A stretch of 64,000 nt of DNA from Pontibacter aydingkolensis (GTDB lineage: Bacteria; Bacteroidota; Bacteroidia; Cytophagales; Hymenobacteraceae): the NCBI RefSeq assembly GCF_019443125.1, contig NZ_JAHYXK010000003.1, forward strand, positions 62,001 to 126,000, read 5' to 3'. The position numbers were made by a program, and so were the translations under genes. Below are positions 1 to 64,000 of this stretch, one piece after another (within the stretch, counting starts at the first letter, position 1; the number at the start of each line of letters is the position of its first letter). Under the pieces are notes generated by a model. The model did not search any database and was not told the DNA's origin. It was given only the letters and a program-made list of their open reading frames with translations.

Positions 1-519
1 GAAGACACCTCAGGTTCTAAGAAGGCAATGGACCCAGACACAGATATGACGGCAGAAGATACTACAGATACTAATGTATCGGCCAGCAATCAGATTGGCA
101 GGGAGATGAACATAGTTGCACTTGTACAGCAGAATCCAAATCTGTCTACCTTTCTGGAACTTATAAAGGCGGCGAACATGATCGTAACTTTAGAAAGTCC
201 TGCACCCTACACCGTGTTCGCTCCCACAAACCAGGCTTTTGCAGCATTACCAGCAGGTACAGTAGAAGCCTTTAAACAACCTGGCAACGAGCTGGAACTA
301 AGGCGGCTGATACAGTCCCATATTCTTCCTAACAGAATTACCTCAGCAGATATACGTGATAATATGCCAATGAAGACAGCCCAGGGAGAAGAGGTGATTG
401 CAAGGAGAAAAGGACAAACTTTTACGGTGGGTGGAGCCACAGTATTAACTGCTGATGTAAATGCATCGAATGGTGTGGTGCACATAATAGACAAGGTACT
501 TGTGCCGCCAAAAGAATAA
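1..519 (+). CDS. Fasciclin (FAS1) domain protein, 5' end missing
   Basis: The reading frame is open from the first base of the window, so the start codon, and probably a lipoprotein or Sec signal peptide, lies upstream. The visible 173 residues are an acidic, Thr-rich linker followed by one FAS1 domain of about 130 residues. It contains the H1-type segment YTVFAPTNQAFAALP and the C-terminal H2-type segment ending GVVHIIDKVLVP. FAS1 domains mediate adhesion or protein-protein contacts at the cell surface; in Bacteroidota they are usually exported. No downstream partner is visible: a 185-bp AT-rich spacer follows. The fold assignment is strong. The exact role is not known. Confidence 0.85.
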   Translation, partial: EDTSGSKKAMDPDTDMTAEDTTDTNVSASNQIGREMNIVALVQQNPNLSTFLELIKAANMIVTLESPAPYTVFAPTNQAFAALPAGTVEAFKQPGNELELRRLIQSHILPNRITSADIRDNMPMKTAQGEEVIARRKGQTFTVGGATVLTADVNASNGVVHIIDKVLVPPKE

Positions 520-704
520 GCATTAAGAGCAGGACTTAGGCGGCTACTGAACTGATACTTATGCTAGGTATTAAGTACTATGGCCACATTCAGTACTGCT
601 TTCCTATCGTAACTAAAAGCATTTGGAGCCGTTATTATAAACCAACAGCAAAAAAACAATAGCTGTTATATTTCTATAATTGATCAAAACAATAAATAAA
701 AGCT

Positions 705-1244
705 ATGATGGACAAAAGAGATAACGATGGCATGATGACTGCCATGTTCCGTGACAGAGAAAGCGCAGAACGTGCATATAACGAATTGCGCGCACGCGGA
801 TACGATAAAGATGATATTAACGTAGTGATGTCGGATAAAGCCCGTGATCGCCACTTTGGTGATGACGTTGATGAGCGTGGCGATACAGAATTAGGTAACA
901 AATCATTGGAGGGTACTGGCGCAGGTTCTGCTATTGGTGGTACTTTAGGCGCTATTATTGGTGCAGTTGCGGCTATTGGTACTTCGATTGCGATACCAGG
1001 CTTAGGACTGGTGGTTGCTGGTCCGTTGGCAGCTGGTTTAGCCGGTGCAGGCGCAGGTGGATTAACTGGTGGCTTAATTGGTGCCCTAGTAGGCGCAGGC
1101 ATACCTGAAGAGCGTGCCAAAGTATACGAAACAGGCATTAAAGAAGGTAATATAGTACTTGGCTTTAAACCTCATAATGCAGAAGATGCGCGCTACTTTG
1201 AGTCGCATTTCCAGAAGCATAGAGGCGAACACATCTATTACTAA
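705..1244 (+). CDS. General-stress-protein 17M-like protein with glycine-zipper core
   Basis: The 179-residue protein has three parts. The N-terminal 50 residues (AMFRDRESAERAYNELRARG) resemble the GSP17M/YflT-type fold seen in stress-induced proteins. The central stretch, about residues 70-140, consists of Gly/Ala/Leu repeats of glycine-zipper type that could insert into a membrane. The C-terminal segment is short and charged (VYETGIKEGNIVLGF). Two ATG codons lie in tandem at 705 and 708; either could be used. The gene stands alone and is followed by a strong terminator. A role in stress adaptation is inferred from family resemblance only. Confidence 0.7.
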   Translation: MMDKRDNDGMMTAMFRDRESAERAYNELRARGYDKDDINVVMSDKARDRHFGDDVDERGDTELGNKSLEGTGAGSAIGGTLGAIIGAVAAIGTSIAIPGLGLVVAGPLAAGLAGAGAGGLTGGLIGALVGAGIPEERAKVYETGIKEGNIVLGFKPHNAEDARYFESHFQKHRGEHIYY

Positions 1245-1262
1245 GCTTCGGCTTAAATGCTT

Positions 1263-1301
1263 AAAACACCTGCCCTACAATACATTAGGGCAGGTGTTTT
1301 T
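1263..1301 (+). terminator. Rho-independent terminator
   Basis: A perfect 14-bp stem (AAAACACCTGCCCT against AGGGCAGGTGTTTT) with a 10-nt loop runs into a T-tract directly after the stress-protein gene. Confidence 0.9.
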
Positions 1302-1408
1302 CATTTCAGCACTTACTGCCAACTAAACCTTACACATTGCTTAGGCAAACAATTTACGCTTGTTGCGTATGCAAATGATAGACACAATTGTATCAAACAA
1401 ATAAACCT

Positions 1409-2023
1409 ATGAAAAAATACCTGATAGGCGTAATTTGCCTCACTTTCCTGTCTGGATTGCCAGCCTGCGATTCTGGTAGTAACGGCCAAGCTAACGGTAC
1501 CACAGAAACCGCTGCAGACTCAACCTTAACAGAAGAAAGGCAGGAACTGCTTGCCTATACATCACGCCACATGATGCTGCAAAAAGAACTTGCCTCACTG
1601 GCACAACAAAGAGCTCAGACTGACAGCTTAAAGCGCTACGCTCAGGATCTCAATAACTGGGCTACTATAAAACTAAATGAGCTTAAGGACCTGGAGCAAC
1701 AATACAGTTTATCATTACCACAACAGCTAACAGAGGACGAACAGGAATACCTTGAGAAGCCACGTGAAACTGAAGCTGACAAGTTTGATGCAGAGCTTTG
1801 GGATAATCTTGTAAAGGCTCAGAAAGACGCGATTAAACACATCGACGATAATTCAAAAGACATTGAACAGACAGATGCCACGGCTTTTGCCATTTGGGAA
1901 CGCAATACCTTAAAAGAATTAAGAGCCCGTATGGAGCAGGCCGCAGCTTATGAGCTGGAACTTAAAAACCGCAGCGACAGAGGTGGCATTTCAAAACCAA
2001 TAGTAGAGGATATAAATAATTAA
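1409..2023 (+). CDS. DUF4142-like lipoprotein
   Basis: The product is 204 residues from the ATG at 1409. A TTG seven codons upstream is possible, but the signal peptide begins exactly at MKKYLIGVICLTFLSGLPAC, which favours the ATG. The Cys ends a lipobox-like motif. The rest is almost entirely helical and charged, with the spacing seen in DUF4142 proteins (ELASLAQQRAQTDSLKRYAQDL, then a second long helix pair), a ferritin-like four-helix bundle. DUF4142 proteins are periplasmic or outer-membrane anchored and their function is unknown. The gene is single, with a convergent esterase gene 28 bp downstream. Confidence 0.7.
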   Translation: MKKYLIGVICLTFLSGLPACDSGSNGQANGTTETAADSTLTEERQELLAYTSRHMMLQKELASLAQQRAQTDSLKRYAQDLNNWATIKLNELKDLEQQYSLSLPQQLTEDEQEYLEKPRETEADKFDAELWDNLVKAQKDAIKHIDDNSKDIEQTDATAFAIWERNTLKELRARMEQAAAYELELKNRSDRGGISKPIVEDINN

Positions 2024-2051
2024 CTTAAGGGCAGTAGAACAGCTGACTTTT

Positions 2052-2609
2052 TCATGGCTCAAGCATATCTTTAAGTACATCCCAGGTATGCTTAGCCAGT
2101 ATTTTTTGCCCTTCAGCGTTTGGGTGCAAACCATCAGGCAGGTTAAGATGCTGCATGCCGGCCACACCCTCCAGCAAAAATGGCACAAAAGCAATGTTGT
2201 TTGTAAGTGCCAGCTCTCTGAAAAGTTTTCTGAACTCTGCAGCATAACGGCCAGGCACAATGTCTGGAATTTCCATACCGGAAAGTATAATTTTTGCTTC
2301 TGGGTAGTGCAGTTTTACTTTGTCAATTATCTTCTGCAGGTTTTGCGTTGTTTCGCGGGTTGGTATACCTCTAATTCCATCATTGGCTCCCAGGGCCAGC
2401 ACAAAAATATCTATTGGTTGCGACAGCCACCTATCTAATCTGTACAGTCCCCCGGAGGATGTATCGCCGCTAAGCCCTGCATTTAGAACAGTGTACCGGG
2501 TGTATCCTTCTTCGCTCAATTTTTTCTGTATCAGGCTCGGATAAGCCTGTGCAGCAGGCAAGCCATACCCTGCAGTTAAGCTGTCTCCTAAAAACAATAT
2601 ATTCTTCAT
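2052..2609 (-). CDS. SGNH/GDSL arylesterase or lysophospholipase (TesA-like)
   Basis: The 185-residue protein starts at MKNILFLGDSLTAGYG, whose GDS contains the nucleophilic Ser (block I of SGNH hydrolases). Later blocks are visible: NAGLSGDT (Gly), LGANDG (Asn) and DGLHPNAEGQ (Asp-x-x-His). This set matches the TesA/arylesterase branch, which hydrolyses small esters, thioesters and lysophospholipids. An upstream in-frame alternative start would add 11 residues without similarity to the family, so the ATG at 2609 was chosen. No signal peptide is obvious, so the enzyme may be cytoplasmic. The physiological substrate cannot be told. Confidence 0.88.
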   Translation of the reverse strand: MKNILFLGDSLTAGYGLPAAQAYPSLIQKKLSEEGYTRYTVLNAGLSGDTSSGGLYRLDRWLSQPIDIFVLALGANDGIRGIPTRETTQNLQKIIDKVKLHYPEAKIILSGMEIPDIVPGRYAAEFRKLFRELALTNNIAFVPFLLEGVAGMQHLNLPDGLHPNAEGQKILAKHTWDVLKDMLEP

Positions 2610-2654
2610 GCTACAAAAAGTATAAGGCAAACTGCAAAGCATAGATTTTTAAAT

Positions 2655-2692
2655 AAAAAAAGGGCTGCCTTATCCAGGCAACCCTCTTTTTA
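2655..2692 (-). terminator. Terminator after the DUF2383-type gene
   Basis: On the minus strand a hairpin with a 10-bp stem (AGGGTTGCCT against AGGCAGCCCT, one wobble pair) is followed by a T-tract. It lies between the 2705-3157 gene and the esterase gene and so separates their transcription. Confidence 0.8.
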
Positions 2693-2704
2693 TTTACTAT
2701 TTAA

Positions 2705-3157
2705 TTAGTCAGCAGAGTCTTTCATCTGGCGCAGGCGCTCACAAGTAGCCATAGAGGCATTCTTTTGCTTTTCAACCATCTGCACCACGTTTGGTGGTAA
2801 TTCACCTCTATGGTCCAGCGCATCGTTATAGGCTTTCTGCGCCCACTCCTCGCCGTAGATATTTGATTCTATAACAGATTCTTCGTCGCTGCCTGTAACT
2901 GTGTTCTTAACATCCATCCAGCCACGGTAAATTTTACCTTTAGCAGTTGTGCCTGATTCTGTAGTACCGCCCATGCTGCTAATTGTACTGTTAATCTCGT
3001 TAGAGAACTTAGAACTCTGGTTTACCAGGTCGTTGTAGTATGATTGGTGCGCAGGGTCCTTTGTTAGTTTAGCTGCATGTTTGTAACCTTCAATTCTATC
3101 GTTTACAAACTGGTTTAACTCCTGTAAAACATCTACTGCTTTTTCATTATTATTCAT
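2705..3157 (-). CDS. PA2169-type four-helix-bundle protein (DUF2383)
   Basis: The 150-residue, soluble, mostly helical protein has the typical start of the family (VDVLQELNQFVNDRIEGYKHAAKLT) and the later helix GEEWAQKAYNDALDH. Members are ferritin-like four-helix bundles often found with stress-response genes, and their biochemical role is unknown. There is no signal peptide. The gene has its own terminator downstream. The nearby stress-type gene at 705 and DUF4142 gene at 1409 suggest a small group of stress or envelope-maintenance genes, but they are not co-transcribed. Confidence 0.8.
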   Translation of the reverse strand: MNNNEKAVDVLQELNQFVNDRIEGYKHAAKLTKDPAHQSYYNDLVNQSSKFSNEINSTISSMGGTTESGTTAKGKIYRGWMDVKNTVTGSDEESVIESNIYGEEWAQKAYNDALDHRGELPPNVVQMVEKQKNASMATCERLRQMKDSAD

Positions 3158-3422
3158 AGCTTTTAAATTTTGTTTCTATAATCGGAAACGAAAAAAACAA
3201 GCGTATAGTTATAATATTCGTATACCGCCACCGTATGGTATAGATAAACAGGCCGTTTGTCTGAATAATAGTGCAACCTGTATAAAGGCTGCGGCCTGGC
3301 TTATGATTTGATTTCTAATTGTGCTACATTACGCATTAATACACGCACAAATAAATTAAGATACCCGCTATAAGCGGCATCACTTTTGCACAGACTATAA
3401 TAGGTTCAACTAACTTAATTAG

Positions 3423-5531
3423 ATGCTATCATTGACAACCAGAATTAAAATAATATTGTCGGTACTTGCAGTTGTTTTACTGACAGGCTCATTTATTCTT
3501 TACAGGGCGTCGGATGTGCCTGAAGGGAAAAACGAGATCCTGATCAAGGCATTGATGCAGGGCCTTAACCAGGGCCACTACCGACCTGAGAAAATAGACG
3601 ATTCTTTCTCTAAGAAAGCGTTTGGTTTATACTTAGACCGACTAGACTACAACAAGAAGTTTTTACTTGAGTCTGATGTAGCACAGTTGCGCAAGTATGA
3701 AACAGCCATTGACGATCAATTGCGTGAAGGCAGTTATGAGCTTTTTGATGTTTCTGCCGCGCTTATTGAGCAACGTGTAAAAGAGTCGGAAGCTTATTAC
3801 AAAGAAATACTTGCACAGCCATTTGACTTTAACACCGATGAGTCTATAGAGTTGGAGAGCAAAAAGCTTAAGTATGCTAAAGACAAAGCCGGCCTGAAAG
3901 AAGAATGGCGCAAGCAGTTAAAGTACCAGGCACTTGTACGACTGGCCGACATGCAGAAAGACCAGGAGCAGGCTATTGCCAAAGGTGAAAAAGTTGAGAA
4001 AAAGACTTTTGAGCAGATGGAAAAAGAAGCCCGCGAAAAACTAACTAAGAACTATAAAGACCTGTACGATCGTCTTTCAAAGATCAATAAGGAAGACAGA
4101 CGTGCTGTGTATATCAATGCAATTGCCAATGTATATGATCCGCATACTGGTTATTTCCCTCCTAAAGCCAAGTCTGATTTTGACATTAACTTTAGCGGAA
4201 GGCTGGAAGGCATTGGAGCCTCTTTGCTTGAAGTAGACGGCCAGATAAAAGTAAACGAGATTGTACCAGGCAGCCCTTCTTACCTGCAGGGCGACCTTAA
4301 GCCTGGCGATGTTATCCAGAAAGTTGCCCAGGGCAAAGAAGAGCCGGTTATTGTAATGGGTATGCGCATCGATGATGCTATACAGCTGATACGCGGTAAA
4401 AAAGGAACAGAAGTACGCCTTACTGTTAAAAAGCCGGACGGATCCAATAAAGTAATTCCGATCGTGCGTGATGTGATTATCTTTGAAGAGACCTATGCGC
4501 AGTCTGCTATAATCGATGCTAAAGAGAAGATTGGTTATATTAAACTTCCAGGCTTTTATGCTGACTTTGAGCGCAATGGTGGCCGTAACAGTGGCGCCGA
4601 TGTTAAGAAAGAAGTCGAGAAACTGAAAGCTGCCGGCATGCAAGGCCTTATACTTGACCTGCGTAATAACGGTGGTGGCTCTTTGGGCGATGCCGTAGAA
4701 ATGGCGGGTCTGTTTATAGATAAAGGGCCAGTGGTGCAGGTAAAAACAGCATCCGGAAAAGCCATTGTACTTGACGACCGCGATCCTAAGGTGCAGTACG
4801 ACGGACCGCTTACTATACTTGTAAACGCTAACAGTGCATCTGCCTCTGAAATTCTGGCAGCGGCTATGCAGGATTACAAACGTGCTGTAATTATTGGTAG
4901 CCCGACTTATGGCAAAGGTACTGTACAGCAGTTTTTTGAGCTTGATGAAGCACTTCCTGCGCAGTTTAATGCCTACAAACCGTTTGGCGCACTTAAGTTA
5001 ACTACCCAGAAGTTTTACAGAATTAACGGTGGTACTACTCAATTGCGTGGCGTAACACCTGATATTATACTTCCGGACATGTACAGCTACATGGAGTTTG
5101 GTGAGAAGGAGCAGGAGTACCCGCTTCCGTTTGATGAGATTGCTCCGGCCAACTATAAAACCTGGATGAACAACAGGCTGAACGTAGCTAAGATACAGGC
5201 AAACAGCAAGAACAGGATCGCACAGAATAAATCATTCTCACTTATAAAAGAGAGTGGTGAGCGCCTTAAAAAGCAGTCTGAGAATACGGTTCGCTCTTTA
5301 CAGTTTGCTAAGTATGTAGCCGAGGAGAAAAAAGCCGAGGCAGAGTCTAAGCGATACGAAGAAGCCCAGAAAGAAGTACCGGTGCTAAACGTTAGCCGCT
5401 TGCCTCAAGACCTTAAAGCCATTGGTACAGATACAGCACAGGTAGCCCGAAATAAGGAGTTCCTGAAGAGCCTTCGCAAAGATATTTACATCGAAGAGGC
5501 TATGGCTGTTATCCAGAGCGACCTTAAATAA
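3423..5531 (+). CDS. prc: Carboxy-terminal processing (tail-specific) protease Prc
   Basis: The 702-residue protein has an N-terminal signal anchor (about residues 9-27), then the long helical N-terminal domain of Prc/Tsp, and a PDZ domain near residues 260-340 (LEGIGASLLEVDGQIKVNEI). The S41 catalytic domain follows, and a C-terminal lysine-rich helical extension completes the Prc architecture. The serine-lysine dyad is visible: Ser473 in SASASE and Lys498 in YGKGTVQQ, with the 25-residue spacing of E. coli Prc. The enzyme degrades or trims periplasmic proteins from their C termini and affects peptidoglycan hydrolase turnover in other bacteria. It is a single-gene transcript with its own terminator. 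Confidence 0.95.
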   Translation: MLSLTTRIKIILSVLAVVLLTGSFILYRASDVPEGKNEILIKALMQGLNQGHYRPEKIDDSFSKKAFGLYLDRLDYNKKFLLESDVAQLRKYETAIDDQLREGSYELFDVSAALIEQRVKESEAYYKEILAQPFDFNTDESIELESKKLKYAKDKAGLKEEWRKQLKYQALVRLADMQKDQEQAIAKGEKVEKKTFEQMEKEAREKLTKNYKDLYDRLSKINKEDRRAVYINAIANVYDPHTGYFPPKAKSDFDINFSGRLEGIGASLLEVDGQIKVNEIVPGSPSYLQGDLKPGDVIQKVAQGKEEPVIVMGMRIDDAIQLIRGKKGTEVRLTVKKPDGSNKVIPIVRDVIIFEETYAQSAIIDAKEKIGYIKLPGFYADFERNGGRNSGADVKKEVEKLKAAGMQGLILDLRNNGGGSLGDAVEMAGLFIDKGPVVQVKTASGKAIVLDDRDPKVQYDGPLTILVNANSASASEILAAAMQDYKRAVIIGSPTYGKGTVQQFFELDEALPAQFNAYKPFGALKLTTQKFYRINGGTTQLRGVTPDIILPDMYSYMEFGEKEQEYPLPFDEIAPANYKTWMNNRLNVAKIQANSKNRIAQNKSFSLIKESGERLKKQSENTVRSLQFAKYVAEEKKAEAESKRYEEAQKEVPVLNVSRLPQDLKAIGTDTAQVARNKEFLKSLRKDIYIEEAMAVIQSDLK

Positions 5532-5549
5532 GAAAGATAAATCATACTT

Positions 5550-5589
5550 AAAGCACCCGTTATGTTGAACATAGCGGGTGCTTTTTTTA
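5550..5589 (+). terminator. Rho-independent terminator after prc
   Basis: The stem AAGCACCCG...CGGGTGCTT, extended by TTATG/CATAG-type pairing, is followed by seven T residues. Confidence 0.9.
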
Positions 5590-5619
5590 TATTACCTGCA
5601 CTAATCCTCTTCTTATACT

Positions 5620-7371
5620 ATGCAAAACCAAATAAGCCATCACACTAACCATACTTTAGCTGCCGGTACACGTAAAGTATGGCTGCTTCTGATAGCTATA
5701 CTTCCTGCCTTCTTTAGCGGATGCGGTAAAACAACCAGAACCCCGGAAACCAGCCAGTTAGGCTATACTTCGGATAAAGCCATGGTGGTATCTGCCCACC
5801 CCGATGCAACAAGAATTGGCCTGGAGGTTCTCAGGAAAGGAGGCAACGCATTTGATGCAGCCATTGCTACGCAGCTGGCACTTGCTGTTGCTTTTCCGGC
5901 AGCCGGTAACCTTGGCGGCGGCGGCTTTTTAGTTTATCGCAGTGCAGACGGCAGTATCGGCTCCCTGGATTACCGCGAAATGGCACCTGCCGCAGCTACC
6001 GAAAAAATGTACCAGGATGCGCAGGGAGAAGTAATTGAAGACCTAAGCCTGTCAGGGCACCTGGCATCGGGTGTGCCGGGCAGTGTGGCCGGCATGTATG
6101 AAACACATCAGAAATTCGGTAAGTTATCGTGGTCAGAACTGGTACAGCCAGCCATAGACCTTGCCCGCAGCGGAGTGGTGTTAACTCAGAAAGAAGCCGC
6201 CGGACTCAATAACAATAGAAGCAGATTTATAGAGTATAACAAGCACCGCCCCTACCTGGCCGCAACAACTATTTGGAGTGCCGGCGACACGCTTAAGCAC
6301 CCTGACCTTGCACGCACCCTGGAGCGCATCCGCGATAAGGGCCGTGATGGTTTTTACAAAGGCGAAACAGCAGACCTCATTGTAAAGGAAATGCAGCGCG
6401 GCAATGGCATTATCACGCACCAGGACCTGGAGAATTATACTTCGGAATGGCGCCAGCCGGTGGTGGGCAAGTATAAAAACTATAAAATTATTTCGATGGG
6501 GCCGCCATCGAGTGGCGGTGTGGCTTTGCTGCAGCTGTTAACGATGGTAGAGCCTTATAACCTTAGTAAGTATGGCTGGCAGAGCTCTGAGGCAATACAG
6601 CTTATGGTAGAAGCCGAACGCCGTGCCTACGCTGACCGTGCCGCTTATCTTGGTGATCCTGATTTTGTAAAAGTTCCCGTAACGCAATTACTCGACCCGG
6701 AGTACCTGAAAGACAGAATGAAATCTGTTGATCTGGCTCGCGCAACTACCTCTGTGGAAATCAAAGAAGGTGCCCTGCCTGTGTATGAATCGGAGCAGAC
6801 CACGCATTTAAGTATAGTAGACGCAGCCGGTAATGCTGTATCTGTTACCACCACCCTGAACGGAAGCTATGGCTCTAAAGTAGTGGTAGAGGGTGCTGGC
6901 TTTTTACTTAACAACGAAATGGATGATTTTAGCGTGAAGCCGGGCTCACCGAATATGTATGGCTTGGTTGGCGGCAAAGCCAATGCCATTGCACCAGGCA
7001 AACGCATGCTTAGCTCCATGACGCCAACTATACTGGAAAAGGATGGCAAGCTGTTTATGGTAGTGGGCACACCGGGTGGCTCAACTATTATTACCTCTGT
7101 TTACCAGGCCATCCTGAACGTGACAGAGCATAACATGACCATGCAGCAGGCTGTTGCCGCACCACGCTTCCATCACCAGTGGCTACCCGATGAAATACAG
7201 CACGAGCCAAAAGCCATCAGCCCGGAAGTAAGGGCTGTACTACAAAGCAGAGGCTATAAACTACAGGAACGTGGCACCTATGGCCGCATAGATGCCATAC
7301 TCATACTGCCAAACGGCAAACTAGAGGGCGGGGCTGACCCACGCGGAGATGACTCTGCCATGGGATACTAG
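5620..7371 (+). CDS. ggt: Gamma-glutamyltransferase (glutathione hydrolase family)
   Basis: The 583-residue precursor has an N-terminal hydrophobic signal ending FFSGCGK, probably a lipoprotein signal. GGT enzymes are autoprocessed N-terminal nucleophile hydrolases. The processing site and nucleophile are Thr394 in [20 protein letters not shown]. Other family blocks are [23 protein letters not shown] and [14 protein letters not shown]. The enzyme cleaves gamma-glutamyl bonds in the periplasm or at the cell surface and recovers amino acids from glutathione-like thiols. This organism probably makes bacillithiol (bshA at 38140), so gamma-glutamyl peptides from outside may be the substrate; that is inference. 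Confidence 0.95.
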
Positions 7372-7446
7372 AAAGTATAGCATACACCAATTTATACTTT
7401 GCCTATACTTATAACTCCCTACAACTCCAGTAGCAAGTATAAAAAC

Positions 7447-7482
7447 AAAAGAGCCTGCCGCAAATGCGGCAGGCTCTTTTTA
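7447..7482. terminator. Bidirectional terminator between ggt and the T9SS cargo gene
   Basis: A 13-bp stem AGAGCCTGCCGC/GCGGCAGGCTCT with an AAAT loop has an A-tract on one side and a T-tract on the other. It serves converging genes. Confidence 0.9.
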
Positions 7483-7495
7483 GTATATCCTATGC

Positions 7496-10489
7496 TTAGT
7501 TCTTCATTAACCTCGACTGATACACCTCGTTACCAGCATGGATCTTAATGATGTAAACACCTTTGGCCAGGCTGCTTACTTTACTGTTCAGGTTTTGGTT
7601 TGCATCATGTAGATTTCCGCTTGTCTCGAAAACTCTTCTGCCATCCACGGACCATACGCTTAAGTGTACGTTGCCCTTGGTGGCTCTATCCGGAAGCACC
7701 AGGTTTACGTAATTCGCAGTCGGGTTCGGGTATACTTTAAACTGACCTTTTGTGGCATCGGCAATACCTGTTGTGTTGTCGGTACTCAGGTAAAAACGTG
7801 CCGACACCGGTAAATGATCCGAAGTTGTCGTTCTGAAATTCGCAACACTTTCCAGTAATTGCGACTCGATCATGGTGGAGTTGGCAATGTACTCATCTTC
7901 CAGCGCCTTGTTAATGATTAGGTGGTCCAGAAAGCTATTAAACGAGCCAGACTCATAGGTAGCAGCGCCAGTCAGGCTCAGGCTGTATGTAAGGGTTATA
8001 AAGTTGTTATCCGATACGAATGTATTGAAAGAGGATGGCTGATTTGTGCCCACAACTGATACATCCACATCATCGTTGTAATCGCCAAGTATGATCAGGT
8101 TCGTATTGGCATACTGCGCGTTCAGAGAGTCCTTAAGTACCCGGGCATCATATACACGCCTGTTGTAATCTTCTGTAGGGTTAGTTGTGTTGGCTTTGGC
8201 GTGTATATTTACAACATTGTATAGCTGTTTAACACCGTCTATATCTGCCTCAAACTGCACCATGTACGGCAGGCGGCCACTTGCCCATAATAAAGAGCTG
8301 CTACCAGGGTAATCAGTTAATGTAGTTCTGCCGGCTCTGATATCCTCGTACAGCTTAGAAAGTATTACCTTCTCTTTTTTAACCGTAACAACTTCCGGCT
8401 TGTACAAGAAAGCTACTTTCTGCTCAGAACTGGCCTGCCACGACATGGTCATACTTTCGTAGGCGTAGCCAATTTCGGTGGCAAGTGCACGAAGCTTGTT
8501 TTCGTCTACAATCTCCTGCACACCTATAATATCAGCATTAAGATCTTGAATTACCTTTTTAGCATTCTCATATTGCAAGTCTTCGTTTGTAGGGCCACTG
8601 CTGGTAGACCCGAACCACTCTATGTTCCAGGTAACTACATCAAGTGTTTTGGCTTTAAGTATAGATGAGCCGGATAGCTGCCCGCGCGCTACAGAAGGGC
8701 TGGTGCCACTTGTAAAGCTAACAGGGCCTGCGTTCATGGCCACAGCCGTAAGTGGCTTAAAACGCACATAAACTGTGTTGTTGCCGGCAGCTTCTGCCGG
8801 AGTATAGGTTAATGCAGTGGCAAATGCAGTTCCGTCTTTAGATAGTTCGAAGTTAGCTGGTGCTGCTACGATTACATCCTCTGTAAAACCTCCTGCCTGA
8901 AAAGTAAACTGCTGCGCTGCAGTAGTGTTCCCTACAGCCGTTTCTGCAAAGCTCAGCTTCACAAGGTCGGTTGTTACAAAGTTCTCTACATTCTGCACCT
9001 CAAAGTTATCCAGTGTCCAGCGGGCAGAGGCTGTTGTTGTAGAAGTATAAACAAACGCGATATAGGTATTCGCTGACTTATAGGCCGCAAGGCTCAGGTT
9101 TGCCAGTGTTTCCCAAGCGTCTACGTTGTTGGCAGGCAGTGTTAGAAGATCTGTCCAGGTGGCGGCAGCAGGATTGCCGGAGCCACTGTAATTCGTTGAC
9201 ACTTTAATTACCAGCCCAGCGCCGGAAAATTTGGTTCTGTAGTCTACAGACATTAACGGGATAGAGAATGCGCTGAAGTCCATGGCAGGCGAGACAAGCC
9301 AGTCTTCGTTTTCGTTGCTTGTATTTGTGTAGCCGTTCATTTGCACCCCGTTGCCATCTCTGCCAAAAGTAGTACAAGCCCAGGTTTGTGCTCCGGTTAC
9401 ACTGTACTGCATCCAGCCGCCAACTATGTCAGCGCCGTTTACGCAATTGTTGAAATCCTGCACGTAAGGGCTGAAAGTTAAAACAGAAACTGACAACTCT
9501 GTATCTGTGGCACCTGTACTGGTGTGCAGTATTGTTCCGCTTATAACGCCTGCAGTAGTAGGGGTTACACGAACATATACTTTAGGGTTAGACGCCAGTT
9601 CTGCAGGAGTAAACGCAATGGCGGTTGCAAAGCCACTTGTCGCTGACCTAGACACTTCAAAAGGAGCTTGAGAAGTGATGTTCAGGTTAGCTGTAAGGTT
9701 AGAAGTTGACAAAGTATAATCAGCAACTACAGGGTTGCCAACTAACGTTTCGCCAAGGTTAAGTGAGCTGGGAATAAAGATGGAAGGTGCTGTGCTGTTA
9801 GAGGCAAACTCAATCTTAAAATCATCAATCGCATAAATACCATCCGAACCCACATTGTCAGTATCTACCCATCTGATCCATAAATTGCTTCCGTTGGCCC
9901 AGTTAAGAGCTGTCAGGTCTGCAGCAATATTTGTTTTGTTTGCATCTGCGTTTCCATTAACCGGCCCTGCCGATGTCGATGATTTTAATATCTCATTCAG
10001 GTCTAAACTTGAAACGGCAGTCCAGGTAGCGTTTGCATCGTTAAGGGCTATAGCGTTTAAGCTATACTCAAACTTTACAACTTCATCGTGGTCGTTTCTG
10101 CTGCCAGATCGCCACTGCTCCATTACAGCTGATATTTTGATCAGGTTGAGCGTACTTCCGGTATTGTTTGTAAATGCAGCACCCATAGCCGGAATAGTTG
10201 TGCTGGAGGCCAAAGTACCCAAGGCACGATCAGTACCGGCACCAGCACTGTATATACCGCCAGAACTTGCACTTCCATCCGTATCTACAGGTGAAAGTAC
10301 AGCCCCTGCACTGCCTGTACCTGCATAGCGTAACGCAGTCCAGCCTGAAGGAAAGCCACTGGAGAGATTATCGAAATTCTCTGTATAAGGAGATTGCTGA
10401 AGGTTTATCTGGCCCCATGCATTGCTGCTACCTAAAAAGGCACAGCAAACCAGCACAAGAGCTGTGAGCTTTTGTAATTGTTTGGTCAT
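7496..10489 (-). CDS. Secreted endonuclease/exonuclease/phosphatase-family protein with T9SS sorting domain
   Basis: The protein has 997 residues. Residues 1-27 form a Sec signal peptide (LVLVCCAFLGSSNAWGQ). Residues 28-230 are a jelly-roll-like region ending GSDGIYAIDDFKIEF, which is also present in the next gene. Ig-like modules and a second lectin-like region (WTLDNFEV) follow. From about residue 610 to 880 is an EEP domain with VVTWNIEWFG, IGVQE, ILGDYND, FLDHL and SDHLPV motifs for metal binding and catalysis. The last 90 residues are a type A T9SS C-terminal domain (FKVYPNPTANYVNL through KGVYIIKIHAG). It is predicted to be a cell-surface or secreted nuclease or phosphodiesterase; the substrate is unknown. 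Confidence 0.9.
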   Translation of the reverse strand: MTKQLQKLTALVLVCCAFLGSSNAWGQINLQQSPYTENFDNLSSGFPSGWTALRYAGTGSAGAVLSPVDTDGSASSGGIYSAGAGTDRALGTLASSTTIPAMGAAFTNNTGSTLNLIKISAVMEQWRSGSRNDHDEVVKFEYSLNAIALNDANATWTAVSSLDLNEILKSSTSAGPVNGNADANKTNIAADLTALNWANGSNLWIRWVDTDNVGSDGIYAIDDFKIEFASNSTAPSIFIPSSLNLGETLVGNPVVADYTLSTSNLTANLNITSQAPFEVSRSATSGFATAIAFTPAELASNPKVYVRVTPTTAGVISGTILHTSTGATDTELSVSVLTFSPYVQDFNNCVNGADIVGGWMQYSVTGAQTWACTTFGRDGNGVQMNGYTNTSNENEDWLVSPAMDFSAFSIPLMSVDYRTKFSGAGLVIKVSTNYSGSGNPAAATWTDLLTLPANNVDAWETLANLSLAAYKSANTYIAFVYTSTTTASARWTLDNFEVQNVENFVTTDLVKLSFAETAVGNTTAAQQFTFQAGGFTEDVIVAAPANFELSKDGTAFATALTYTPAEAAGNNTVYVRFKPLTAVAMNAGPVSFTSGTSPSVARGQLSGSSILKAKTLDVVTWNIEWFGSTSSGPTNEDLQYENAKKVIQDLNADIIGVQEIVDENKLRALATEIGYAYESMTMSWQASSEQKVAFLYKPEVVTVKKEKVILSKLYEDIRAGRTTLTDYPGSSSLLWASGRLPYMVQFEADIDGVKQLYNVVNIHAKANTTNPTEDYNRRVYDARVLKDSLNAQYANTNLIILGDYNDDVDVSVVGTNQPSSFNTFVSDNNFITLTYSLSLTGAATYESGSFNSFLDHLIINKALEDEYIANSTMIESQLLESVANFRTTTSDHLPVSARFYLSTDNTTGIADATKGQFKVYPNPTANYVNLVLPDRATKGNVHLSVWSVDGRRVFETSGNLHDANQNLNSKVSSLAKGVYIIKIHAGNEVYQSRLMKN

Positions 10490-10881
10490 AATAACAAGTA
10501 ACTATGAATTGGATTGATTTGCCTTGACAAGTCGGCCTGCCTGTGGTATGCGGATGATGAAACGGAAGGTATGGCCTTGTACTTTTCATTATACAAAACT
10601 AGCAACAATTACTTAATGCTTTATTAATAAAATATTAAGTATTAAGTTTTTACAATAATTTACGACTTAACACTGGAATTATCTTCTAATAACACAAGTA
10701 ATCTTATAGCCTCTGTTATGGCATCTTTTCATATATTCATTAATATAGCTTTTCTAATATAGCAGGTTTTACAGAAGTATAAACCTGCTATTTGTAACTG
10801 ATGTATAAGCTTAGCCACTGACCATAAAAAAAGCCTGCCACTTTAAAAGTAGCAGGCTTCTTAAATACTTTATTTGTATTA
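10490..10881. other. AT-rich spacer with two hairpins
   Basis: This spacer separates two minus-strand T9SS cargo genes. It holds the terminator of the upstream gene (10825-10862) and a second hairpin at about 10760-10791 (AGCAGGTTT paired with AAACCTGCT), whose loop contains an AAGTATA word. No coding potential is seen. The promoter of the 10489 gene should lie at about 10500-10600, but I could not fix a box. Confidence 0.6.
10825..10862 (-). terminator. Terminator of the small T9SS cargo gene
   Basis: On the minus strand, GCCTGCTACTT pairs with AAGTGGCAGGC (one wobble) and is followed by seven T residues. Confidence 0.85.
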
Positions 10882-11901
10882 CTAGTTCTTTAACAACTTA
10901 GTCTGGTATACTTCTTTACCGGCTGTTACATTCACGAAGAACATACCTTTAGATAGAGAAGACATTTTGCTGTTAAGAGACTCCTGTACCTGTGCCTGAG
11001 AACCAGTAGTCTTGAAAAGCTCTTTACCTTCTACAGACCAAACAGTAAGGCTAACTTTCTGAGAACCGATGTGGCCAGGAAGCGAGAATCTTACTTGCTG
11101 GTTCTGCATTGGGTTAGGATAGATACTGAACATGCCTTTTGTAGCGTCAGCGATGCCAGTGGTAGTAGCAGCAACCATTGTCAAACTAAAGTCATCAATA
11201 GCGTATAGTCCATCAGAGCCAAAGTTATCTGGATCGCTCCATCTAATCCAAAGCGTTGCTTCAGGCGCTAATGTTATTCCTGTTATCTGACCGCTAATAT
11301 TTTGCTTATTCGCAGTAGTATTACCATCTATTGCTGCAGCTGTTGTTGTAGTTCTGTTAACCTCTAACTCTACTAAATCCATAGATGTCATTGGAACCCA
11401 TGTTGCATTAGCATCATTTATACCCGTTGCATTAAGACTGTATTCAAATGCAGTAACTTCATTTCCTTCAGGAGTGTTATTTGAACCTGTTTTCCATTGC
11501 TCCATTACGGCAGCAAAATTGATAGTACCTACAGTAGCTGTTGTGCCGTTTGTGAAACCCGCACCAAATCTAACATAAGTAGAACCTGAGCTCAGGCTGC
11601 CGAATGCTCTATCTGTAGCATCAGTAGTTCCTACATTATATATCGCTCCTGAGCTTGCTGAACCATTAGTTACAACAAGATCAATCGGGCCGATTGCAGG
11701 TGGGGTACTTGAAGTACTAGTGGTATGATACCTCACAGCGCTCCAGCCATCAGGGAAAGTAGTTCCAGTAGCACCCATGCCATCAAAATTCTGGGTGTAG
11801 GTAAGAGTTGTTAAATTAACCTGAGCATTCGCCTCTGTGTTCGCCAGGAAAGCAAAGCCTAGCAGCGCAAGGGCAGAAACTTTTTGTAAATGTTTAATCA
11901 T
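10882..11901 (-). CDS. Secreted T9SS-sorted protein, paralogue of the N-terminal module next door
   Basis: The product is 339 residues from the ATG at 11901, chosen because the signal peptide (MIKHLQKVSALALLGFAFLA, cleavage after ANA) starts there; a longer frame would add 13 residues. The mature part is one jelly-roll-like module of about 210 residues followed by a T9SS C-terminal domain (FSIYPNPMQNQQVRF to KGMFFVNVTAG). The module closely resembles residues 28-230 of the 7496-10489 protein: both share GSASSG, AVMEQW, FEYSLNA, NDANATW and SDGLYAIDDF-type blocks. The likely role is surface or secreted binding, perhaps of carbohydrate; no enzyme motif was found. Confidence 0.85.
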   Translation of the reverse strand: MIKHLQKVSALALLGFAFLANTEANAQVNLTTLTYTQNFDGMGATGTTFPDGWSAVRYHTTSTSSTPPAIGPIDLVVTNGSASSGAIYNVGTTDATDRAFGSLSSGSTYVRFGAGFTNGTTATVGTINFAAVMEQWKTGSNNTPEGNEVTAFEYSLNATGINDANATWVPMTSMDLVELEVNRTTTTAAAIDGNTTANKQNISGQITGITLAPEATLWIRWSDPDNFGSDGLYAIDDFSLTMVAATTTGIADATKGMFSIYPNPMQNQQVRFSLPGHIGSQKVSLTVWSVEGKELFKTTGSQAQVQESLNSKMSSLSKGMFFVNVTAGKEVYQTKLLKN

Positions 11902-12096
11902 AAAAGTTTGGATTAGATTTGGTTGATTTTCATACTTCAAAAGAGATGAGTAGGCTGTAGGTAGTTAAGCTCCTGCAATAGGTAAACATCTCATTACAAA
12001 TCTAACCTGATTTTTAATATTTTATGTTATCTATATATTAATTTTTTTGTGTTATAGCCTTAGTTTTCAACATCCTCCCTTAGTTAAGCGTATACT

Positions 12097-13254
12097 CTAG
12101 ATTTGTTCCAGTGCCTGCGCAATATCTTTGATCAGGTATTCCGGGTCTTCGAGGCCAATGTAGAAGCGCACCAGGTTAAATGGCAAACTGGATTTTAAAC
12201 CTCCCTCGGTATAAGAGGCAGCTATCGGGTAAATTAAAGATTCGTGTCCACCCCAGGATGCTGCCATCAGAAAATGTTGCAGTTTATCGCAGAACGCCTC
12301 TACCCTTTTTATGTCATCCGTCTTAAGCAAAACAGAGAACTGTCCTGTGTTATTGCGCAGTTGTTTTTGAGCTAATTTGTACTGCGGATGCGATGGCAGA
12401 AACGGAAAGTATACTTTCTCTACCTTCGGGTGGCTGTCCAGAAAGCTAACCACCTGCCTTGTAGAGGCTGCTATCCGCTCCATCCGGAGGGGCAGTGTTC
12501 TGAGGCCGCGTATGAGTAACCAGGCATCTTGTGGCGGAAGTATGGCACCCAGCGTCATAAATTCACGCTCAAATATCCTGTTTATACTTTCGCGGCGACC
12601 ACAGATCACACCACCCATTACATCGGAGTGTCCGCCAATATACTTGGTGCAGGAGTGTACTACCAGGTCTACTCCCATCGCAATCGGGTTCTGATTTATA
12701 GGGCTGGCAAAGCTGTTGTCGATGATGGTGCTACAGTTATGTTCTTTGGCAATAGCCGCCACAGCGGCAATATCCTGCAGCTCAAAAGTATAAGAGTTGG
12801 GGCTCTCCATGTACAGCAGGCGCGTATTGTGCTTTATGGCGTTTCGGTAATTCTCCGGATCTGTGCCATCTACCATTGTTACCTCCACTCCAAATCTTGG
12901 TAAAAACTTGTTCATCAGGGCATTGGTCCAGAAGTATGGTTTTTTAACAGATACAATGTGATCTCCGGCACTAACCTGCGAAAGTATGGCCGCTGATACC
13001 GCAGCAATGCCGCTACCAAAAGCGATGGCATGCTCCGCTCCCTCAAGGGCCGCTATTTTTTTCTCCAGTATGGTTACGGTTGGGTTATTGCCGCGGGTGT
13101 ACAGGTGCGCTTCGGCCTCGTTTTGTAGCATGCGCCTGAGATCTGCTACGGTGCTGGCTGCAAAATTACTCGTCTGTAGAATGGGTGGAGCAACAGCATT
13201 AAAGTATAGCTCCCGGTCTTCACCTAGCTCATTTAGTATATAAGATAGCTCCAT
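12097..13254 (-). CDS. Cys/Met-metabolism PLP enzyme (cystathionine gamma-synthase/lyase family)
   Basis: The product is 385 residues from the ATG at 13254. A TTG/ATG-type extension to 13332 is open but adds a basic, unconserved leader. The PLP lysine is Lys204 in SCTKYIGGHSD. The family blocks YTRGNNPT, GSGIAA, ESPNS and DNSFASP are all present. The family makes or breaks cystathionine, or forms methionine or homocysteine from acylated homoserine, and the exact reaction cannot be assigned by eye. The gene stands alone; no S-adenosylmethionine riboswitch could be recognised upstream. Cytoplasmic, tetrameric in the family. Confidence 0.88.
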   Translation of the reverse strand: MELSYILNELGEDRELYFNAVAPPILQTSNFAASTVADLRRMLQNEAEAHLYTRGNNPTVTILEKKIAALEGAEHAIAFGSGIAAVSAAILSQVSAGDHIVSVKKPYFWTNALMNKFLPRFGVEVTMVDGTDPENYRNAIKHNTRLLYMESPNSYTFELQDIAAVAAIAKEHNCSTIIDNSFASPINQNPIAMGVDLVVHSCTKYIGGHSDVMGGVICGRRESINRIFEREFMTLGAILPPQDAWLLIRGLRTLPLRMERIAASTRQVVSFLDSHPKVEKVYFPFLPSHPQYKLAQKQLRNNTGQFSVLLKTDDIKRVEAFCDKLQHFLMAASWGGHESLIYPIAASYTEGGLKSSLPFNLVRFYIGLEDPEYLIKDIAQALEQI

Positions 13255-13555
13255 AGTTTCTGGTATCGGTTTCCTCCTCTTACTCCTATTTTGTATCTGT
13301 TGTTTTAAATGCTTGAACCGGCCATACTTCATCTTGAACTCAGGCCACCTTTATACTTTTGCAACAGCTAAATGCTGGATTGTTGGCTATTATAACCTCC
13401 ATACTTTCAACTACTTAATTCTGTATCTGCATAAAGTATAAATTGTTTTTAATAGCATGTATAAGCGCCTGATTTACAATAGTTTAAAAACATAAAACAA
13501 CCTCAATTTTTAGCCACTTTTGCAACTGTAACCGCTTCAGAATTGTTTATAAAAC
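13255..13555. other. Divergent promoter region
   Basis: This AT-rich spacer lies between the divergent PLP-enzyme gene and the 13556 gene. A box CACTTTTG at about 13514-13521 resembles the Bacteroidota -7 element TAnnTTTG with one mismatch and could serve the plus-strand gene. Three AAGTATA-type words lie in the region. No ORF is convincing. Confidence 0.4.
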
Positions 13556-14584
13556 ATGAAAGAGAAAGAAGAAGATAACGTATTTCAGCTTAACCAAAAC
13601 GAGCCTGTTGAGCAGGATAAAGACTGGCAAAAGTCTATCCCGGCGCAGGTGTTTCTGAACTACTTTTTCGCTATCAATTATCATTTACAGCACGGCGAAA
13701 CAAGTGGTGTGGAGCAGCTGGCTTTCCTGAAAGAATCACAGGCCGAGCTTAGTGAACAAGACACAGAAAGAATAAAACGCTACCTGTTAAACTCCTGGAG
13801 CACTGAGTATGCCCTGCGTACAACAGCAGCCTTAGGTGACGAAGCCTATATGCGTAACGCACTTTACTGGACCTTCCCGCAGGCATACTATACTGTGTTC
13901 TCGGGCTTACAGGCTTTCCTGTATACGCGTGGTGTAAAGTCCAGCAACGAGGCACTTATACTTCGTGAGGCTGGCAGGCTGGTAGTTAAAAATGCTTACC
14001 CGAAGGCAATTGGCTTCTACGCATCTGGCCACTACGACGATTTTAACATTCATCGTTTGCCTTTGTCGCATTACAAGCCGGGTTTGCAGATAGCAGGCAA
14101 GGAACTGGAAGCACAGGCACAGATAGGTCAGTTTTTGCGCACTACCCGCCGCCAGAAAGCTAAAAGTATACGGCAGCAGGTACAGGCTAATTCAGCAATA
14201 GCAATCCGTAGCGCTAAAACCGGTGAGGTATTGCAGAAGTTCGGGCCACAGCACTGGCAGCAGTTAACCTGGCGCGTAGGCTATACTACGCTGTTCGACT
14301 TATTGGCGCGTTTGCGTATTTCGTCTTCGCACCGCGAGATAGATCGTTTTGTGCAGGCCGACATCGACTTTAAGCTTTTCCATGAGTCTTTACTCGAGAT
14401 TGTGAGTTACCTGAACGGCATACACGAAAGTTATGTGGCACAGGCCATAGGCATACAGCAGTACGAGGCGTATGTAAAAGAACTGCCGGCTTACCTGCAA
14501 AACTCTTTTGTGGCAGCCAGGTTGCAACAGCACATCAAACCGCTTTTCGGCGACGAAGATTATCAGCTGGGGCAAGCGGCTTAA
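13556..14584 (+). CDS. Protein of unknown function, 342 residues
   Basis: I do not recognise the family. The protein is soluble, mostly alpha-helical, rich in Gln, Tyr, Leu and Ala, and has no signal peptide or membrane segment. Aromatic blocks such as FFAINYHLQHG, YWTFPQAYYTVFSGLQAF and FGPQHWQQLTWRVGYTTLF suggest a compact globular helical fold, not a coiled coil. It is a single-gene unit with its own terminator. Codon use looks like that of its neighbours and the frame is undisturbed over more than 1 kb, so it is a real gene. No catalytic motif is evident. Confidence 0.8.
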   Translation: MKEKEEDNVFQLNQNEPVEQDKDWQKSIPAQVFLNYFFAINYHLQHGETSGVEQLAFLKESQAELSEQDTERIKRYLLNSWSTEYALRTTAALGDEAYMRNALYWTFPQAYYTVFSGLQAFLYTRGVKSSNEALILREAGRLVVKNAYPKAIGFYASGHYDDFNIHRLPLSHYKPGLQIAGKELEAQAQIGQFLRTTRRQKAKSIRQQVQANSAIAIRSAKTGEVLQKFGPQHWQQLTWRVGYTTLFDLLARLRISSSHREIDRFVQADIDFKLFHESLLEIVSYLNGIHESYVAQAIGIQQYEAYVKELPAYLQNSFVAARLQQHIKPLFGDEDYQLGQAA

Positions 14585-14606
14585 AATATACCCTTGTTTA
14601 TACTTC

Positions 14607-14641
14607 AGACTCCTGCAGGTTTATACTTGCAGGAGTTTTTG
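14607..14641 (+). terminator. Terminator after the 13556 gene
   Basis: The stem ACTCCTGCA/TGCAGGAGT encloses a loop with a TATACTT word and is followed by a T-run. Confidence 0.8.
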
Positions 14642-14695
14642 TTTACCGGTGATGAAGGGGATTTGAGTGATTGAAGGGATTTTTTTGCAGCACCA

Positions 14696-14975
14696 GGTCC
14701 AACCACCCCTCTCTCAAACTATATCCGGGATCTTTGATTAGCCTAAGGCGGGGAATTTTCGTATTTCCGGAATTCCTCTCTTGAGAGGGGTAGGGGTGTG
14801 TTTTTACTATGTAGTATTGGCATAACCTCCCTCCTGTCAGGATCCTTAACAGGATGACAAAGAGAAAGATGAGTAGCTAAACTATTATGATTTAAGAAAA
14901 AGGAGTAAGTAAAACTCCCCTCCCTGGTTAAGTCATCGATCCCGGACTTACTTCGGGGCAGGGGTGGTTGGGCCC
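14696..14975. repeat. Palindromic intergenic repeat element, copy A
   Basis: The left end GGTCCAACCACCCCT is mirrored at the right end by AGGGGTGGTTGGGCC. Inside lie a CCTCTCTTGAGAGG-type hairpin and the core words AACCTCCCTCCTGTC and AGGATGACAAAG that recur at 20456-20492, 22560-22616 and 48748-48812. The element of about 280 bp has no ORF and lies in a 548-bp spacer between the 13556 gene and lysS. It looks like a non-autonomous, MITE-like or REP-like element. No target-site duplication was obvious. Confidence 0.7.
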
Positions 14976-15087
14976 ACTACCAGATGCAATCCTGATTAAA
15001 ATAAAGAATTATTCAATATCTACCCTTTCAAACATTCTAACTCTCAAACTCTCTAACGCTTTAACTTTCTAACTCACAATTATTCCT

Positions 15088-15095
15088 TATTTTTG
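15088..15095 (+). promoter_or_regulatory. Candidate -7 promoter box for lysS
   Basis: TATTTTTG is a perfect match to the Bacteroidota sigma consensus TAnnTTTG, 38 bp before the lysS start. No clear TTTG -33 element is seen at the usual spacing, so this is a prediction from one half only. Confidence 0.45.
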
Positions 15096-15132
15096 CACCT
15101 TGATATAAACTACACACTTTTACGATAATTGC

Positions 15133-16680
15133 ATGCAACTGAGCGAACAGGAACTACGCAGACGCCATGAGCGCGAAGAGTTGGAGAAAATGGGCATCAA
15201 CCCATATCCCTCTGAAACATTTGAAGTTACTGCTACTGCCAAAGAGATAAAGGAAAATTTCGATAAGGAGAAGAATAACTACCAGGAAGTAACACTGGCA
15301 GGCCGCCTGATGAGCCGCCGCATTATGGGTAAAGCCTCTTTTGCGGAGCTGATGGATAGCACGGGCCGTATCCAGATCTATGTTTCCAGGGATGATATTG
15401 CTCCGGGCGAGAACAAGGACATGTACAACACCGTGTTCAAGAAAATGCTCGACATCGGTGACTTTATCGGTATCAAAGGCTATGCATTCGTAACGCAGGT
15501 TGGCGAGATATCTGTGCATGTTACAGAACTTATCGTACTTGCAAAATCACTGCGCCCACTGCCAATCGTAAAACGTGAGATAGACGATAACGGCAACGAG
15601 ATCGTACACGATGGCTTTACTGACCCTGAGCTGCGTTATCGCCAGCGCTACGTAGACCTTATCGTGAACCCGCATGTGCGCGAAACTTTCCAGAAGCGCA
15701 CTAAGCTGGTAAACACCATGCGCAACTTCCTTTCTGACAAAGGGTACCTGGAAGTTGAAACGCCAATACTGCAGCCTATACATGGTGGCGCGGCGGCACG
15801 TCCGTTTAAAACGCACCACAACACCCTGGACATGACGCTGTACCTGCGCATTGCCAACGAGTTATACTTAAAGCGCCTGATAGTGGGTGGTTTTGACGGT
15901 GTATTCGAGTTTGCCAAAGACTTCCGCAACGAGGGCATGAGCCGCTTCCATAACCCGGAGTTTACTGTAATGGAGCTTTATGTTACCTACAAAGACTACA
16001 ACTGGATGATGGACCTCGTGGAGGAAATGGTAGAGAAAGTGGCCCTGGCCCTGCACGGTAAAACAGAAGTACAGGTAGGTGAGAATGTGATCAACTTTGC
16101 CCGCCCATGGAAGCGTTATACTATGTTTGAGGCTATTGAGCACTTCACGAAGATCGATATCTCTAACATGGATGAGCCTGAACTGCGCCAGGCTGCTCAG
16201 AAACTAGGCATCCACGTAGACCCAACTATGGGTAAAGCAAAAATCATTGATGAGATATTCGGTGAGACGGCAGAGCCATATTTAATACAGCCAACCTTTA
16301 TCACTGATTACCCTGTAGAGATGAGCCCGCTGGCTAAGAAGCACCGCAGCAAGCCAGGTTTGGTAGAGCGTTTCGAGGCAATTTGCAACGGTAAAGAGAT
16401 CTGCAATGCCTTCTCTGAGCTTAACGACCCTGTTGATCAGCGTGCCCGCTTTGAAGAGCAGTTGGAACTGGCTCGCCGCGGCGACGTAGAAGCCATGGCC
16501 CTTGACGAAGACTTCCTGCGTGCCCTGGAGTATGGCATGCCGCCAACAGCAGGTTTAGGCGTTGGTATAGATCGCTTGAGCATGATCATGACTAACTCCA
16601 ACTCGATTCAGGATGTGTTGTTCTTCCCGCAGATGAAGCCGGAAAAGCAAGACAAAAAAGAAGAGGAAAAAGTAGGCTAA
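15133..16680 (+). CDS. lysS: Lysine--tRNA ligase, class II
   Basis: The 515-residue enzyme charges tRNA-Lys with lysine using ATP in the cytoplasm. The N-terminal anticodon-binding OB domain spans about residues 55-165 ([21 protein letters not shown]). The class II catalytic core follows: motif 1 around [18 protein letters not shown], motif 2 [15 protein letters not shown], and motif 3 at the C terminus ([13 protein letters not shown]). The length is normal for bacterial LysS, with a short basic tail of the type seen in Bacteroidota. It is a monocistronic gene with a converging terminator. Few AAGTATA words occur in it, as in other presumably highly expressed genes here. Confidence 0.97.
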
Positions 16681-16699
16681 CACCCTACTCCAAGTATAA

Positions 16700-16740
16700 A
16701 AAGAAAGGGCCCCGCAATACTGCAGAGCCCTTTCTTTTTA
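16700..16740. terminator. Bidirectional terminator after lysS
   Basis: The stem AAGAAAGGGC/GCCCTTTCTT with a 16-nt internal loop has A- and T-tracts on its two sides, between converging genes. Confidence 0.8.
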
Positions 16741-16751
16741 TGTTTTATACT

Positions 16752-17204
16752 TTACAAACCCGGAGTTTTGCGGGAGTCGTTTATCATGCGGTTTACTTCT
16801 GTATCGTCCCAGTTCTTGTTTTCACCGGTGCTAGATGCAGTAGTAGTTCTGTTCTGGTTTTTGCTTAGGTTAGGATTAATGTAAGGCTCCTTTTTCTTGC
16901 CTGTCCAGGAGTCTACTTTTGATTTGGTAGATGAATATCCTTTGCTAACCTGATCACCTAACTTAGAGGCAGAGTCGGCTACTTTTTTACGAGTTGCAGT
17001 ACCTTTATCCGGTGCCAGCAAAATACCTGCAATAGCACCTGCCGCAGCACCTGCCAATAAGCCCAGAGCTACTGCACCACCGCTACCACTCTTATTCTTT
17101 TTATATGATGGCGTTTCTTGTTGCTTCATCTGGCGCACAGATGCATTCGTCGTGTAAGTTGATCTATCTTCTCCAAGTGATCTCGTTTCCATTTTAGTTC
17201 TCAT
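16752..17204 (-). CDS. YtxH-type membrane-anchored protein 1
   Basis: The product is 150 residues from the ATG at 17204; a longer open frame to 17246 lacks a good start. A basic, Ser-rich head is followed by a glycine-rich membrane segment (VALGLLAGAAAGAIAGILLA) ending in the family hallmark LAPDKGTATRKKV. A polar, lysine-rich helical tail and a low-complexity C terminus complete it. YtxH-like proteins are small single-pass proteins linked to stress responses in Firmicutes; their molecular role is unclear. This is the most downstream of three YtxH paralogues within 1.7 kb on the same strand, each separated by a spacer. Confidence 0.75.
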   Translation of the reverse strand: MRTKMETRSLGEDRSTYTTNASVRQMKQQETPSYKKNKSGSGGAVALGLLAGAAAGAIAGILLAPDKGTATRKKVADSASKLGDQVSKGYSSTKSKVDSWTGKKKEPYINPNLSKNQNRTTTASSTGENKNWDDTEVNRMINDSRKTPGL

Positions 17205-17327
17205 AGTTGTATTTGTATTTTGTTTACAGTTTAAACTTAAAATCAAAGCCTATTATTGTGCTCTGATATACTTTTAGTAACGGTATACCTGCGCTCAAGG
17301 TTAAAAAACAACATAGGCAAATAAAAC

Positions 17328-17363
17328 AAAAACGCCAGTTGTAGTTAAACAACTGGCGTTTTT
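17328..17363 (-). terminator. Terminator after YtxH-type gene 2
   Basis: A perfect 12-bp stem AACGCCAGTTGT/ACAACTGGCGTT with flanking A and T tracts. It could work in either direction. Confidence 0.85.
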
Positions 17364-17469
17364 CAGGCAAACTTTTTGTGGCCGCCTCAGCAACTATTAT
17401 ACTTCTACAATAGTTTCGGCTACAGAGCTTTTTAGGGCTCTTTTAGTATTGCCTTCATAAATTTATAAT

Positions 17470-17838
17470 TTAAGCGTTGCTGCCAGAAGAACCAGCTCCG
17501 CCGGCACCAGAAGTACCAGAGCCGCTGCTAGTTGTGCTGCCACCTGTAGAACCAGAACCACCTGTAGAACCAGATCCGCCGGTTTTACCAGTATTGCCTC
17601 CGCCTTTGTTCTCAGATCCAGAACCAGCTCCGCCAAATGTGCTTCCACTCATGTTTTTGATTTCATCAAGGCCAGCCTGCAGGTTCTTCTCAAGATCTTT
17701 GCTAAGCTTACCAGCCCATTTTCTTACACTGCCACGAGTAACCTCGCCAGTATCTGGTGCCATAAGCAAGCCTGCAATCACACCTGCACTTGCACCTGCT
17801 AAAAGGGCTAAAAGCACTTTTCCGCTATTGTCTTTCAT
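17470..17838 (-). CDS. YtxH-type protein 2 with Gly/Ser repeat tail
   Basis: In this 122-residue protein, residues 6-30 form the membrane segment (VLLALLAGASAGVIAGLLMA) followed by the YtxH hallmark APDTGEVTRGSVRKW. A short amphipathic helix comes next. The last 50 residues are a low-complexity Gly/Ser/Thr tail with the unit GGSGST repeated; at DNA level, an 18-bp direct repeat is visible around 17540-17580. Such a tail could span peptidoglycan or be disordered. The middle member of the three YtxH genes. Function unknown beyond a likely envelope or stress link. Confidence 0.75.
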   Translation of the reverse strand: MKDNSGKVLLALLAGASAGVIAGLLMAPDTGEVTRGSVRKWAGKLSKDLEKNLQAGLDEIKNMSGSTFGGAGSGSENKGGGNTGKTGGSGSTGGSGSTGGSTTSSGSGTSGAGGAGSSGSNA

Positions 17839-18003
17839 AGTTGATATAATTAATAATTTTTGATGTATCTTTTGATTGAGTACTAATAACGTTAGTCTGC
17901 AGCATTAAGTTATATCTATACAACAGAATACTACTATACTTTAGTTAAAAGTATAAAAATTGTTTAAGATACTCTTCATTATTGTTATAAGAAGTTTGGC
18001 GGT

Positions 18004-18423
18004 TTAGCCTCTCAAATCAGCTAAAAGCTTTAGCACCTCGTCTTTTGTTTTGTTAAGGCGAGCCTGTAAGCGGCTTAGTAATTCATTTTCACTGCCCTGC
18101 TGGTAGCTCAGGTCTTCTTCGGTTAGCTCTGCGTAATTTTGGCTTAACTGGCGCTTCACGTCCTCCCACGAACCATGCATCACCAGTTGGTCATCATCCT
18201 GATGCGCGTTTTTACCCATCTTGCTTTTAAGGTTTTCCGTCCAGCCTTTTAGCGTGGTGTTTATATCATCTCCTGCTTTGGTTAAAGTACGTTTCAAGTC
18301 GTCGCGGTTTGCCTGTCCGTTTTTAGGTGCAAGCAAAATACCGGCTGCAATGCCAGCGCCAATACCTGCAAGCGTTGCCATCAGAATTTTGCCATTGTCA
18401 TTGTTCATGTTATCAGTGCGCAT
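18004..18423 (-). CDS. YtxH-CsbD-like fusion protein
   Basis: The 139-residue protein begins with a YtxH segment (residues 11-40, LMATLAGIGAGIAAGILLAP, then KNGQANRDDLKRT). Its C-terminal half, about residues 80-139, has the layout of CsbD-type stress proteins: GSWEDVKRQLSQNYAELTEED followed by ELLSRLQARLNKTKDEV. CsbD proteins are small general-stress proteins of unknown mechanism. A membrane-tethered CsbD domain is inferred. The ATG at 18423 is used; the ATG five codons later is also possible. First of three YtxH paralogues on this strand. Confidence 0.72.
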   Translation of the reverse strand: MRTDNMNNDNGKILMATLAGIGAGIAAGILLAPKNGQANRDDLKRTLTKAGDDINTTLKGWTENLKSKMGKNAHQDDDQLVMHGSWEDVKRQLSQNYAELTEEDLSYQQGSENELLSRLQARLNKTKDEVLKLLADLRG

Positions 18424-18515
18424 GTTATTTTATTATAGTTTATAGTTTTACAGATTAGCGCAGCCCATCGTCGTTTTCATTGTTCAGGAGAAAGCCTGAT
18501 TAAAATAAAATTAGA

Positions 18516-18523
18516 TATTTTTG
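18516..18523 (+). promoter_or_regulatory. Candidate -7 box before the Kazal lipoprotein gene
   Basis: TATTTTTG matches TAnnTTTG exactly. It would give a leader of about 90 nt before the start at 18623. The -33 half is not clear. Confidence 0.35.
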
Positions 18524-18622
18524 CGCTTCAAGTATCATACGGTTGCAGTCCTAGTTGGTTAGTTAGCGACGCAAAACAGTGTGGTAACGTATAACATCCT
18601 ATCAATTTAAAGTATAAAAACT

Positions 18623-18862
18623 ATGAAGAAAATTCTGACCATACTTCCGCTGGCTGCCTTGCTAATGAGCAACTCTTGTACAAAACCTGTGCAAGATGCC
18701 ACAGCCTGTATCGATAAAAGCAAAATAGACCCTGAGAAAATCTGCACCATGCAATACGACCCTGTTTGCGGTTGCGACGGCAAAACGTATGGCAACAACT
18801 GCGAAGCAGACCGCGCCGGTGTTACTTCTTATACCAAAGGCGAATGTGCTGATAAAAACTAA
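18623..18862 (+). CDS. Kazal-type protease-inhibitor lipoprotein
   Basis: This 79-residue protein begins with a lipoprotein signal ([19 protein letters not shown]). The mature part is one Kazal-like domain: C[27 protein letters not shown] spacing split over residues 46-75, with Cys residues at the expected positions and a closing GEC. Kazal domains are serine-protease inhibitors or follistatin-like modules. In bacteria such small surface-anchored forms are thought to protect against proteases, but this is not shown here. The cupin gene starts 17 bp downstream and may be co-transcribed. AAGTATA lies 11 bp before the start codon. Confidence 0.85.
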
Positions 18863-18879
18863 ACTATACTTTAACCGAG

Positions 18880-19251
18880 ATGAGCAAAAAAAAATACTTT
18901 AAGCAAAACAAGCCATTTAAGGTACCTACCACCGACGGCAAACTGATAGAGGAACACTTTGGAAAAGCCTCCACCAACACATCAGGATTTAGCGTGGCAC
19001 ACATGGTTGCCCCTCCTCATTGGGGTGAGCCGCACCAGACACCAGAATTCGATGAGGTAACCATTGTGCTGAGAGGCCGCAAGCTAATAGAGATAGACGG
19101 AGAGGAAGTGGAAGTAAAAGCCGGCGAAACTATTCTTATAAAAGCAGGAACACGTGTCCGCTATGCCAACCCTTACGACGAAGAAACTGAGTACTGGTCT
19201 GTGTGCGTGCCGGCTTTTGATTTTGAAAAAGTAAACCGCGAAGATAGTTGA
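18880..19251 (+). CDS. Cupin-domain protein
   Basis: The 123-residue single-domain cupin has the two conserved motifs, HWGEPHQTPEFDEV (metal-binding His and Glu positions) and GETILIKAGTRVRYANP. There is no signal peptide, so it is cytoplasmic. Small cupins of this type bind a metal and may be isomerases, dioxygenases or sugar-binding proteins; the substrate cannot be read from the sequence. It lies 17 bp after the Kazal lipoprotein gene and ends before a strong bidirectional terminator, which suggests a two-gene unit, although the two products have no obvious shared task. Confidence 0.82.
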   Translation: MSKKKYFKQNKPFKVPTTDGKLIEEHFGKASTNTSGFSVAHMVAPPHWGEPHQTPEFDEVTIVLRGRKLIEIDGEEVEVKAGETILIKAGTRVRYANPYDEETEYWSVCVPAFDFEKVNREDS

Positions 19252-19346
19252 TTGGTAGATTTGGAGATGAGAAGATTTGAAGATGAAAAAGTCTTACAAG
19301 TATGAACTGTAACTCTCGCTCGCCTCTGGCGAGAGAGTCCATTAAC

Positions 19347-19395
19347 TATAATATAAAAGCCCCTGCTAAACTTTAGCAGGGGCTTTTATATTATA
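19347..19395. terminator. Strong bidirectional terminator
   Basis: A near-perfect palindrome of about 24 bp per arm has its stem centre AAGCCCCTGCTAAA/TTTAGCAGGGGCTT extended by the AT-rich arms TATAATATA. It lies between the converging cupin and fabI genes. Confidence 0.9.
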
Positions 19396-19436
19396 GGAGT
19401 CTGAGAAGATCATTTTCAAATCCTCACATCTTCAAA

Positions 19437-20249
19437 TTACTTGCTGATCATCTCCACTATATCCTCAGATATACCCATGCTGCTGAATCCACCATCGTGC
19501 ATCAGGTTCTGCATAGTTACGTAACGTGTTAAGTCCGAGAACAATGTGATAGTGTAATCGGCACATGCTTCTGCAGATGCGTTGCCAAGCGGCGACATTT
19601 TATCTGCGTAATCGTAGAACGCATCAAAGCCACCTACACCAGTACCAGCCGTTGTTTTAGTTGGCGACTGAGAGATCGTGTTAACACGGATCTTTTTGCT
19701 GCGGCCTAAACGGTAACCATAGTTACGCGCAATAGACTCCAGCACCGCCTTCGCCTGCGACATATCGGTATAATCAGGGAATACGCGCTGCGCTGCAATG
19801 TAAGAAAGGGCTACAATAGAACCCCACTCGTTCATGGCGTCCTGCTTCTCGGCAACATGCATTACCTTGTGGAAAGACAAAGCAGAAATATCCAGCGTTT
19901 TCATAAACCAATCATAATTCAGATCGCCGTAGGTTTTGCCTTTACGGATGTTTGGACTCATACCGATAGAATGCAGTACAAAATCCAGCTTACCGCCTAA
20001 GATCTCCTGTGCTTTAGAGAACAAATTCTCCAGGTCTTCCACAGAAGTTGCATCAGCAGGTATAATTTGTGCATTGCACTGCTCTGCCAGTTTATTGATC
20101 TCACCCATACGCATAGCCAGCGGAGCATTCGTCAACACAAACTCAGCACCTTCTTCTTTAGCACGCATCGCTACTTTCCAGGCAATAGACTTTTCGTCCA
20201 GCGCTCCAAAAATTATTCCTTTCTTTCCTTTAAGCAGATTATAAGACAT
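19437..20249 (-). CDS. fabI: Enoyl-[acyl-carrier-protein] reductase (NADH), FabI type
   Basis: The 270-residue short-chain-dehydrogenase-like enzyme catalyses the last step of each fatty-acid elongation round, reducing enoyl-ACP with NADH. The nucleotide-binding segment GIIFGALDEKSIAWKVA has the FabI-specific form. The catalytic pair Tyr160-x6-Lys167 is in PDYTDMSQAK, with Tyr150 upstream as in other FabI enzymes. The length is that of the Bacteroidota form. It is cytoplasmic and is the family inhibited by triclosan. The gene is monocistronic, with a terminator downstream and a repeat element upstream. Confidence 0.95.
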   Translation of the reverse strand: MSYNLLKGKKGIIFGALDEKSIAWKVAMRAKEEGAEFVLTNAPLAMRMGEINKLAEQCNAQIIPADATSVEDLENLFSKAQEILGGKLDFVLHSIGMSPNIRKGKTYGDLNYDWFMKTLDISALSFHKVMHVAEKQDAMNEWGSIVALSYIAAQRVFPDYTDMSQAKAVLESIARNYGYRLGRSKKIRVNTISQSPTKTTAGTGVGGFDAFYDYADKMSPLGNASAEACADYTITLFSDLTRYVTMQNLMHDGGFSSMGISEDIVEMISK

Positions 20250-20370
20250 GTCTTTATCGTTGTTTTATACTTTCAAAGATTTGAGCAGGCAATATAGCAA
20301 TAACTAAGTATAACTCAAGATGCAAGGGTAGTACATTCTGGTGAACAGGTAGTAAACGTATGTGGTATCT

Positions 20371-20582
20371 AGTCCAACCACCCCTGCCCCTCCTTATCCA
20401 AGGAGGGGAGTTCTGCTATTACTTTAGCAAAAGTATAAGTTCTGTAGTTCTTGCTTAACCTCCCTTCTACCAAGATCCTTTCAGGATGACAAAAAGGAAT
20501 TTCTTTAACTATTATGATGGCAGTGGAAATAGTAATAGCAGGCTCCCCGCCTTAGATAAGGAGGGGTAGGGGTGGTTGGACC
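20371..20582. repeat. Palindromic intergenic repeat element, copy B
   Basis: This is the clearest copy of the family. About 40 bp at the left (AGTCCAACCACCCCTGCC, then CTCCTTATCCAAGGAGGGGAG) recur inverted at the right end (CTCCCCGCCTTAGATAAGGA, then GGGGTAGGGGTGGTTGGACC). The inverted similarity goes on inward through CTGCTATTACT. Each arm is itself a hairpin (CCCTCCTT...AAGGAGGG). The core has AACCTCCCTTCTACCAAG and AGGATGACAAAA. There is no ORF. It sits between fabI and recN. Confidence 0.8.
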
Positions 20583-20657
20583 CAGTATAGTTGAATCGGG
20601 GACAAAGATGTCCCCCCATCAGAGAGGTTTCGGACAAGAAAGTCCGAAACAGCATAA

Positions 20658-20697
20658 TAGCACCCCCTCCTGTTTTTAGGAGGGGGCAGGGGAGGTC
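20658..20697. repeat. Half-element hairpin related to the palindromic repeats
   Basis: CACCCCCTCCTGTTTTTAGG followed by AGGGGGCAGGGGAGG has the same CCCTCC-loop-GGAGGG plus GGGGCAGGGG design as the arms of copies A-C. It abuts the recN stop codon and could act as its transcription end, although no T-tract follows on the minus strand. Confidence 0.45.
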
Positions 20698-22377
20698 TTA
20701 CATCGCCAGCAACTCCTTCGCACTTTTAAAAGCACTGGCGCTCGGGTTGGCACCGGCTATCATGTGTGCTATTTCGTTTACGCGTTCCTCTTTGTTTAGC
20801 TTTTTAATGCGGCTAATGGTGCGGTCTTCGGTATCGTGCTTGTACACGAAGTAATGTGCGTTGCCTTGTGCAGCGATCTGCGGCAAGTGTGAAATAGCAA
20901 TAATCTGGTGCTTCTGCGCCATCTGCTGCATCATCTTACCTACTTTCACAGCTACCTCTCCGGATATACCTGTATCAATTTCATCGAACACGATGGTTGG
21001 CAAGGCAGTTTTATCAGCCAGCATATACTTAACGCTTAGCATCAACCTCGAGAACTCACCACCGGATGCTGCTTTTACCAGCGATTGCGGCTGCGCTCCT
21101 TTGTTGGCGCTGAAAAGTATACTTATCTCATCGGTACCCGTGGCAGATGGTGTTGTATTGGCATGCTGAATAACGATGCGCGCGTTAGGCATACCAAGTT
21201 CGGCAAGCAAAGTATAAAGCTCCTGCTCAAACTGGCCGAAGGATGATTTTCTACGCTCTGAAAGTATGGCTGCTTTGCCAAGCACTTCCTTCTCTGCTTC
21301 TTCCATCGCTTTTTTAGTGCTGGCAATGGCTGCGTCCAGATTAAGAACACTACCTACTTTGCCTTCCAGGTCGCGCTGTATTTCAAGTAACTCGGCATTA
21401 GATTGTACCTGGTGCTTACGCTGCAACGTATAGATCATGTTCAGGCGTTCCTGCACTTCTACAGTCCGCTCCGGGTCTGCCTCTGTTTTACGTTCCGCGT
21501 CTTCCAGTTCACCGGCAATATCGCTCAGCTCTATCATGCAACTTTCGGTGCGGGTACGCAATTCGTCGTACTTAGGAGAGAACTGTGCCAGTTGCGCGAT
21601 AAGGTGTGCTGTGTCTTTTAAAGCTGAGGTAATGTTAAATTCCGATTCTGTAAGGTACTGAACAGCCTGCGTTAGCTTAACTTTTATATCTTCGGCATTC
21701 TCCAATTGCTTCAGTTCGTTCTCCATTTCTTCCTGCTCTGCTTCCTGCAGGTTTGCCTCCTCCAGTTCGTTCAGCAGGAAAGTATGGTAATCCAGTTCTT
21801 TCTGTGCTTGTGCCAGTTGGTCTTCCAGTTTCTTAAATTCGGAGTCCAGCTTTTTATACTTGCGGTACGTGTCGTTGTAGTCCTTTAAGTATGACAGGTT
21901 GCCAGCGTAAATATCAAGCGAGGTGTTCCCGGCATACACATCCAGGATGTTAAGCTGATAACTGGTGTCTCCCAATTGCAGCGTGTCGTGCTGCGAGTGG
22001 ATATCCATCAGGTTCTCCCCTATCTTACGGATCACGTCCAGCGTTACCGGTGTGTCGTTTACAAAGGCACGTGACTTGCCGCTTGGGCTTATCTCACGGC
22101 GAAGTATACATTGGTCGTCGTAATCCAGGTCCTCGGCAATAAAGATTTCCTTCAGGTTATACAACGAGATATCAAAAACACCTTCTATCACACACTTCTG
22201 CTCCTGGTCGAACAGCAGTTTAGAGTCGGCACGGTTGCCCAGCAACAAACCAATGGCACCCAGCATAATGGATTTACCGGCACCTGTTTCGCCTGTAATA
22301 ATATTAAGCACCGGAGAAGGGTTCATCTCCAGCTTCTCGATCAGGGCGTAATTTTTAATTTTAAGATCTATCAGCAT
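20698..22377 (-). CDS. recN: DNA repair protein RecN
   Basis: The 559-residue SMC-like ATPase acts in double-strand-break repair. Walker A is GETGAGKS at about residues 29-36. Long coiled-coil arms cover about residues 155-370. The C-terminal half has the ABC signature region ASGGEFSRLMLSVKYMLA and the Walker B/D-loop IVFDEIDTGISGEVAVKVG. The length is typical. It is the last gene of the conserved Bacteroidota order bamD-rpoZ-coaBC-porD-recN, but here it is separated from porD by a small ORF and about 280 bp of spacer, so it may have its own promoter. Confidence 0.96.
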   Translation of the reverse strand: MLIDLKIKNYALIEKLEMNPSPVLNIITGETGAGKSIMLGAIGLLLGNRADSKLLFDQEQKCVIEGVFDISLYNLKEIFIAEDLDYDDQCILRREISPSGKSRAFVNDTPVTLDVIRKIGENLMDIHSQHDTLQLGDTSYQLNILDVYAGNTSLDIYAGNLSYLKDYNDTYRKYKKLDSEFKKLEDQLAQAQKELDYHTFLLNELEEANLQEAEQEEMENELKQLENAEDIKVKLTQAVQYLTESEFNITSALKDTAHLIAQLAQFSPKYDELRTRTESCMIELSDIAGELEDAERKTEADPERTVEVQERLNMIYTLQRKHQVQSNAELLEIQRDLEGKVGSVLNLDAAIASTKKAMEEAEKEVLGKAAILSERRKSSFGQFEQELYTLLAELGMPNARIVIQHANTTPSATGTDEISILFSANKGAQPQSLVKAASGGEFSRLMLSVKYMLADKTALPTIVFDEIDTGISGEVAVKVGKMMQQMAQKHQIIAISHLPQIAAQGNAHYFVYKHDTEDRTISRIKKLNKEERVNEIAHMIAGANPSASAFKSAKELLAM

Positions 22378-22551
22378 ATAAGTAGTCTCGAGACTATAGA
22401 CATAAGATGTAAGACTTTTTGCCTATGCTAAAGTTCGGTATTTCTGTAAATATTTTTGATGTAGTTAAAGTATAATTTATACTTTGGACTGCTGGTTAAG
22501 ATAAAGGATTTTTTCTTCTCCTCCAGTATTAAGATTCAGTTTTACTAATAT

Positions 22552-22620
22552 AACTAGTTTAACCTCCGGGCGTAGGGGCCCTCTTTTTTTCTACCAAGAA
22601 CCTTTTGGATGACAAAATGG
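22552..22620. repeat. Core fragment of the palindromic repeat family
   Basis: TTTAACCTCC and TCTACCAAGAACC plus GGATGACAAAATGGG match the core of copy B (20456-20497), but the long inverted arms are missing. The fragment lies in the recN upstream spacer. Confidence 0.5.
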
Positions 22621-22657
22621 GAAGATAAGATTTAGGATGAGGCACCTAAAGTATACT

Positions 22658-22888
22658 TTAATAAGGCGCTTCTATATCATAAAAGATCTCCTCCACCTCA
22701 TCTGGCGTAAACTCATGCTTGTTAAAACGAAAGTCTTTCAGCTGTAACCTACTTGAGTTTATACTTGATAATGAACCAGCTAGCACGGCTTTAGTGCGCA
22801 ACACGACCTGCACAACAGGTTGTTGCAGTAGTTCGGGTAAACGTTGCTCTAAATCTTTCTGAAAAATGCGGACCTGGCGTTTGCCCAT
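22658..22888 (-). CDS. Small protein of unknown function, 76 residues
   Basis: The ORF encodes a basic N-terminal half (MGKRQVRIFQKDLEQRLPEL) and an acidic end (EFTPDEVEEIFYDIEAPY). It has no signal peptide and no known motif. Its frame and codon use look coding and it sits in the otherwise conserved porD-recN interval, so it is probably a real gene, perhaps lineage-specific. A short spacer of 74 bp separates it from porD upstream. The function is unknown. Confidence 0.55.
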   Translation of the reverse strand: MGKRQVRIFQKDLEQRLPELLQQPVVQVVLRTKAVLAGSLSSINSSRLQLKDFRFNKHEFTPDEVEEIFYDIEAPY

Positions 22889-22962
22889 AGTATAAAGTAT
22901 AATATCAGGCAGATTGTTCTGCTGCCGTGAAGTTACGCTCTTTTACCGAAATTCTAAAAATT

Positions 22963-23868
22963 TTAGCGTTTTAGCAAAACTTCGTATTTACCATTGTTGG
23001 TGGGGTCTGTTTGGGAGAGTAATGTGAAGGCCTGCTGTTTTTGTGCAGGTGTAGCATTTTTGAACATATTTACAAGTTCATCGGCCTTGGCATCAAAGAA
23101 AGAACGGACAACTGCAGAGTTTGGCTTTTGCTGTTGCAGGCGCTGCACACTTTCCAGAACCGTAATTACCGACTGGCGTGCCTTCTCCGGGTTTTCCACC
23201 ATAATATCTAGCCCCTGCCGGTGCATGTTATAAAGTCCTTCGCGGTAAGGCAAGAACTGCGGGTCCTGCATGTTGTCGATCAGCCAATAGCGGTTGCGGT
23301 TGCTGTCGAAAGCTTTCCAGCCTTGGTAACCAGGCCCTTGCGAGGCAGCCAGGTTAACTATGCCCCTTGCTTTATCAAAGGCAGCTGCTCCACCCAAACG
23401 GCCAAAGCTGTCGTTATCTATGCCTATGATCATGTAAGCATAAAATGCCAGCATCGAAGAAAGGTTGGAAGTATAACTGTTCTCTGCAAAGTCAAGTGGT
23501 TGGGCGGTATTAAACTGGAAGGTCCAGTCTTTGTCGATAAAAGAGAAGAGCGTGGATTCATAGCCTGTGCCATAAGCTGGTCTCACAGAAACTACCTGCA
23601 CATTTGCTCTAAACACCCCGATTTCCGGCATCTCCGTCAGGTTTATCAATAGGCGGCATTTAATTCGTTCGTCTGGTCTGTAAGCCTGGTCGGTCCAGCG
23701 GCGGTTGTTCATGAACTCGAAAATGCGCGTTTGCATGTCTGTAAACAACTGCTTGTCTGTGTACTGTACCTGCTCGCTGTTAACCACAACATCACACTGC
23801 AGCTCCTGGGCATTGGCTGTCCAAGCTGTCAGGCAAAACATCAGCATAACAAGTATCTTCTTAACCAT
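22963..23868 (-). CDS. porD: PorD/DUF4835 family protein, T9SS-associated
   Basis: The 301-residue protein has a Sec signal peptide (ILVMLMFCLTAWTANAQ) and begins its mature part with ELQCDVVVNSEQVQ, the usual start of the DUF4835 family. PorD proteins are linked to the type IX secretion system in Bacteroidota and are thought to be periplasmic or outer-membrane associated. The two T9SS cargo proteins at 7496-11901 support an active T9SS in this organism. The start overlaps the coaB end by 8 bp, showing tight co-transcription with coaC-coaB. The symbol follows the family name; direct function is not shown here. Confidence 0.82.
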   Translation of the reverse strand: MVKKILVMLMFCLTAWTANAQELQCDVVVNSEQVQYTDKQLFTDMQTRIFEFMNNRRWTDQAYRPDERIKCRLLINLTEMPEIGVFRANVQVVSVRPAYGTGYESTLFSFIDKDWTFQFNTAQPLDFAENSYTSNLSSMLAFYAYMIIGIDNDSFGRLGGAAAFDKARGIVNLAASQGPGYQGWKAFDSNRNRYWLIDNMQDPQFLPYREGLYNMHRQGLDIMVENPEKARQSVITVLESVQRLQQQKPNSAVVRSFFDAKADELVNMFKNATPAQKQQAFTLLSQTDPTNNGKYEVLLKR

Positions 23869-24553
23869 GTGTTCGTTCCCAGATCAGGTTTACAATATCT
23901 TCGGCTACCTCCGTTTTCTGCTTAAGCTCAAAAGCGGTGGTAGCGTCTTTTTCAATAATTGTTACTTTATTTGTGTCGTGCTTAAAGCCAGCCCCCGGAT
24001 CATTCAGCGAGTTCAGCACGATCATGTCCAGATTCTTTTTCTGCAGCTTTTCGCGGGCATTTGCACTTTCGTTGTGCGTTTCCAGGGCAAAGCCTACCGA
24101 AAACTGGCCTTCTTTTTTCTCTTTGCCGAGGGCCGCTGCTATATCAACGTTCTTAACCAGTTCTATCGTCAGTTCGTCGCCGCTTTTTTTGATTTTTTTA
24201 TCAGCAACCATTTTAGGTCTGTAGTCGGCCACAGCTGCTGCATATACTATAATATCAGCCTTTGGCGCCAGCTGCTTTACAGCGGCATACATTTCGTCGG
24301 CAGTAGTAACCGGGGTAATATTTATACTTTGGCTTTCTGCCTTAATATTTACAGGGCCAGAAACCAACTGCACCTTAGCTCCGCGTGCTGCAAAGCACTC
24401 GGCTAATGCGTAACCCATTTTACCCGTAGAGTGGTTCCCGATAAAGCGCACCGGATCGATAGGCTCGTGGGTTGGGCCAGCTGTAAGAAGTATAGTTTTG
24501 TCTTTAAACGAGTTTTCGGTCACCTGCAAAATATTTCTGAAGTACCTGAACAA
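23861..24553 (-). CDS. coaB: Phosphopantothenate--cysteine ligase half of CoaBC (frameshifted)
   Basis: The ORF holds a complete CoaB domain: KTILLTAGPTHEPIDPVRFI, GNHSTGKMGYALAE, VYAAAVADYRPK and the lysine-rich KKIKKS region. It joins cysteine to phosphopantothenate in coenzyme A synthesis. In Bacteroidota CoaB is normally fused behind CoaC in one protein. Here it is in the +1 frame relative to coaC and overlaps it by 50 bp. Its only starts are a TTG at 24553 or a GTG near 24526, both inside the coaC end. One base less at about 24515-24535 would fuse the frames. It could be a sequencing error, a true split or recoding; see findings. Confidence 0.85.
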   Translation of the reverse strand: MFRYFRNILQVTENSFKDKTILLTAGPTHEPIDPVRFIGNHSTGKMGYALAECFAARGAKVQLVSGPVNIKAESQSINITPVTTADEMYAAVKQLAPKADIIVYAAAVADYRPKMVADKKIKKSGDELTIELVKNVDIAAALGKEKKEGQFSVGFALETHNESANAREKLQKKNLDMIVLNSLNDPGAGFKHDTNKVTIIEKDATTAFELKQKTEVAEDIVNLIWERTHG

Positions 24554-25064
24554 TCTCTTCCGGCTCTGCCATGCGCCCCTGCCCTATTAAGCCGCTTGCC
24601 AACTCGCCGTAACCAGCCTCTATTATATGGTTGCCGTAGCCGCGTAACTTTGTAAAGTTATTTTGTACCGATGGGTGCTGGTACATGTCCAGGTCCATGG
24701 CAGGAGCTACAAAAACAGGGCAGCGTGCCGAAAGATAAGTAGCTGTTAGTAGATTGTCGCAGAAGCCATTAGCCATTTTAGCCACAGTGTTGGCACTTGC
24801 CGGGGCTATTACCATCGCATCGCCCCATAGGCCAAGGTCTACGTGGTTATTCCACGTGCCGGTTTCGTCTTTCACAAATTGGGTGAGCACCGGCCTTTTA
24901 GAAAGTGTGGCTAAGGTTAGGGGGGTAATAAACTCAGAAGCAGAAGTGGTCAGGATAACCTGCACTTCTGCTTCTGCTTTTATGAGTTCACGAACCAGTA
25001 AGGCCGCTTTGTACGCAGCTATACTTCCGCAAACTCCTAATATGATCTTTTTATGCCGGAGCAT
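24504..25064 (-). CDS. coaC: Phosphopantothenoylcysteine decarboxylase half of CoaBC (frameshifted)
   Basis: The 187-residue ORF is the flavin-dependent CoaC domain: KIILGVCGSIAAYKAA (FMN binding), the active-site His in NNHVDLG, APASANTVAKMANG, and APAMDLDMYQHP with the PxMNxxMW-type segment. It decarboxylates phosphopantothenoylcysteine in coenzyme A synthesis. The frame runs off the domain into GDRKLV and stops, where the normal protein would go on into CoaB. It starts 9 bp after rpoZ, in the conserved operon. The two halves together look complete, so function is probably kept if both are made. Confidence 0.87.
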   Translation of the reverse strand: MLRHKKIILGVCGSIAAYKAALLVRELIKAEAEVQVILTTSASEFITPLTLATLSKRPVLTQFVKDETGTWNNHVDLGLWGDAMVIAPASANTVAKMANGFCDNLLTATYLSARCPVFVAPAMDLDMYQHPSVQNNFTKLRGYGNHIIEAGYGELASGLIGQGRMAEPEEIVQVLQKYFAGDRKLV

Positions 25065-25073
25065 TTGCCCGTA

Positions 25074-25403
25074 TTACAGGGAAATTTCCTCTGAAGTTTC
25101 CTCGTCTGGTGTACGGAAGTATACTTTTCCTTCCAGGAACTCCTCGATAGCAAGACTGGTAGGCTTTGGTAAACGCTCGTAGTATTTAGAGATCTCGATC
25201 TGCTCGCGGTTCTCGAATACTTCCTCCAGGTTATCTACGGTTGTTGCAAATTCAGCCAGTTTAGAGTTCAACTCTTCCTTTATCTTAACTGCAACCTGGT
25301 TCGCTCTTTTAGAAATAATAGACACAGACATGTAAACGTTACCGGTTTGCTCTGCAAAGTCGGCCATGTTGCGCGTAACGATTGTTGATGGAACTGATGC
25401 CAT
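25074..25403 (-). CDS. rpoZ: DNA-directed RNA polymerase subunit omega (Bacteroidota type)
   Basis: The 109-residue protein has the short form of omega/Rpb6 found in Bacteroidota: an N-terminal VTRNMADFAEQTGNVYMSV segment, then IISKRANQVAVKIKEELN with the conserved R-A-x-Q-x-A-x-K helix. It helps assembly and stability of RNA polymerase through the beta' subunit. The position between bamD (11 bp upstream) and coaC (9 bp downstream) is the usual one in this phylum and supports the call. The palindrome AAGTATACTT at 25117 falls within its codons for Lys-Val-Tyr-Phe. Confidence 0.9.
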   Translation of the reverse strand: MASVPSTIVTRNMADFAEQTGNVYMSVSIISKRANQVAVKIKEELNSKLAEFATTVDNLEEVFENREQIEISKYYERLPKPTSLAIEEFLEGKVYFRTPDEETSEEISL

Positions 25404-25414
25404 ATATTTTATAC

Positions 25415-26245
25415 TTAAGAATTTGCTTGTGCTTGATTTATTTTTTTAACCTTTTCCAGTTCTGCCAGTGTGTTTTCGTACACCTGCAGGGCATTACGGG
25501 TAAACTTGCTGTCAGGATACTGATCGATAAAGCTCTGATAATACTCTACTGCCTGCTGAAAGCGCTCTTCCTGCTTGCTCGGTATACTTTCCAGAGCAAA
25601 ACGATATTGAGCATCTACTTTTAAATAAGCTGCCTCCTCACTATACGGCGATGAAGCATGCTCTTTCTGAAAGTTATCAAATGCCACCACTGCTGATTTC
25701 CAGTAGCGAAGCTTATAGTATAAGTGGGCGTTATCGAAAGCCTTTCTATCCAGCTTCACCAGCAGTTCTTCAATCAACTCATTAGCCTCAGCCTGGCGAT
25801 CCGTGTTCGGATAACGAACTAAAAACTCCTGAAGTGCTTCAATAGCTGTGATAGTAGCTGTCTGGTCCTGCTCAAAGCTCGGCGACTGGTTGTACAACGA
25901 AAGTGCTTGGTTATACATTGCCTGCTCTGCTAGCGGACTGCGTGGGTATGTCTGGTAAAATGATCTGAAATGGAAATCGGCTAGCAGGTAATCACCAAGT
26001 TCATAGTATGTATCTGCCAGGTAAAATTTTGCCTGCTCGGCTTGCTCGCTGCCAGTAAGCAATGGCGATACCTGCTCCAGCAACTGGTTGGCGCGGTAGT
26101 AGTCCTCTTTCTGGTGGTACTCGAGGGCAGCCTTGTATTTCTTGTCAACGTCGTCGCTCTTTAAAAGCTTCTGAAAATTGCTGCAGCCACTTATAACTAG
26201 CAACAAGCCTACTATTACGACGGTATGTAAAAAGCCTCTATTCAT
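25415..26245 (-). CDS. bamD: Outer-membrane assembly lipoprotein BamD
   Basis: The 276-residue lipoprotein carries its lipobox at VISGC (Cys21). The mature protein is made of TPR-like helical repeats (YKAALEYHQKEDYYRANQLL, then AEQAKFYLADTYYELGDYLL and further units to about residue 255), matching YfiO/BamD. It is the essential partner of BamA in folding outer-membrane beta-barrels and sits on the periplasmic face of the outer membrane. It heads the conserved bamD-rpoZ-coaBC-porD run and lies 79 bp after the OstA-like gene, so envelope assembly genes are grouped. Confidence 0.94.
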   Translation of the reverse strand: MNRGFLHTVVIVGLLLVISGCSNFQKLLKSDDVDKKYKAALEYHQKEDYYRANQLLEQVSPLLTGSEQAEQAKFYLADTYYELGDYLLADFHFRSFYQTYPRSPLAEQAMYNQALSLYNQSPSFEQDQTATITAIEALQEFLVRYPNTDRQAEANELIEELLVKLDRKAFDNAHLYYKLRYWKSAVVAFDNFQKEHASSPYSEEAAYLKVDAQYRFALESIPSKQEERFQQAVEYYQSFIDQYPDSKFTRNALQVYENTLAELEKVKKINQAQANS

Positions 26246-26324
26246 GAACGGGCAAAATTATACAATATCTATGTGATTTACAAAACTGAAATATCAGGCC
26301 AGGTATTGCCTGAGTAAGCGTAAG

Positions 26325-28019
26325 TTATTTATTCTTTTTAAGCGGCTCTGTTTTAACAGCAGGTTTATTAGCTCCTTTTTTTGAGGGTTTTGAGGCCGGC
26401 GCTTTTTTTACCGGAGTTGTGACCTTTTTCTTTTCAGGCACCCGTACAGCAAACACATCTTTCTTTGTGGGCCTTAAATCTGCCATCCAGGTAAAGCCCT
26501 CCAGCTGTCTTTCCGATTCCGGCAACTCATGCGGCGGGATAAAACTTGCATCCGGCTGTACCAGAAACGAGATTGTCTTCAGTTTATTTTCTGCAAACTT
26601 TAAAACCATATTACTGCAGATAGCTTTGTTCATGCCGGTTAAGGCAGTATCGCCCTCAAGGGCAAAGTATAAGCTCTCGCCATTGCCGTTCACGTTCACC
26701 CTTCTTATGTTGCCTTCCTGGAAGTATGCCACCATGTTGCGGCCTTTTACCTGGTTATAATTTTTGATGGAATCCTCAGAAGCGATAAAGGCATTGCTGT
26801 ACATGTACATCCTGTCGATGGTCTTGTTGCGCAGCTGCACATGAATAGTATCGGATACCAGCTGGCTGTTTTCGCTCCAGAGCACAGGTTTACGGTTAAA
26901 GTGCATCACAGAGTCGGTGCGATTGTAGCTTAGTGAGTCGGCTTTACCCTGCAGGTCTTTTTTAAAAATCTTTACATTAGGATAGGCAAAGAGCATACTT
27001 TTTGTCCTGCCGGCACTTGCCTCCCTGGAGTAAAGCGTATCTGCCGACAAGTATAAAGTATCCTTATCAAGTATAGATTCCATTACAGGGCTGCCGTATA
27101 CTTTGGCCTCGCCTCTGTCGCGCCAATAGCGGCCTACCTGTCCTCTAATAGTTACATCATCTTTTAAAGATCGGAGCGATACGTTTTTCTCGGCAAAGCC
27201 ATAGCCGGTATTCTGGTTATAGTATAGCTTGTCGCCACCCAGCCTATACTCTTTTGTGAGGATATAAGCGTTTCGCCCAAAGTTTGAGACCTTGGTTATC
27301 GTATTGTATGTACCTTCTTCAGCATACAGATCGCCCTGCTGTCCCCGGATAAAGGTTGGCCCCTGAAAGTACACGATTTTGCTTAGTGTGTTATAGCGTA
27401 GGTTCTGAGCCGTAATTTTATAATCCTGAGTAGCTACTTTTACATCCTGCTGAAAAGTATACATTTTAGATCGGGTATCATACGTACCCCGTCGGCTTTC
27501 CAGGCGGTTCTCAGGGTCTACAATAACGCCGCCCTCTGTGTACGAGGCTGTTTTCTCGTTCAGGTTGTAGTCCATACTTGGTGTGGTAAGCGTCATGCGC
27601 GGGTCATTCATCACCACGTTCCCTACCATTTTTGCTATTCTGCTATTGCCGTCATAGATGGCACGATCGCTGCGCATGGTTACAGTATCGGCCTGGTTAA
27701 TGCGCACATTGCCAAATGCCTCCAGAAAATTTCGCTCTTTGTACTGGTAAACCGAGTCTGCAAACAGCACGGCGTCTCGCTGCTTAAACTTCACGTTGCC
27801 GATCAGTTTATCAATGCGCTGCCCGTTAAAAACTCCGCCTACCAGCGAATCGGCACTCTGCAGTTCTACTTTATCGCCTTGTTGCTGTGGCTTTGGCTGC
27901 TGCTGTTGTTTAGGAGCCTGCGGTTTTGTCCCTGGAGCCCTTTTTAGCTGACTCTGTCCGAAAACCACCACCGAAAGCAGCGTAAAGACAATAGAAAACA
28001 GTATTTTTGTATACTTCAT
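26325..28019 (-). CDS. OstA-like (LptA/LptD N-domain-like) LPS-transport-related protein
   Basis: The 564-residue protein has a Sec signal peptide (ILFSIVFTLLSVVVFGQ), then a Gln/Pro-rich linker. From about residue 50 to 490 there are repeated beta-strand units of OstA type (KLIGNVKFKQRDAVLFADS, EAFGNVRINQADTVTMRSD). A basic Lys/Pro/Ala tail ends it. OstA repeats form the beta-jellyroll bridge that carries lipopolysaccharide across the periplasm. In Bacteroidota this large form stands beside bamD and is thought to act in LPS export. It is longer than LptA and lacks the LptD barrel. A direct assay in this lineage is not known to me. Confidence 0.85.
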   Translation of the reverse strand: MKYTKILFSIVFTLLSVVVFGQSQLKRAPGTKPQAPKQQQQPKPQQQGDKVELQSADSLVGGVFNGQRIDKLIGNVKFKQRDAVLFADSVYQYKERNFLEAFGNVRINQADTVTMRSDRAIYDGNSRIAKMVGNVVMNDPRMTLTTPSMDYNLNEKTASYTEGGVIVDPENRLESRRGTYDTRSKMYTFQQDVKVATQDYKITAQNLRYNTLSKIVYFQGPTFIRGQQGDLYAEEGTYNTITKVSNFGRNAYILTKEYRLGGDKLYYNQNTGYGFAEKNVSLRSLKDDVTIRGQVGRYWRDRGEAKVYGSPVMESILDKDTLYLSADTLYSREASAGRTKSMLFAYPNVKIFKKDLQGKADSLSYNRTDSVMHFNRKPVLWSENSQLVSDTIHVQLRNKTIDRMYMYSNAFIASEDSIKNYNQVKGRNMVAYFQEGNIRRVNVNGNGESLYFALEGDTALTGMNKAICSNMVLKFAENKLKTISFLVQPDASFIPPHELPESERQLEGFTWMADLRPTKKDVFAVRVPEKKKVTTPVKKAPASKPSKKGANKPAVKTEPLKKNK

Positions 28020-28029
28020 TTAGATTCTT

Positions 28030-28061
28030 GACAAAGGACAAAGGACGCTGAGACAAAGGAC
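28030..28061. repeat. GACAAAGGAC short repeats before tilS
   Basis: GACAAAGGAC occurs three times in 32 bp (two overlapping tandem copies and one after a 5-bp gap). The same word and its variant GACAAAAGAC recur on both arms of the inverted repeat right after tilS (29482-29562). Confidence 0.6.
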
Positions 28062-28142
28062 TTATTTCTTTCGCCTTTCATCTAACAGTCTTTCGTCTAA
28101 TTTATACTTCAAAATTATAAAAAATTTACCAGCCGCTGCTTT

Positions 28143-29483
28143 ATGCTACAGAAAGTTTCAGGTTTTATACAAGCGCAAAATCTTTGCCAGCCCGACAGTA
28201 AAATTTTAGCGGCCGTTAGCGGTGGCATCGATTCGGTGGTACTCTGCGAAGTGCTGCACCAGCTAAAGTATGAATTTGCCGTTGCCCACTGCAATTTCGG
28301 ACTACGCGCCGAGGACGCAGAAGCCGACCAACTCTTCGCCAAAAAGCTTGCCAAGCAGTATGATGTGCCGTTTTTTACCGAAAACTTTAACACCCGCGCC
28401 TTTGCCGAGCAGGAAAAGCTTTCGATACAGATGGCTGCCCGCACGCTACGCTACGAGTGGTTTGAACAAGTGCGCCAGCAGGAGGGCTACGATTATATCG
28501 CCACGGCCCACCACAGCAACGACCTGACTGAAACCATATTGCTGCACCTTACCAAAGGCACCGGTATAGCAGGCCTGCACGGCATCCCGGCTAAAAACGA
28601 CAATATCATCCGCCCAATGCTTACAGTTACTAAAGATGATATTTATGACCTGGTTACAAGTCGTAAACTTATCTGGCGCGAAGACTCCTCTAACGAAACC
28701 ACCAAGTACCAGCGTAACAAAATAAGGCACGAGGTAATTCCGGTTTTAAAGGAGATAAACCCGAGCCTGGAAGAAACCATGCAGCAAACCGCTGAGCGCG
28801 TAAGCCATGCCGAACGTATAGTAGCCGCGTACATTGATGATCTGCGTGCACAAAGTATAAAAGAAGCCGAAAATGCATGGTATATATCGCTGGTGCCGCT
28901 GCAAAATGCCACAGGCCTGCCGGTGGTACTGCATGAACTGCTTCGTCCGTTTAGTTTTAGCTACACTGTAGTTTTGGAGTTAGTTGATGCATTGGATGGT
29001 ATCTCGGGTAAGCAATTCGACTCACCGACCCATACGTTGGTAAAAGACCGCGACCAGCTGGTGATTACACCCCGCAACCTTAGCAGCTTCGGAAGTATAC
29101 TTATTAACCAGGGTGACACAGAAGCAGAGGCAGGCAACCTGGTATTTAAGATAAAGTATGCAGAGGCTGACAAGTATAAACTGAACACCAAACCGCATGT
29201 GGCCGCCCTGGATGCAGACCAGCTTAAATTCCCGCTAAAGCTGCGCAGCTGGCAGGAAGGCGACTGGTTTGTACCACTTGGTATGAATGGCAAGAAAAAA
29301 GTAAGCGATTTTTTAATCGATAAGAAGGTACCAGCCAACCTTAAACCCCAAACATTGGTATTAGTATCCGACCAGTCGATTGCCTGGATCGTGAACCAGC
29401 GCCTGGATAACCGCTTTAAGGTAACTGATAAGACGGAACGGGTGGTGGAAATAAGCGTGCAGGCGAAGCCTTCGGCTTCTTGA
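28143..29483 (+). CDS. tilS: tRNA(Ile)-lysidine synthase
   Basis: The 446-residue enzyme converts C34 of the CAU-anticodon tRNA-Ile to lysidine, so that the tRNA reads AUA. The PP-loop ATP pyrophosphatase motif is SGGIDS at residues 26-31. The family segments ATAHHSNDLTETILLHLTKG and RPML follow, and the C-terminal TilS domain includes LRSWQEGDWFVPLGMNGKKK. Lysidine is essential for reading ATA codons, which are plentiful here because of the AAGTATA word. It is a single gene flanked on both sides by GACAAAGGAC repeats. Confidence 0.95.
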   Translation: MLQKVSGFIQAQNLCQPDSKILAAVSGGIDSVVLCEVLHQLKYEFAVAHCNFGLRAEDAEADQLFAKKLAKQYDVPFFTENFNTRAFAEQEKLSIQMAARTLRYEWFEQVRQQEGYDYIATAHHSNDLTETILLHLTKGTGIAGLHGIPAKNDNIIRPMLTVTKDDIYDLVTSRKLIWREDSSNETTKYQRNKIRHEVIPVLKEINPSLEETMQQTAERVSHAERIVAAYIDDLRAQSIKEAENAWYISLVPLQNATGLPVVLHELLRPFSFSYTVVLELVDALDGISGKQFDSPTHTLVKDRDQLVITPRNLSSFGSILINQGDTEAEAGNLVFKIKYAEADKYKLNTKPHVAALDADQLKFPLKLRSWQEGDWFVPLGMNGKKKVSDFLIDKKVPANLKPQTLVLVSDQSIAWIVNQRLDNRFKVTDKTERVVEISVQAKPSAS

Positions 29484-29562
29484 CAAAAGACTGTTTGACA
29501 AAAGACAAAGGACTAAATGGTGTATGAGAAATCTTTTGTCCTTTGTCACATAGTCTTTTGTC
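29482..29562. repeat. Inverted repeat of GACAAAAGAC/GACAAAGGAC words after tilS
   Basis: The left arm GACAAAAGAC...GACAAAGGAC and right arm GTCCTTTGTC...GTCTTTTGTC can form a long stem with an internal mismatch. It overlaps the tilS stop codon. No T-tract follows, so it is not a classical terminator. Confidence 0.65.
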
Positions 29563-29647
29563 CGAAAACCAACGGTTTTAATAATAGATTTTCCTAATTT
29601 TACGGGAGTTAACCGAATTCTCAAACTAACATAAAGTATATCCGATA

Positions 29648-30589
29648 ATGAAAGTAACTGTAGTTGGAGCTGGTAACGTAGGTGCAACATGTGCCGATGT
29701 GCTTGCTTACCGCGAAATCGCGAACGAAGTAGTTTTAGTGGATATTAAAGAAGGTTTTGCTGAGGGCAAAGCGCTTGATATCTGGCAGAAAGCCCCTATC
29801 AACCTATACGACACACGCACTGTAGGTGTGACCAACGATTACAGCAAAACTGCTGGTTCTGATGTAGTGGTAATCACTTCTGGTTTGCCACGTAAGCCAG
29901 GCATGACCCGCGACGACCTTATTTCTACTAACGCGGGCATCGTAACATCAGTAACTGAGAACATTGTTAAGCACTCTCCTGATGCGATCATCATCGTAGT
30001 TTCTAACCCACTTGACGTGATGACATACGCTGCACACATTACTTCTAAGCTGCCACGCACAAGAGTAATGGGTATGGCTGGTATCCTGGATACGGCCCGT
30101 TACAGAGCATTCTTGGCTGAGGCCCTGAACGTATCTCCAAAAGACATCCAGGCTGTACTGATGGGTGGCCACGGCGATACTATGGTTCCGCTTCCGCGCT
30201 ACACTACAGTTGGCGGTATCCCGGTAACAGAACTTATCGACGAAGAAACATTGAACGCTATTGTTGACCGCACCAAGAACGGTGGTGGCGAACTAGTGAA
30301 ACTGATGGGTACTTCTGCTTGGTATGCACCGGGTTCAGCAGCTGCCCAGATGGTAGAAGCTATCGTTCGTGACCAGCGTCGTGTATTCCCGGTTTGCGTG
30401 AAGCTGGAAGGCGAGTACGGCATCGACGGCGTATACCTGGGCGTACCAGTTATACTTGGCAAGAACGGTATCGAAAGAATTATTGAGCTTGACCTGAACG
30501 AAGATGAGAAGCAACTGCTTGAGACATCTCGCGGACACGTAAAAGAAGTAATGGAAGCACTTGACAACATCAACGCTGCCAAAGCTTAA
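29648..30589 (+). CDS. mdh: Malate dehydrogenase (NAD), lactate-dehydrogenase-like type
   Basis: The 313-residue enzyme interconverts malate and oxaloacetate in the citric acid cycle. The NAD-binding GAGNVGA lies at residues 7-13, with Asp32 closing the second strand for NAD preference. The substrate arginines lie in LPRKPGMTRDD, and the catalytic His175 in MGGHGDTMVP. The double-Arg loop of the malate-specific branch (PRKPGMTR) separates it from lactate dehydrogenases. Cytoplasmic. An AAGTATA word lies just before the start, and a palindromic copy just after the stop codon. It is followed by a terminator. Confidence 0.96.
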   Translation: MKVTVVGAGNVGATCADVLAYREIANEVVLVDIKEGFAEGKALDIWQKAPINLYDTRTVGVTNDYSKTAGSDVVVITSGLPRKPGMTRDDLISTNAGIVTSVTENIVKHSPDAIIIVVSNPLDVMTYAAHITSKLPRTRVMGMAGILDTARYRAFLAEALNVSPKDIQAVLMGGHGDTMVPLPRYTTVGGIPVTELIDEETLNAIVDRTKNGGGELVKLMGTSAWYAPGSAAAQMVEAIVRDQRRVFPVCVKLEGEYGIDGVYLGVPVILGKNGIERIIELDLNEDEKQLLETSRGHVKEVMEALDNINAAKA

Positions 30590-30617
30590 TTTACAAAGTA
30601 TACTTATTGATTTAAGA

Positions 30618-30649
30618 GCGGCGCTTCGGAAACGGAGCGCCGTTTTTTA
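30618..30649 (+). terminator. Terminator after mdh
   Basis: A stem GCGGCGCTTCGG with CGGAGCGCCG, a GC-rich hairpin with one mismatch, is followed by TTTTTT. Confidence 0.85.
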
Positions 30650-30701
30650 TTGATCGGAGATTAAGGGGATTAGATTGATTATAGAGATTATCTGCAGCCC
30701 C

Positions 30702-30908
30702 GGGCCCAACCACCCCTGCCCCTCCTTATCCAAGGAGGGGAGCCTGCTACTACGGCTTCTTCTGCCATCACAATAGTAACTATAATGTATCCTGTAGGGA
30801 CAGTTCGCGACCTGTCCGCGCGATGGCCGCAACAATGAAACCCATACTTTTACTAGAGTAATGTCAGAGATCCCTGCCTTGGATAAGGAGCGGCAGGAGT
30901 GGTTGGAT
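30702..30908. repeat. Palindromic intergenic repeat element, copy C
   Basis: The left arm GGGCCCAACCACCCCTGCC then CTCCTTATCCAAGGAGGGGAG is mirrored by the right arm GATCCCTGCCTTGGATAAGGA then GCGGCAGGAGTGGTTGGATA. The inner region differs from copies A and B: it has AGGGACAGTTCGCGACCTGTCC and lacks the AGGATGACAAA core. No ORF is credible. It fills the mdh-rhomboid spacer between two terminators. Confidence 0.75.
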
Positions 30909-30916
30909 ACTTATGC

Positions 30917-30961
30917 AAAAACCAAAAGCCAGCTCTGATTAGAACTAGCTTTTGGTTCTTC
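30917..30961 (-). terminator. Terminator of the rhomboid gene pair
   Basis: On the minus strand, AACCAAAAGC pairs with GCTTTTGGTT across an interrupted stem and is followed by TTTTT. Confidence 0.75.
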
Positions 30962-31001
30962 CCAGACACTTGCAGGAGCTGCGCACACTGCGAGGTCTTC
31001 C

Positions 31002-31910
31002 CTACTCCTTCTGGCTAGCCTGAAACAGCTTTTGCTTCTCCTCTTTAGACAAACTTTCATACCCGGAGCTGGATATCTTATCAAGGATAAGGTCTATTTC
31101 TTTCTGGCTTGGTTTGCCTACAGGCTGGGTAGCGGTAGTAGTGCTGCGGCCATTGGAGAAAGGGTTGCTGGTGCGGTGCGTTACTTTAAGTTTTGGTCTG
31201 CTCTTAAATAAGCTTGCAAAAAAATCTGTTATCGCAAGTATAGGGCGTCCCATATCATTGCCGCGTTGTAACTGCTTTATAAAGATCCAGCCAATTAGTG
31301 CTCCCCCTAAGTGGGCAATGTTACCACCTGCGTTATCTCCAACTGCTCCCGAGATAGAAAGCAATACCAATACCGCAGCAATATACTTTATGCGTATCGG
31401 CCCGATCAGAATAAGGTTGAAAGTATAGTTAGGCAGCAGCGAGGCTGCAGCCACCACAATAGCCAGCACACTCGCAGAGGCCCCAATCATGAACGAGAAA
31501 GCAGCCCTGTCGGCAAAGTATGGAATTAAGTTGTAGCTAAGCATGTACAGCGCACCGCCTGCAATACCACCTAACAAGTATAAACTCAGCAGCTTGCGCT
31601 CTCCCAGGTATTCTCTAATCAACTGCCCAAACCAGTACAAGTTAAGCATATTGAAGATGATGTGCAGAAACCCCTCATGTGTGAAAAAATAGGTGATCAG
31701 CGTCCAGGGGCGGGTAATAAAAATAAATGGATCGGAGTTGAGCGCAATAAAGCGCATCAGCATATTATAAACACCTGATCCGCCTGTCAGTATCAGAATA
31801 GTACGCGTAACGATCAGCACCACAAACACGATCACATTAATCAGGATGAGCTGCTTAAGTGTGTTGTTCGGCTGCTTAAAAGAGTGTTTTATATCTTCTA
31901 GAATGCTCAT
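31002..31910 (-). CDS. Rhomboid-family intramembrane serine protease 1
   Basis: The 302-residue protein has six or more hydrophobic segments between residues 20 and 215. The catalytic dyad of rhomboids is visible: Ser145 in IGASAS and His200 in NIAHLGGALIGW, and the oxyanion-side motif FLHIIFNMLNLYWFG is present. The last 85 residues are a soluble basic tail ending EKQKLFQASQKE, common in Bacteroidota forms. The enzyme cuts transmembrane proteins within the inner membrane; its substrate is unknown. It starts 6 bp after the second rhomboid gene, so the two are co-transcribed. Confidence 0.9.
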   Translation of the reverse strand: MSILEDIKHSFKQPNNTLKQLILINVIVFVVLIVTRTILILTGGSGVYNMLMRFIALNSDPFIFITRPWTLITYFFTHEGFLHIIFNMLNLYWFGQLIREYLGERKLLSLYLLGGIAGGALYMLSYNLIPYFADRAAFSFMIGASASVLAIVVAAASLLPNYTFNLILIGPIRIKYIAAVLVLLSISGAVGDNAGGNIAHLGGALIGWIFIKQLQRGNDMGRPILAITDFFASLFKSRPKLKVTHRTSNPFSNGRSTTTATQPVGKPSQKEIDLILDKISSSGYESLSKEEKQKLFQASQKE

Positions 31911-31916
31911 TATTCG

Positions 31917-32696
31917 TTAGTAGTTGTCCTGGTAATCGCTGCGTTGCCACATCTTTACGAGTATATACGCGAACAGCATACCGCCAAGGTGTGCAAAGTG
32001 TGCTACGTTATCGCCGGGCATGCGGTTAAACCCGGCATATAACTCGTAGGCACCATAGAGTAACACAAAGTATTTCGCTTTAATAGGTACTGGGAAGAAG
32101 AGCAGCATTAGCTCCAGGTTCGGGAATAGTAAACCAAAAGCCATCAGAATACCAAACACGGCTCCTGATGCACCTAACATAGGTGTATTCTCCAAAACAT
32201 TGTATACTTCTCTTACAGCGCTCTTGCTTTCCTCGATATACGTCTGGTTATCCGGATTGCGTCTGTACTCTACAACAAACTGGCGCTGGTATCTTCCTTC
32301 AAAGTGATTTTCCAGGTAATTGTAGAACGCCATTGGCGATGGGCTTTCTATGTATTTGGCGGCATCTTCGCGTACCTCGCTAAGCTCATAAGCCCGTACG
32401 CCAGAGTAAAGCAAGCTGGCGCCTAAACCTGTAATCAGATAAAAGGCCAGAAAGCGCTGGGGTCCCCAGAAACGCTCCAGCATTGGCCCAAAAATAAACA
32501 AGCTGAACATGTTGCTGAACACGTGTGCCCAGCCGCCATGCAAAAACATGTGCGTAAACAGCTGTACGGGCTGGAAGTATTCTGAACTAAAGTGGTACAA
32601 GGCAAACTGCCCCGTAGAGAACAGCCTGTCCTGAAGTATAAAGATGACCACGTTGATGATCAGGAGGTTCCTGACCATAGGGGTGATATTGAACAT
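31917..32696 (-). CDS. Rhomboid-family intramembrane serine protease 2
   Basis: The 259-residue protein has the family hallmarks FLHGGWAHVFSNMFSLFIFG, catalytic Ser177 in LGASGAVFG and His236 in VAHFAHLGGM. A hydrophilic insert of about 65 residues (about residues 103-168) sits between the early and late membrane segments and is absent from rhomboid 1. It is transcribed before rhomboid 1 with a 6-bp gap and lies downstream of mutL by 135 bp. The tandem pair may have different substrates or form a heteromer; that is speculation. Confidence 0.9.
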   Translation of the reverse strand: MFNITPMVRNLLIINVVIFILQDRLFSTGQFALYHFSSEYFQPVQLFTHMFLHGGWAHVFSNMFSLFIFGPMLERFWGPQRFLAFYLITGLGASLLYSGVRAYELSEVREDAAKYIESPSPMAFYNYLENHFEGRYQRQFVVEYRRNPDNQTYIEESKSAVREVYNVLENTPMLGASGAVFGILMAFGLLFPNLELMLLFFPVPIKAKYFVLLYGAYELYAGFNRMPGDNVAHFAHLGGMLFAYILVKMWQRSDYQDNY

Positions 32697-32831
32697 GCGA
32701 TTTTTTGTTTTGGAAGTATAGCTCCTGAACTTTCAGCGCTCAAAGCTTATACTTTAGATCAATAGTAGTGTTGTAAATTCAGGCAAATATCCGGAAACAA
32801 CAATTAAACAATCAACAATCTAGCAATTAAA

Positions 32832-34691
32832 CTAACCTTTCAAGAAGAGCTCGTGCAGCTGGTTTAGCTCCATAATAACCAACGTTTTCTGTCCGCCTGG
32901 CGTATAGTTTGGCACCTGGCAGGCAAAAAGTTTATCTACGAGCGAATTCATTTCCAGATCCGACATACGTGCCAGTGAGCGCGATGCCAGTCGCCTGGCC
33001 ATGGCACGGGCCAGATTTTCACTTCTATCAAGCTTTAACGTAGCCGAATTGTTTTTGTACTGCTCAACCAGCTCTTCCAACAACTCTTTTTCGTTTGCTG
33101 CGTGCACATCGGCAGGTATGCCGTTAAGTATAATGGTGTTGCCTCCAAAATCCTCAAACTGGAAACCCATAGCCTTAAACTCAGCAGCAAGCTCTTTTAC
33201 AAGTATGGCATCTGCCGGCGATAATTCTATGGTCTGTGGAAACAGCAATGCCTGCGAAGCACCTGTCTTTTTCTGAAGCGAGTTACTATACTTTTCGTAG
33301 AGTATACGTTCCTGTGCTGCTTGCTGGTCCACAATCATCATCCCTGACTTTACCTGCACCAGCAAATACTTCTGATGTATCTGTATGGCTTTGTTTGATG
33401 CTCCTGCTCCTATCGATTCTGCTGCAAAGGCGTCATCCAGCAAGCCCATTCCTGACGAGGCGGAGCTCATACGTTCTTCCTGTGCCGGCTGCTCACGCAT
33501 AGGCTCATACAATTGCTCCCAACCTTTGGAAGTGGCCCTTCTGGCCGATGCAGGCGGGGTAAAACCCGGAAAAGCGGTACTGCCTCCCCCTCCAGATGCT
33601 GGTCTGCTTTCGGTATCAAACTCATTAAAGCCGCCCTGCACACGAATAGGTTGCAAAGGCGCAAAGTTTACGTCACCGTCAAAATCCAATGATGGCGCAA
33701 TATTATAAGTACCCAGTGCTTTTTTTACCGCTGCATGTACAATGGCATAAACCGTTTTTTCGTCTTCGAACTTGATCTCCGTTTTAGTAGGGTGCACATT
33801 GATGTCGATCTTTTCAGGCTCCAACTCTATAAACAGCACATAAAACGGGTGGCTGTCTTTAGGCAAAAGTCCTTCAAAGGCAGTCATCACAGCATGGTTC
33901 AGGTAACCGCTTTTTACAAAACGGTTGTTCACGAAAAAGAATTGCTCGCCACGGCTTTTCTTGGCATGCTCGGGTTTACCAATGTAGCCCCGCACGCTCA
34001 AAAACGAAGTATCCTCCTCGCAGTAAGCCATTTGTTCTTTGTAGTTGCTGCCCAGTATGCCAACAATGCGCTGGCTAAGTTTGGTTGCCGGCAGGTTAAA
34101 CACCTCCACATCGTTGTGGTATAGGCTAAAGGCCACCTCCGGGTAAGCCAATGCCACTCTTTGAAATTCATCGAGCACATGGCGCATTTCTACCGCATTC
34201 GTTTTCAAGAAATTACGGCGGGCAGGCACATTATAAAAAAGATTCTTAACAGCAATAGACGTACCCTCCGGGGTGGCAACAGGCTCTTGCAGCACAATGG
34301 CTGACCCCTCTATCAGCAGCCTTGTACCCGTTTCAGAGCCTTTACTTTTTGTCTTCATCTCTACCTGGGCCACAGCAGCAATAGAGGCCATAGCTTCTCC
34401 CCTGAAACCCATCGTCCGGATCTTGAAAAGGTCTTCTGTCGTGCTGATCTTGGAAGTGGCATGACGTTCGAAACACATGCGGGCATCAGTTTCAGACATT
34501 CCTGTGCCATTGTCTACTATCTGGATAAGCTGCTTACCGGCCTCCTTCACAATCAGCTGTATACTTGAGGCCTTGGCATCGATGGCATTTTCGAGCAGTT
34601 CTTTTACAACCGAAGCCGGGCGTTGCACCACTTCGCCGGCGGCAATCTGGTTGGCAAGGAAATCAGGCAATAAATGTATGATATCTGGCAT
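32832..34691 (-). CDS. mutL: DNA mismatch repair protein MutL
   Basis: The 619-residue protein has an N-terminal GHKL ATPase with LANQIAAGEVVQRPASVVKE, ENAIDA, DNGTGM and TMGFRGEAMASIAAVA. A transducer domain ends near residue 330, and a linker of low complexity covers about 345-425. The C-terminal dimerisation domain has DQQAAQERILYE in place of the DQHAxxE(x)4E endonuclease motif, with both usual His positions being Gln. The CPHGRP-type motif is replaced by PNYTPGGQK. The ATPase part is intact. Whether the nicking activity exists is uncertain. Confidence 0.95.
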   Translation of the reverse strand: MPDIIHLLPDFLANQIAAGEVVQRPASVVKELLENAIDAKASSIQLIVKEAGKQLIQIVDNGTGMSETDARMCFERHATSKISTTEDLFKIRTMGFRGEAMASIAAVAQVEMKTKSKGSETGTRLLIEGSAIVLQEPVATPEGTSIAVKNLFYNVPARRNFLKTNAVEMRHVLDEFQRVALAYPEVAFSLYHNDVEVFNLPATKLSQRIVGILGSNYKEQMAYCEEDTSFLSVRGYIGKPEHAKKSRGEQFFFVNNRFVKSGYLNHAVMTAFEGLLPKDSHPFYVLFIELEPEKIDINVHPTKTEIKFEDEKTVYAIVHAAVKKALGTYNIAPSLDFDGDVNFAPLQPIRVQGGFNEFDTESRPASGGGGSTAFPGFTPPASARRATSKGWEQLYEPMREQPAQEERMSSASSGMGLLDDAFAAESIGAGASNKAIQIHQKYLLVQVKSGMMIVDQQAAQERILYEKYSNSLQKKTGASQALLFPQTIELSPADAILVKELAAEFKAMGFQFEDFGGNTIILNGIPADVHAANEKELLEELVEQYKNNSATLKLDRSENLARAMARRLASRSLARMSDLEMNSLVDKLFACQVPNYTPGGQKTLVIMELNQLHELFLKG

Positions 34692-35114
34692 CCGGTAGTT
34701 AATATACTCTTTTACTATATTTTTTTACTAAAATTCAGCTATTTACAGCAACCCGGCTAAGTTTTTGCTTTTATTTAAATGTAAAAACAGAACTTATTCA
34801 GTATTAAAATTATTACTAATTTACAGACTGATTCATTTCAGGTGTTCTGAATTTGCTAAATAGGTACGATGATTGATTAATTCCTAAAAAAAGAAATTAA
34901 TTCTTGTATCGGTGAAGGGGCTGGTGGCGTTAGCATAAATAGGCAGCTACTCTTGGTGCCACGAAAGCTTCAGGCTGGCATTTTGGCAATCCTCTCTTCC
35001 CGATCAGCATTTTGCCTGCGGCAATGCATCTGATTAGTAGCCTGTTTTTTCTGAACCGTCTATGCAAAATTAGGCTTAATTTTTACTTGTTCCAATTAAT
35101 AAATAGTACTGCGG
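34692..35114. other. Long spacer between divergent mutL and GH3 genes
   Basis: The 423-bp region has no credible ORF. The part near mutL (34692-34900) is AT-rich and probably holds its promoter. The part at 34915-35051 is richer in GC, forms several hairpins and ends in a T-tract (see the separate ncRNA candidate). The last 60 bp before the GH3 gene are AT-rich. Confidence 0.6.
34915..35051 (+). ncRNA. Candidate structured RNA, family unknown
   Basis: The segment can fold into an outer pairing AGG...CTAC (near 34953) with GTAGCCT (35037-35043). A hairpin GTGCCA...TGGCA surrounds GAAAGCTTC, and a strong hairpin ATCAGCATTTTGCC/GGCAATGCATCTGAT lies at about 35002-35035. It ends GTAGCCTGTTTTTT, like an intrinsic terminator. 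It may be a free small RNA or a leader of the GH3 gene. I could not match it to a known riboswitch; a 6S-like RNA is one idea. The fold was made by eye. Confidence 0.35.
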
Positions 35115-38066
<2,952 letters not shown>

Positions 38067-38085
38067 AAGATATTATGTAGTTTAG

Positions 38086-38116
38086 CAGGTGCAGCCATTT
38101 AACTTGGCTGCACTTG
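38086..38116 (+). terminator. Hairpin after the GH3 gene
   Basis: The stem AGGTGCAGCCA/TGGCTGCACTT with a 6-nt loop is followed by a weak T-rich run. It may be an attenuated terminator before bshA. Confidence 0.55.
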
Positions 38117-38139
38117 TTATTTACACAGCACGCATAACT

Positions 38140-39276
38140 ATGAGAATCGGAATAGTTTGTTACCCTACCTTTGGCGGTAGCGGTGTGGTAGCCACAGAAC
38201 TGGGCAAAGAGCTTGCTTTAAAAGGCCATAAGGTTCATTTTATTACATACAGCCAGCCTGCCCGCCTCGATGTGTTTAACGAGAACCTGTTTTACCACGA
38301 AGTATACATTCCTACTTACCCGCTCTTCCAATATCCGCCTTACGAACTGGCACTAGCCAGCAAAATGGTAGATATTGTGCAGTTTGAGAAATTGGATGTA
38401 CTGCACGTGCATTACGCCATACCTCATGCATCAGCCGCTTATATGGCCAAGCAGATTCTAAAAACAAAAGGTATTAGTATTCCTATAATTACAACACTGC
38501 ATGGTACCGACATTACGCTGGTAGGCAAGGATGCCTCTTTTGAGCCAGTGGTAACGTTTAGTATAAACCAGTCGGATGGAGTAACTGCCGTATCTGACAG
38601 CCTGCGCACCGAAACGTACGAATACTTCCAGATAGAGAAAGACATAGCGGTTATTCCCAACTTTATTAACCTCGAAAAATTCCGGCGCCAGAAAAAAGAG
38701 CACTTCCGGATGGCCATTAGCCCGAACGATGAAAAGCTGCTGGTTCATACATCCAACTTCAGGTCGGTGAAGCGTGTAGAGGATGTAATACAGATATTTG
38801 CTCAAGTGCGCCAAAAGATGCCTAGTAAACTGTTGCTGGTAGGCGATGGCCCGGAGCGTCCTAAAATGGAAAAACTTTGCCGTGAGCTGCAAATCTGCAA
38901 CGACGTTCGTTTCCTTGGTAAACTGGATGCTGTTGAGGAGGTTCTTTCGATTGCCGACCTGTTCCTGATGCCATCTGAAAAAGAAAGCTTTGGCTTGGCC
39001 GCCCTGGAGGCAATGGCCTGCGAAGTACCAGTCATATCCTCTAACGCAGGTGGTATACCAGAATTAAATATTAATGGCACAACCGGATTTACAAGCCCTG
39101 TTGGTGCCGTAGACGAGATGGTGCAAAACGCCCTGATCATACTGGACGATGCAAACCTGTCTCGCTTTAAAGCAAATGCCCTGGATAGAGCCAGAGATTT
39201 TGACATTGCCAAGATTGTGCCCCAATACGAGGAGTTTTATCAGAAAATAATAAACGAACAGCTGGCATTACTCTAA
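38140..39276 (+). CDS. bshA: N-acetyl-alpha-D-glucosaminyl L-malate synthase BshA
   Basis: The 378-residue GT4-type glycosyltransferase transfers GlcNAc from UDP-GlcNAc to L-malate, the first step of bacillithiol synthesis. The start at ATG 38140 gives the family N terminus MRIGIVCYPTFGGSGVVATE; an open TTG start at 38089 lies within the hairpin before it. Other motifs are LHGTDITLVG, SNFRSVKRV, and the donor-site E-x7-E in PSEKESFGLAALEAMA. Bacillithiol occurs in many Bacteroidota, and this call implies a thiol pool used in place of glutathione. The other bsh genes are not in the window. Confidence 0.92.
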   Translation: MRIGIVCYPTFGGSGVVATELGKELALKGHKVHFITYSQPARLDVFNENLFYHEVYIPTYPLFQYPPYELALASKMVDIVQFEKLDVLHVHYAIPHASAAYMAKQILKTKGISIPIITTLHGTDITLVGKDASFEPVVTFSINQSDGVTAVSDSLRTETYEYFQIEKDIAVIPNFINLEKFRRQKKEHFRMAISPNDEKLLVHTSNFRSVKRVEDVIQIFAQVRQKMPSKLLLVGDGPERPKMEKLCRELQICNDVRFLGKLDAVEEVLSIADLFLMPSEKESFGLAALEAMACEVPVISSNAGGIPELNINGTTGFTSPVGAVDEMVQNALIILDDANLSRFKANALDRARDFDIAKIVPQYEEFYQKIINEQLALL

Positions 39277-39294
39277 TTATCAGCTTATTTGCTT

Positions 39295-39332
39295 AAAAAA
39301 AACCGGTTGCTGCGTAAGCAACCGGTTTTTTT
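39295..39332 (+). terminator. Terminator after bshA
   Basis: A perfect stem AACCGGTTGCT/AGCAACCGGTT with a 4-nt loop is followed by seven T residues. Confidence 0.92.
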
Positions 39333-39394
39333 ATACTTATATTTAGCTATACCGCCATAATGGCTCGTATCATACTTTGCCTTACACCCGCACT

Positions 39395-41287
39395 ATGAAC
39401 AAAGACAAATACTTTATACTTGACTTCGACAGCACCTTTACCAAAGTAGAGGCCTTGGATGAGCTAGGAGAAATATCGCTGCGCAACGAGCCCAACAAAG
39501 AAGATATACTGCAGGAAATTAAGAACCTGACCAACAGCGCCATGAACGGGAGCAGTTCTTTTTCGGAAGGTTTGACCAAACGCCTGGACTTACTCAAGGC
39601 AAACCGTACTCATTTGCAGGAGCTCATCGCTATACTTCAGGAAAAAGTATCCGACTCCATTCATCGCAACAAGGCTTTTTTTGAGGAGTTTGCAGACCAG
39701 GTCTTAATTGTATCAAGTGGGTTTAAAGAGTTTATACTTCCAATTGTATCGCCATATGGTATAAAAGAGGAGAATGTGCACGCCAACACTTTTACCTTCG
39801 ATAAGCAGGGTAATATTGTTGGGTATGATACAGATAATGTGTTGTGCCAGGACAAGGGAAAAATAAAGCTGCTGGATAAGCTTAACCTAAGCGGAGATGT
39901 ATATGTACTGGGAGATGGCTACACCGACTACGAGATAAAAGAAGCAGGCCTTGCCAACCGCTTTTACGCCTTTACCGAAAACGTGGTGCGCGACAAAGTA
40001 GTAGAAAAAGCAGAGCACGTGGCCCCCACTATGGATGAGTTTCTGTATCAGAACAAGCTCCCCATGACAATCTCGTATCCCAAAAACCGCATTAAAGTAC
40101 TGCTACTCGAGAATGTACACCCTAATGCTTTAGAGCTTTTCGGGAAAGAGGGTTACCAGATAGAAACTGTACATGGCGCTTTAAGCGAGGATGAGCTTTG
40201 CGAGCAGATCAGGAATGTATCTATACTTGGGATCAGGTCTAAAACACAGGTAACGGCCAAAGTACTGGAGCATGCCAACCGCCTGATGACCATCGGAGCC
40301 TTTTGCATCGGTACTAACCAGATAGACCTGGACGCTTGCCTTAAAGCCGGTATAACTGTTTTTAATGCCCCATTCAGCAATACCCGAAGTGTAGTAGAGC
40401 TGGCACTTGGCGAGATCATTATGCTCTCGCGCAGGATCTTTGATAAAAGTATAAAAATGCACCAGGGCACCTGGGATAAGTCTGCTACAGGAAGTATAGA
40501 AGTGCGGGATAAAAAACTGGGCATAGTGGGTTATGGTAATATTGGTTCACAGCTGTCGGTGCTGGCCGAGGCAGTAGGAATGCAGGTATACTATTACGAT
40601 GTGGTGGAGAAACTACAACTGGGCAATGCCCGCAAATGCGAATCGCTGCAGGAACTGCTACAATTAGCCGACTTTGTGACGCTGCACGTTGATGGCAGCA
40701 AGAGCAACACGAATATATTTGGAAAGGCAGAATTCGACGCCATGAAACCCGGTGCCATTTTCCTGAACCTGAGCCGGGGCCATGTGGTGGAGATTCCGGC
40801 GCTGGTAGGGGCTTTAAAATCGGGTAAACTTGGTGGTGCTGCCGTTGATGTTTTTCCTTACGAGCCCGCCACGAACAACGAGGAGTTTATAAATGAACTG
40901 CGTGATTTACCTAATGTTATACTTACACCGCACATTGGGGGCAGCACTACCGAGGCCCAGGAAAACATTGCCCGCTTCGTACCGAACCGCATTATTCAAT
41001 ACATTAACACCGGTAACACTTACCAAAGCGTTAACTTCCCGAACATACAATTGCCGGAGCTCAAAAACGCGCATCGCCTTATACATATACACACTAACGT
41101 ACCAGGTGTGCTTGCCAACATCAACAATGCCTTAGCCAGAAATGAGGTAAATATACTTGGCCAATATCTTAAAACCAATGAGCAGATCGGCTACGTGATT
41201 ACGGACATAGATAAAGTGTACGACAAGCAGGTTGTAAGCGACCTAAAGAAAGTGCCGCACACCATCAAGTTCAGAATTCTGTATTAG
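39395..41287 (+). CDS. Phosphoserine phosphatase-phosphoglycerate dehydrogenase fusion
   Basis: The product is 630 residues from ATG 39395; an upstream frame adds six residues without match. Residues 1-210 are a HAD phosphatase of SerB type: DFDSTF (Asp10 and Asp12), VSSGF, and GDGYTDYE with the metal Asp. Residues from about 225 are a D-3-phosphoglycerate dehydrogenase of SerA type: GIRSKT, GYGNIGSQ for NAD, LSRGHVVE and LTPHIGGSTTEAQENIA with the catalytic His. A C-terminal ACT domain (VPGVLANINNALA) probably binds serine. The protein could catalyse the first and last steps of serine synthesis. The middle aminotransferase SerC must be elsewhere. Confidence 0.92.
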   Translation: MNKDKYFILDFDSTFTKVEALDELGEISLRNEPNKEDILQEIKNLTNSAMNGSSSFSEGLTKRLDLLKANRTHLQELIAILQEKVSDSIHRNKAFFEEFADQVLIVSSGFKEFILPIVSPYGIKEENVHANTFTFDKQGNIVGYDTDNVLCQDKGKIKLLDKLNLSGDVYVLGDGYTDYEIKEAGLANRFYAFTENVVRDKVVEKAEHVAPTMDEFLYQNKLPMTISYPKNRIKVLLLENVHPNALELFGKEGYQIETVHGALSEDELCEQIRNVSILGIRSKTQVTAKVLEHANRLMTIGAFCIGTNQIDLDACLKAGITVFNAPFSNTRSVVELALGEIIMLSRRIFDKSIKMHQGTWDKSATGSIEVRDKKLGIVGYGNIGSQLSVLAEAVGMQVYYYDVVEKLQLGNARKCESLQELLQLADFVTLHVDGSKSNTNIFGKAEFDAMKPGAIFLNLSRGHVVEIPALVGALKSGKLGGAAVDVFPYEPATNNEEFINELRDLPNVILTPHIGGSTTEAQENIARFVPNRIIQYINTGNTYQSVNFPNIQLPELKNAHRLIHIHTNVPGVLANINNALARNEVNILGQYLKTNEQIGYVITDIDKVYDKQVVSDLKKVPHTIKFRILY

Positions 41288-41293
41288 AGCTAA

Positions 41294-41337
41294 CAAGAAA
41301 AAGGGCCGCAACTAAGTATAGCTGCGGCCCTTCTTTT
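41294..41337. terminator. Bidirectional terminator
   Basis: The stem AGAAAAAGGGCCGCA/TGCGGCCCTTCTTTT has a loop that contains an AAGTATA word. It lies between converging genes. Confidence 0.88.
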
Positions 41338-41354
41338 ATACTTTAAAGTATGCT

Positions 41355-41888
41355 TTAGAACACCTGCCCTATCTCCTGCTTTACAAAACTAATGGCACGT
41401 GCGGTAGGGTCGCTTTCAGCGGCAAGAATAGTTTCCAGAATTTTCTTAGCCAGATCAGTGCCTCGGGCATTTTCGGGCAGTTCGCGATATGTTTTGTTTA
41501 TCAGGTTTACTACTTCTTCGCGAGCGTGTTTTACCTGCTGCCAGGCTTGCTCCGTCATGTACACCTGCTGCGACATGTTGTGGTTAAACTCATTACGGAT
41601 CTCGGCTAAAAGCAAACGGTGATATTCAGCGGCTGTCTGACCGGCGGCGCCAACACGCAGCAGCATATTACTTGGCGTGATGCGCTCCAGCAACAGCACT
41701 ACTCTTTCGTAAGCCTGCAATCTGATCGGCAAAACAGTATCAGAGTTCTTCTTCCGCAGGTCCAGTAATCGTAGCTTATAATCGCGCTCATAGTGTTTTT
41801 TTACAAGGTAATACATGGCTCCCGCCACGATCAGTGCAGGTAATGCTATTTTTAAAAGTTCTATAATTAAGATGGTTGCTTCTTCCAT
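41355..41888 (-). CDS. Membrane-anchored protein of unknown function
   Basis: The 177-residue protein has one N-terminal transmembrane segment (residues 7-28, LIIELLKIALPALIVAGAMY), then a positively charged stretch and a long helical cytoplasmic domain. The sequence LRLLDLRKKNSDTVLPIRLQ followed by AYERVVLLLERI is characteristic of a conserved Bacteroidota protein family without a known role. The gene is monocistronic, between a terminator and the promoter region of the IscA-type gene. No catalytic residues are apparent. Confidence 0.8.
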   Translation of the reverse strand: MEEATILIIELLKIALPALIVAGAMYYLVKKHYERDYKLRLLDLRKKNSDTVLPIRLQAYERVVLLLERITPSNMLLRVGAAGQTAAEYHRLLLAEIRNEFNHNMSQQVYMTEQAWQQVKHAREEVVNLINKTYRELPENARGTDLAKKILETILAAESDPTARAISFVKQEIGQVF

Positions 41889-42011
41889 ATCTGTTCCTAG
41901 TTAAGCTATAAATATCGCAAAAAATTAATCTAATACCCATGAATCATTTATACGCTTTACCTGTTTACTTATTAGAACAGTTTGCCACAAGCATATTTAA
42001 GAAGAAATGCT

Positions 42012-42019
42012 TAAGTTTG
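42012..42019 (+). promoter_or_regulatory. Candidate -7 box of the IscA-type gene
   Basis: TAAGTTTG matches TAnnTTTG exactly, 28 bp before the start codon. A TTTG at 41981-41984 could be the -33 element, but the spacing of 27 bp is longer than usual. Confidence 0.45.
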
Positions 42020-42047
42020 TGGCTACAAATAAAGAATAGCTTATACT

Positions 42048-42395
42048 ATGGCAACAGAAACTAAAACTGCACCTATCACTCTGACGGAAAGAGCTTTAGC
42101 TGAGGTTAAAAATATAATGCAAGAAAAGAACGTACCAGCAGAATATGGTTTGCGCGTTGGTGTGCAAGGCGGCGGCTGCTCTGGCATGTCTTACCTGCTG
42201 GGCTTTGACAAGGCAAAAGATTCTGACGAGATCTTCAAACTGGAAGGCGTTGACCTGATCATGGATAAGAAGCATGCCATGTATGTGCTTGGCATGGAGG
42301 TTGATTTCCAGGATGGTTTGAACGCACGTGGTTTTGTCTTTAACAACCCTCAGGCTTCAAGTACCTGTGGTTGTGGCAGCTCGTTCTCAGCATAA
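42048..42395 (+). CDS. Iron-sulfur cluster insertion protein, IscA/ErpA (A-type) family
   Basis: The 115-residue protein has the three cysteines of A-type carriers: the first in GGGCSGMSY and the last two in STCGCGSSF near the C terminus. The A-type fold start ITLTERALAEVKNIM and the LGMEVDFQDG segment are present. It carries iron or a [2Fe-2S]/[4Fe-4S] cluster to target proteins in the cytoplasm. IscA and ErpA cannot be told apart by eye, so no symbol is given. The gene is monocistronic, with its own promoter box and terminator. Confidence 0.92.
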   Translation: MATETKTAPITLTERALAEVKNIMQEKNVPAEYGLRVGVQGGGCSGMSYLLGFDKAKDSDEIFKLEGVDLIMDKKHAMYVLGMEVDFQDGLNARGFVFNNPQASSTCGCGSSFSA

Positions 42396-42421
42396 CAGAA
42401 ACCTTCTTTCTCTTTAGAATA

Positions 42422-42461
42422 GGCAAAGCCCGGCTATATAGTCGGGTTTTGCTGTTTTTTT
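42422..42461 (+). terminator. Terminator after the IscA-type gene
   Basis: The hairpin CAAAGCCCGGCT...AGTCGGGTTTTG is followed by TTTTTT. Confidence 0.75.
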
Positions 42462-42488
42462 AAGATTAGCAAATGTGTTAACTTATCC

Positions 42489-43337
42489 TCATAGAAATGT
42501 GTATTCATATCGAAGTACCCCCTTCAGCTCATATTCTCTGCCGTCTGGTGTGGTAGCTTCATATACGTCTACAGAATATAATCTGCCTTTACTTCCCGGC
42601 TGCTTATCATCACCATAATGGTAAACCCATTTCTGAAACTCCCTATCTGTGTACGTGGAGAACTCACGCTCTGAAATTCTCCCCTTGGCATCATAGGTGT
42701 AGTAGGATACATGACGGACGTATAGATAACCCCCTCCCATTTTTTCACTGGTTTCTCTGGATAGATTGCCAAGCTCATCGTATTCCCGCTTAATTGTGTT
42801 ACCTACGCCGTTGAAATAAACGGAGTTTTCCTCAACCACCCTTCCAGCTCCGTTATAGGTGTAAGTGTAGGTAAGATAAGGCTCAGTTAAATCAGCGACA
42901 TAGTGCAGCATACGGGAGGGATGATTGGCCCCATCATATTCGTATTTATAAGTGCCGCTGTACTCCGAGTTGACATACTCCTTCATCTCAACCAGACGGT
43001 TATTGCTGTAAGAGTAGGTATATTTGGTAAAGGAGTTGTCAAACATTTTCTGAACTGTTCGCTCCTTCAGCACCTCGTTCTCATAGGTGTTAACCTCAGT
43101 AACCTTACAGAAACATGGCTCTTCCACGCGCTTGTCCCCGCGATACTCCTTTTTACTGATTAGCCCCTCAGGAGTGTAACTTTCGCTGCTCCACTTGACT
43201 CTTTGTCCATTTAGGTAATGCATGTAAGCCGTAACGGACTGTACATACTTCTCCTGAGAAGGAGCAGGAGTACCAGATTCTTTGCTACAGCCAGTGAGTA
43301 TTATTAATAAGCTGAGGAGTAAGTATAGCTTATTCAT
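42489..43337 (-). CDS. Lipoprotein with YD (RHS-like) repeats
   Basis: The 282-residue protein has a clear lipobox in MNKLYLLLSLLIILTGC. The mature part consists of repeated Tyr/Thr/Asp-rich strands such as KYTYSYSNNRLVEMKEY, YKYEYDGANH, YTYTYNGAGRVVEENS, IKREYDELGNLSRE and YYTYDAKGRISE. These resemble single YD repeats that wrap into beta-sheets in RHS proteins. It is much too short for an RHS shell, so it may be a small surface lipoprotein. The function is unknown. Nothing points to a toxin domain. The word AAGTATA is nearly absent from its body. Confidence 0.75.
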   Translation of the reverse strand: MNKLYLLLSLLIILTGCSKESGTPAPSQEKYVQSVTAYMHYLNGQRVKWSSESYTPEGLISKKEYRGDKRVEEPCFCKVTEVNTYENEVLKERTVQKMFDNSFTKYTYSYSNNRLVEMKEYVNSEYSGTYKYEYDGANHPSRMLHYVADLTEPYLTYTYTYNGAGRVVEENSVYFNGVGNTIKREYDELGNLSRETSEKMGGGYLYVRHVSYYTYDAKGRISEREFSTYTDREFQKWVYHYGDDKQPGSKGRLYSVDVYEATTPDGREYELKGVLRYEYTFL

Positions 43338-43456
43338 AGCAGATAGATGTGATAAATATAGTACTATACTTGTTTAATAAAATACAAATAATTATAAAAA
43401 TTACGCATAATTACTCATTTAAGTTATGTACCATAGTTTTCGGCAACAGCTTCATC

Positions 43457-44341
43457 TCAGTACGTTCTCGTCATACTTGCCGGTACTACAAGTATAAAAT
43501 CAGCTTTGTTTTTATGCTCATCCAATAGCTTTTCCAGATCTTCCTGCAACACTGTGGTAATGGTGAGCATTTTTAACTGCGGTTTGCTTTGCTTCAGGTA
43601 CCAGCCAATGCCTTCAAAATTATCAGAGTGATATGCTCCGTTGAAGTGCAGTACCTTTTTACCAGCATTAACCTGACCAAGTATAAAATGCGCCATGGTG
43701 GCATCTTTTAATGCTTGTGCCTGTACAATGTTCTGGCTTTTGGTATTGCCGTGGGTGCTGTTTCCGAACATGGCCAGCATGTTTTTATACCCGTGCAACT
43801 CCATATCTACTTTTACCGGAAGTGGGGCAATATACTTTTTAGCTTCTAATGACATGTTATCCAACGCGGTTAAGCTACCAGCAGAAACTGCAGCAGCATA
43901 GCGGCGGGGCACGTTGGTGGCAATAAAGGGCAGCTTGTTATCTTTTGCATAGCGCACCAACGGCTTATAATCGGTTTTGTAGTTGGTCCAGATACGCGAC
44001 TCCTGTTCAAAATTGCTTTCAGGCACCTGCCCTGATAGATACTCGTTTAGTACCAGCTGTACATCAGATTCAAACATTTCAGCACCTAAGGCAAAGTTCT
44101 GCCCGTGTCTTTTATGCAGGTCTTTTGCCACTTCCAGCTGTAACCAGTGTGCAATCGGGTCGTTGTGCTGCTCTCCAAACAGCACCACATCCGCTTCCTT
44201 CAACTCATCCAGCATTTTACTATACTTTATACTTTTGCCGCTTTTGGTAAACAGCTGATAAGCCGGCTTGTCTTTTTGCGCAAATGCTGTTAGCGTTGTC
44301 ATCATCAAAAACAGGATTAGTGCAGGTTTTATCTTTTTCAT
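43457..44341 (-). CDS. ChaN/Tiki-superfamily (haem-binding-type) protein
   Basis: The 294-residue protein has a signal peptide (MKKIKPALILFLMMTTLTAFAQ) and a ChaN-like EreA/Tiki fold. Conserved residues lie in VVLFGEQHNDPIAHWLQLEV (Glu-x-His of the metal or haem site), GAEMFE and HFNGAYHSDNFEGIGWYL. ChaN is an iron-regulated lipoprotein that binds haem in Campylobacter; in Bacteroidota the role is uncertain. There is no lipobox Cys, so it is likely periplasmic. It stands alone, about 80 bp from the ABC permease gene. Confidence 0.85.
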   Translation of the reverse strand: MKKIKPALILFLMMTTLTAFAQKDKPAYQLFTKSGKSIKYSKMLDELKEADVVLFGEQHNDPIAHWLQLEVAKDLHKRHGQNFALGAEMFESDVQLVLNEYLSGQVPESNFEQESRIWTNYKTDYKPLVRYAKDNKLPFIATNVPRRYAAAVSAGSLTALDNMSLEAKKYIAPLPVKVDMELHGYKNMLAMFGNSTHGNTKSQNIVQAQALKDATMAHFILGQVNAGKKVLHFNGAYHSDNFEGIGWYLKQSKPQLKMLTITTVLQEDLEKLLDEHKNKADFILVVPASMTRTY

Positions 44342-44368
44342 CAGGGTGTGGTTTATACTTCAAGATAC

Positions 44369-44403
44369 AAAAAAGCCGGTACTGTAGAGCACCGGCTTTC
44401 TAT
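44369..44403 (-). terminator. Terminator of the ABC exporter pair
   Basis: The stem AAAGCCGGTACT/AGCACCGGCTTT with a short loop has a T-tract on the minus strand, just below the permease gene. Confidence 0.85.
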
Positions 44404-44419
44404 ACTTTTATACTTGTGG

Positions 44420-45766
44420 CTATACTCTATAAAACAGCCATTTCGATAGTTCTTTGTAATTTATCTTTTTACCGTACATCAGAATACCTACACGGTAAAT
44501 GCGCGACGCAATCCAGGTGGTAAATATAAAGCCCAGTACCAGCAGCGCCATTGATAGCAGTAACTCCCAGGCAGGCACCCCAAAAGGCACACGCACCATC
44601 ATCACAATCGGAGAGGTTAACGGGATAATCGACATCCAGAATGCTACTGGCCCATCAGGGTTCTTCAACACCAACGTATAAGACATGATAAAGGAGATGA
44701 TCAGTGGGATTGTGATCGGGAACATGAATTGCTGGGTGTCCGTCTCGTTATCCACGGCGGCACCTATGGCACCGAACAAGGAGCCGTATAGCAGGTATCC
44801 TCCTAAAAAGTAAAACAGGAAGCAACCAAGTATAAGCGCAATAGGAAGGTTCGAGAATGCCGTCATACCTTCACTCACCATTTTGGCGGCTTTATTATCC
44901 TCCTGTGCCTGTGCCTCAGCGTCTAACTCTTCGCCATAAGCCGCATCACGGCCACTGGCCATTTGCTCTATCGGTGTTGGTGGCGGCTTTACCCCAAATG
45001 CCGACTGTACACCTCCTACAACTATCAGCGAGAGCACGATCCAGAGCAGGAACTGCGTTAAGCCCACAGCAGCAATGCCAACTACTTTGCCCATCATCAG
45101 CTGAAACGGTTTAACCGAAGAGATCATCACCTCAATAATACGGTTTGTCTTTTCCTCAATTACACCACGCATGATTTGCACACCATACAAAAAGATGAAA
45201 AAGTATATAATAACCGCACCGGCCACTCCTGCAATAGAGGTAACAACGGCATTATTATCTTTTTCGCCTTCATCGCTGATGCTTACAGCTGTAAGCGAAA
45301 TATTGGCTTTCATCTTTTCCAGGGTGCTGCGGTCCATACCCGAGGCTACAAAACGTTGGTTCTCTATCTCTTTCTCCAGCGCATTCTCTAACCGCACCTG
45401 TGTTTGCAGGCTGGTGTTCTTTTTAGAGTAAATTACTACACCCTCAGGTTTATTGATGTCAAACTCCTTTGGGATATAGAGCAGAGCAGTGTTATCGGTT
45501 TCGCGGTATACAGTTTTAGCCTGATCCAAAGAACCCGCCAGTGGCAGGTATTTCAGGTCTTTTTTGTCTTCCAGCTTATCGGCAAACAAACCGCTTTGGT
45601 CTAATACCATTACGGTTTCGGCACTATCGGATATCGTTACCAGCCACGCAGGAATTACCATAAAGGCAGCCAGCAACAGCGGGGTAAGCAGCGTCATGAT
45701 AATGAAGCTTTTCTTACGCACACGGGTCAGGTACTCACGCTGTATTATTAGCCAGATTTTATGCAT
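44420..45766 (-). CDS. ABC-2 type exporter permease (NatB-like)
   Basis: The 448-residue protein has a transmembrane segment at residues 22-45, a large extracytoplasmic domain of about 130 residues, then five to six membrane segments from about residue 180 (SIAGVAGAVIIYFFIFLYGV onward). The cytoplasmic VIEEKTNRIIEVMISSVKPFQLM motif is typical of NatB/ABC-2 permeases. An Ala/Glu/Gln-rich insert lies near residues 270-300. It overlaps the ATPase gene by 8 bp and must form the exporter with it. The substrate (sodium, drugs or polysaccharide) is not predictable. Confidence 0.9.
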   Translation of the reverse strand: MHKIWLIIQREYLTRVRKKSFIIMTLLTPLLLAAFMVIPAWLVTISDSAETVMVLDQSGLFADKLEDKKDLKYLPLAGSLDQAKTVYRETDNTALLYIPKEFDINKPEGVVIYSKKNTSLQTQVRLENALEKEIENQRFVASGMDRSTLEKMKANISLTAVSISDEGEKDNNAVVTSIAGVAGAVIIYFFIFLYGVQIMRGVIEEKTNRIIEVMISSVKPFQLMMGKVVGIAAVGLTQFLLWIVLSLIVVGGVQSAFGVKPPPTPIEQMASGRDAAYGEELDAEAQAQEDNKAAKMVSEGMTAFSNLPIALILGCFLFYFLGGYLLYGSLFGAIGAAVDNETDTQQFMFPITIPLIISFIMSYTLVLKNPDGPVAFWMSIIPLTSPIVMMVRVPFGVPAWELLLSMALLVLGFIFTTWIASRIYRVGILMYGKKINYKELSKWLFYRV

Positions 45767-46670
45767 GATGGGTTTCGGTTACTTTTCGGATGAAGATATC
45801 ATTTATACTTGGCACCAGTTCTACAAAGGAGTGTACCTCTACGCGCTTGATGAGGTAGGCCAGCAGGTCGTTAGGTTTTGTTTCGTTCAGCAACTTAACG
45901 TTTGCCCTGAAAACACCGTGGGTGTCGTGTTGCTCCAGCACTTCAAAATCAGGAGAAGTGATCATAAGCTGACCGTTGCCTATTATCTGAAACGTATCGG
46001 TTTTGTAGGCATCCTTTATTTCTTTTACGGGGCCATCCAGCACTTTGTGCGCACGGTTTATCAAAGCAATGTAATCGCAAAGTTCCTCTACAGATTCCAT
46101 GCGGTGCGTCGAGAAAATGATGGTGGCGCCACGGTCACGCAGTCTCAGAATCTCATCCTTAATCAAGTTGGCATTGATGGGGTCGAAGCCGGAGAAAGGT
46201 TCATCAAGTATAATTAAAGACGGCTCGTGCATCACAGTGGCGATAAACTGTACTTTCTGTTGCATTCCTTTCGAGAGGTCCTCAATGTTCTTTCCTAGCC
46301 ACTCTCTTATCTCAAATCTATCCACCCACTCTTTAATTCTAGTCTTGGCTTCGTCTTTGCTTAAACCTTTAAGTTGCGCCAAGTATAGCAGCTGCTCTCC
46401 TACCTTCATCTTTTTATAAAGACCACGCTCTTCGGGCAGGTAACCAATATCCTTTATGTGGCTTGGTTTTAACCGTTCGCCTTTAAAGTATACTTCGCCG
46501 CTGTCGGCTCCGGTTATTTGGGTAATAATTCGGATAAGGGAGGTTTTACCGGCACCGTTTGGCCCCAGCAAACCAAAAATACAGCCTTTTGGAATCTCGA
46601 AGCTCACATTATCGAGGGCGGTATGGTTACTGTAGCGTTTAGTTACGCCGTCTATTTTAAGGATGCTCAA
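45759..46670 (-). CDS. ABC transporter ATP-binding protein
   Basis: The 303-residue nucleotide-binding subunit has Walker A GPNGAGKTS at about residues 36-44, the ABC signature LSKGMQQKVQ, Walker B LIILDEPFSGFDP and the switch His in FSTHRMES. The C-terminal 75 residues form an extra domain seen in exporters of the NatA/YhaQ type. It partners the permease gene that overlaps its end by 8 bp. Transcribed from the 46670 side; two genes in the unit. Confidence 0.94.
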   Translation of the reverse strand: MSILKIDGVTKRYSNHTALDNVSFEIPKGCIFGLLGPNGAGKTSLIRIITQITGADSGEVYFKGERLKPSHIKDIGYLPEERGLYKKMKVGEQLLYLAQLKGLSKDEAKTRIKEWVDRFEIREWLGKNIEDLSKGMQQKVQFIATVMHEPSLIILDEPFSGFDPINANLIKDEILRLRDRGATIIFSTHRMESVEELCDYIALINRAHKVLDGPVKEIKDAYKTDTFQIIGNGQLMITSPDFEVLEQHDTHGVFRANVKLLNETKPNDLLAYLIKRVEVHSFVELVPSINDIFIRKVTETHHA

Positions 46671-46811
46671 CGTCGGATTGTTTTTGATGTACTCAAATAT
46701 AGCTTTATGCTATGTATAGGACAAGTTTATCTTAAGTATAGCCAATGGATTATCGACTAAGCTGCATATACGCCGGACAAAGAAGAAAGTATAGAAGATG
46801 AATAAGTATAA

Positions 46812-46850
46812 AACAAAAGGGCCGCCTTTCACGTGGAAAAGCGGCCCTGA
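46812..46850 (-). terminator. Terminator after dnaJ
   Basis: On the minus strand, AGGGCCGCTTTTCCACG pairs with CGTGAAAGGCGGCCCT and is followed by TTTTG and T-rich sequence. Confidence 0.85.
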
Positions 46851-46870
46851 TGCGTTCTTATCAGCCTCTG

Positions 46871-48016
46871 TTACTGAAAGTAGTCTTTTACTTTCTCGAA
46901 GAAGCCTTTTTCGTTTTTACCCGGATGCGGCGCAAAGTTTCTGGAATCGCGCAGGCCTTCAAGCGCAGCGCGCTCTTCACTGTTCAACGACTTCGGCGTC
47001 CATACATTTATGTGTATCAGTTGGTCTCCTGTGCCATAGCCATTTATGTCTTTTACACCTTTGCCACGAAGCCTGAAAATCTCTCCGCTCTGCGTGCCTG
47101 GTTTAATACTGATCTTAACTTTACCGGTAATGGTTGGTACTTCGATCTCGGCACCTAGGGCAGCATCTACAAAACTGATGTACTGATCGAAGATTACGTT
47201 GTTCCCGTCGCGCTTCAATGTTGGATGCGGCTCCTCCTCTATCTGGATAAGCAGGTCGCCTGGTATACCGCCACGCTCCGGCACGTTGCCTTTGCCGTTC
47301 ATAGACAGCTGCATGCCATCCATTACGCCAGCCGGTACGTTAATGCTGATCACTTCTTCCTGAAGCTCTCTGCCGCTGCCATGGCATACTTCGCAGTTGT
47401 GCGTTACGATGCGGCCTTCGCCGTTACAGGTTGGGCATGTTGCCGTAGAAACCATCTGGCCCAACATAGTATTTACTACCTTTCGCACCTGGCCTGAACC
47501 CTGGCACTGACCGCAGGTTTGCATATCAGTACCGTTTTTGGCACCGTTGCCGCCACAGGTGCCGCAGGCTACATAACGTTTAACCTTTATCTTTTTCTCA
47601 ACACCGTTGGCTACCTCTTCCAGGTTAAGTTTAAGCTTGATGCGCAGGTTAGATCCTTTACGGGCACGGCGTCCGCCGCCAGAACGGCCGCCTCCAAAGA
47701 AGCTTTCGAACGGGCTGCCGCCACCGCCAAAAATATCGCCGAACTGAGAGAAAATATCTTCCATGTTCATGCCACCACCGCCAAAGCCACCGTTCATGCC
47801 CTGGTGGCCGAACTGGTCGTAACGCTGGCGTTTTTGCTGATCACTCAGTACTTCGTAGGCCTCTGCAGCCTCCTTAAACTTTTCCTCAGCAGTATGGTCG
47901 TCTGGGTTTTTATCCGGATGATATTTGATGGCCAGTTTACGGTAAGCCTTCTTAATCTCCTCCTGGCTTGCACTCTTGCTTACACCTAAAACCTCGTAAT
48001 AATCTCTCTTAGCCAT
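46871..48016 (-). CDS. dnaJ: Chaperone protein DnaJ
   Basis: The 381-residue co-chaperone has an N-terminal J domain with HPD in YHPDKNPDD, and a G/F-rich linker ([33 protein letters not shown]). Four CxxCxGxG zinc repeats run from about residue 145 to 215 ([32 protein letters not shown]), followed by two C-terminal peptide-binding domains. It stimulates DnaK ATPase and delivers substrates. The gene starts 3 bp after grpE, so the two form an operon. dnaK is not in the window. Confidence 0.97.
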
Positions 48017-48019
48017 TGC

Positions 48020-48589
48020 TTACGCTCCAATTATAACTTTTGCGAAACGGATTACCTTATCATTCAAAGTATAACCCTTCTCTATAACATCTACTATTTT
48101 GCCTTTAAGCTCTTCTGACGGGGCAGGAATCTGCGTAACTGCCTCGTGCATGTCTGGATCAAAATCGTCACCTGCCTGTAGCATCATCGGCTTCAAGCCT
48201 TTTTGCTGCGTTACATGCTTTAGTTTATGGAACACCAGCTCCAAACCTTGCAGCATAGCATCTACATCTTTGGTAGACTCCATAGACTGGCGGGCACGCT
48301 CCATGTCGTCCAGTACAGGCAACAACTCTACCATTACATCCTGCGAGGCTGTTTTTAGCAGTTCCTGGCGCTCTTTCGCCGTTCTGCGTCTGAAATTCTC
48401 AAACTCAGCCATCAGGCGCACAAATTTATCTTTCATTTCAGCCAGCTCAATGGCTGTATTATCTTCCTGCGTAGTCTCAGCAGTTTCATCCTGGGTCTGC
48501 TCCTCCTCCTGTTCGTTTGCTTCCGCATTGACAGGCTGATCCTGCAGTTCCTCGTTCTCCTGTGCTTTCTTAGTGTCTTTCTCTGACAT
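48020..48589 (-). CDS. grpE: Nucleotide exchange factor GrpE
   Basis: The 189-residue protein has an acidic, Glu/Gln-rich N-terminal region of about 50 residues, a long coiled-coil helix (ELAEMKDKFVRLMAEFENFR), then the GrpE head with LLPVLDDMERAR, PDMHEAVTQIPA and NDKVIRFAKVIIG near the end. It exchanges ADP on DnaK. It lies 3 bp upstream of dnaJ. A repeat fragment and AT-rich spacer of about 300 bp are upstream, where the promoter should be; no clear heat-shock operator such as a CIRCE palindrome was seen. Confidence 0.96.
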   Translation of the reverse strand: MSEKDTKKAQENEELQDQPVNAEANEQEEEQTQDETAETTQEDNTAIELAEMKDKFVRLMAEFENFRRRTAKERQELLKTASQDVMVELLPVLDDMERARQSMESTKDVDAMLQGLELVFHKLKHVTQQKGLKPMMLQAGDDFDPDMHEAVTQIPAPSEELKGKIVDVIEKGYTLNDKVIRFAKVIIGA

Positions 48590-48730
48590 AATGCCTTAAA
48601 AGTTTAGGTTGTTAAGTCCGTTTTGTCTTTTCAATTAACTTGCCAAACCGCTGTTTGTGCCAAGATGGCATTGTTTAATTGTGAATGAGTGGTTGAGTGA
48701 ATGTGTGAATAATGATTCACTTAAGCTATT

Positions 48731-48815
48731 CTTCGTAGTTATGGCTTAACCTCCCTTCCACCAAGATCTCCCGAAACCAGTTCGGGATGTGCCACTTACA
48801 GGATGACAAGAGGGG
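48731..48815. repeat. Core fragment of the palindromic repeat family
   Basis: GTAGTT, GCTTAACCTCCCTTCCACC, AAGATC and AGGATGACAAGAGGGG follow the core of copy B, interrupted by an extra small hairpin CCCGAA-accag-TTCGGG. A related CCCGG...CGGGG stretch is found in copy A near 14941. The outer arms are absent. Confidence 0.6.
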
Positions 48816-48845
48816 AAAAGTCAATCACTAATTCTCTCATTTAAA

Positions 48846-48886
48846 AAAAATCGGTAGCAAGCTTTTCAGCCCCTACCGATCTGTGA
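48846..48886 (-). terminator. Terminator after obgE
   Basis: ATCGGTAG pairs with CTACCGAT around a 17-nt loop, and the minus strand continues into TTTTTTT. Confidence 0.8.
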
Positions 48887-48908
48887 TATTAAGTAATCCG
48901 GGCTTTGC

Positions 48909-49901
48909 TTAGCTGTTAAGCGCGTTCCAGATCAAATCTTTCAATTGAGTAATATTTTTACCGGTTATACTTGAGATAAATACTGTTGGCAAGCCTTCTG
49001 GCAGCGTTTTTCGCATTTCTTCTTCCAGTTCCTCGTCCAGCATGTCGGATTTGGTAATAGCAAGTATGCGTTTTTTATCCAGCAACTCCGGATTGTATGT
49101 CTCTAGCTCGTTTAGCAGTATTTTATACTCTTCCGCAATATCGGCGCTATCACAGGAAACCATAAACAGCAGCATGGAGTTCCGTTCGATGTGCCGCAGA
49201 AAGCGCAGTCCAAGACCTCTGCCTTCAGATGCTCCTTCTATGATACCTGGAATATCGGCCATCACAAAGGACCTGTAATCGCGGTAGGCTACTACCCCCA
49301 GGTTAGGCTCTAGAGTAGTAAAAGCGTAATTGGCAATTTTAGGCTTAGCTGCCGATACAACTGACAATAACGTAGATTTACCCGCATTCGGGAAACCCAC
49401 AAGACCAACATCGGCTAACAGTTTTAGCTCCAGAATTACCCACTCTTCTATACCTGGTTCGCCTGGCTGGGCATAACGCGGTGTCTGGTTAGTAGCAGAT
49501 TTATAGTGTGCATTTCCCTGACCGCCGCGACCACCTGGGGTAAGTATAATTTCCTGGCCATCTTCTGTGATCTCGCACATCAGTTCGCCGGTTTCAGCGT
49601 TTCTGGCAATGGTACCTAGTGGTACCTCCAGCACTTCGTCGTGGCCCTGCGCACCCGATGAGTGGCTTGGTCCTCCGTTCTGGCCGTTTTCCGCAATAAT
49701 GTGCTTGCGATACTGCAGGTGCAGCAGTGTCCAGAGCTGTGAGTTTCCACGAAGTATGACATGCCCGCCACGGCCCCCGTCGCCCCCATCGGGGCCACCT
49801 TTTGCCGTTTGCTTGTCACGGTGGAGGTGGGCTGAGCCGCCACCGCCGTGTCCAGATCGTGAGCAGATCTTAACGTAATCTATAAAGTTGCTTTGAGCCA
49901 A
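48909..49901 (-). CDS. obgE: GTPase ObgE/CgtA
   Basis: The 330-residue GTPase acts in 50S ribosome assembly and stress control. The N-terminal Obg fold (residues 1-158) is glycine-rich: [19 protein letters not shown] and [11 protein letters not shown]. The G domain follows with G1 [11 protein letters not shown]2 TTLEPN, G3 [11 protein letters not shown]4 TKSD and G5 ISSITG. No extra C-terminal domain is present, as usual in Bacteroidota. It lies directly downstream of adk by 21 bp and ends before a terminator. Confidence 0.96.
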
Positions 49902-49922
49902 ATTGGGTAAGCGTAAGTATGC

Positions 49923-50519
49923 TTATTTCTTTTCTTCCTGTTTTTCTTTCAGGCTGTCAATCTGCTTGCACAGGGCCTGAAAAATATCTTCAATTTCTCC
50001 GATACCTTCTACGGCACAGAATTTACCCTGACCGGCATAATAGTCTGCCACCGGGCGGGTTTTGGTGTTATACTCCTCTACACGCTTACGAATCAGTTCT
50101 TCGTTCTGATCGTCGGGGCGACCTGAAGTCTGGCCACGAAGCAGTAATCGTTTGGTCAGCTCTTCATCGTCCACTTTCAGGGCGATCATGCACGATATCT
50201 CGGTGCCATTGTCCTGCAGTAGTTTGTCCAGCCCCTGCGCCTGCGGAACAGTGCGCGGAAAGCCATCGAAAATAAAGCCGGCAGCATGAGGATTCTCTTT
50301 CACCTTGTTCTCGATCATACCAATCACGACTTCATCGGGAACAAGCAGACCATTATCCATTAGCTTTTTAGCTTCCAGGCCAAGGGCGGTGCCAGCGGCT
50401 ATCTCAGAGCGAAGCAAATCGCCTGTAGAAAGGTGTATCAGGTTGTATTTATCTATCAGTTTCTGACTCTGGGTACCTTTTCCGGCTCCTGGAGGACCAA
50501 ACAATACGATGTTAAGCAT
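49923..50519 (-). CDS. adk: Adenylate kinase
   Basis: The 198-residue enzyme equilibrates ATP and AMP with ADP. The P-loop GPPGAGKGTQ is at residues 8-17. The AMP-binding part is STGDLLRSEIAAGT, and the lid Arg segment LLLRGQTSGRPDD is of the short-lid type without a zinc site. Cytoplasmic and essential in most bacteria. A basic Lys/Glu tail ends the protein. It is 21 bp upstream of obgE and 115 bp from hpt, so the three genes may form one unit with an internal promoter. Confidence 0.95.
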   Translation of the reverse strand: MLNIVLFGPPGAGKGTQSQKLIDKYNLIHLSTGDLLRSEIAAGTALGLEAKKLMDNGLLVPDEVVIGMIENKVKENPHAAGFIFDGFPRTVPQAQGLDKLLQDNGTEISCMIALKVDDEELTKRLLLRGQTSGRPDDQNEELIRKRVEEYNTKTRPVADYYAGQGKFCAVEGIGEIEDIFQALCKQIDSLKEKQEEKK

Positions 50520-50634
50520 ATCTTATAGCTAAATAAAAGGCAAATGTAAGTATAAAAATGTTGTAAGTCTATTTTTGATGCTGGCAAAGCCATTCATACT
50601 AAAGGCCTGCTAACGCAATTCGCCCCGAAAAGGG

Positions 50635-51177
50635 TTACGACACGATTTTATAAATATCTCTCAGATTCCGGCCAAGGCCGTTATAGTCCAGACCATAGCC
50701 AACTACAAAGTCATTTGGAATAGTCTGGGCAACATACTTTACATCCAAAGGATGCTGCAGGCACTCTGGCTTCATGAGCAAAGTTGCTACCTCCACAGAG
50801 GCAGGACTATGCGTTTTGAGCTGCTGCAGTAGCGCATGCACTGTATGGCCTGTATCCACAATATCCTCCAACACCACAACATGCCTGCTATGAATATCTT
50901 CTGTAAGCCCTAAAACCTCTTTCACGTTGCCTGTGCTGGACATGTCCTGGTAAGAAGAAAGGCGGATAAAGGAAATCTCACATGGTATACTTACACGCTT
51001 TAACAGATCTGCCGCAAACATGAACGAGCCATTAAGTACAGCCAGAAAAAGTGGCTTTTTGTGGGCGTAATCCTGCCCAAGCTGTTCTGCCAGCATGGTA
51101 ATACGGGCAATAATTTCTTCCTCGCTGATATAAGGTCTGAATTCACAATCGTGCAGCTGTATATTTCTCGGATCCAT
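50635..51177 (-). CDS. hpt: Hypoxanthine phosphoribosyltransferase
   Basis: The 180-residue purine-salvage enzyme joins hypoxanthine or guanine to PRPP. The PRPP-binding motif is VVVLEDIVDTGHTVHALL. Other family blocks are FLAVLNGSFMFAADLLKR, IRLSSYQ and FVVGYGLDYNGLGRNL near the C terminus. The start at ATG 51177 gives MDPRNIQLHDCEFRPYISEE, the usual N-terminal region. It is the first gene of the hpt-adk-obgE run, read from an AT-rich spacer of about 120 bp that also separates it from hppA. Confidence 0.93.
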   Translation of the reverse strand: MDPRNIQLHDCEFRPYISEEEIIARITMLAEQLGQDYAHKKPLFLAVLNGSFMFAADLLKRVSIPCEISFIRLSSYQDMSSTGNVKEVLGLTEDIHSRHVVVLEDIVDTGHTVHALLQQLKTHSPASVEVATLLMKPECLQHPLDVKYVAQTIPNDFVVGYGLDYNGLGRNLRDIYKIVS

Positions 51178-51340
51178 GCGGTTTGTGGGTTGTGCCTAGA
51201 CAAAGGTAAGTAAGTACTCGGACAAAAGAAATTATGACTACGGACAATTGCTATAAACCGACTAAGGTCATATTAGAAAAAGTAAGGACTAACCGTGCAC
51301 TTGGCCTATGCCAGACCTCTTGATCGGAGTAAGTATGTAA

Positions 51341-51378
51341 AAAATAAGCCCAACACGAAGGCTGGGCTTATACAATAT
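51341..51378 (-). terminator. Terminator after hppA
   Basis: On the minus strand, ATAAGCCCAGC pairs with GTTGGGCTTAT around the loop CTTCGT and is followed by TTTTTT. Confidence 0.85.
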
Positions 51379-51395
51379 TTAATTTTTAAATTTTA

Positions 51396-53657
51396 CTATT
51401 TGAGTGCAATGTGGCCCAGAACCACCGTATTCTCAGAGTCAAGCTCAGCTTTTCCGGTTTCCGGGGTAAGCATCTGTTCGTTCATGTTAATTTGGTCCAG
51501 GTCGATTGGTGCCTCTGGTATGGCCGGTTCCCGGTCAAGGGCAATATGCGGCGCAATTACCAGCGACACGATAGACATTAATTTGATCAGGATGTTCATA
51601 CTTGGGCCAGATGTATCTTTGAAAGGATCGCCTACGGTATCTCCGGTTACCGATGCCTTGTGCGGCTCAGAGCCTTTATACTCCATCACCCCGTTGATCA
51701 TCACCCCTTTCTCGAAAGACTTTTTAGCATTATCCCAGGCGCCGCCGGCGTTTGACTGGAACATGGCCATTAATACACCCGAAACAGTTACACCGGCCAG
51801 CAAGCCACCCAGTATCTCAGCTGAAGAAGTATCCGGAAACACACCCTTAAAACCGAAACCAATAATAAGCGGAACAATAAGGGCAATAGCACCCGGCAGC
51901 ATCATTTCGCGGATAGCGGCTTTAGTAGAGATAGCCACGCACTTTTCATACTCTGGTTGGCCTGTGCCCTCCATAATACCCGGAATCTCACGGAACTGGC
52001 GGCGTACTTCGTGCACCATGGCCATAGCCGCTCTGCCTACCGCCGCAATGGCAAGCGCAGAGAAGATAAACGGGATCATGGCACCAATAAATAAACCGGC
52101 CAGTACAGGCGCTTTATAAAGATCTATACTTGAAATACCAGCTATACCCACGAAGGCGGCAAATAAGGCAAGAGATGTTAAAGCAGCAGAAGCAATGGCA
52201 AATCCTTTACCGGTGGCAGCCGTTGTGTTACCTACGGCATCAAGTATATCGGTACGCTCACGCACTTCTTTAGGTAGTTCACTCATCTCGGCAATACCAC
52301 CTGCATTATCGGCAATAGGTCCGAAGGCATCAATTGCAAGCTGCATAGCTGTAGTAGCCATCATACCTGCGGCAGCAATAGCCACACCGTAAAGGCCGGC
52401 TGCGGCATAGGCAAGTACGATACCAGCTGCAAGCACAATGATCGGCATTACCGTAGAGTGCATACCTACCGCTAAACCTGCAATAATATTGGTCGCATGG
52501 CCAGTAGAAGACTGCTGCACAATAGAGTTAACAGGGCCTTTGCCCATGGCTGTATAGTACTCTGTTATGATACTCATTAAAGTACCTACTACCAGGCCTA
52601 CGATAACTGCCATAAACACGCCGTTGTTCGTAAACTCAAAGTTTCTCAGCATCAGGTTTTCAGGTAGCAGCCATTGTATCACAAAGTATGACACCACTGC
52701 TGTAAGTATAACCGATATCCAGTTGCCACGGTTAAGCGCAGCCTGTACATCGCCACCTTCTTTTACACGCACAAACAGCATACCTATCAACGAGAAAACA
52801 ATACCAAGCCCGGCAATCAGCATCGGAAGTATGATCGGGGAAAGTCCGCCAAAGTTATCTGATGCTACTACCTCGCGGCCTAGCACCATCGTTGCCAATA
52901 TAGTAGCCACATAAGAACCGAAAAGGTCGGCGCCCATACCAGCCACGTCGCCTACGTTATCGCCTACGTTATCGGCAATAGTGGCAGGGTTACGCGGGTC
53001 ATCTTCCGGAATACCGGCCTCTACCTTACCTACAAGGTCGGCACCAACGTCGGCAGCTTTGGTATAAATACCACCACCCACACGTGCAAACAGGGCTATA
53101 CTTTCAGCACCAAGCGAGAAACCGGTAAGTACCTCCAGGGCCACTTCCATTTCATGGCCGTTTACGTTGCCACCTGTGCTATACACAAAAGAATAATACA
53201 GCACAATAAACAGCGAGCCTAAGCCCAGCACAGCCAGACCAGCCACACCCATACCCATTACAGTACCTCCTGCAAAAGATACGTCCAGCGCTTTAGAGAG
53301 GCTGGTGCGGGCAGCCTCGGAAGTACGCACGTTGGCTTTGGTAGCAATGCGCATACCTATAAAGCCAGCTATAGCCGAGAAAACAGCACCAATAACAAAT
53401 GCGATTACGATTGTCCAGTGTGAGTTTTCGCCTGTATAACCTAGGTAGAACAGGAACACAGAAGCGATGATCACAAAATAAGTGAGCACTTTATACTCTG
53501 CTTTTAAAAAGGCCATGGCGCCATCGGCGATGTGGCGTGCAATACTGCTCATGCGCTCGTTGCCAGCAGGCTGTTTAACAACCCACGCAGACCTTATCCA
53601 GGTATAGAGTAAGGCTGCCAGTCCCAATGCAGGAATTGCGTAAAGAATAGGTTCCAT
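51396..53657 (-). CDS. hppA: Membrane-bound ion-translocating pyrophosphatase, K+-dependent type
   Basis: The 753-residue integral membrane enzyme has about 16 hydrophobic segments. It couples pyrophosphate hydrolysis to pumping of H+ or Na+ across the inner membrane. Pyrophosphate-binding blocks are present: [39 protein letters not shown] and the late [15 protein letters not shown]. The K+-dependence position in [13 protein letters not shown] has Ala where K+-independent forms have Lys, so the enzyme should need K+. Whether it pumps Na+, H+ or both was not resolved. Monocistronic, with a terminator below. Confidence 0.95.
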
Positions 53658-53837
53658 TTAAATTGTTTAAGGTTAGAGAATATAGGTATATAACTATTAA
53701 AGAAAGTAGTTTGTATAGACATTTCCAAATATTGAAGGGCCTTTTGCGCCATTGCCAATAGCCTGACACACCGCAATACGCCAACAATTTAAATGATGGG
53801 CAAGCCCTTAGTACCTTTAGAGCACCTTATGTACATA

Positions 53838-53873
53838 AAAAAGGCCGATTCTTAATCAGAACCGGCCTTTATA
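53838..53873 (-). terminator. Terminator after the M42-type peptidase gene
   Basis: AAAGGCCGGTTCT pairs with AGAATCGGCCTTT (one mismatch) on the minus strand and is followed by TTTTT. Confidence 0.85.
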
Positions 53874-53898
53874 AATCATTTCAAATCATTAGTATAAA

Positions 53899-54813
53899 CT
53901 ACAGTTTCTGCATCAGCACCTCATAGAGTGCCACCATACTTTCAATGTCTTTTTTATGCACGATCTCATCAGGTGTATGCACATTATCCTCTGGGGCGCC
54001 AATAAAGCACCAGTCCCAAGGGTAGGCGCTGTGCTGCAGCTCTTTGGCATCGCTGCCACCTGCTCCCTCCACCTCTAACTGGTAAGCCACACCGGACTCT
54101 TTGGCTATGCTTATAATCTTCTGCACATAAGAACGTCTTGGTATCAGGCTATCGCGCATCGAAATTACCACACCGTCGCCGGGCTGCACTCCTTCTGTAA
54201 CCCAGGTTATATCCGAAACAATAGCCTGCTTTACGCCATAGTTCTCATAAATATACTTTGCCAGGTAAGCCACAGATCCACCGCCGTGCTCTTCCCAGCA
54301 GCTAAAGGCAATTATTCCATTTTCTAAAGTTTCAGCTACTTTCAGGGCACTCCATACACCAAGGCGGTTATCCATATAGCAGCTCTGTACCGTTTCTTCC
54401 GTCTCCCGGAAATCACATTTAAAAACCAGTTCTGTGCCGCGCTCTATCTCCCGATGAAAATCGTAATGCAGATCGCCTTCCTCTTCATTGCTTTCCAGTG
54501 TACATTCAATCTTACCTTTGCTATCTTCGCCTACAAGTTTGTAGCCCGACATTATACTTGGTCCGCCAATTTTTACCAGCTGCGTGCCATAACGCACTGT
54601 AAAACCAATAGAATCCATGTGTGCGAAAATAGCCGTTCGGGGCTCACCGAATATAAGTAAAATACAATCCTGAAAACCTTCTCCAGATATTACGGTTGGC
54701 TGTACCTTCCATTGAACTTTATGCTGTTCTATATAGTTGAGCAGAAATTCTGAAAGGTTTTTTTCGTTACCTGAAGGAGCATGTATCCGGCAGAGTTGTT
54801 CTAGGAGCTTCAT
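53899..54813 (-). CDS. M42-type metallopeptidase
   Basis: The 304-residue protein has metal-binding motifs of the M42/M20-like clan: [10 protein letters not shown] (first His and Asp), YMDNRLG (bridging Asp), CWEEHGGGS (catalytic Glu pair) and SDITW, with a final His in [12 protein letters not shown]. The length and the DNR motif fit M42 glutamyl aminopeptidases, not M20 enzymes. The enzyme is cytoplasmic and probably removes N-terminal residues from peptides. It is slightly shorter than usual M42 members, so the PDZ-like dimerisation insert may be reduced. Substrate unknown. Confidence 0.85.
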
Positions 54814-54926
54814 AAGTTATTTCCATTTATGGAATTCAAATTTAATATAATTGTTGTACTTTTAGAACCTACGGCTACATACTTAAAGAGCCTAAGTATA
54901 GCAGCACAGAAAATCATACTTAATAC

Positions 54927-56195
54927 ATGAAGAAGTTAGTACTTACAGTCTTCGCACTTAGTTCATCGTTACTTGCATTCGCACAATCGCCTACCGACAC
55001 CACGGCTATGCGCCATGTTACTATCGGATCTATTGAGGTAATACCGGAAGCTACCAGGGTAAAAGGCATGTTGCTGCTGAACAAAGACGTGCAGTATGAA
55101 CTGGAGGGTGCTGTTGACAATATGTACAACTTTAAGTATGCGCTGGCTGAAAAACAGTTTAAATCTATCCGCCGCCGCTACCCTGAGCATCCTTTGCCAT
55201 ACTTTTTAATGGGCCTGAGCCAGTGGTGGAAAATCGTGCCAACCAATATACAGACGTTAAAGTATGACGACCTTTTCTTTTCCTACATGGACTCTACCAT
55301 ACAAAAGGCAGAAAAGATGTATGACCAGGATAATAAAGATTTTGAGGCATCCTTTTTTATGGCTGCGGCTTATGGTTTTACGGCCCGCCTGCACTCTGAG
55401 CGTAGCAACTGGCGCAAAGCCACTGTAGCCAGCAAGCGTTCGCTGGAGTACATGGAGCGCGCGAAAGCTGGTAATGGCCTTAGTCCTGAGTTCCTGTTCG
55501 GTGAGGCGCTATTTAACTACTATGCTGTCTGGATACATGAGAATTATACTATGCTGCGCCCTGTGCTGGCTTTCTTCCCGGACGGAGATAAGCGCCTTGG
55601 CTTAAAACAACTGCGTTACGTGGCCAATACTGGTTTTTACACCGGTACAGAGTCCAAAACGTTTCTGATGAAGATCTACTCTAATGAAGAGGGTAATTTA
55701 AATGAAGCCTTGAAGGTTTCACAGGACCTGGCTTTAAAATATCCTGACAATGCCTATTTCCAGCGTTTTTATGCACGCCTGCTGTTTGTGCAGGGCCATT
55801 TTACAAGGGCAGAACGAATTTCAGAAGACATATTAGCTAAGATTGCACAGGACATGCCAGGTTACGAAGCCGTAAGCGGACGCTATGCTTCTTATATCCT
55901 GGCTTATATTAACCAGAACAAGTATCGCGATTTCGAGAAAGCGAAAAAGCACTACCAGGATGCTATTATGTATGCTGAGATGAGCAATGAGCGTGAGTCC
56001 GGCTACTTTATAAACTCCTATCTAAATCTTGCCCGCATTGCAGATCAGCAAAAAGACGTGGTAACTGCCAAACGTTACTATACTGTTGTGCTGCAGCAGT
56101 CTGAAGACAAAAAATCGGCTAACTACAAAGAGGCTAAAAAGTACCTGAAAGACAATAAGAAAGCAGGTAAAACAACCCTTAAGAAAGCTAAGTAA
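54927..56195 (+). CDS. TPR-repeat exported protein
   Basis: The 422-residue protein has a signal peptide (MKKLVLTVFALSSSLLAFAQ). The mature part is all-helical with TPR-like units, for example FKYALAEKQFKSIRRRYPEH, NEALKVSQDLALKYPDN and FEKAKKHYQDAIMYAEMSNE. The end is a basic Lys-rich tail. TPR proteins are scaffolds, and in Bacteroidota such forms often belong to envelope machines or to protein secretion; nothing more precise can be said. The end overlaps the convergent glycosyltransferase gene by 8 bp without a terminator between them, which is unusual in this window. Confidence 0.82.
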   Translation: MKKLVLTVFALSSSLLAFAQSPTDTTAMRHVTIGSIEVIPEATRVKGMLLLNKDVQYELEGAVDNMYNFKYALAEKQFKSIRRRYPEHPLPYFLMGLSQWWKIVPTNIQTLKYDDLFFSYMDSTIQKAEKMYDQDNKDFEASFFMAAAYGFTARLHSERSNWRKATVASKRSLEYMERAKAGNGLSPEFLFGEALFNYYAVWIHENYTMLRPVLAFFPDGDKRLGLKQLRYVANTGFYTGTESKTFLMKIYSNEEGNLNEALKVSQDLALKYPDNAYFQRFYARLLFVQGHFTRAERISEDILAKIAQDMPGYEAVSGRYASYILAYINQNKYRDFEKAKKHYQDAIMYAEMSNERESGYFINSYLNLARIADQQKDVVTAKRYYTVVLQQSEDKKSANYKEAKKYLKDNKKAGKTTLKKAK

Positions 56196-57249
56196 ACAGC
56201 TGTAAGAATGTTAGCTGATGCACCCTCAGGCTATACTTTTCTGAAATCCATTTGCGGCCAGCTTCTCCCATTTGCGTTCGTAACGAAGTATTTAAAAGCA
56301 GTTTTTCCAAGCTTGCGAACCATTCCTGGTTTGTATAACAGGTGTATCCTGCTTTGCCATCAGGCACTGCATTTTGGTTTTCCCCCACCCCCGACACCAC
56401 AACCGGAACACCCAGCGCCATATACTGCAGTGCCTTAAACGCACACTTGCCTTTAGCCCATTCTGTATCAGGTAATGGCATAAGGCCAATGTTTAACTGC
56501 AACAGATCTTCTATCTCGGTTTCAGGTTTCCAAGGTATGAATCTCAATGATTTCAGGTTCAGGTCAGGGGCCTTATCGGCAATCACTACAAAATTAAAAT
56601 CATACTTTTGCTCCAGTTGCCGCAGCGCTGGCTCTATGAGTTTTAAGTAAGACAAAGTAGAGTGCGAGCCAGTCCAGCCGATCACAAGCCTTTCCGTATC
56701 CTGATTCTTTAATCGGTTATACTTTGCCAGGTCTATGGTTGTGGGCAAGTATTCTACCTGGCTGTTAAACTGCATGGCATACTTTTGCAGATAGCTGTTG
56801 CCGGCACTCACTTTATAGCTCCAGGCGCAGATATTGGCTGTTTTGCCATGTTGTTTATACTTTGCTACCTGCTTGTTCTCCTCGGATGTGTTATCCAGCC
56901 AGATGGCATCATCAAAATCAAAGATCAGCTTTTTGCCAAACACTTTTGCCGCCAGCCACTCAAACCAGGGCGGCCCTACTGGCGTGGCTTCCCGATGTAC
57001 AAAAACATAATCATACTTGTGCAGTTGCAGCAGCAGCGCTTTTCTTTTTGCAAAGCCTTTAATAGTGCCGATTACCTTCTGTAGCGTATTTCCATTTTTG
57101 TAAAGTATGGCCCAGGTTTTACCATCCCAGAAAGGAGCAACTTTATACTTTATACTTTGCGCGTCTAAAACAGGGAAAAACTGCTCTACCCTGAACCGCT
57201 GTGAAGCTGCTTTGCCTATAGGGTAAGGCACTACAAAAAGCACTTTCAT
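56188..57249 (-). CDS. GT4-like glycosyltransferase A
   Basis: The 353-residue GT-B enzyme has no signal peptide. It begins MKVLFVVPYPIGKAASQRFR, has a central IFDFDDAIWL segment typical of a GT4 subgroup, then IGWTGSHSTLSYLKLI, LQLNIGLMPLPDTEWAKGKC and AFKALQYMALGVPVVVSGVG, which form the donor-binding half. It presumably adds a sugar to a lipid-linked polysaccharide precursor at the cytoplasmic membrane. It overlaps gene B by 4 bp, so the three minus-strand glycosyltransferase genes form an operon. Sugar specificity is unknown. Confidence 0.87.
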   Translation of the reverse strand: MKVLFVVPYPIGKAASQRFRVEQFFPVLDAQSIKYKVAPFWDGKTWAILYKNGNTLQKVIGTIKGFAKRKALLLQLHKYDYVFVHREATPVGPPWFEWLAAKVFGKKLIFDFDDAIWLDNTSEENKQVAKYKQHGKTANICAWSYKVSAGNSYLQKYAMQFNSQVEYLPTTIDLAKYNRLKNQDTERLVIGWTGSHSTLSYLKLIEPALRQLEQKYDFNFVVIADKAPDLNLKSLRFIPWKPETEIEDLLQLNIGLMPLPDTEWAKGKCAFKALQYMALGVPVVVSGVGENQNAVPDGKAGYTCYTNQEWFASLEKLLLNTSLRTQMGEAGRKWISEKYSLRVHQLTFLQLFT

Positions 57250-58466
57250 ACTTTCACCTCCTGATCAGGTTCACCCAGAAAATATTCGAATGCCTCCCGC
57301 AACTTGTCAGGTGACCTGTACTTTAAAGCAAGTTTTGGAATTTTTTGCCGGTGCTGAGGATCTTTTATTATTTCCAGTATCTGCCGGATTGCCTGCTGTA
57401 GACTTCCCTCCTGCTCCATATCAAATAAAGCGCCTCCTCCCTCATTCATAATTATATCGCTGTCATCGCCGATGCCTTCGGTTAGTAGCACAGGCAGGCC
57501 ATTTGCCCAATACTCGCCGATCTTAACCGGAGAAAGATATTTTTTGGAAGGTCCGGGTTTATAAGTGGCAAATGCAAAATCTGCGGCAGACAAGTATAGG
57601 GGCACTTTTGTGTGTGGCACCTGCTTTACCAGCACATGCTCCAGATTTATATTTTGCGCCTTTAACAAAGTATAAATTTCGTCCTTAGGATGGGGTGTAA
57701 GTATGATAAGCCTGAAGGATGGGATCATTTTAAAGCAAGTTGCATAAATCTCAAAAGCCTCATTTTGATAGTATAACCCGCCATACTTGCCTGTGTAAAG
57801 CCCGATCAGGTTATTTTGCCAGTTTAGCTTTTCACGTATGCTTCCTCTTTGGCCTGCATCAAAAACAAAGTGTTCAGCCTGTACAGGACTGGAAACCGTC
57901 TTTATCTTGCTGCCTGCAACGCCTTTACTTATAAGATGCTTGCGGTAATTTTCAGATACAGGTATAAGCCCGGAGGCAAACTTAAGCTGCTGCGCTTCCC
58001 AATACTTCTGGAAATTATACTTTAACCCTGTACGGCTCCAAACCTCTGACTCTGCCATATAACTAGCGTGCGGCTCAAAAGAACTGACGTAAAACGGAAG
58101 CTTTACCTGCTTCCATACTTTGTAGGCTAACGCACCTGCCGGCGCACCGTGCGCAAAAAGTGTAGTGGCTTTATACTTAGCTGCAACCTCAGATATCTCT
58201 CTCGGAAACTGCACAAAGTCACTTATTTTGGTTAAAAGTGGGTACTTGCTTTTAAGTGGGTATAAAGGCTGATGTTCCACTTTAGACAAACTGGCAACAG
58301 TATTTATACTTTTAACTTGCGTGCTATCGCGCTCAATCGTGCAAAGTATAATTTCCTCAACAGCATTAGATGCCTGCATTACACCTAACCACGGCAGTAT
58401 AGTTGCAATGGTTAGTCCATCGTTTATACTCCAGTAGCCAATAAAAACGATCCGCAGCTTTTTCAT
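57246..58466 (-). CDS. GT4-like glycosyltransferase B
   Basis: The product is 406 residues from ATG 58466; a TTG six codons earlier would overlap gene C and is less likely. It begins MKKLRIVFIGYWSINDGLTI, and a central FAHGAPAGALAYKVW marks the acceptor half. The donor half has NLIGLYTGKYGG, LSAADFAFATYKPGPSKKYL and SPVKIGEYWANGLPVLLTEG. It is a retaining GT-B enzyme by layout. It starts 4 bp after gene C stops and overlaps gene A, so translation is coupled. The gene has one of the highest densities of AAGTATA words in the window. Confidence 0.84.
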   Translation of the reverse strand: MKKLRIVFIGYWSINDGLTIATILPWLGVMQASNAVEEIILCTIERDSTQVKSINTVASLSKVEHQPLYPLKSKYPLLTKISDFVQFPREISEVAAKYKATTLFAHGAPAGALAYKVWKQVKLPFYVSSFEPHASYMAESEVWSRTGLKYNFQKYWEAQQLKFASGLIPVSENYRKHLISKGVAGSKIKTVSSPVQAEHFVFDAGQRGSIREKLNWQNNLIGLYTGKYGGLYYQNEAFEIYATCFKMIPSFRLIILTPHPKDEIYTLLKAQNINLEHVLVKQVPHTKVPLYLSAADFAFATYKPGPSKKYLSPVKIGEYWANGLPVLLTEGIGDDSDIIMNEGGGALFDMEQEGSLQQAIRQILEIIKDPQHRQKIPKLALKYRSPDKLREAFEYFLGEPDQEVKV

Positions 58467-58470
58467 ATTG

Positions 58471-59649
58471 TCAGGCGCTTTCAACTACAGCAATAAGGTT
58501 CTGTATATGCTTCTCAAAAGAGAATTTACTATTAAGATGCTCTTCTATGGCCGTTTTGTCTACCAACTGCTGCTCTCTGTGCTGATAAATAAACTGTAGT
58601 TTGTCTACACAATCAGTGATATTACCTGCTTTAAATAAATAACCGATCTCTTTACTACTGATCACTTCACGGTTTGGCGCTATATCAGATGCCAGAACAA
58701 TTGACTTCTGTTGCAGTGCCTCCAGAATAACCAGCGGTAATCCTTCTACGAAAGACGGCACTACCACCAGGTTACTTTGCTGCATGTAAAGCATCAGCTC
58801 ACTGTTCGGAATTTTGCCAACCACCTTAACAAATGCCTGTAAATTTTGAAGCTTTATCTCCTGCTGCAGCTTAACCAACTGGCTACCTTCTCCGGCCACA
58901 ACTATCTGCATCTGGTCCGGGCTTAATTGCTCTTGCCTTATAAACTCCTTTAAAGGCTCTATAAACCAAAGTTGTCCTTTAGATGATTCAACTCTTCCAG
59001 GCAAAAGTATGCGAAACACACTTGTAGCATAACTCGCTTGTGCAGTTTCTATACTTGGCCGTGAAATGGCATTATAGACCACCTTACTATTTTTTGCCTT
59101 GATCAAATGCGCCTGTACATCTGCCTTAACTGACTCAGACACGAAAATATGTCCAAAGTCAAATCTATTAGCCAGCCATTTATTCAGGTTATTGATAAGC
59201 TTCCGCCTCCAGGAGATGAGAGGATACTCGGCATACTGCGTGATATGAAAATATTGCCATAGTTTGATACTTGAGATTTTCCCTCTGCTTAAAAGCATCG
59301 TGAGCCGCATTATAAAATGGGCATAAGGCGCATGTGCAAAAACAACTTGCGGGTGCTCTCTTCTCAAAAAACGCCTAATCTGTAAGGCAACAGAAACCGA
59401 TGATTTTAGCGACCTAACAGATAAGTGTGCATCAGGCTGCTTTAGCTCCAACACATGTTCAGGACAAAGCTTAGGAGCAAATGTTGCTAGTACAGACCTG
59501 TCAACTGCAGTCAAAACAATTAACTTTACATCGTATTGCTTATTTAAGAGCGCGTCAATTTGTAAAAGCACCTGTTTAGAGATACCTTCATGTGCAATGG
59601 CAGGCACAACATAAACAACGCCTGGCTTTTGGTCCGCAGCTTTTCTCAA
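58471..59649 (-). CDS. GT4 glycosyltransferase C
   Basis: This 392-residue GT-B enzyme of the GT4 family begins at a TTG (59649), the only sensible start upstream of GVVYVVPAIAHEGISKQV. The acceptor domain is followed by the hallmark donor segment RILLPGRVESSKGQLWFIEP. The E-x7-E motif is in VPSFVEGLPLVILEALQQ, and ASDIAPNREVI follows. It transfers a sugar from a nucleotide donor with retention. It is the first gene of the C-B-A operon and is divergent from the 59705 gene, with only 55 bp between them. Confidence 0.88.
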   Translation of the reverse strand: MRKAADQKPGVVYVVPAIAHEGISKQVLLQIDALLNKQYDVKLIVLTAVDRSVLATFAPKLCPEHVLELKQPDAHLSVRSLKSSVSVALQIRRFLRREHPQVVFAHAPYAHFIMRLTMLLSRGKISSIKLWQYFHITQYAEYPLISWRRKLINNLNKWLANRFDFGHIFVSESVKADVQAHLIKAKNSKVVYNAISRPSIETAQASYATSVFRILLPGRVESSKGQLWFIEPLKEFIRQEQLSPDQMQIVVAGEGSQLVKLQQEIKLQNLQAFVKVVGKIPNSELMLYMQQSNLVVVPSFVEGLPLVILEALQQKSIVLASDIAPNREVISSKEIGYLFKAGNITDCVDKLQFIYQHREQQLVDKTAIEEHLNSKFSFEKHIQNLIAVVESA

Positions 59650-59704
59650 ATTGATCTGGCAGAAATAATTTACTAAAGATAGTTATTAATCTATTTACCA
59701 GCAG

Positions 59705-60949
59705 ATGCTAAGCAAGCCAAAAATAATATTTGTGGGTGACTACAGCAGAGAAGACTATGTAGGATTGCTGGAAGCTGCAAAAGGTTATTGTGAGTTTTAT
59801 TTCCTGTTCTACGCTTCTGCTAACGAGGAAAAAAGCAGCCTTTACAAAGCCTACGGGAAAGCCATTTACTGGAAAGATTTTAAAAGCGCACAGCAACTTC
59901 TCAAAGCTATCTCTCCTGACAAAGTTGTTTTACTTTACATCGAATCTTATAATCATGTTGTGCTTAACCTAGCCTGCAGATCGGCGGGAGTGCCTACTTA
60001 CCTGCTGGAACATGGCTTACGTGCAGACTATGTGTTTGGCTTTGATCCTCAAATAAGCCCAGGCCAAGAAAACACCTTACGCAATCAGGCCACCCGCTAC
60101 TACCAGATTGCACGCGATTTCATCCCACGGATCAAATCCAGACGGTTTTTGAACCAAAGTATAAAACAACTCTCTCCTAACGACCAACAGTTTGTTAATC
60201 AGTTTATAGAAATCCGAAGCAAGCACAACTACCTGGATACCTTCAGGCAAATACACTCCGAAAAGCGGCTGGCAGATAATTACATAGGCTTTAGCTCCAA
60301 AATACTCGAAGCATTTGAAGCACATGAAGCGCCATACTTTGGAGGCAATGTTAATCTAATCGGTATCCCATACTTTGATAAGCTGGCTTTACTTAAACCG
60401 GAGGCACAAACCAAAAGTATACTTTTAATAGACCAGCCCCTGGCAGAACAGGGCCTGCTGCAATGGACCAAGAAGTATAAAGAAGAATTTGCTGCAGGCC
60501 TTGCTGCGATATGCATAAAGCAAGGTTATCAACTCTATATTAAGCCTCACCCGAAACAAAAGACAAGCTTATGGGATAAATTAGAGAGGCAAGGGCAATG
60601 TATAGTAATTGATGATGAAAAACTCAGGCAACTTGCACCTGTTATACCTGTAGTTTTAGGTTTTTACTCCACCTATTTAATGCCCTTTGCAGCTTATACT
60701 CATACCACAGTGATAACCTACGAAAAGCACCCTGCAGGCAAGTACTTTTTATCAAAGCCTCTTGTTGATGCCGGCGTGGCTCATCCAATCCATACTTTAG
60801 AAGAGCTTAATATTATACTACCTGACCCTGAAAAGCTGCACCAGCGGCAACTGCCCAACAAAGTCAGGTTTACAGAAGAGTGGATGTATAAATTTGATGG
60901 CAAAAGCGGGGAAAGGCTCAGGGATATACTTTTAAGTACTAAGCCATAA
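59705..60949 (+). CDS. Putative GT-B glycosyltransferase, polysialyltransferase-like
   Basis: The 414-residue protein has no signal peptide or membrane segment. The layout (KIIFVGDYSREDYVGLL, PTYLLEHGLRADYVFG, then LYIKPHPKQKTSLWDKL and VVLGFYSTYLMPFA) resembles the GT-B fold of bacterial polysialyltransferases and capsule-polymer enzymes, with the conserved KPHP motif. The assignment is tentative and the sugar is unknown. It is transcribed divergently from glycosyltransferase C and ends in a terminator shared with the UDP-glucuronate decarboxylase gene, so it belongs to the same surface-polysaccharide locus. Confidence 0.6.
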   Translation: MLSKPKIIFVGDYSREDYVGLLEAAKGYCEFYFLFYASANEEKSSLYKAYGKAIYWKDFKSAQQLLKAISPDKVVLLYIESYNHVVLNLACRSAGVPTYLLEHGLRADYVFGFDPQISPGQENTLRNQATRYYQIARDFIPRIKSRRFLNQSIKQLSPNDQQFVNQFIEIRSKHNYLDTFRQIHSEKRLADNYIGFSSKILEAFEAHEAPYFGGNVNLIGIPYFDKLALLKPEAQTKSILLIDQPLAEQGLLQWTKKYKEEFAAGLAAICIKQGYQLYIKPHPKQKTSLWDKLERQGQCIVIDDEKLRQLAPVIPVVLGFYSTYLMPFAAYTHTTVITYEKHPAGKYFLSKPLVDAGVAHPIHTLEELNIILPDPEKLHQRQLPNKVRFTEEWMYKFDGKSGERLRDILLSTKP

Positions 60950-60951
60950 CA

Positions 60952-60983
60952 AAAGAGGCCACACAAATGCGGCCTCTTTCTTT

Positions 60984-60987
<4 letters not shown>
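60952..60987. terminator. Bidirectional terminator
   Basis: The stem AAAGAGGCC/GGCCTCTTT with a 10-nt loop has T-tracts on both sides and lies between converging genes. It touches the decarboxylase stop codon. Confidence 0.85.
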
Positions 60988-61946
<959 letters not shown>

Positions 61947-63299
61947 TTATACGATTGCTTTTTCCTGCTGTACAAGTTGTTTAACGCCGATGCCATAGTA
62001 GGCGAAGCCCTTGTCGGCCATTTCGGAGGCGTCGTAGATGTTTCGTCCGTCGAACACCACCTTCTCCTTCATCAGCTTGCTTACCACCGCGAAGTTCGGG
62101 GAGCGGAACTCAGGCCACTCTGTCACCAGCAGCAGCGCGTCGGCGTCTATCAGGGCCTCGTACTCATCCTTGCCGTACTCGATCGTGTCGCCGAGCGTGT
62201 GCTGGGCTTCTTTCATGGCCACCGGATCGTAGGCGCGCACCTTAGCGCCCTGGGCCAGCAGCTTCTCGATGATCACCAGTGATGGTGCCTCGCGCATGTC
62301 GTCTGTTTTTGGTTTAAAGGATAGCCCCCAGATGCCGAAGGTCTTGCCGGCGATGTCGCCGTTGAAGTGGGCCATGATCTTGTTGAACAGCACTGACTTC
62401 TGGTTCTCGTTCACGTTCTCCACAGATTTCAGCACCTGCATCTGGTAGCCGTTCTCCTCGGCCGTCTTGATCAGCGCCTTCACGTCCTTGGGGAAGCAGG
62501 ACCCGCCGTAGCCGATGCCCGGGTAGATGAACTTGTTGCCAATACGTGCGTCCGAGCCGATACCCTTGCGCACCATGTTCACGTCTGCGCCCATGATCTC
62601 GCACAGGTTGGCGATGTCATTCATGAACGAGATCTTGGTGGCCAGCATGGCGTTTGCCGCGTACTTGGTCATCTCGGCAGAGGGGATGTCCATGAAGATA
62701 AGCGGGTGGCCGTTCATCAGGAAAGGCTTGTAGAGCTTGCTCATCACCTGCTCGGCTCGCTCAGAGGCCACGCCCACCACAATGCGGTCAGGTTTTAAAA
62801 AGTCCTCAATGGCGGCGCCCTCCTTTAAAAACTCAGGGTTGGAGGCCACGTCAAACGGAATGTCTACGCCGCGGGCGGCAAGCTCATCCTCAATGGCCTG
62901 GCGCACCTTCTGCGCAGTACCCACCGGCACGGTGCTCTTGGTCACCACCACCATGTAGTCGGTCATGTTCTGGCCAATGGCGCGGGCCACGGCAAGTACG
63001 TGCTTCAGGTCCGCCGAGCCGTCCTCGCCCGGAGGCGTGCCAACGGCGATGAAGGCAGCCTCGCAGCCGCAACCCTGAATGCTGGAGGCAAGGTCGTTGG
63101 AGAAGGTCAGGCGCTCTTTCTGTGCGTTGCGCGCTACCATTTCCTCCAGGCCAGGCTCGTATATAGGCAAAATCCCCTTTTTCAGGTTCTCTATCTTCTT
63201 TGTGTCGATGTCTATGCAGGTAACGTCTATCCCCACCTCAGCAAAACAGGTGCCCGTTACCAGGCCCACATATCCAGTACCAACTACAGATATTCTCAT
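61947..63299 (-). CDS. ugd: UDP-glucose 6-dehydrogenase
   Basis: The 450-residue enzyme oxidises UDP-glucose to UDP-glucuronate with two NAD. The Rossmann motif GTGYVGLVTG is at residues 7-16, the segment VTKSTVPVGT near 119, and the catalytic Cys268 in GYGGSCFPKD. It is placed before the decarboxylase gene with no gap. The base composition is clearly unlike the neighbours: sampled 60-bp lines at 62101 and 62881 are about 67% and 63% GC against mid-forties around it, and codons end mostly in G or C. AAGTATA words are absent. Recent transfer or gene conversion from a GC-rich relative is likely. Confidence 0.95.
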   Translation of the reverse strand: MRISVVGTGYVGLVTGTCFAEVGIDVTCIDIDTKKIENLKKGILPIYEPGLEEMVARNAQKERLTFSNDLASSIQGCGCEAAFIAVGTPPGEDGSADLKHVLAVARAIGQNMTDYMVVVTKSTVPVGTAQKVRQAIEDELAARGVDIPFDVASNPEFLKEGAAIEDFLKPDRIVVGVASERAEQVMSKLYKPFLMNGHPLIFMDIPSAEMTKYAANAMLATKISFMNDIANLCEIMGADVNMVRKGIGSDARIGNKFIYPGIGYGGSCFPKDVKALIKTAEENGYQMQVLKSVENVNENQKSVLFNKIMAHFNGDIAGKTFGIWGLSFKPKTDDMREAPSLVIIEKLLAQGAKVRAYDPVAMKEAQHTLGDTIEYGKDEYEALIDADALLLVTEWPEFRSPNFAVVSKLMKEKVVFDGRNIYDASEMADKGFAYYGIGVKQLVQQEKAIV

Positions 63300-63393
63300 A
63301 AGTAAATGTTTTCGTTAAGATTACAAATTTAACCTTTCTATATTATTTTTTTATTATTTGATGGTTTAAAACTCATCTGCCATACATTTAGCG

Positions 63394-64000
63394 CTAAGCC
63401 ATGTATTTTTGCCACCAATACTGAAATACCAGCAAACTCCATAATTTCGTTTGCTGCGTTCCGCCGCCTCTTTTATCGGCTATACTTTTACGCAGCAATC
63501 TTATTTCTTCACAGCTAAATATACCCTGTGCTTTTATAAGGTAATCTGATAAAAGCTCCTGCACCAAATCTTGCCCCTTTGTCGCCAGAAAATCCTGCAG
63601 GGGTATCTCAAATCCCTTTTTGCGTCTTGTCAAAAGCTCAACAGGCAGTATATCCTTAAACGTATCAATCAGGATTCGCTTTTGTCCAGCCCCATTTATC
63701 TTAGATTTAGCCGGCAAAGAAAAGGCATATTTCACTACCCGATGGTCCAGGTAAGGGCTTCGGATCTCTAAACCATTGGCCATTCCCATTAAATCGACCT
63801 TTGGCAGCATATCATTTGCCAGCACCAGGTGCCAGTCGGCACACAATACGTTGTTCAGGTCGTGGTGGTTGTTAATGCAGTCAAGCAAACGACTTTTGCG
63901 TGCAGTATATAATCTGTTGGCTGCTATAGCGCGGTGCCTGGGAGCTATAAACTGCAAAGCCTCCGTTTCATGTTGCCATGTAGCCCAATACCAGTAACGC
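63394..64000 (-). CDS. Asparagine synthase (glutamine-hydrolysing), C-terminal part
   Basis: The frame stays open to the window edge, so only the C-terminal 202 residues or so are present. They belong to the synthetase domain of the AsnB family: NDMLPKVDLMGMANGLEIRS, PYLDHRVVKYAFSLP and RKKGFEIPLQDFL. The enzyme normally moves ammonia from glutamine to aspartate. Paralogues in polysaccharide loci are thought to amidate sugars or sugar acids, and the neighbours here (ugd, decarboxylase, glycosyltransferases) make that a fair guess. The N-terminal amidotransferase is outside the window, so primary asparagine synthesis cannot be excluded. Confidence 0.9.
   Translation of the reverse strand, partial: RYWYWATWQHETEALQFIAPRHRAIAANRLYTARKSRLLDCINNHHDLNNVLCADWHLVLANDMLPKVDLMGMANGLEIRSPYLDHRVVKYAFSLPAKSKINGAGQKRILIDTFKDILPVELLTRRKKGFEIPLQDFLATKGQDLVQELLSDYLIKAQGIFSCEEIRLLRKSIADKRGGGTQQTKLWSLLVFQYWWQKYMA

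Follow-up and report, generated by a model that had tools for sequence, protein, structure and literature searches.

Sequence comparison indicates that the split between coaC and coaB in Pontibacter is real, old and conserved. The locus lies in the window, the 64,000-nucleotide stretch of the Pontibacter aydingkolensis genome that was analysed, and its two halves are most likely ordinary CoaC and CoaB enzymes encoded by overlapping genes. coaBC is fused in most bacteria, and separate enzymes have been described for Streptococcus and Enterococcus (accessible part of PMC12570885). We consider it very probable that the split is a conserved one, with coaB started from a nearby NTG codon and translated in a coupled fashion.

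The coaC gene, for the phosphopantothenoylcysteine decarboxylase half, occupies positions 24504–25064 of the minus strand. It encodes 186 aa from an ATG start to a TAA stop, and its product matches TIGR00521 and PF02441. The protein ends in GDRKLV, with GTT TAA (24504–24509, minus strand) as the final sense codon and stop. The coaB gene, for the phosphopantothenate-cysteine ligase half, is read in the +1 frame relative to coaC, and its product matches TIGR00521 and PF04127. Between the last in-frame stop and CoaB there are only three start codons, considering ATG, GTG and TTG: TTG at 24553–24551, TTG at 24529–24527 and GTG at 24523–24521. The longest coaB ORF (24553–23861, 230 aa) begins with the first TTG. 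The GTG, on the minus strand five codons ahead of a conserved TTT, is the proposed start, and would give a protein of 220 aa encoded at 23861–24523 of the minus strand. The first-pass annotation had placed the frames +1 apart, called both halves complete and reported only TTG or GTG starts for CoaB inside the end of coaC, and all of this was borne out. The 50-bp overlap it gave is correct for the most distal TTG but not for the nearest start, the GTG, where coaC and coaB share 20 bp (24504–24523, minus strand).

Each half is full length. The CoaC half covers positions 2–183 of the bifunctional model TIGR00521 and the CoaB half covers 180–391. CoaC passes the curated cut-off for the flavoprotein domain PF02441 (127.1 versus 22.7 bits), and CoaB passes that for the DFP domain PF04127 (245.1 versus 22 bits), aligning with model positions 2–186 of 186. 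Solved relatives in the alignments include 6TGV and AtHAL3a for CoaC, and 5INT and 1U7U for CoaB. The CoaC segments APAMDLDMY and GELASGL seem to correspond to the PxMNxxMW motif and the catalytic Cys site of other CoaC proteins, with D and S here. The S of GELASGL is also present in fused relatives.

The same-strand gene order in the window is a 109-residue ORF, coaC, coaB and porD. The 109-aa ORF directly upstream of coaC (25074–25403, minus strand) was taken from the ORF list and has no NCBIfam match; it may be RNA polymerase omega-like, which is a guess. The downstream neighbour, porD (22963–23868, minus strand), was named as type IX secretion system protein PorD by NF052317, and its start overlaps the coaB stop by 8 nt (ATGGTTAA, 23861–23868, minus strand). 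The search of the window genome gave one PF04127 gene and no second DFP gene. In M. tuberculosis, depletion of CoaBC is bactericidal (available text of PMC7794376). On these two grounds the earlier assertion that both domains must be made probably holds.

Bifunctional CoaBC (TIGR00521; M. smegmatis 6TGV and E. coli) has the same two domains in the same order as the window, but in one frame. The window has two ORFs in frames +1 apart with a stop between them, each matching half of the model. CoaC residue 176 aligns to residue 175 of 6TGV, and residue 21 of the 230-aa CoaB ORF aligns to residue 193. A loop of residues 180–189 joins the domains of the M. smegmatis enzyme, according to PMC7794376, and the break in the window therefore falls at or beside this loop. 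The CoaB and CoaC of Streptococcus and Enterococcus (TIGR02114 and TIGR02113) are likewise encoded apart. The window halves, however, fall below the streptococcal cut-offs, scoring 161.1 versus 261.4 bits for TIGR02113 and 78 versus 217.2 bits for TIGR02114. They match the bifunctional model best, and outside the family the fused form is found in their nearest relatives, unlike the streptococcal type.

The closest named match of the window locus is P. cellulosilyticus (90% in CoaB). Across the genus coaB was found in the +1 frame of coaC in 49/50 genomes, in all of which coaC ends with GTT and then TAA, TAG or TGA; three of the 49 are listed as single-contig assemblies. Because 49/50 genomes share the frame change, a one-base sequencing error, which had been one of three options offered for this site, is rejected for the window. 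GDRKLV is indeed the C-terminus in the window, but calling it non-homologous does not stand, since a tail of the same length with a final V occurs in those 49 genomes. Gene decay, or an error of sequencing or assembly, would also have to account for two full-length halves that match their families and for the failure to find a second DFP gene in the window genome. Frame changes associated with homopolymers do occur in one P. mangrovi locus and one locus of another family (f35), and we regard either explanation for the window as having a negligible chance of being right.

P. mangrovi (L038; named locus L119, HB172049) is the sole exception among the 50 genomes of the genus. It has one extra T in a T-run, and coaC ends earlier at a TGA that overlaps the proposed coaB GTG start as GTGA, with loss of the putative in-frame shift site discussed below. 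The extra T may be a homopolymer error, or the overlap type may have switched naturally.

Comparing the same site in relatives, as had been suggested, extended the frame change beyond Pontibacter to the Adhaeribacter and Rufibacter loci that were read. L001, which duplicates L002, and L184, at a contig end, gave no usable pair of matches and were dropped; 189 loci remained, comprising 11 fused (10 distinct), 130 overlap-type and 48 other loci. Loci were called overlap-type when coaB was in the +1 frame and the coaC stop lay less than 25 nt from the CoaB motif. Collapsing the 130 by identical junction sequence left 75 distinct loci, 49 from Pontibacter, 10 from Adhaeribacter and 16 from the Rufibacter group. 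Adhaeribacter and Rufibacter (with Sabulibacter) have the same arrangement as Pontibacter, and P. mangrovi was the only locus read from these genera that fell outside the class. The coaC stop is exactly 16 nt ahead of the same CoaB motif in 75/75 distinct loci; the frame is true by construction of the class, while the exact distance is not. The stop probably recurs at this place because an F or L in CoaB that precedes K, N, S, E or D is encoded as YTT-RRN, which gives a stop in the coaC frame.

The search of the family covered 200 genomes, all with a match, and among the rows listed there was no coaB frame of fused length, the longest being 354 aa. Junctions were read from 51/150 genomes outside Pontibacter, plus named loci, many of them in the same genomes. 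In Hymenobacter coaC and coaB are separate genes, with an ATG three codons before the motif in 34/37 distinct rows and an ATGA overlap onto the coaC stop in 2 of the remaining 3. The CoaB motif of one Hymenobacter locus lies 525 nt past the coaC stop. Some Hymenobacter spacers between coaC and coaB (L074, L076, L081, L082, L157 and L168) carry a repeat-like motif, CATGCTGAGC. It is present in 8/48 non-overlap rows, a set that includes duplicates and the f16 and P. mangrovi rows, whereas 276 kb of overlap-type loci, searched on both strands, gave 8 matches. The split in Hymenobacter may have been widened by insertion of such repeats.

Outside the family, the order sample gave a coaB frame of fused length in 103/108 matching genomes. 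Of the other five, two from one family (f16) are split, with an ATGA overlap in one and an ATG 6 nt after the stop in the other, while the three others are incomplete or run into contig ends. Of the 138 genomes sampled, 20, mostly small ones, were without a match.

A quick tree was built from 124 distinct CoaC plus CoaB rows (75 overlap, 39 separate and 10 fused), with P. mangrovi (L038, L119) left out, SH-aLRT support without bootstrap, and a root placed by choice. The overlap rows form one clade (SH-aLRT 98), which joins the 37 Hymenobacter rows (SH-aLRT 96). The two f16 rows are placed elsewhere, and these and the fused rows are on long branches. Conservation of the arrangement, its clustering on the tree and the presence of start codons are all read directly from the sequences. 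The simplest history would be a single ancient fission at the base of Hymenobacteraceae. An ancestral fused coaBC would have split, most simply once, through a frame change in the inter-domain linker. Pontibacter, Adhaeribacter and Rufibacter would have kept the halves as overlapping genes, and Hymenobacter would have moved on to genes set apart by a spacer, with coaB starting at ATG.

Other lineages of Bacteroidia seem to have repeated the split. The class survey covered 149 genomes, 142 with a match, and ten loci with a short coaB frame were examined, with three of fused length for comparison. Loci at contig ends or partial (G397, G362, G444, G459 and G464) and weak second matches (G367 and G396) were left out as splits. 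ATGA or 8-nt overlaps were found in 6/10 short-frame loci. Four genomes of one family (f31) have the overlaps ATGA, ATGCCTGA, ATGAGTAA and TTGGCTGA, one genome of f38 has GTGTTTGA at the same place as Pontibacter, and one of f55 has ATGA. The f35 locus contains an A-run, and its frame change could be an error. In L302 (G433, f78) coaB is in the +2 frame, and its open frame holds no ATG, GTG or TTG ahead of the conserved motif. This junction may reflect an error, an unusual start or true recoding, and it counts against coupled initiation at an NTG. L306 and L307 (G375 and G469) are second coaB copies without an adjacent coaC match, in genomes that also carry a coaB frame of fused length.

Translation of CoaB would begin de novo at an NTG lying 1–6 codons ahead of the conserved F/L codon, most likely through ribosomes coming straight from the end of coaC (termination-reinitiation). 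An ATG, GTG or TTG in the coaB frame within 6 codons upstream of the F/L codon was found in 75/75 distinct loci. By synonymous resampling of the CoaC tail, a null that ignores relatedness among loci, a start is expected at a rate per locus of 0.41 in Pontibacter, 0.68 in Adhaeribacter and 0.39 in Rufibacter. The nearest start is at codon -5 in 26 loci, -4 in 22, -1 in 22, -6 in 2, -3 in 2 and -2 in 1. The tree implies at least 11 changes in its position, and every locus retains a start. In the 28 Pontibacter loci with an NTG at -5 the required T comes from GGT (23) or CGT (5). At codon -6 of Pontibacter coaC, GGT is used for 23/39 Gly residues, whereas its share of Gly codons across these genes is 18%; each of the 23 loci with GGT has the NTG at -5. 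An in-frame stop removes every upstream start in P. arcticus, R. immobilis and two Adhaeribacter loci. Within two codons after that stop there is an ATG in P. arcticus, a TTG in R. immobilis and a GTG in the two Adhaeribacter loci.

The Rufibacter group has TTG at -1 in 16/16 loci, and an 8-nt stop/start overlap is present in 22/75 loci, including all 16 of this group and P. arcticus. The coaB-porD junction has an 8-nt overlap in 48/49 Pontibacter and 10/10 Adhaeribacter loci; the 16 loci of the Rufibacter group gave none. Prokaryotic genes overlap most often by 4, 1 or 8 nt, with 8 nt third, and such overlaps are taken as signs of termination-reinitiation; a bound of ≤8 nt has been used as predictive of coupling (both from the available part of PMC10666635). 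The pairs studied here resemble known termination-reinitiation pairs in their stop/start overlap, seen in the 8-nt form in the 22 loci and at Pontibacter coaB-porD, and in a conserved start that lies near or overlaps the upstream stop, within 6 codons in every locus. They differ in 48/75 loci, where the nearest start, mostly GTG or TTG, gives a 17- or 20-nt overlap. Most Pontibacter loci are of this kind and exceed the ≤8-nt bound given in that part of PMC10666635, which counts against coupling. The best AGGAGG match ahead of the nearest coaB start is 4 of 6, which is not a good Shine-Dalgarno-like site.

Alternatively, coaB could be initiated independently inside coaC, uncoupled from coaC termination. 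The conserved start codons speak for this, and the Hymenobacter locus with 525 nt between coaC stop and motif implies that coaB can be started at a distance. It would leave aside that the position of the coaC stop is kept in 75/75 overlap-type loci though the tail varies, and that other lineages repeatedly show overlaps of 4 and 8 nt. We judge uncoupled initiation unlikely. A true split with coupled translation is the best supported of the three options first offered. Two separate proteins would be made, probably by coupled translation, and the two enzymes may re-assemble.

The third option, +1 recoding, is disfavoured. Here the ribosome would slip at GTT or GCT before the stop to make fused CoaBC, and free CoaC would be the termination product. 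The last codon and stop of coaC in the 75 loci read GTTTAA in 46, GTTTAG in 16, GCTTAA in 9 and GTTTGA in 4. The last codon is thus GTT (66) or GCT (9), the stop is TAA (55), TAG (16) or TGA (4), and the place is constant. These six bases, G-Y-T-T-R-R in 75/75 overlap-type loci, are the candidate shift site. The G three bases before the stop is invariant, with 0 changes inferred on the tree as against 12 to 32 (mean 22) at each of 19 downstream CoaB third positions. This is the strongest point for frameshifting; coupled initiation from a start at -4 or -5 does not account for a G before YTT, and this counts against it. The linker of the fused product would be about as long as in fused relatives, and among the tRNAs found in the draft window genome only tRNA-Val(UAC) could read GTT. 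The window genome also carries a +1 site in prfB, seen as AGGAGG-TAC-CTT-TGA-C at about 2540–2500 of the minus strand of L222, which looks classical.

The prfB site likewise changes frame by +1 at a stop codon. For coaC the best upstream AGGAGG match is at most 4 of 6 in 73/75 loci, as in most random coaC windows, the exceptions being two Pontibacter loci with a full AGGAGG (L029) and a 5-of-6 match (L030). The codon is GTT or GCT rather than CTT, all three stops are used, and start codons are kept. In three stretches the RNA folds showed no gain in stability over shuffled sequences (mean z +0.44, +0.57 and +0.69), and z was under -2 in 0, 3 and 0 of the 75 loci. Outside L029 and L030 neither an SD-like element nor an RNA structure was seen as a stimulator, whereas prfB has AGGAGG. 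Re-pairing from GTT to TTT or from GCT to CTT would be poorer than from CTT to TTT, and tRNA-Ala(GGC) is present in 18/18 genomes tested, including all 9 with GCT. If the ribosome shifted, the conserved coaB start codons would be superfluous. The in-frame site is lost in P. mangrovi, and the genes of Hymenobacter and other lineages cannot be joined by a +1 shift. Programmed frameshifting is accordingly rated as improbable. We give equally little credence to the related idea of a new type of +1 shift site in the invariant G-Y-U/stop, one that needs neither SD nor structure. It would yield fused CoaBC in addition to free CoaC throughout Pontibacter, Adhaeribacter and Rufibacter, perhaps next to initiation at the NTG codons.

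Other causes of the invariant G were considered. Near-cognate P-site decoding fails because the tRNA-Ala(GGC) of the window genome is found unchanged in 9/9 genomes with GCT and because five Adhaeribacter genomes have tRNA-Val(GAC), which is not among the tRNAs found in the draft assembly of the window genome. In an 8-nt overlap the G of the NTG is also the first base of the final codon of the upstream gene. A relic of such an overlap fits Rufibacter but not the retention of the G in Pontibacter, where the coaB-frame codon at this position is mostly TCG (41/75 loci overall). Selection for V or A at the end of CoaC may be responsible, but it would have to account for the complete absence of Ile, Leu, Phe, Thr and Ser.

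The GeneTack "translational coupling" clusters resemble the coaC-coaB junction in that a conserved frame transition is explained there by a co-located stop and start (accessible part of PMC3711429). The main text of that paper, as available, does not contain "pantothen" or "coaBC", and the Bacteroidota names tried are absent from the accessible part of PMC12421855. No paper on the coaBC split was found in the open literature, most subscription papers being outside the search.

The points of interest are the fission series and the invariant G; the enzymes appear ordinary. Annotators should be cautious and not mark such coaC and coaB genes as frameshifted. The family members read appear to have given up the fused coaBC, and the living genera would preserve the stages, fused, overlapping out of frame, and separate. 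Gene fission by frame change, and the appearance and movement of start codons, would thereby become directly observable.
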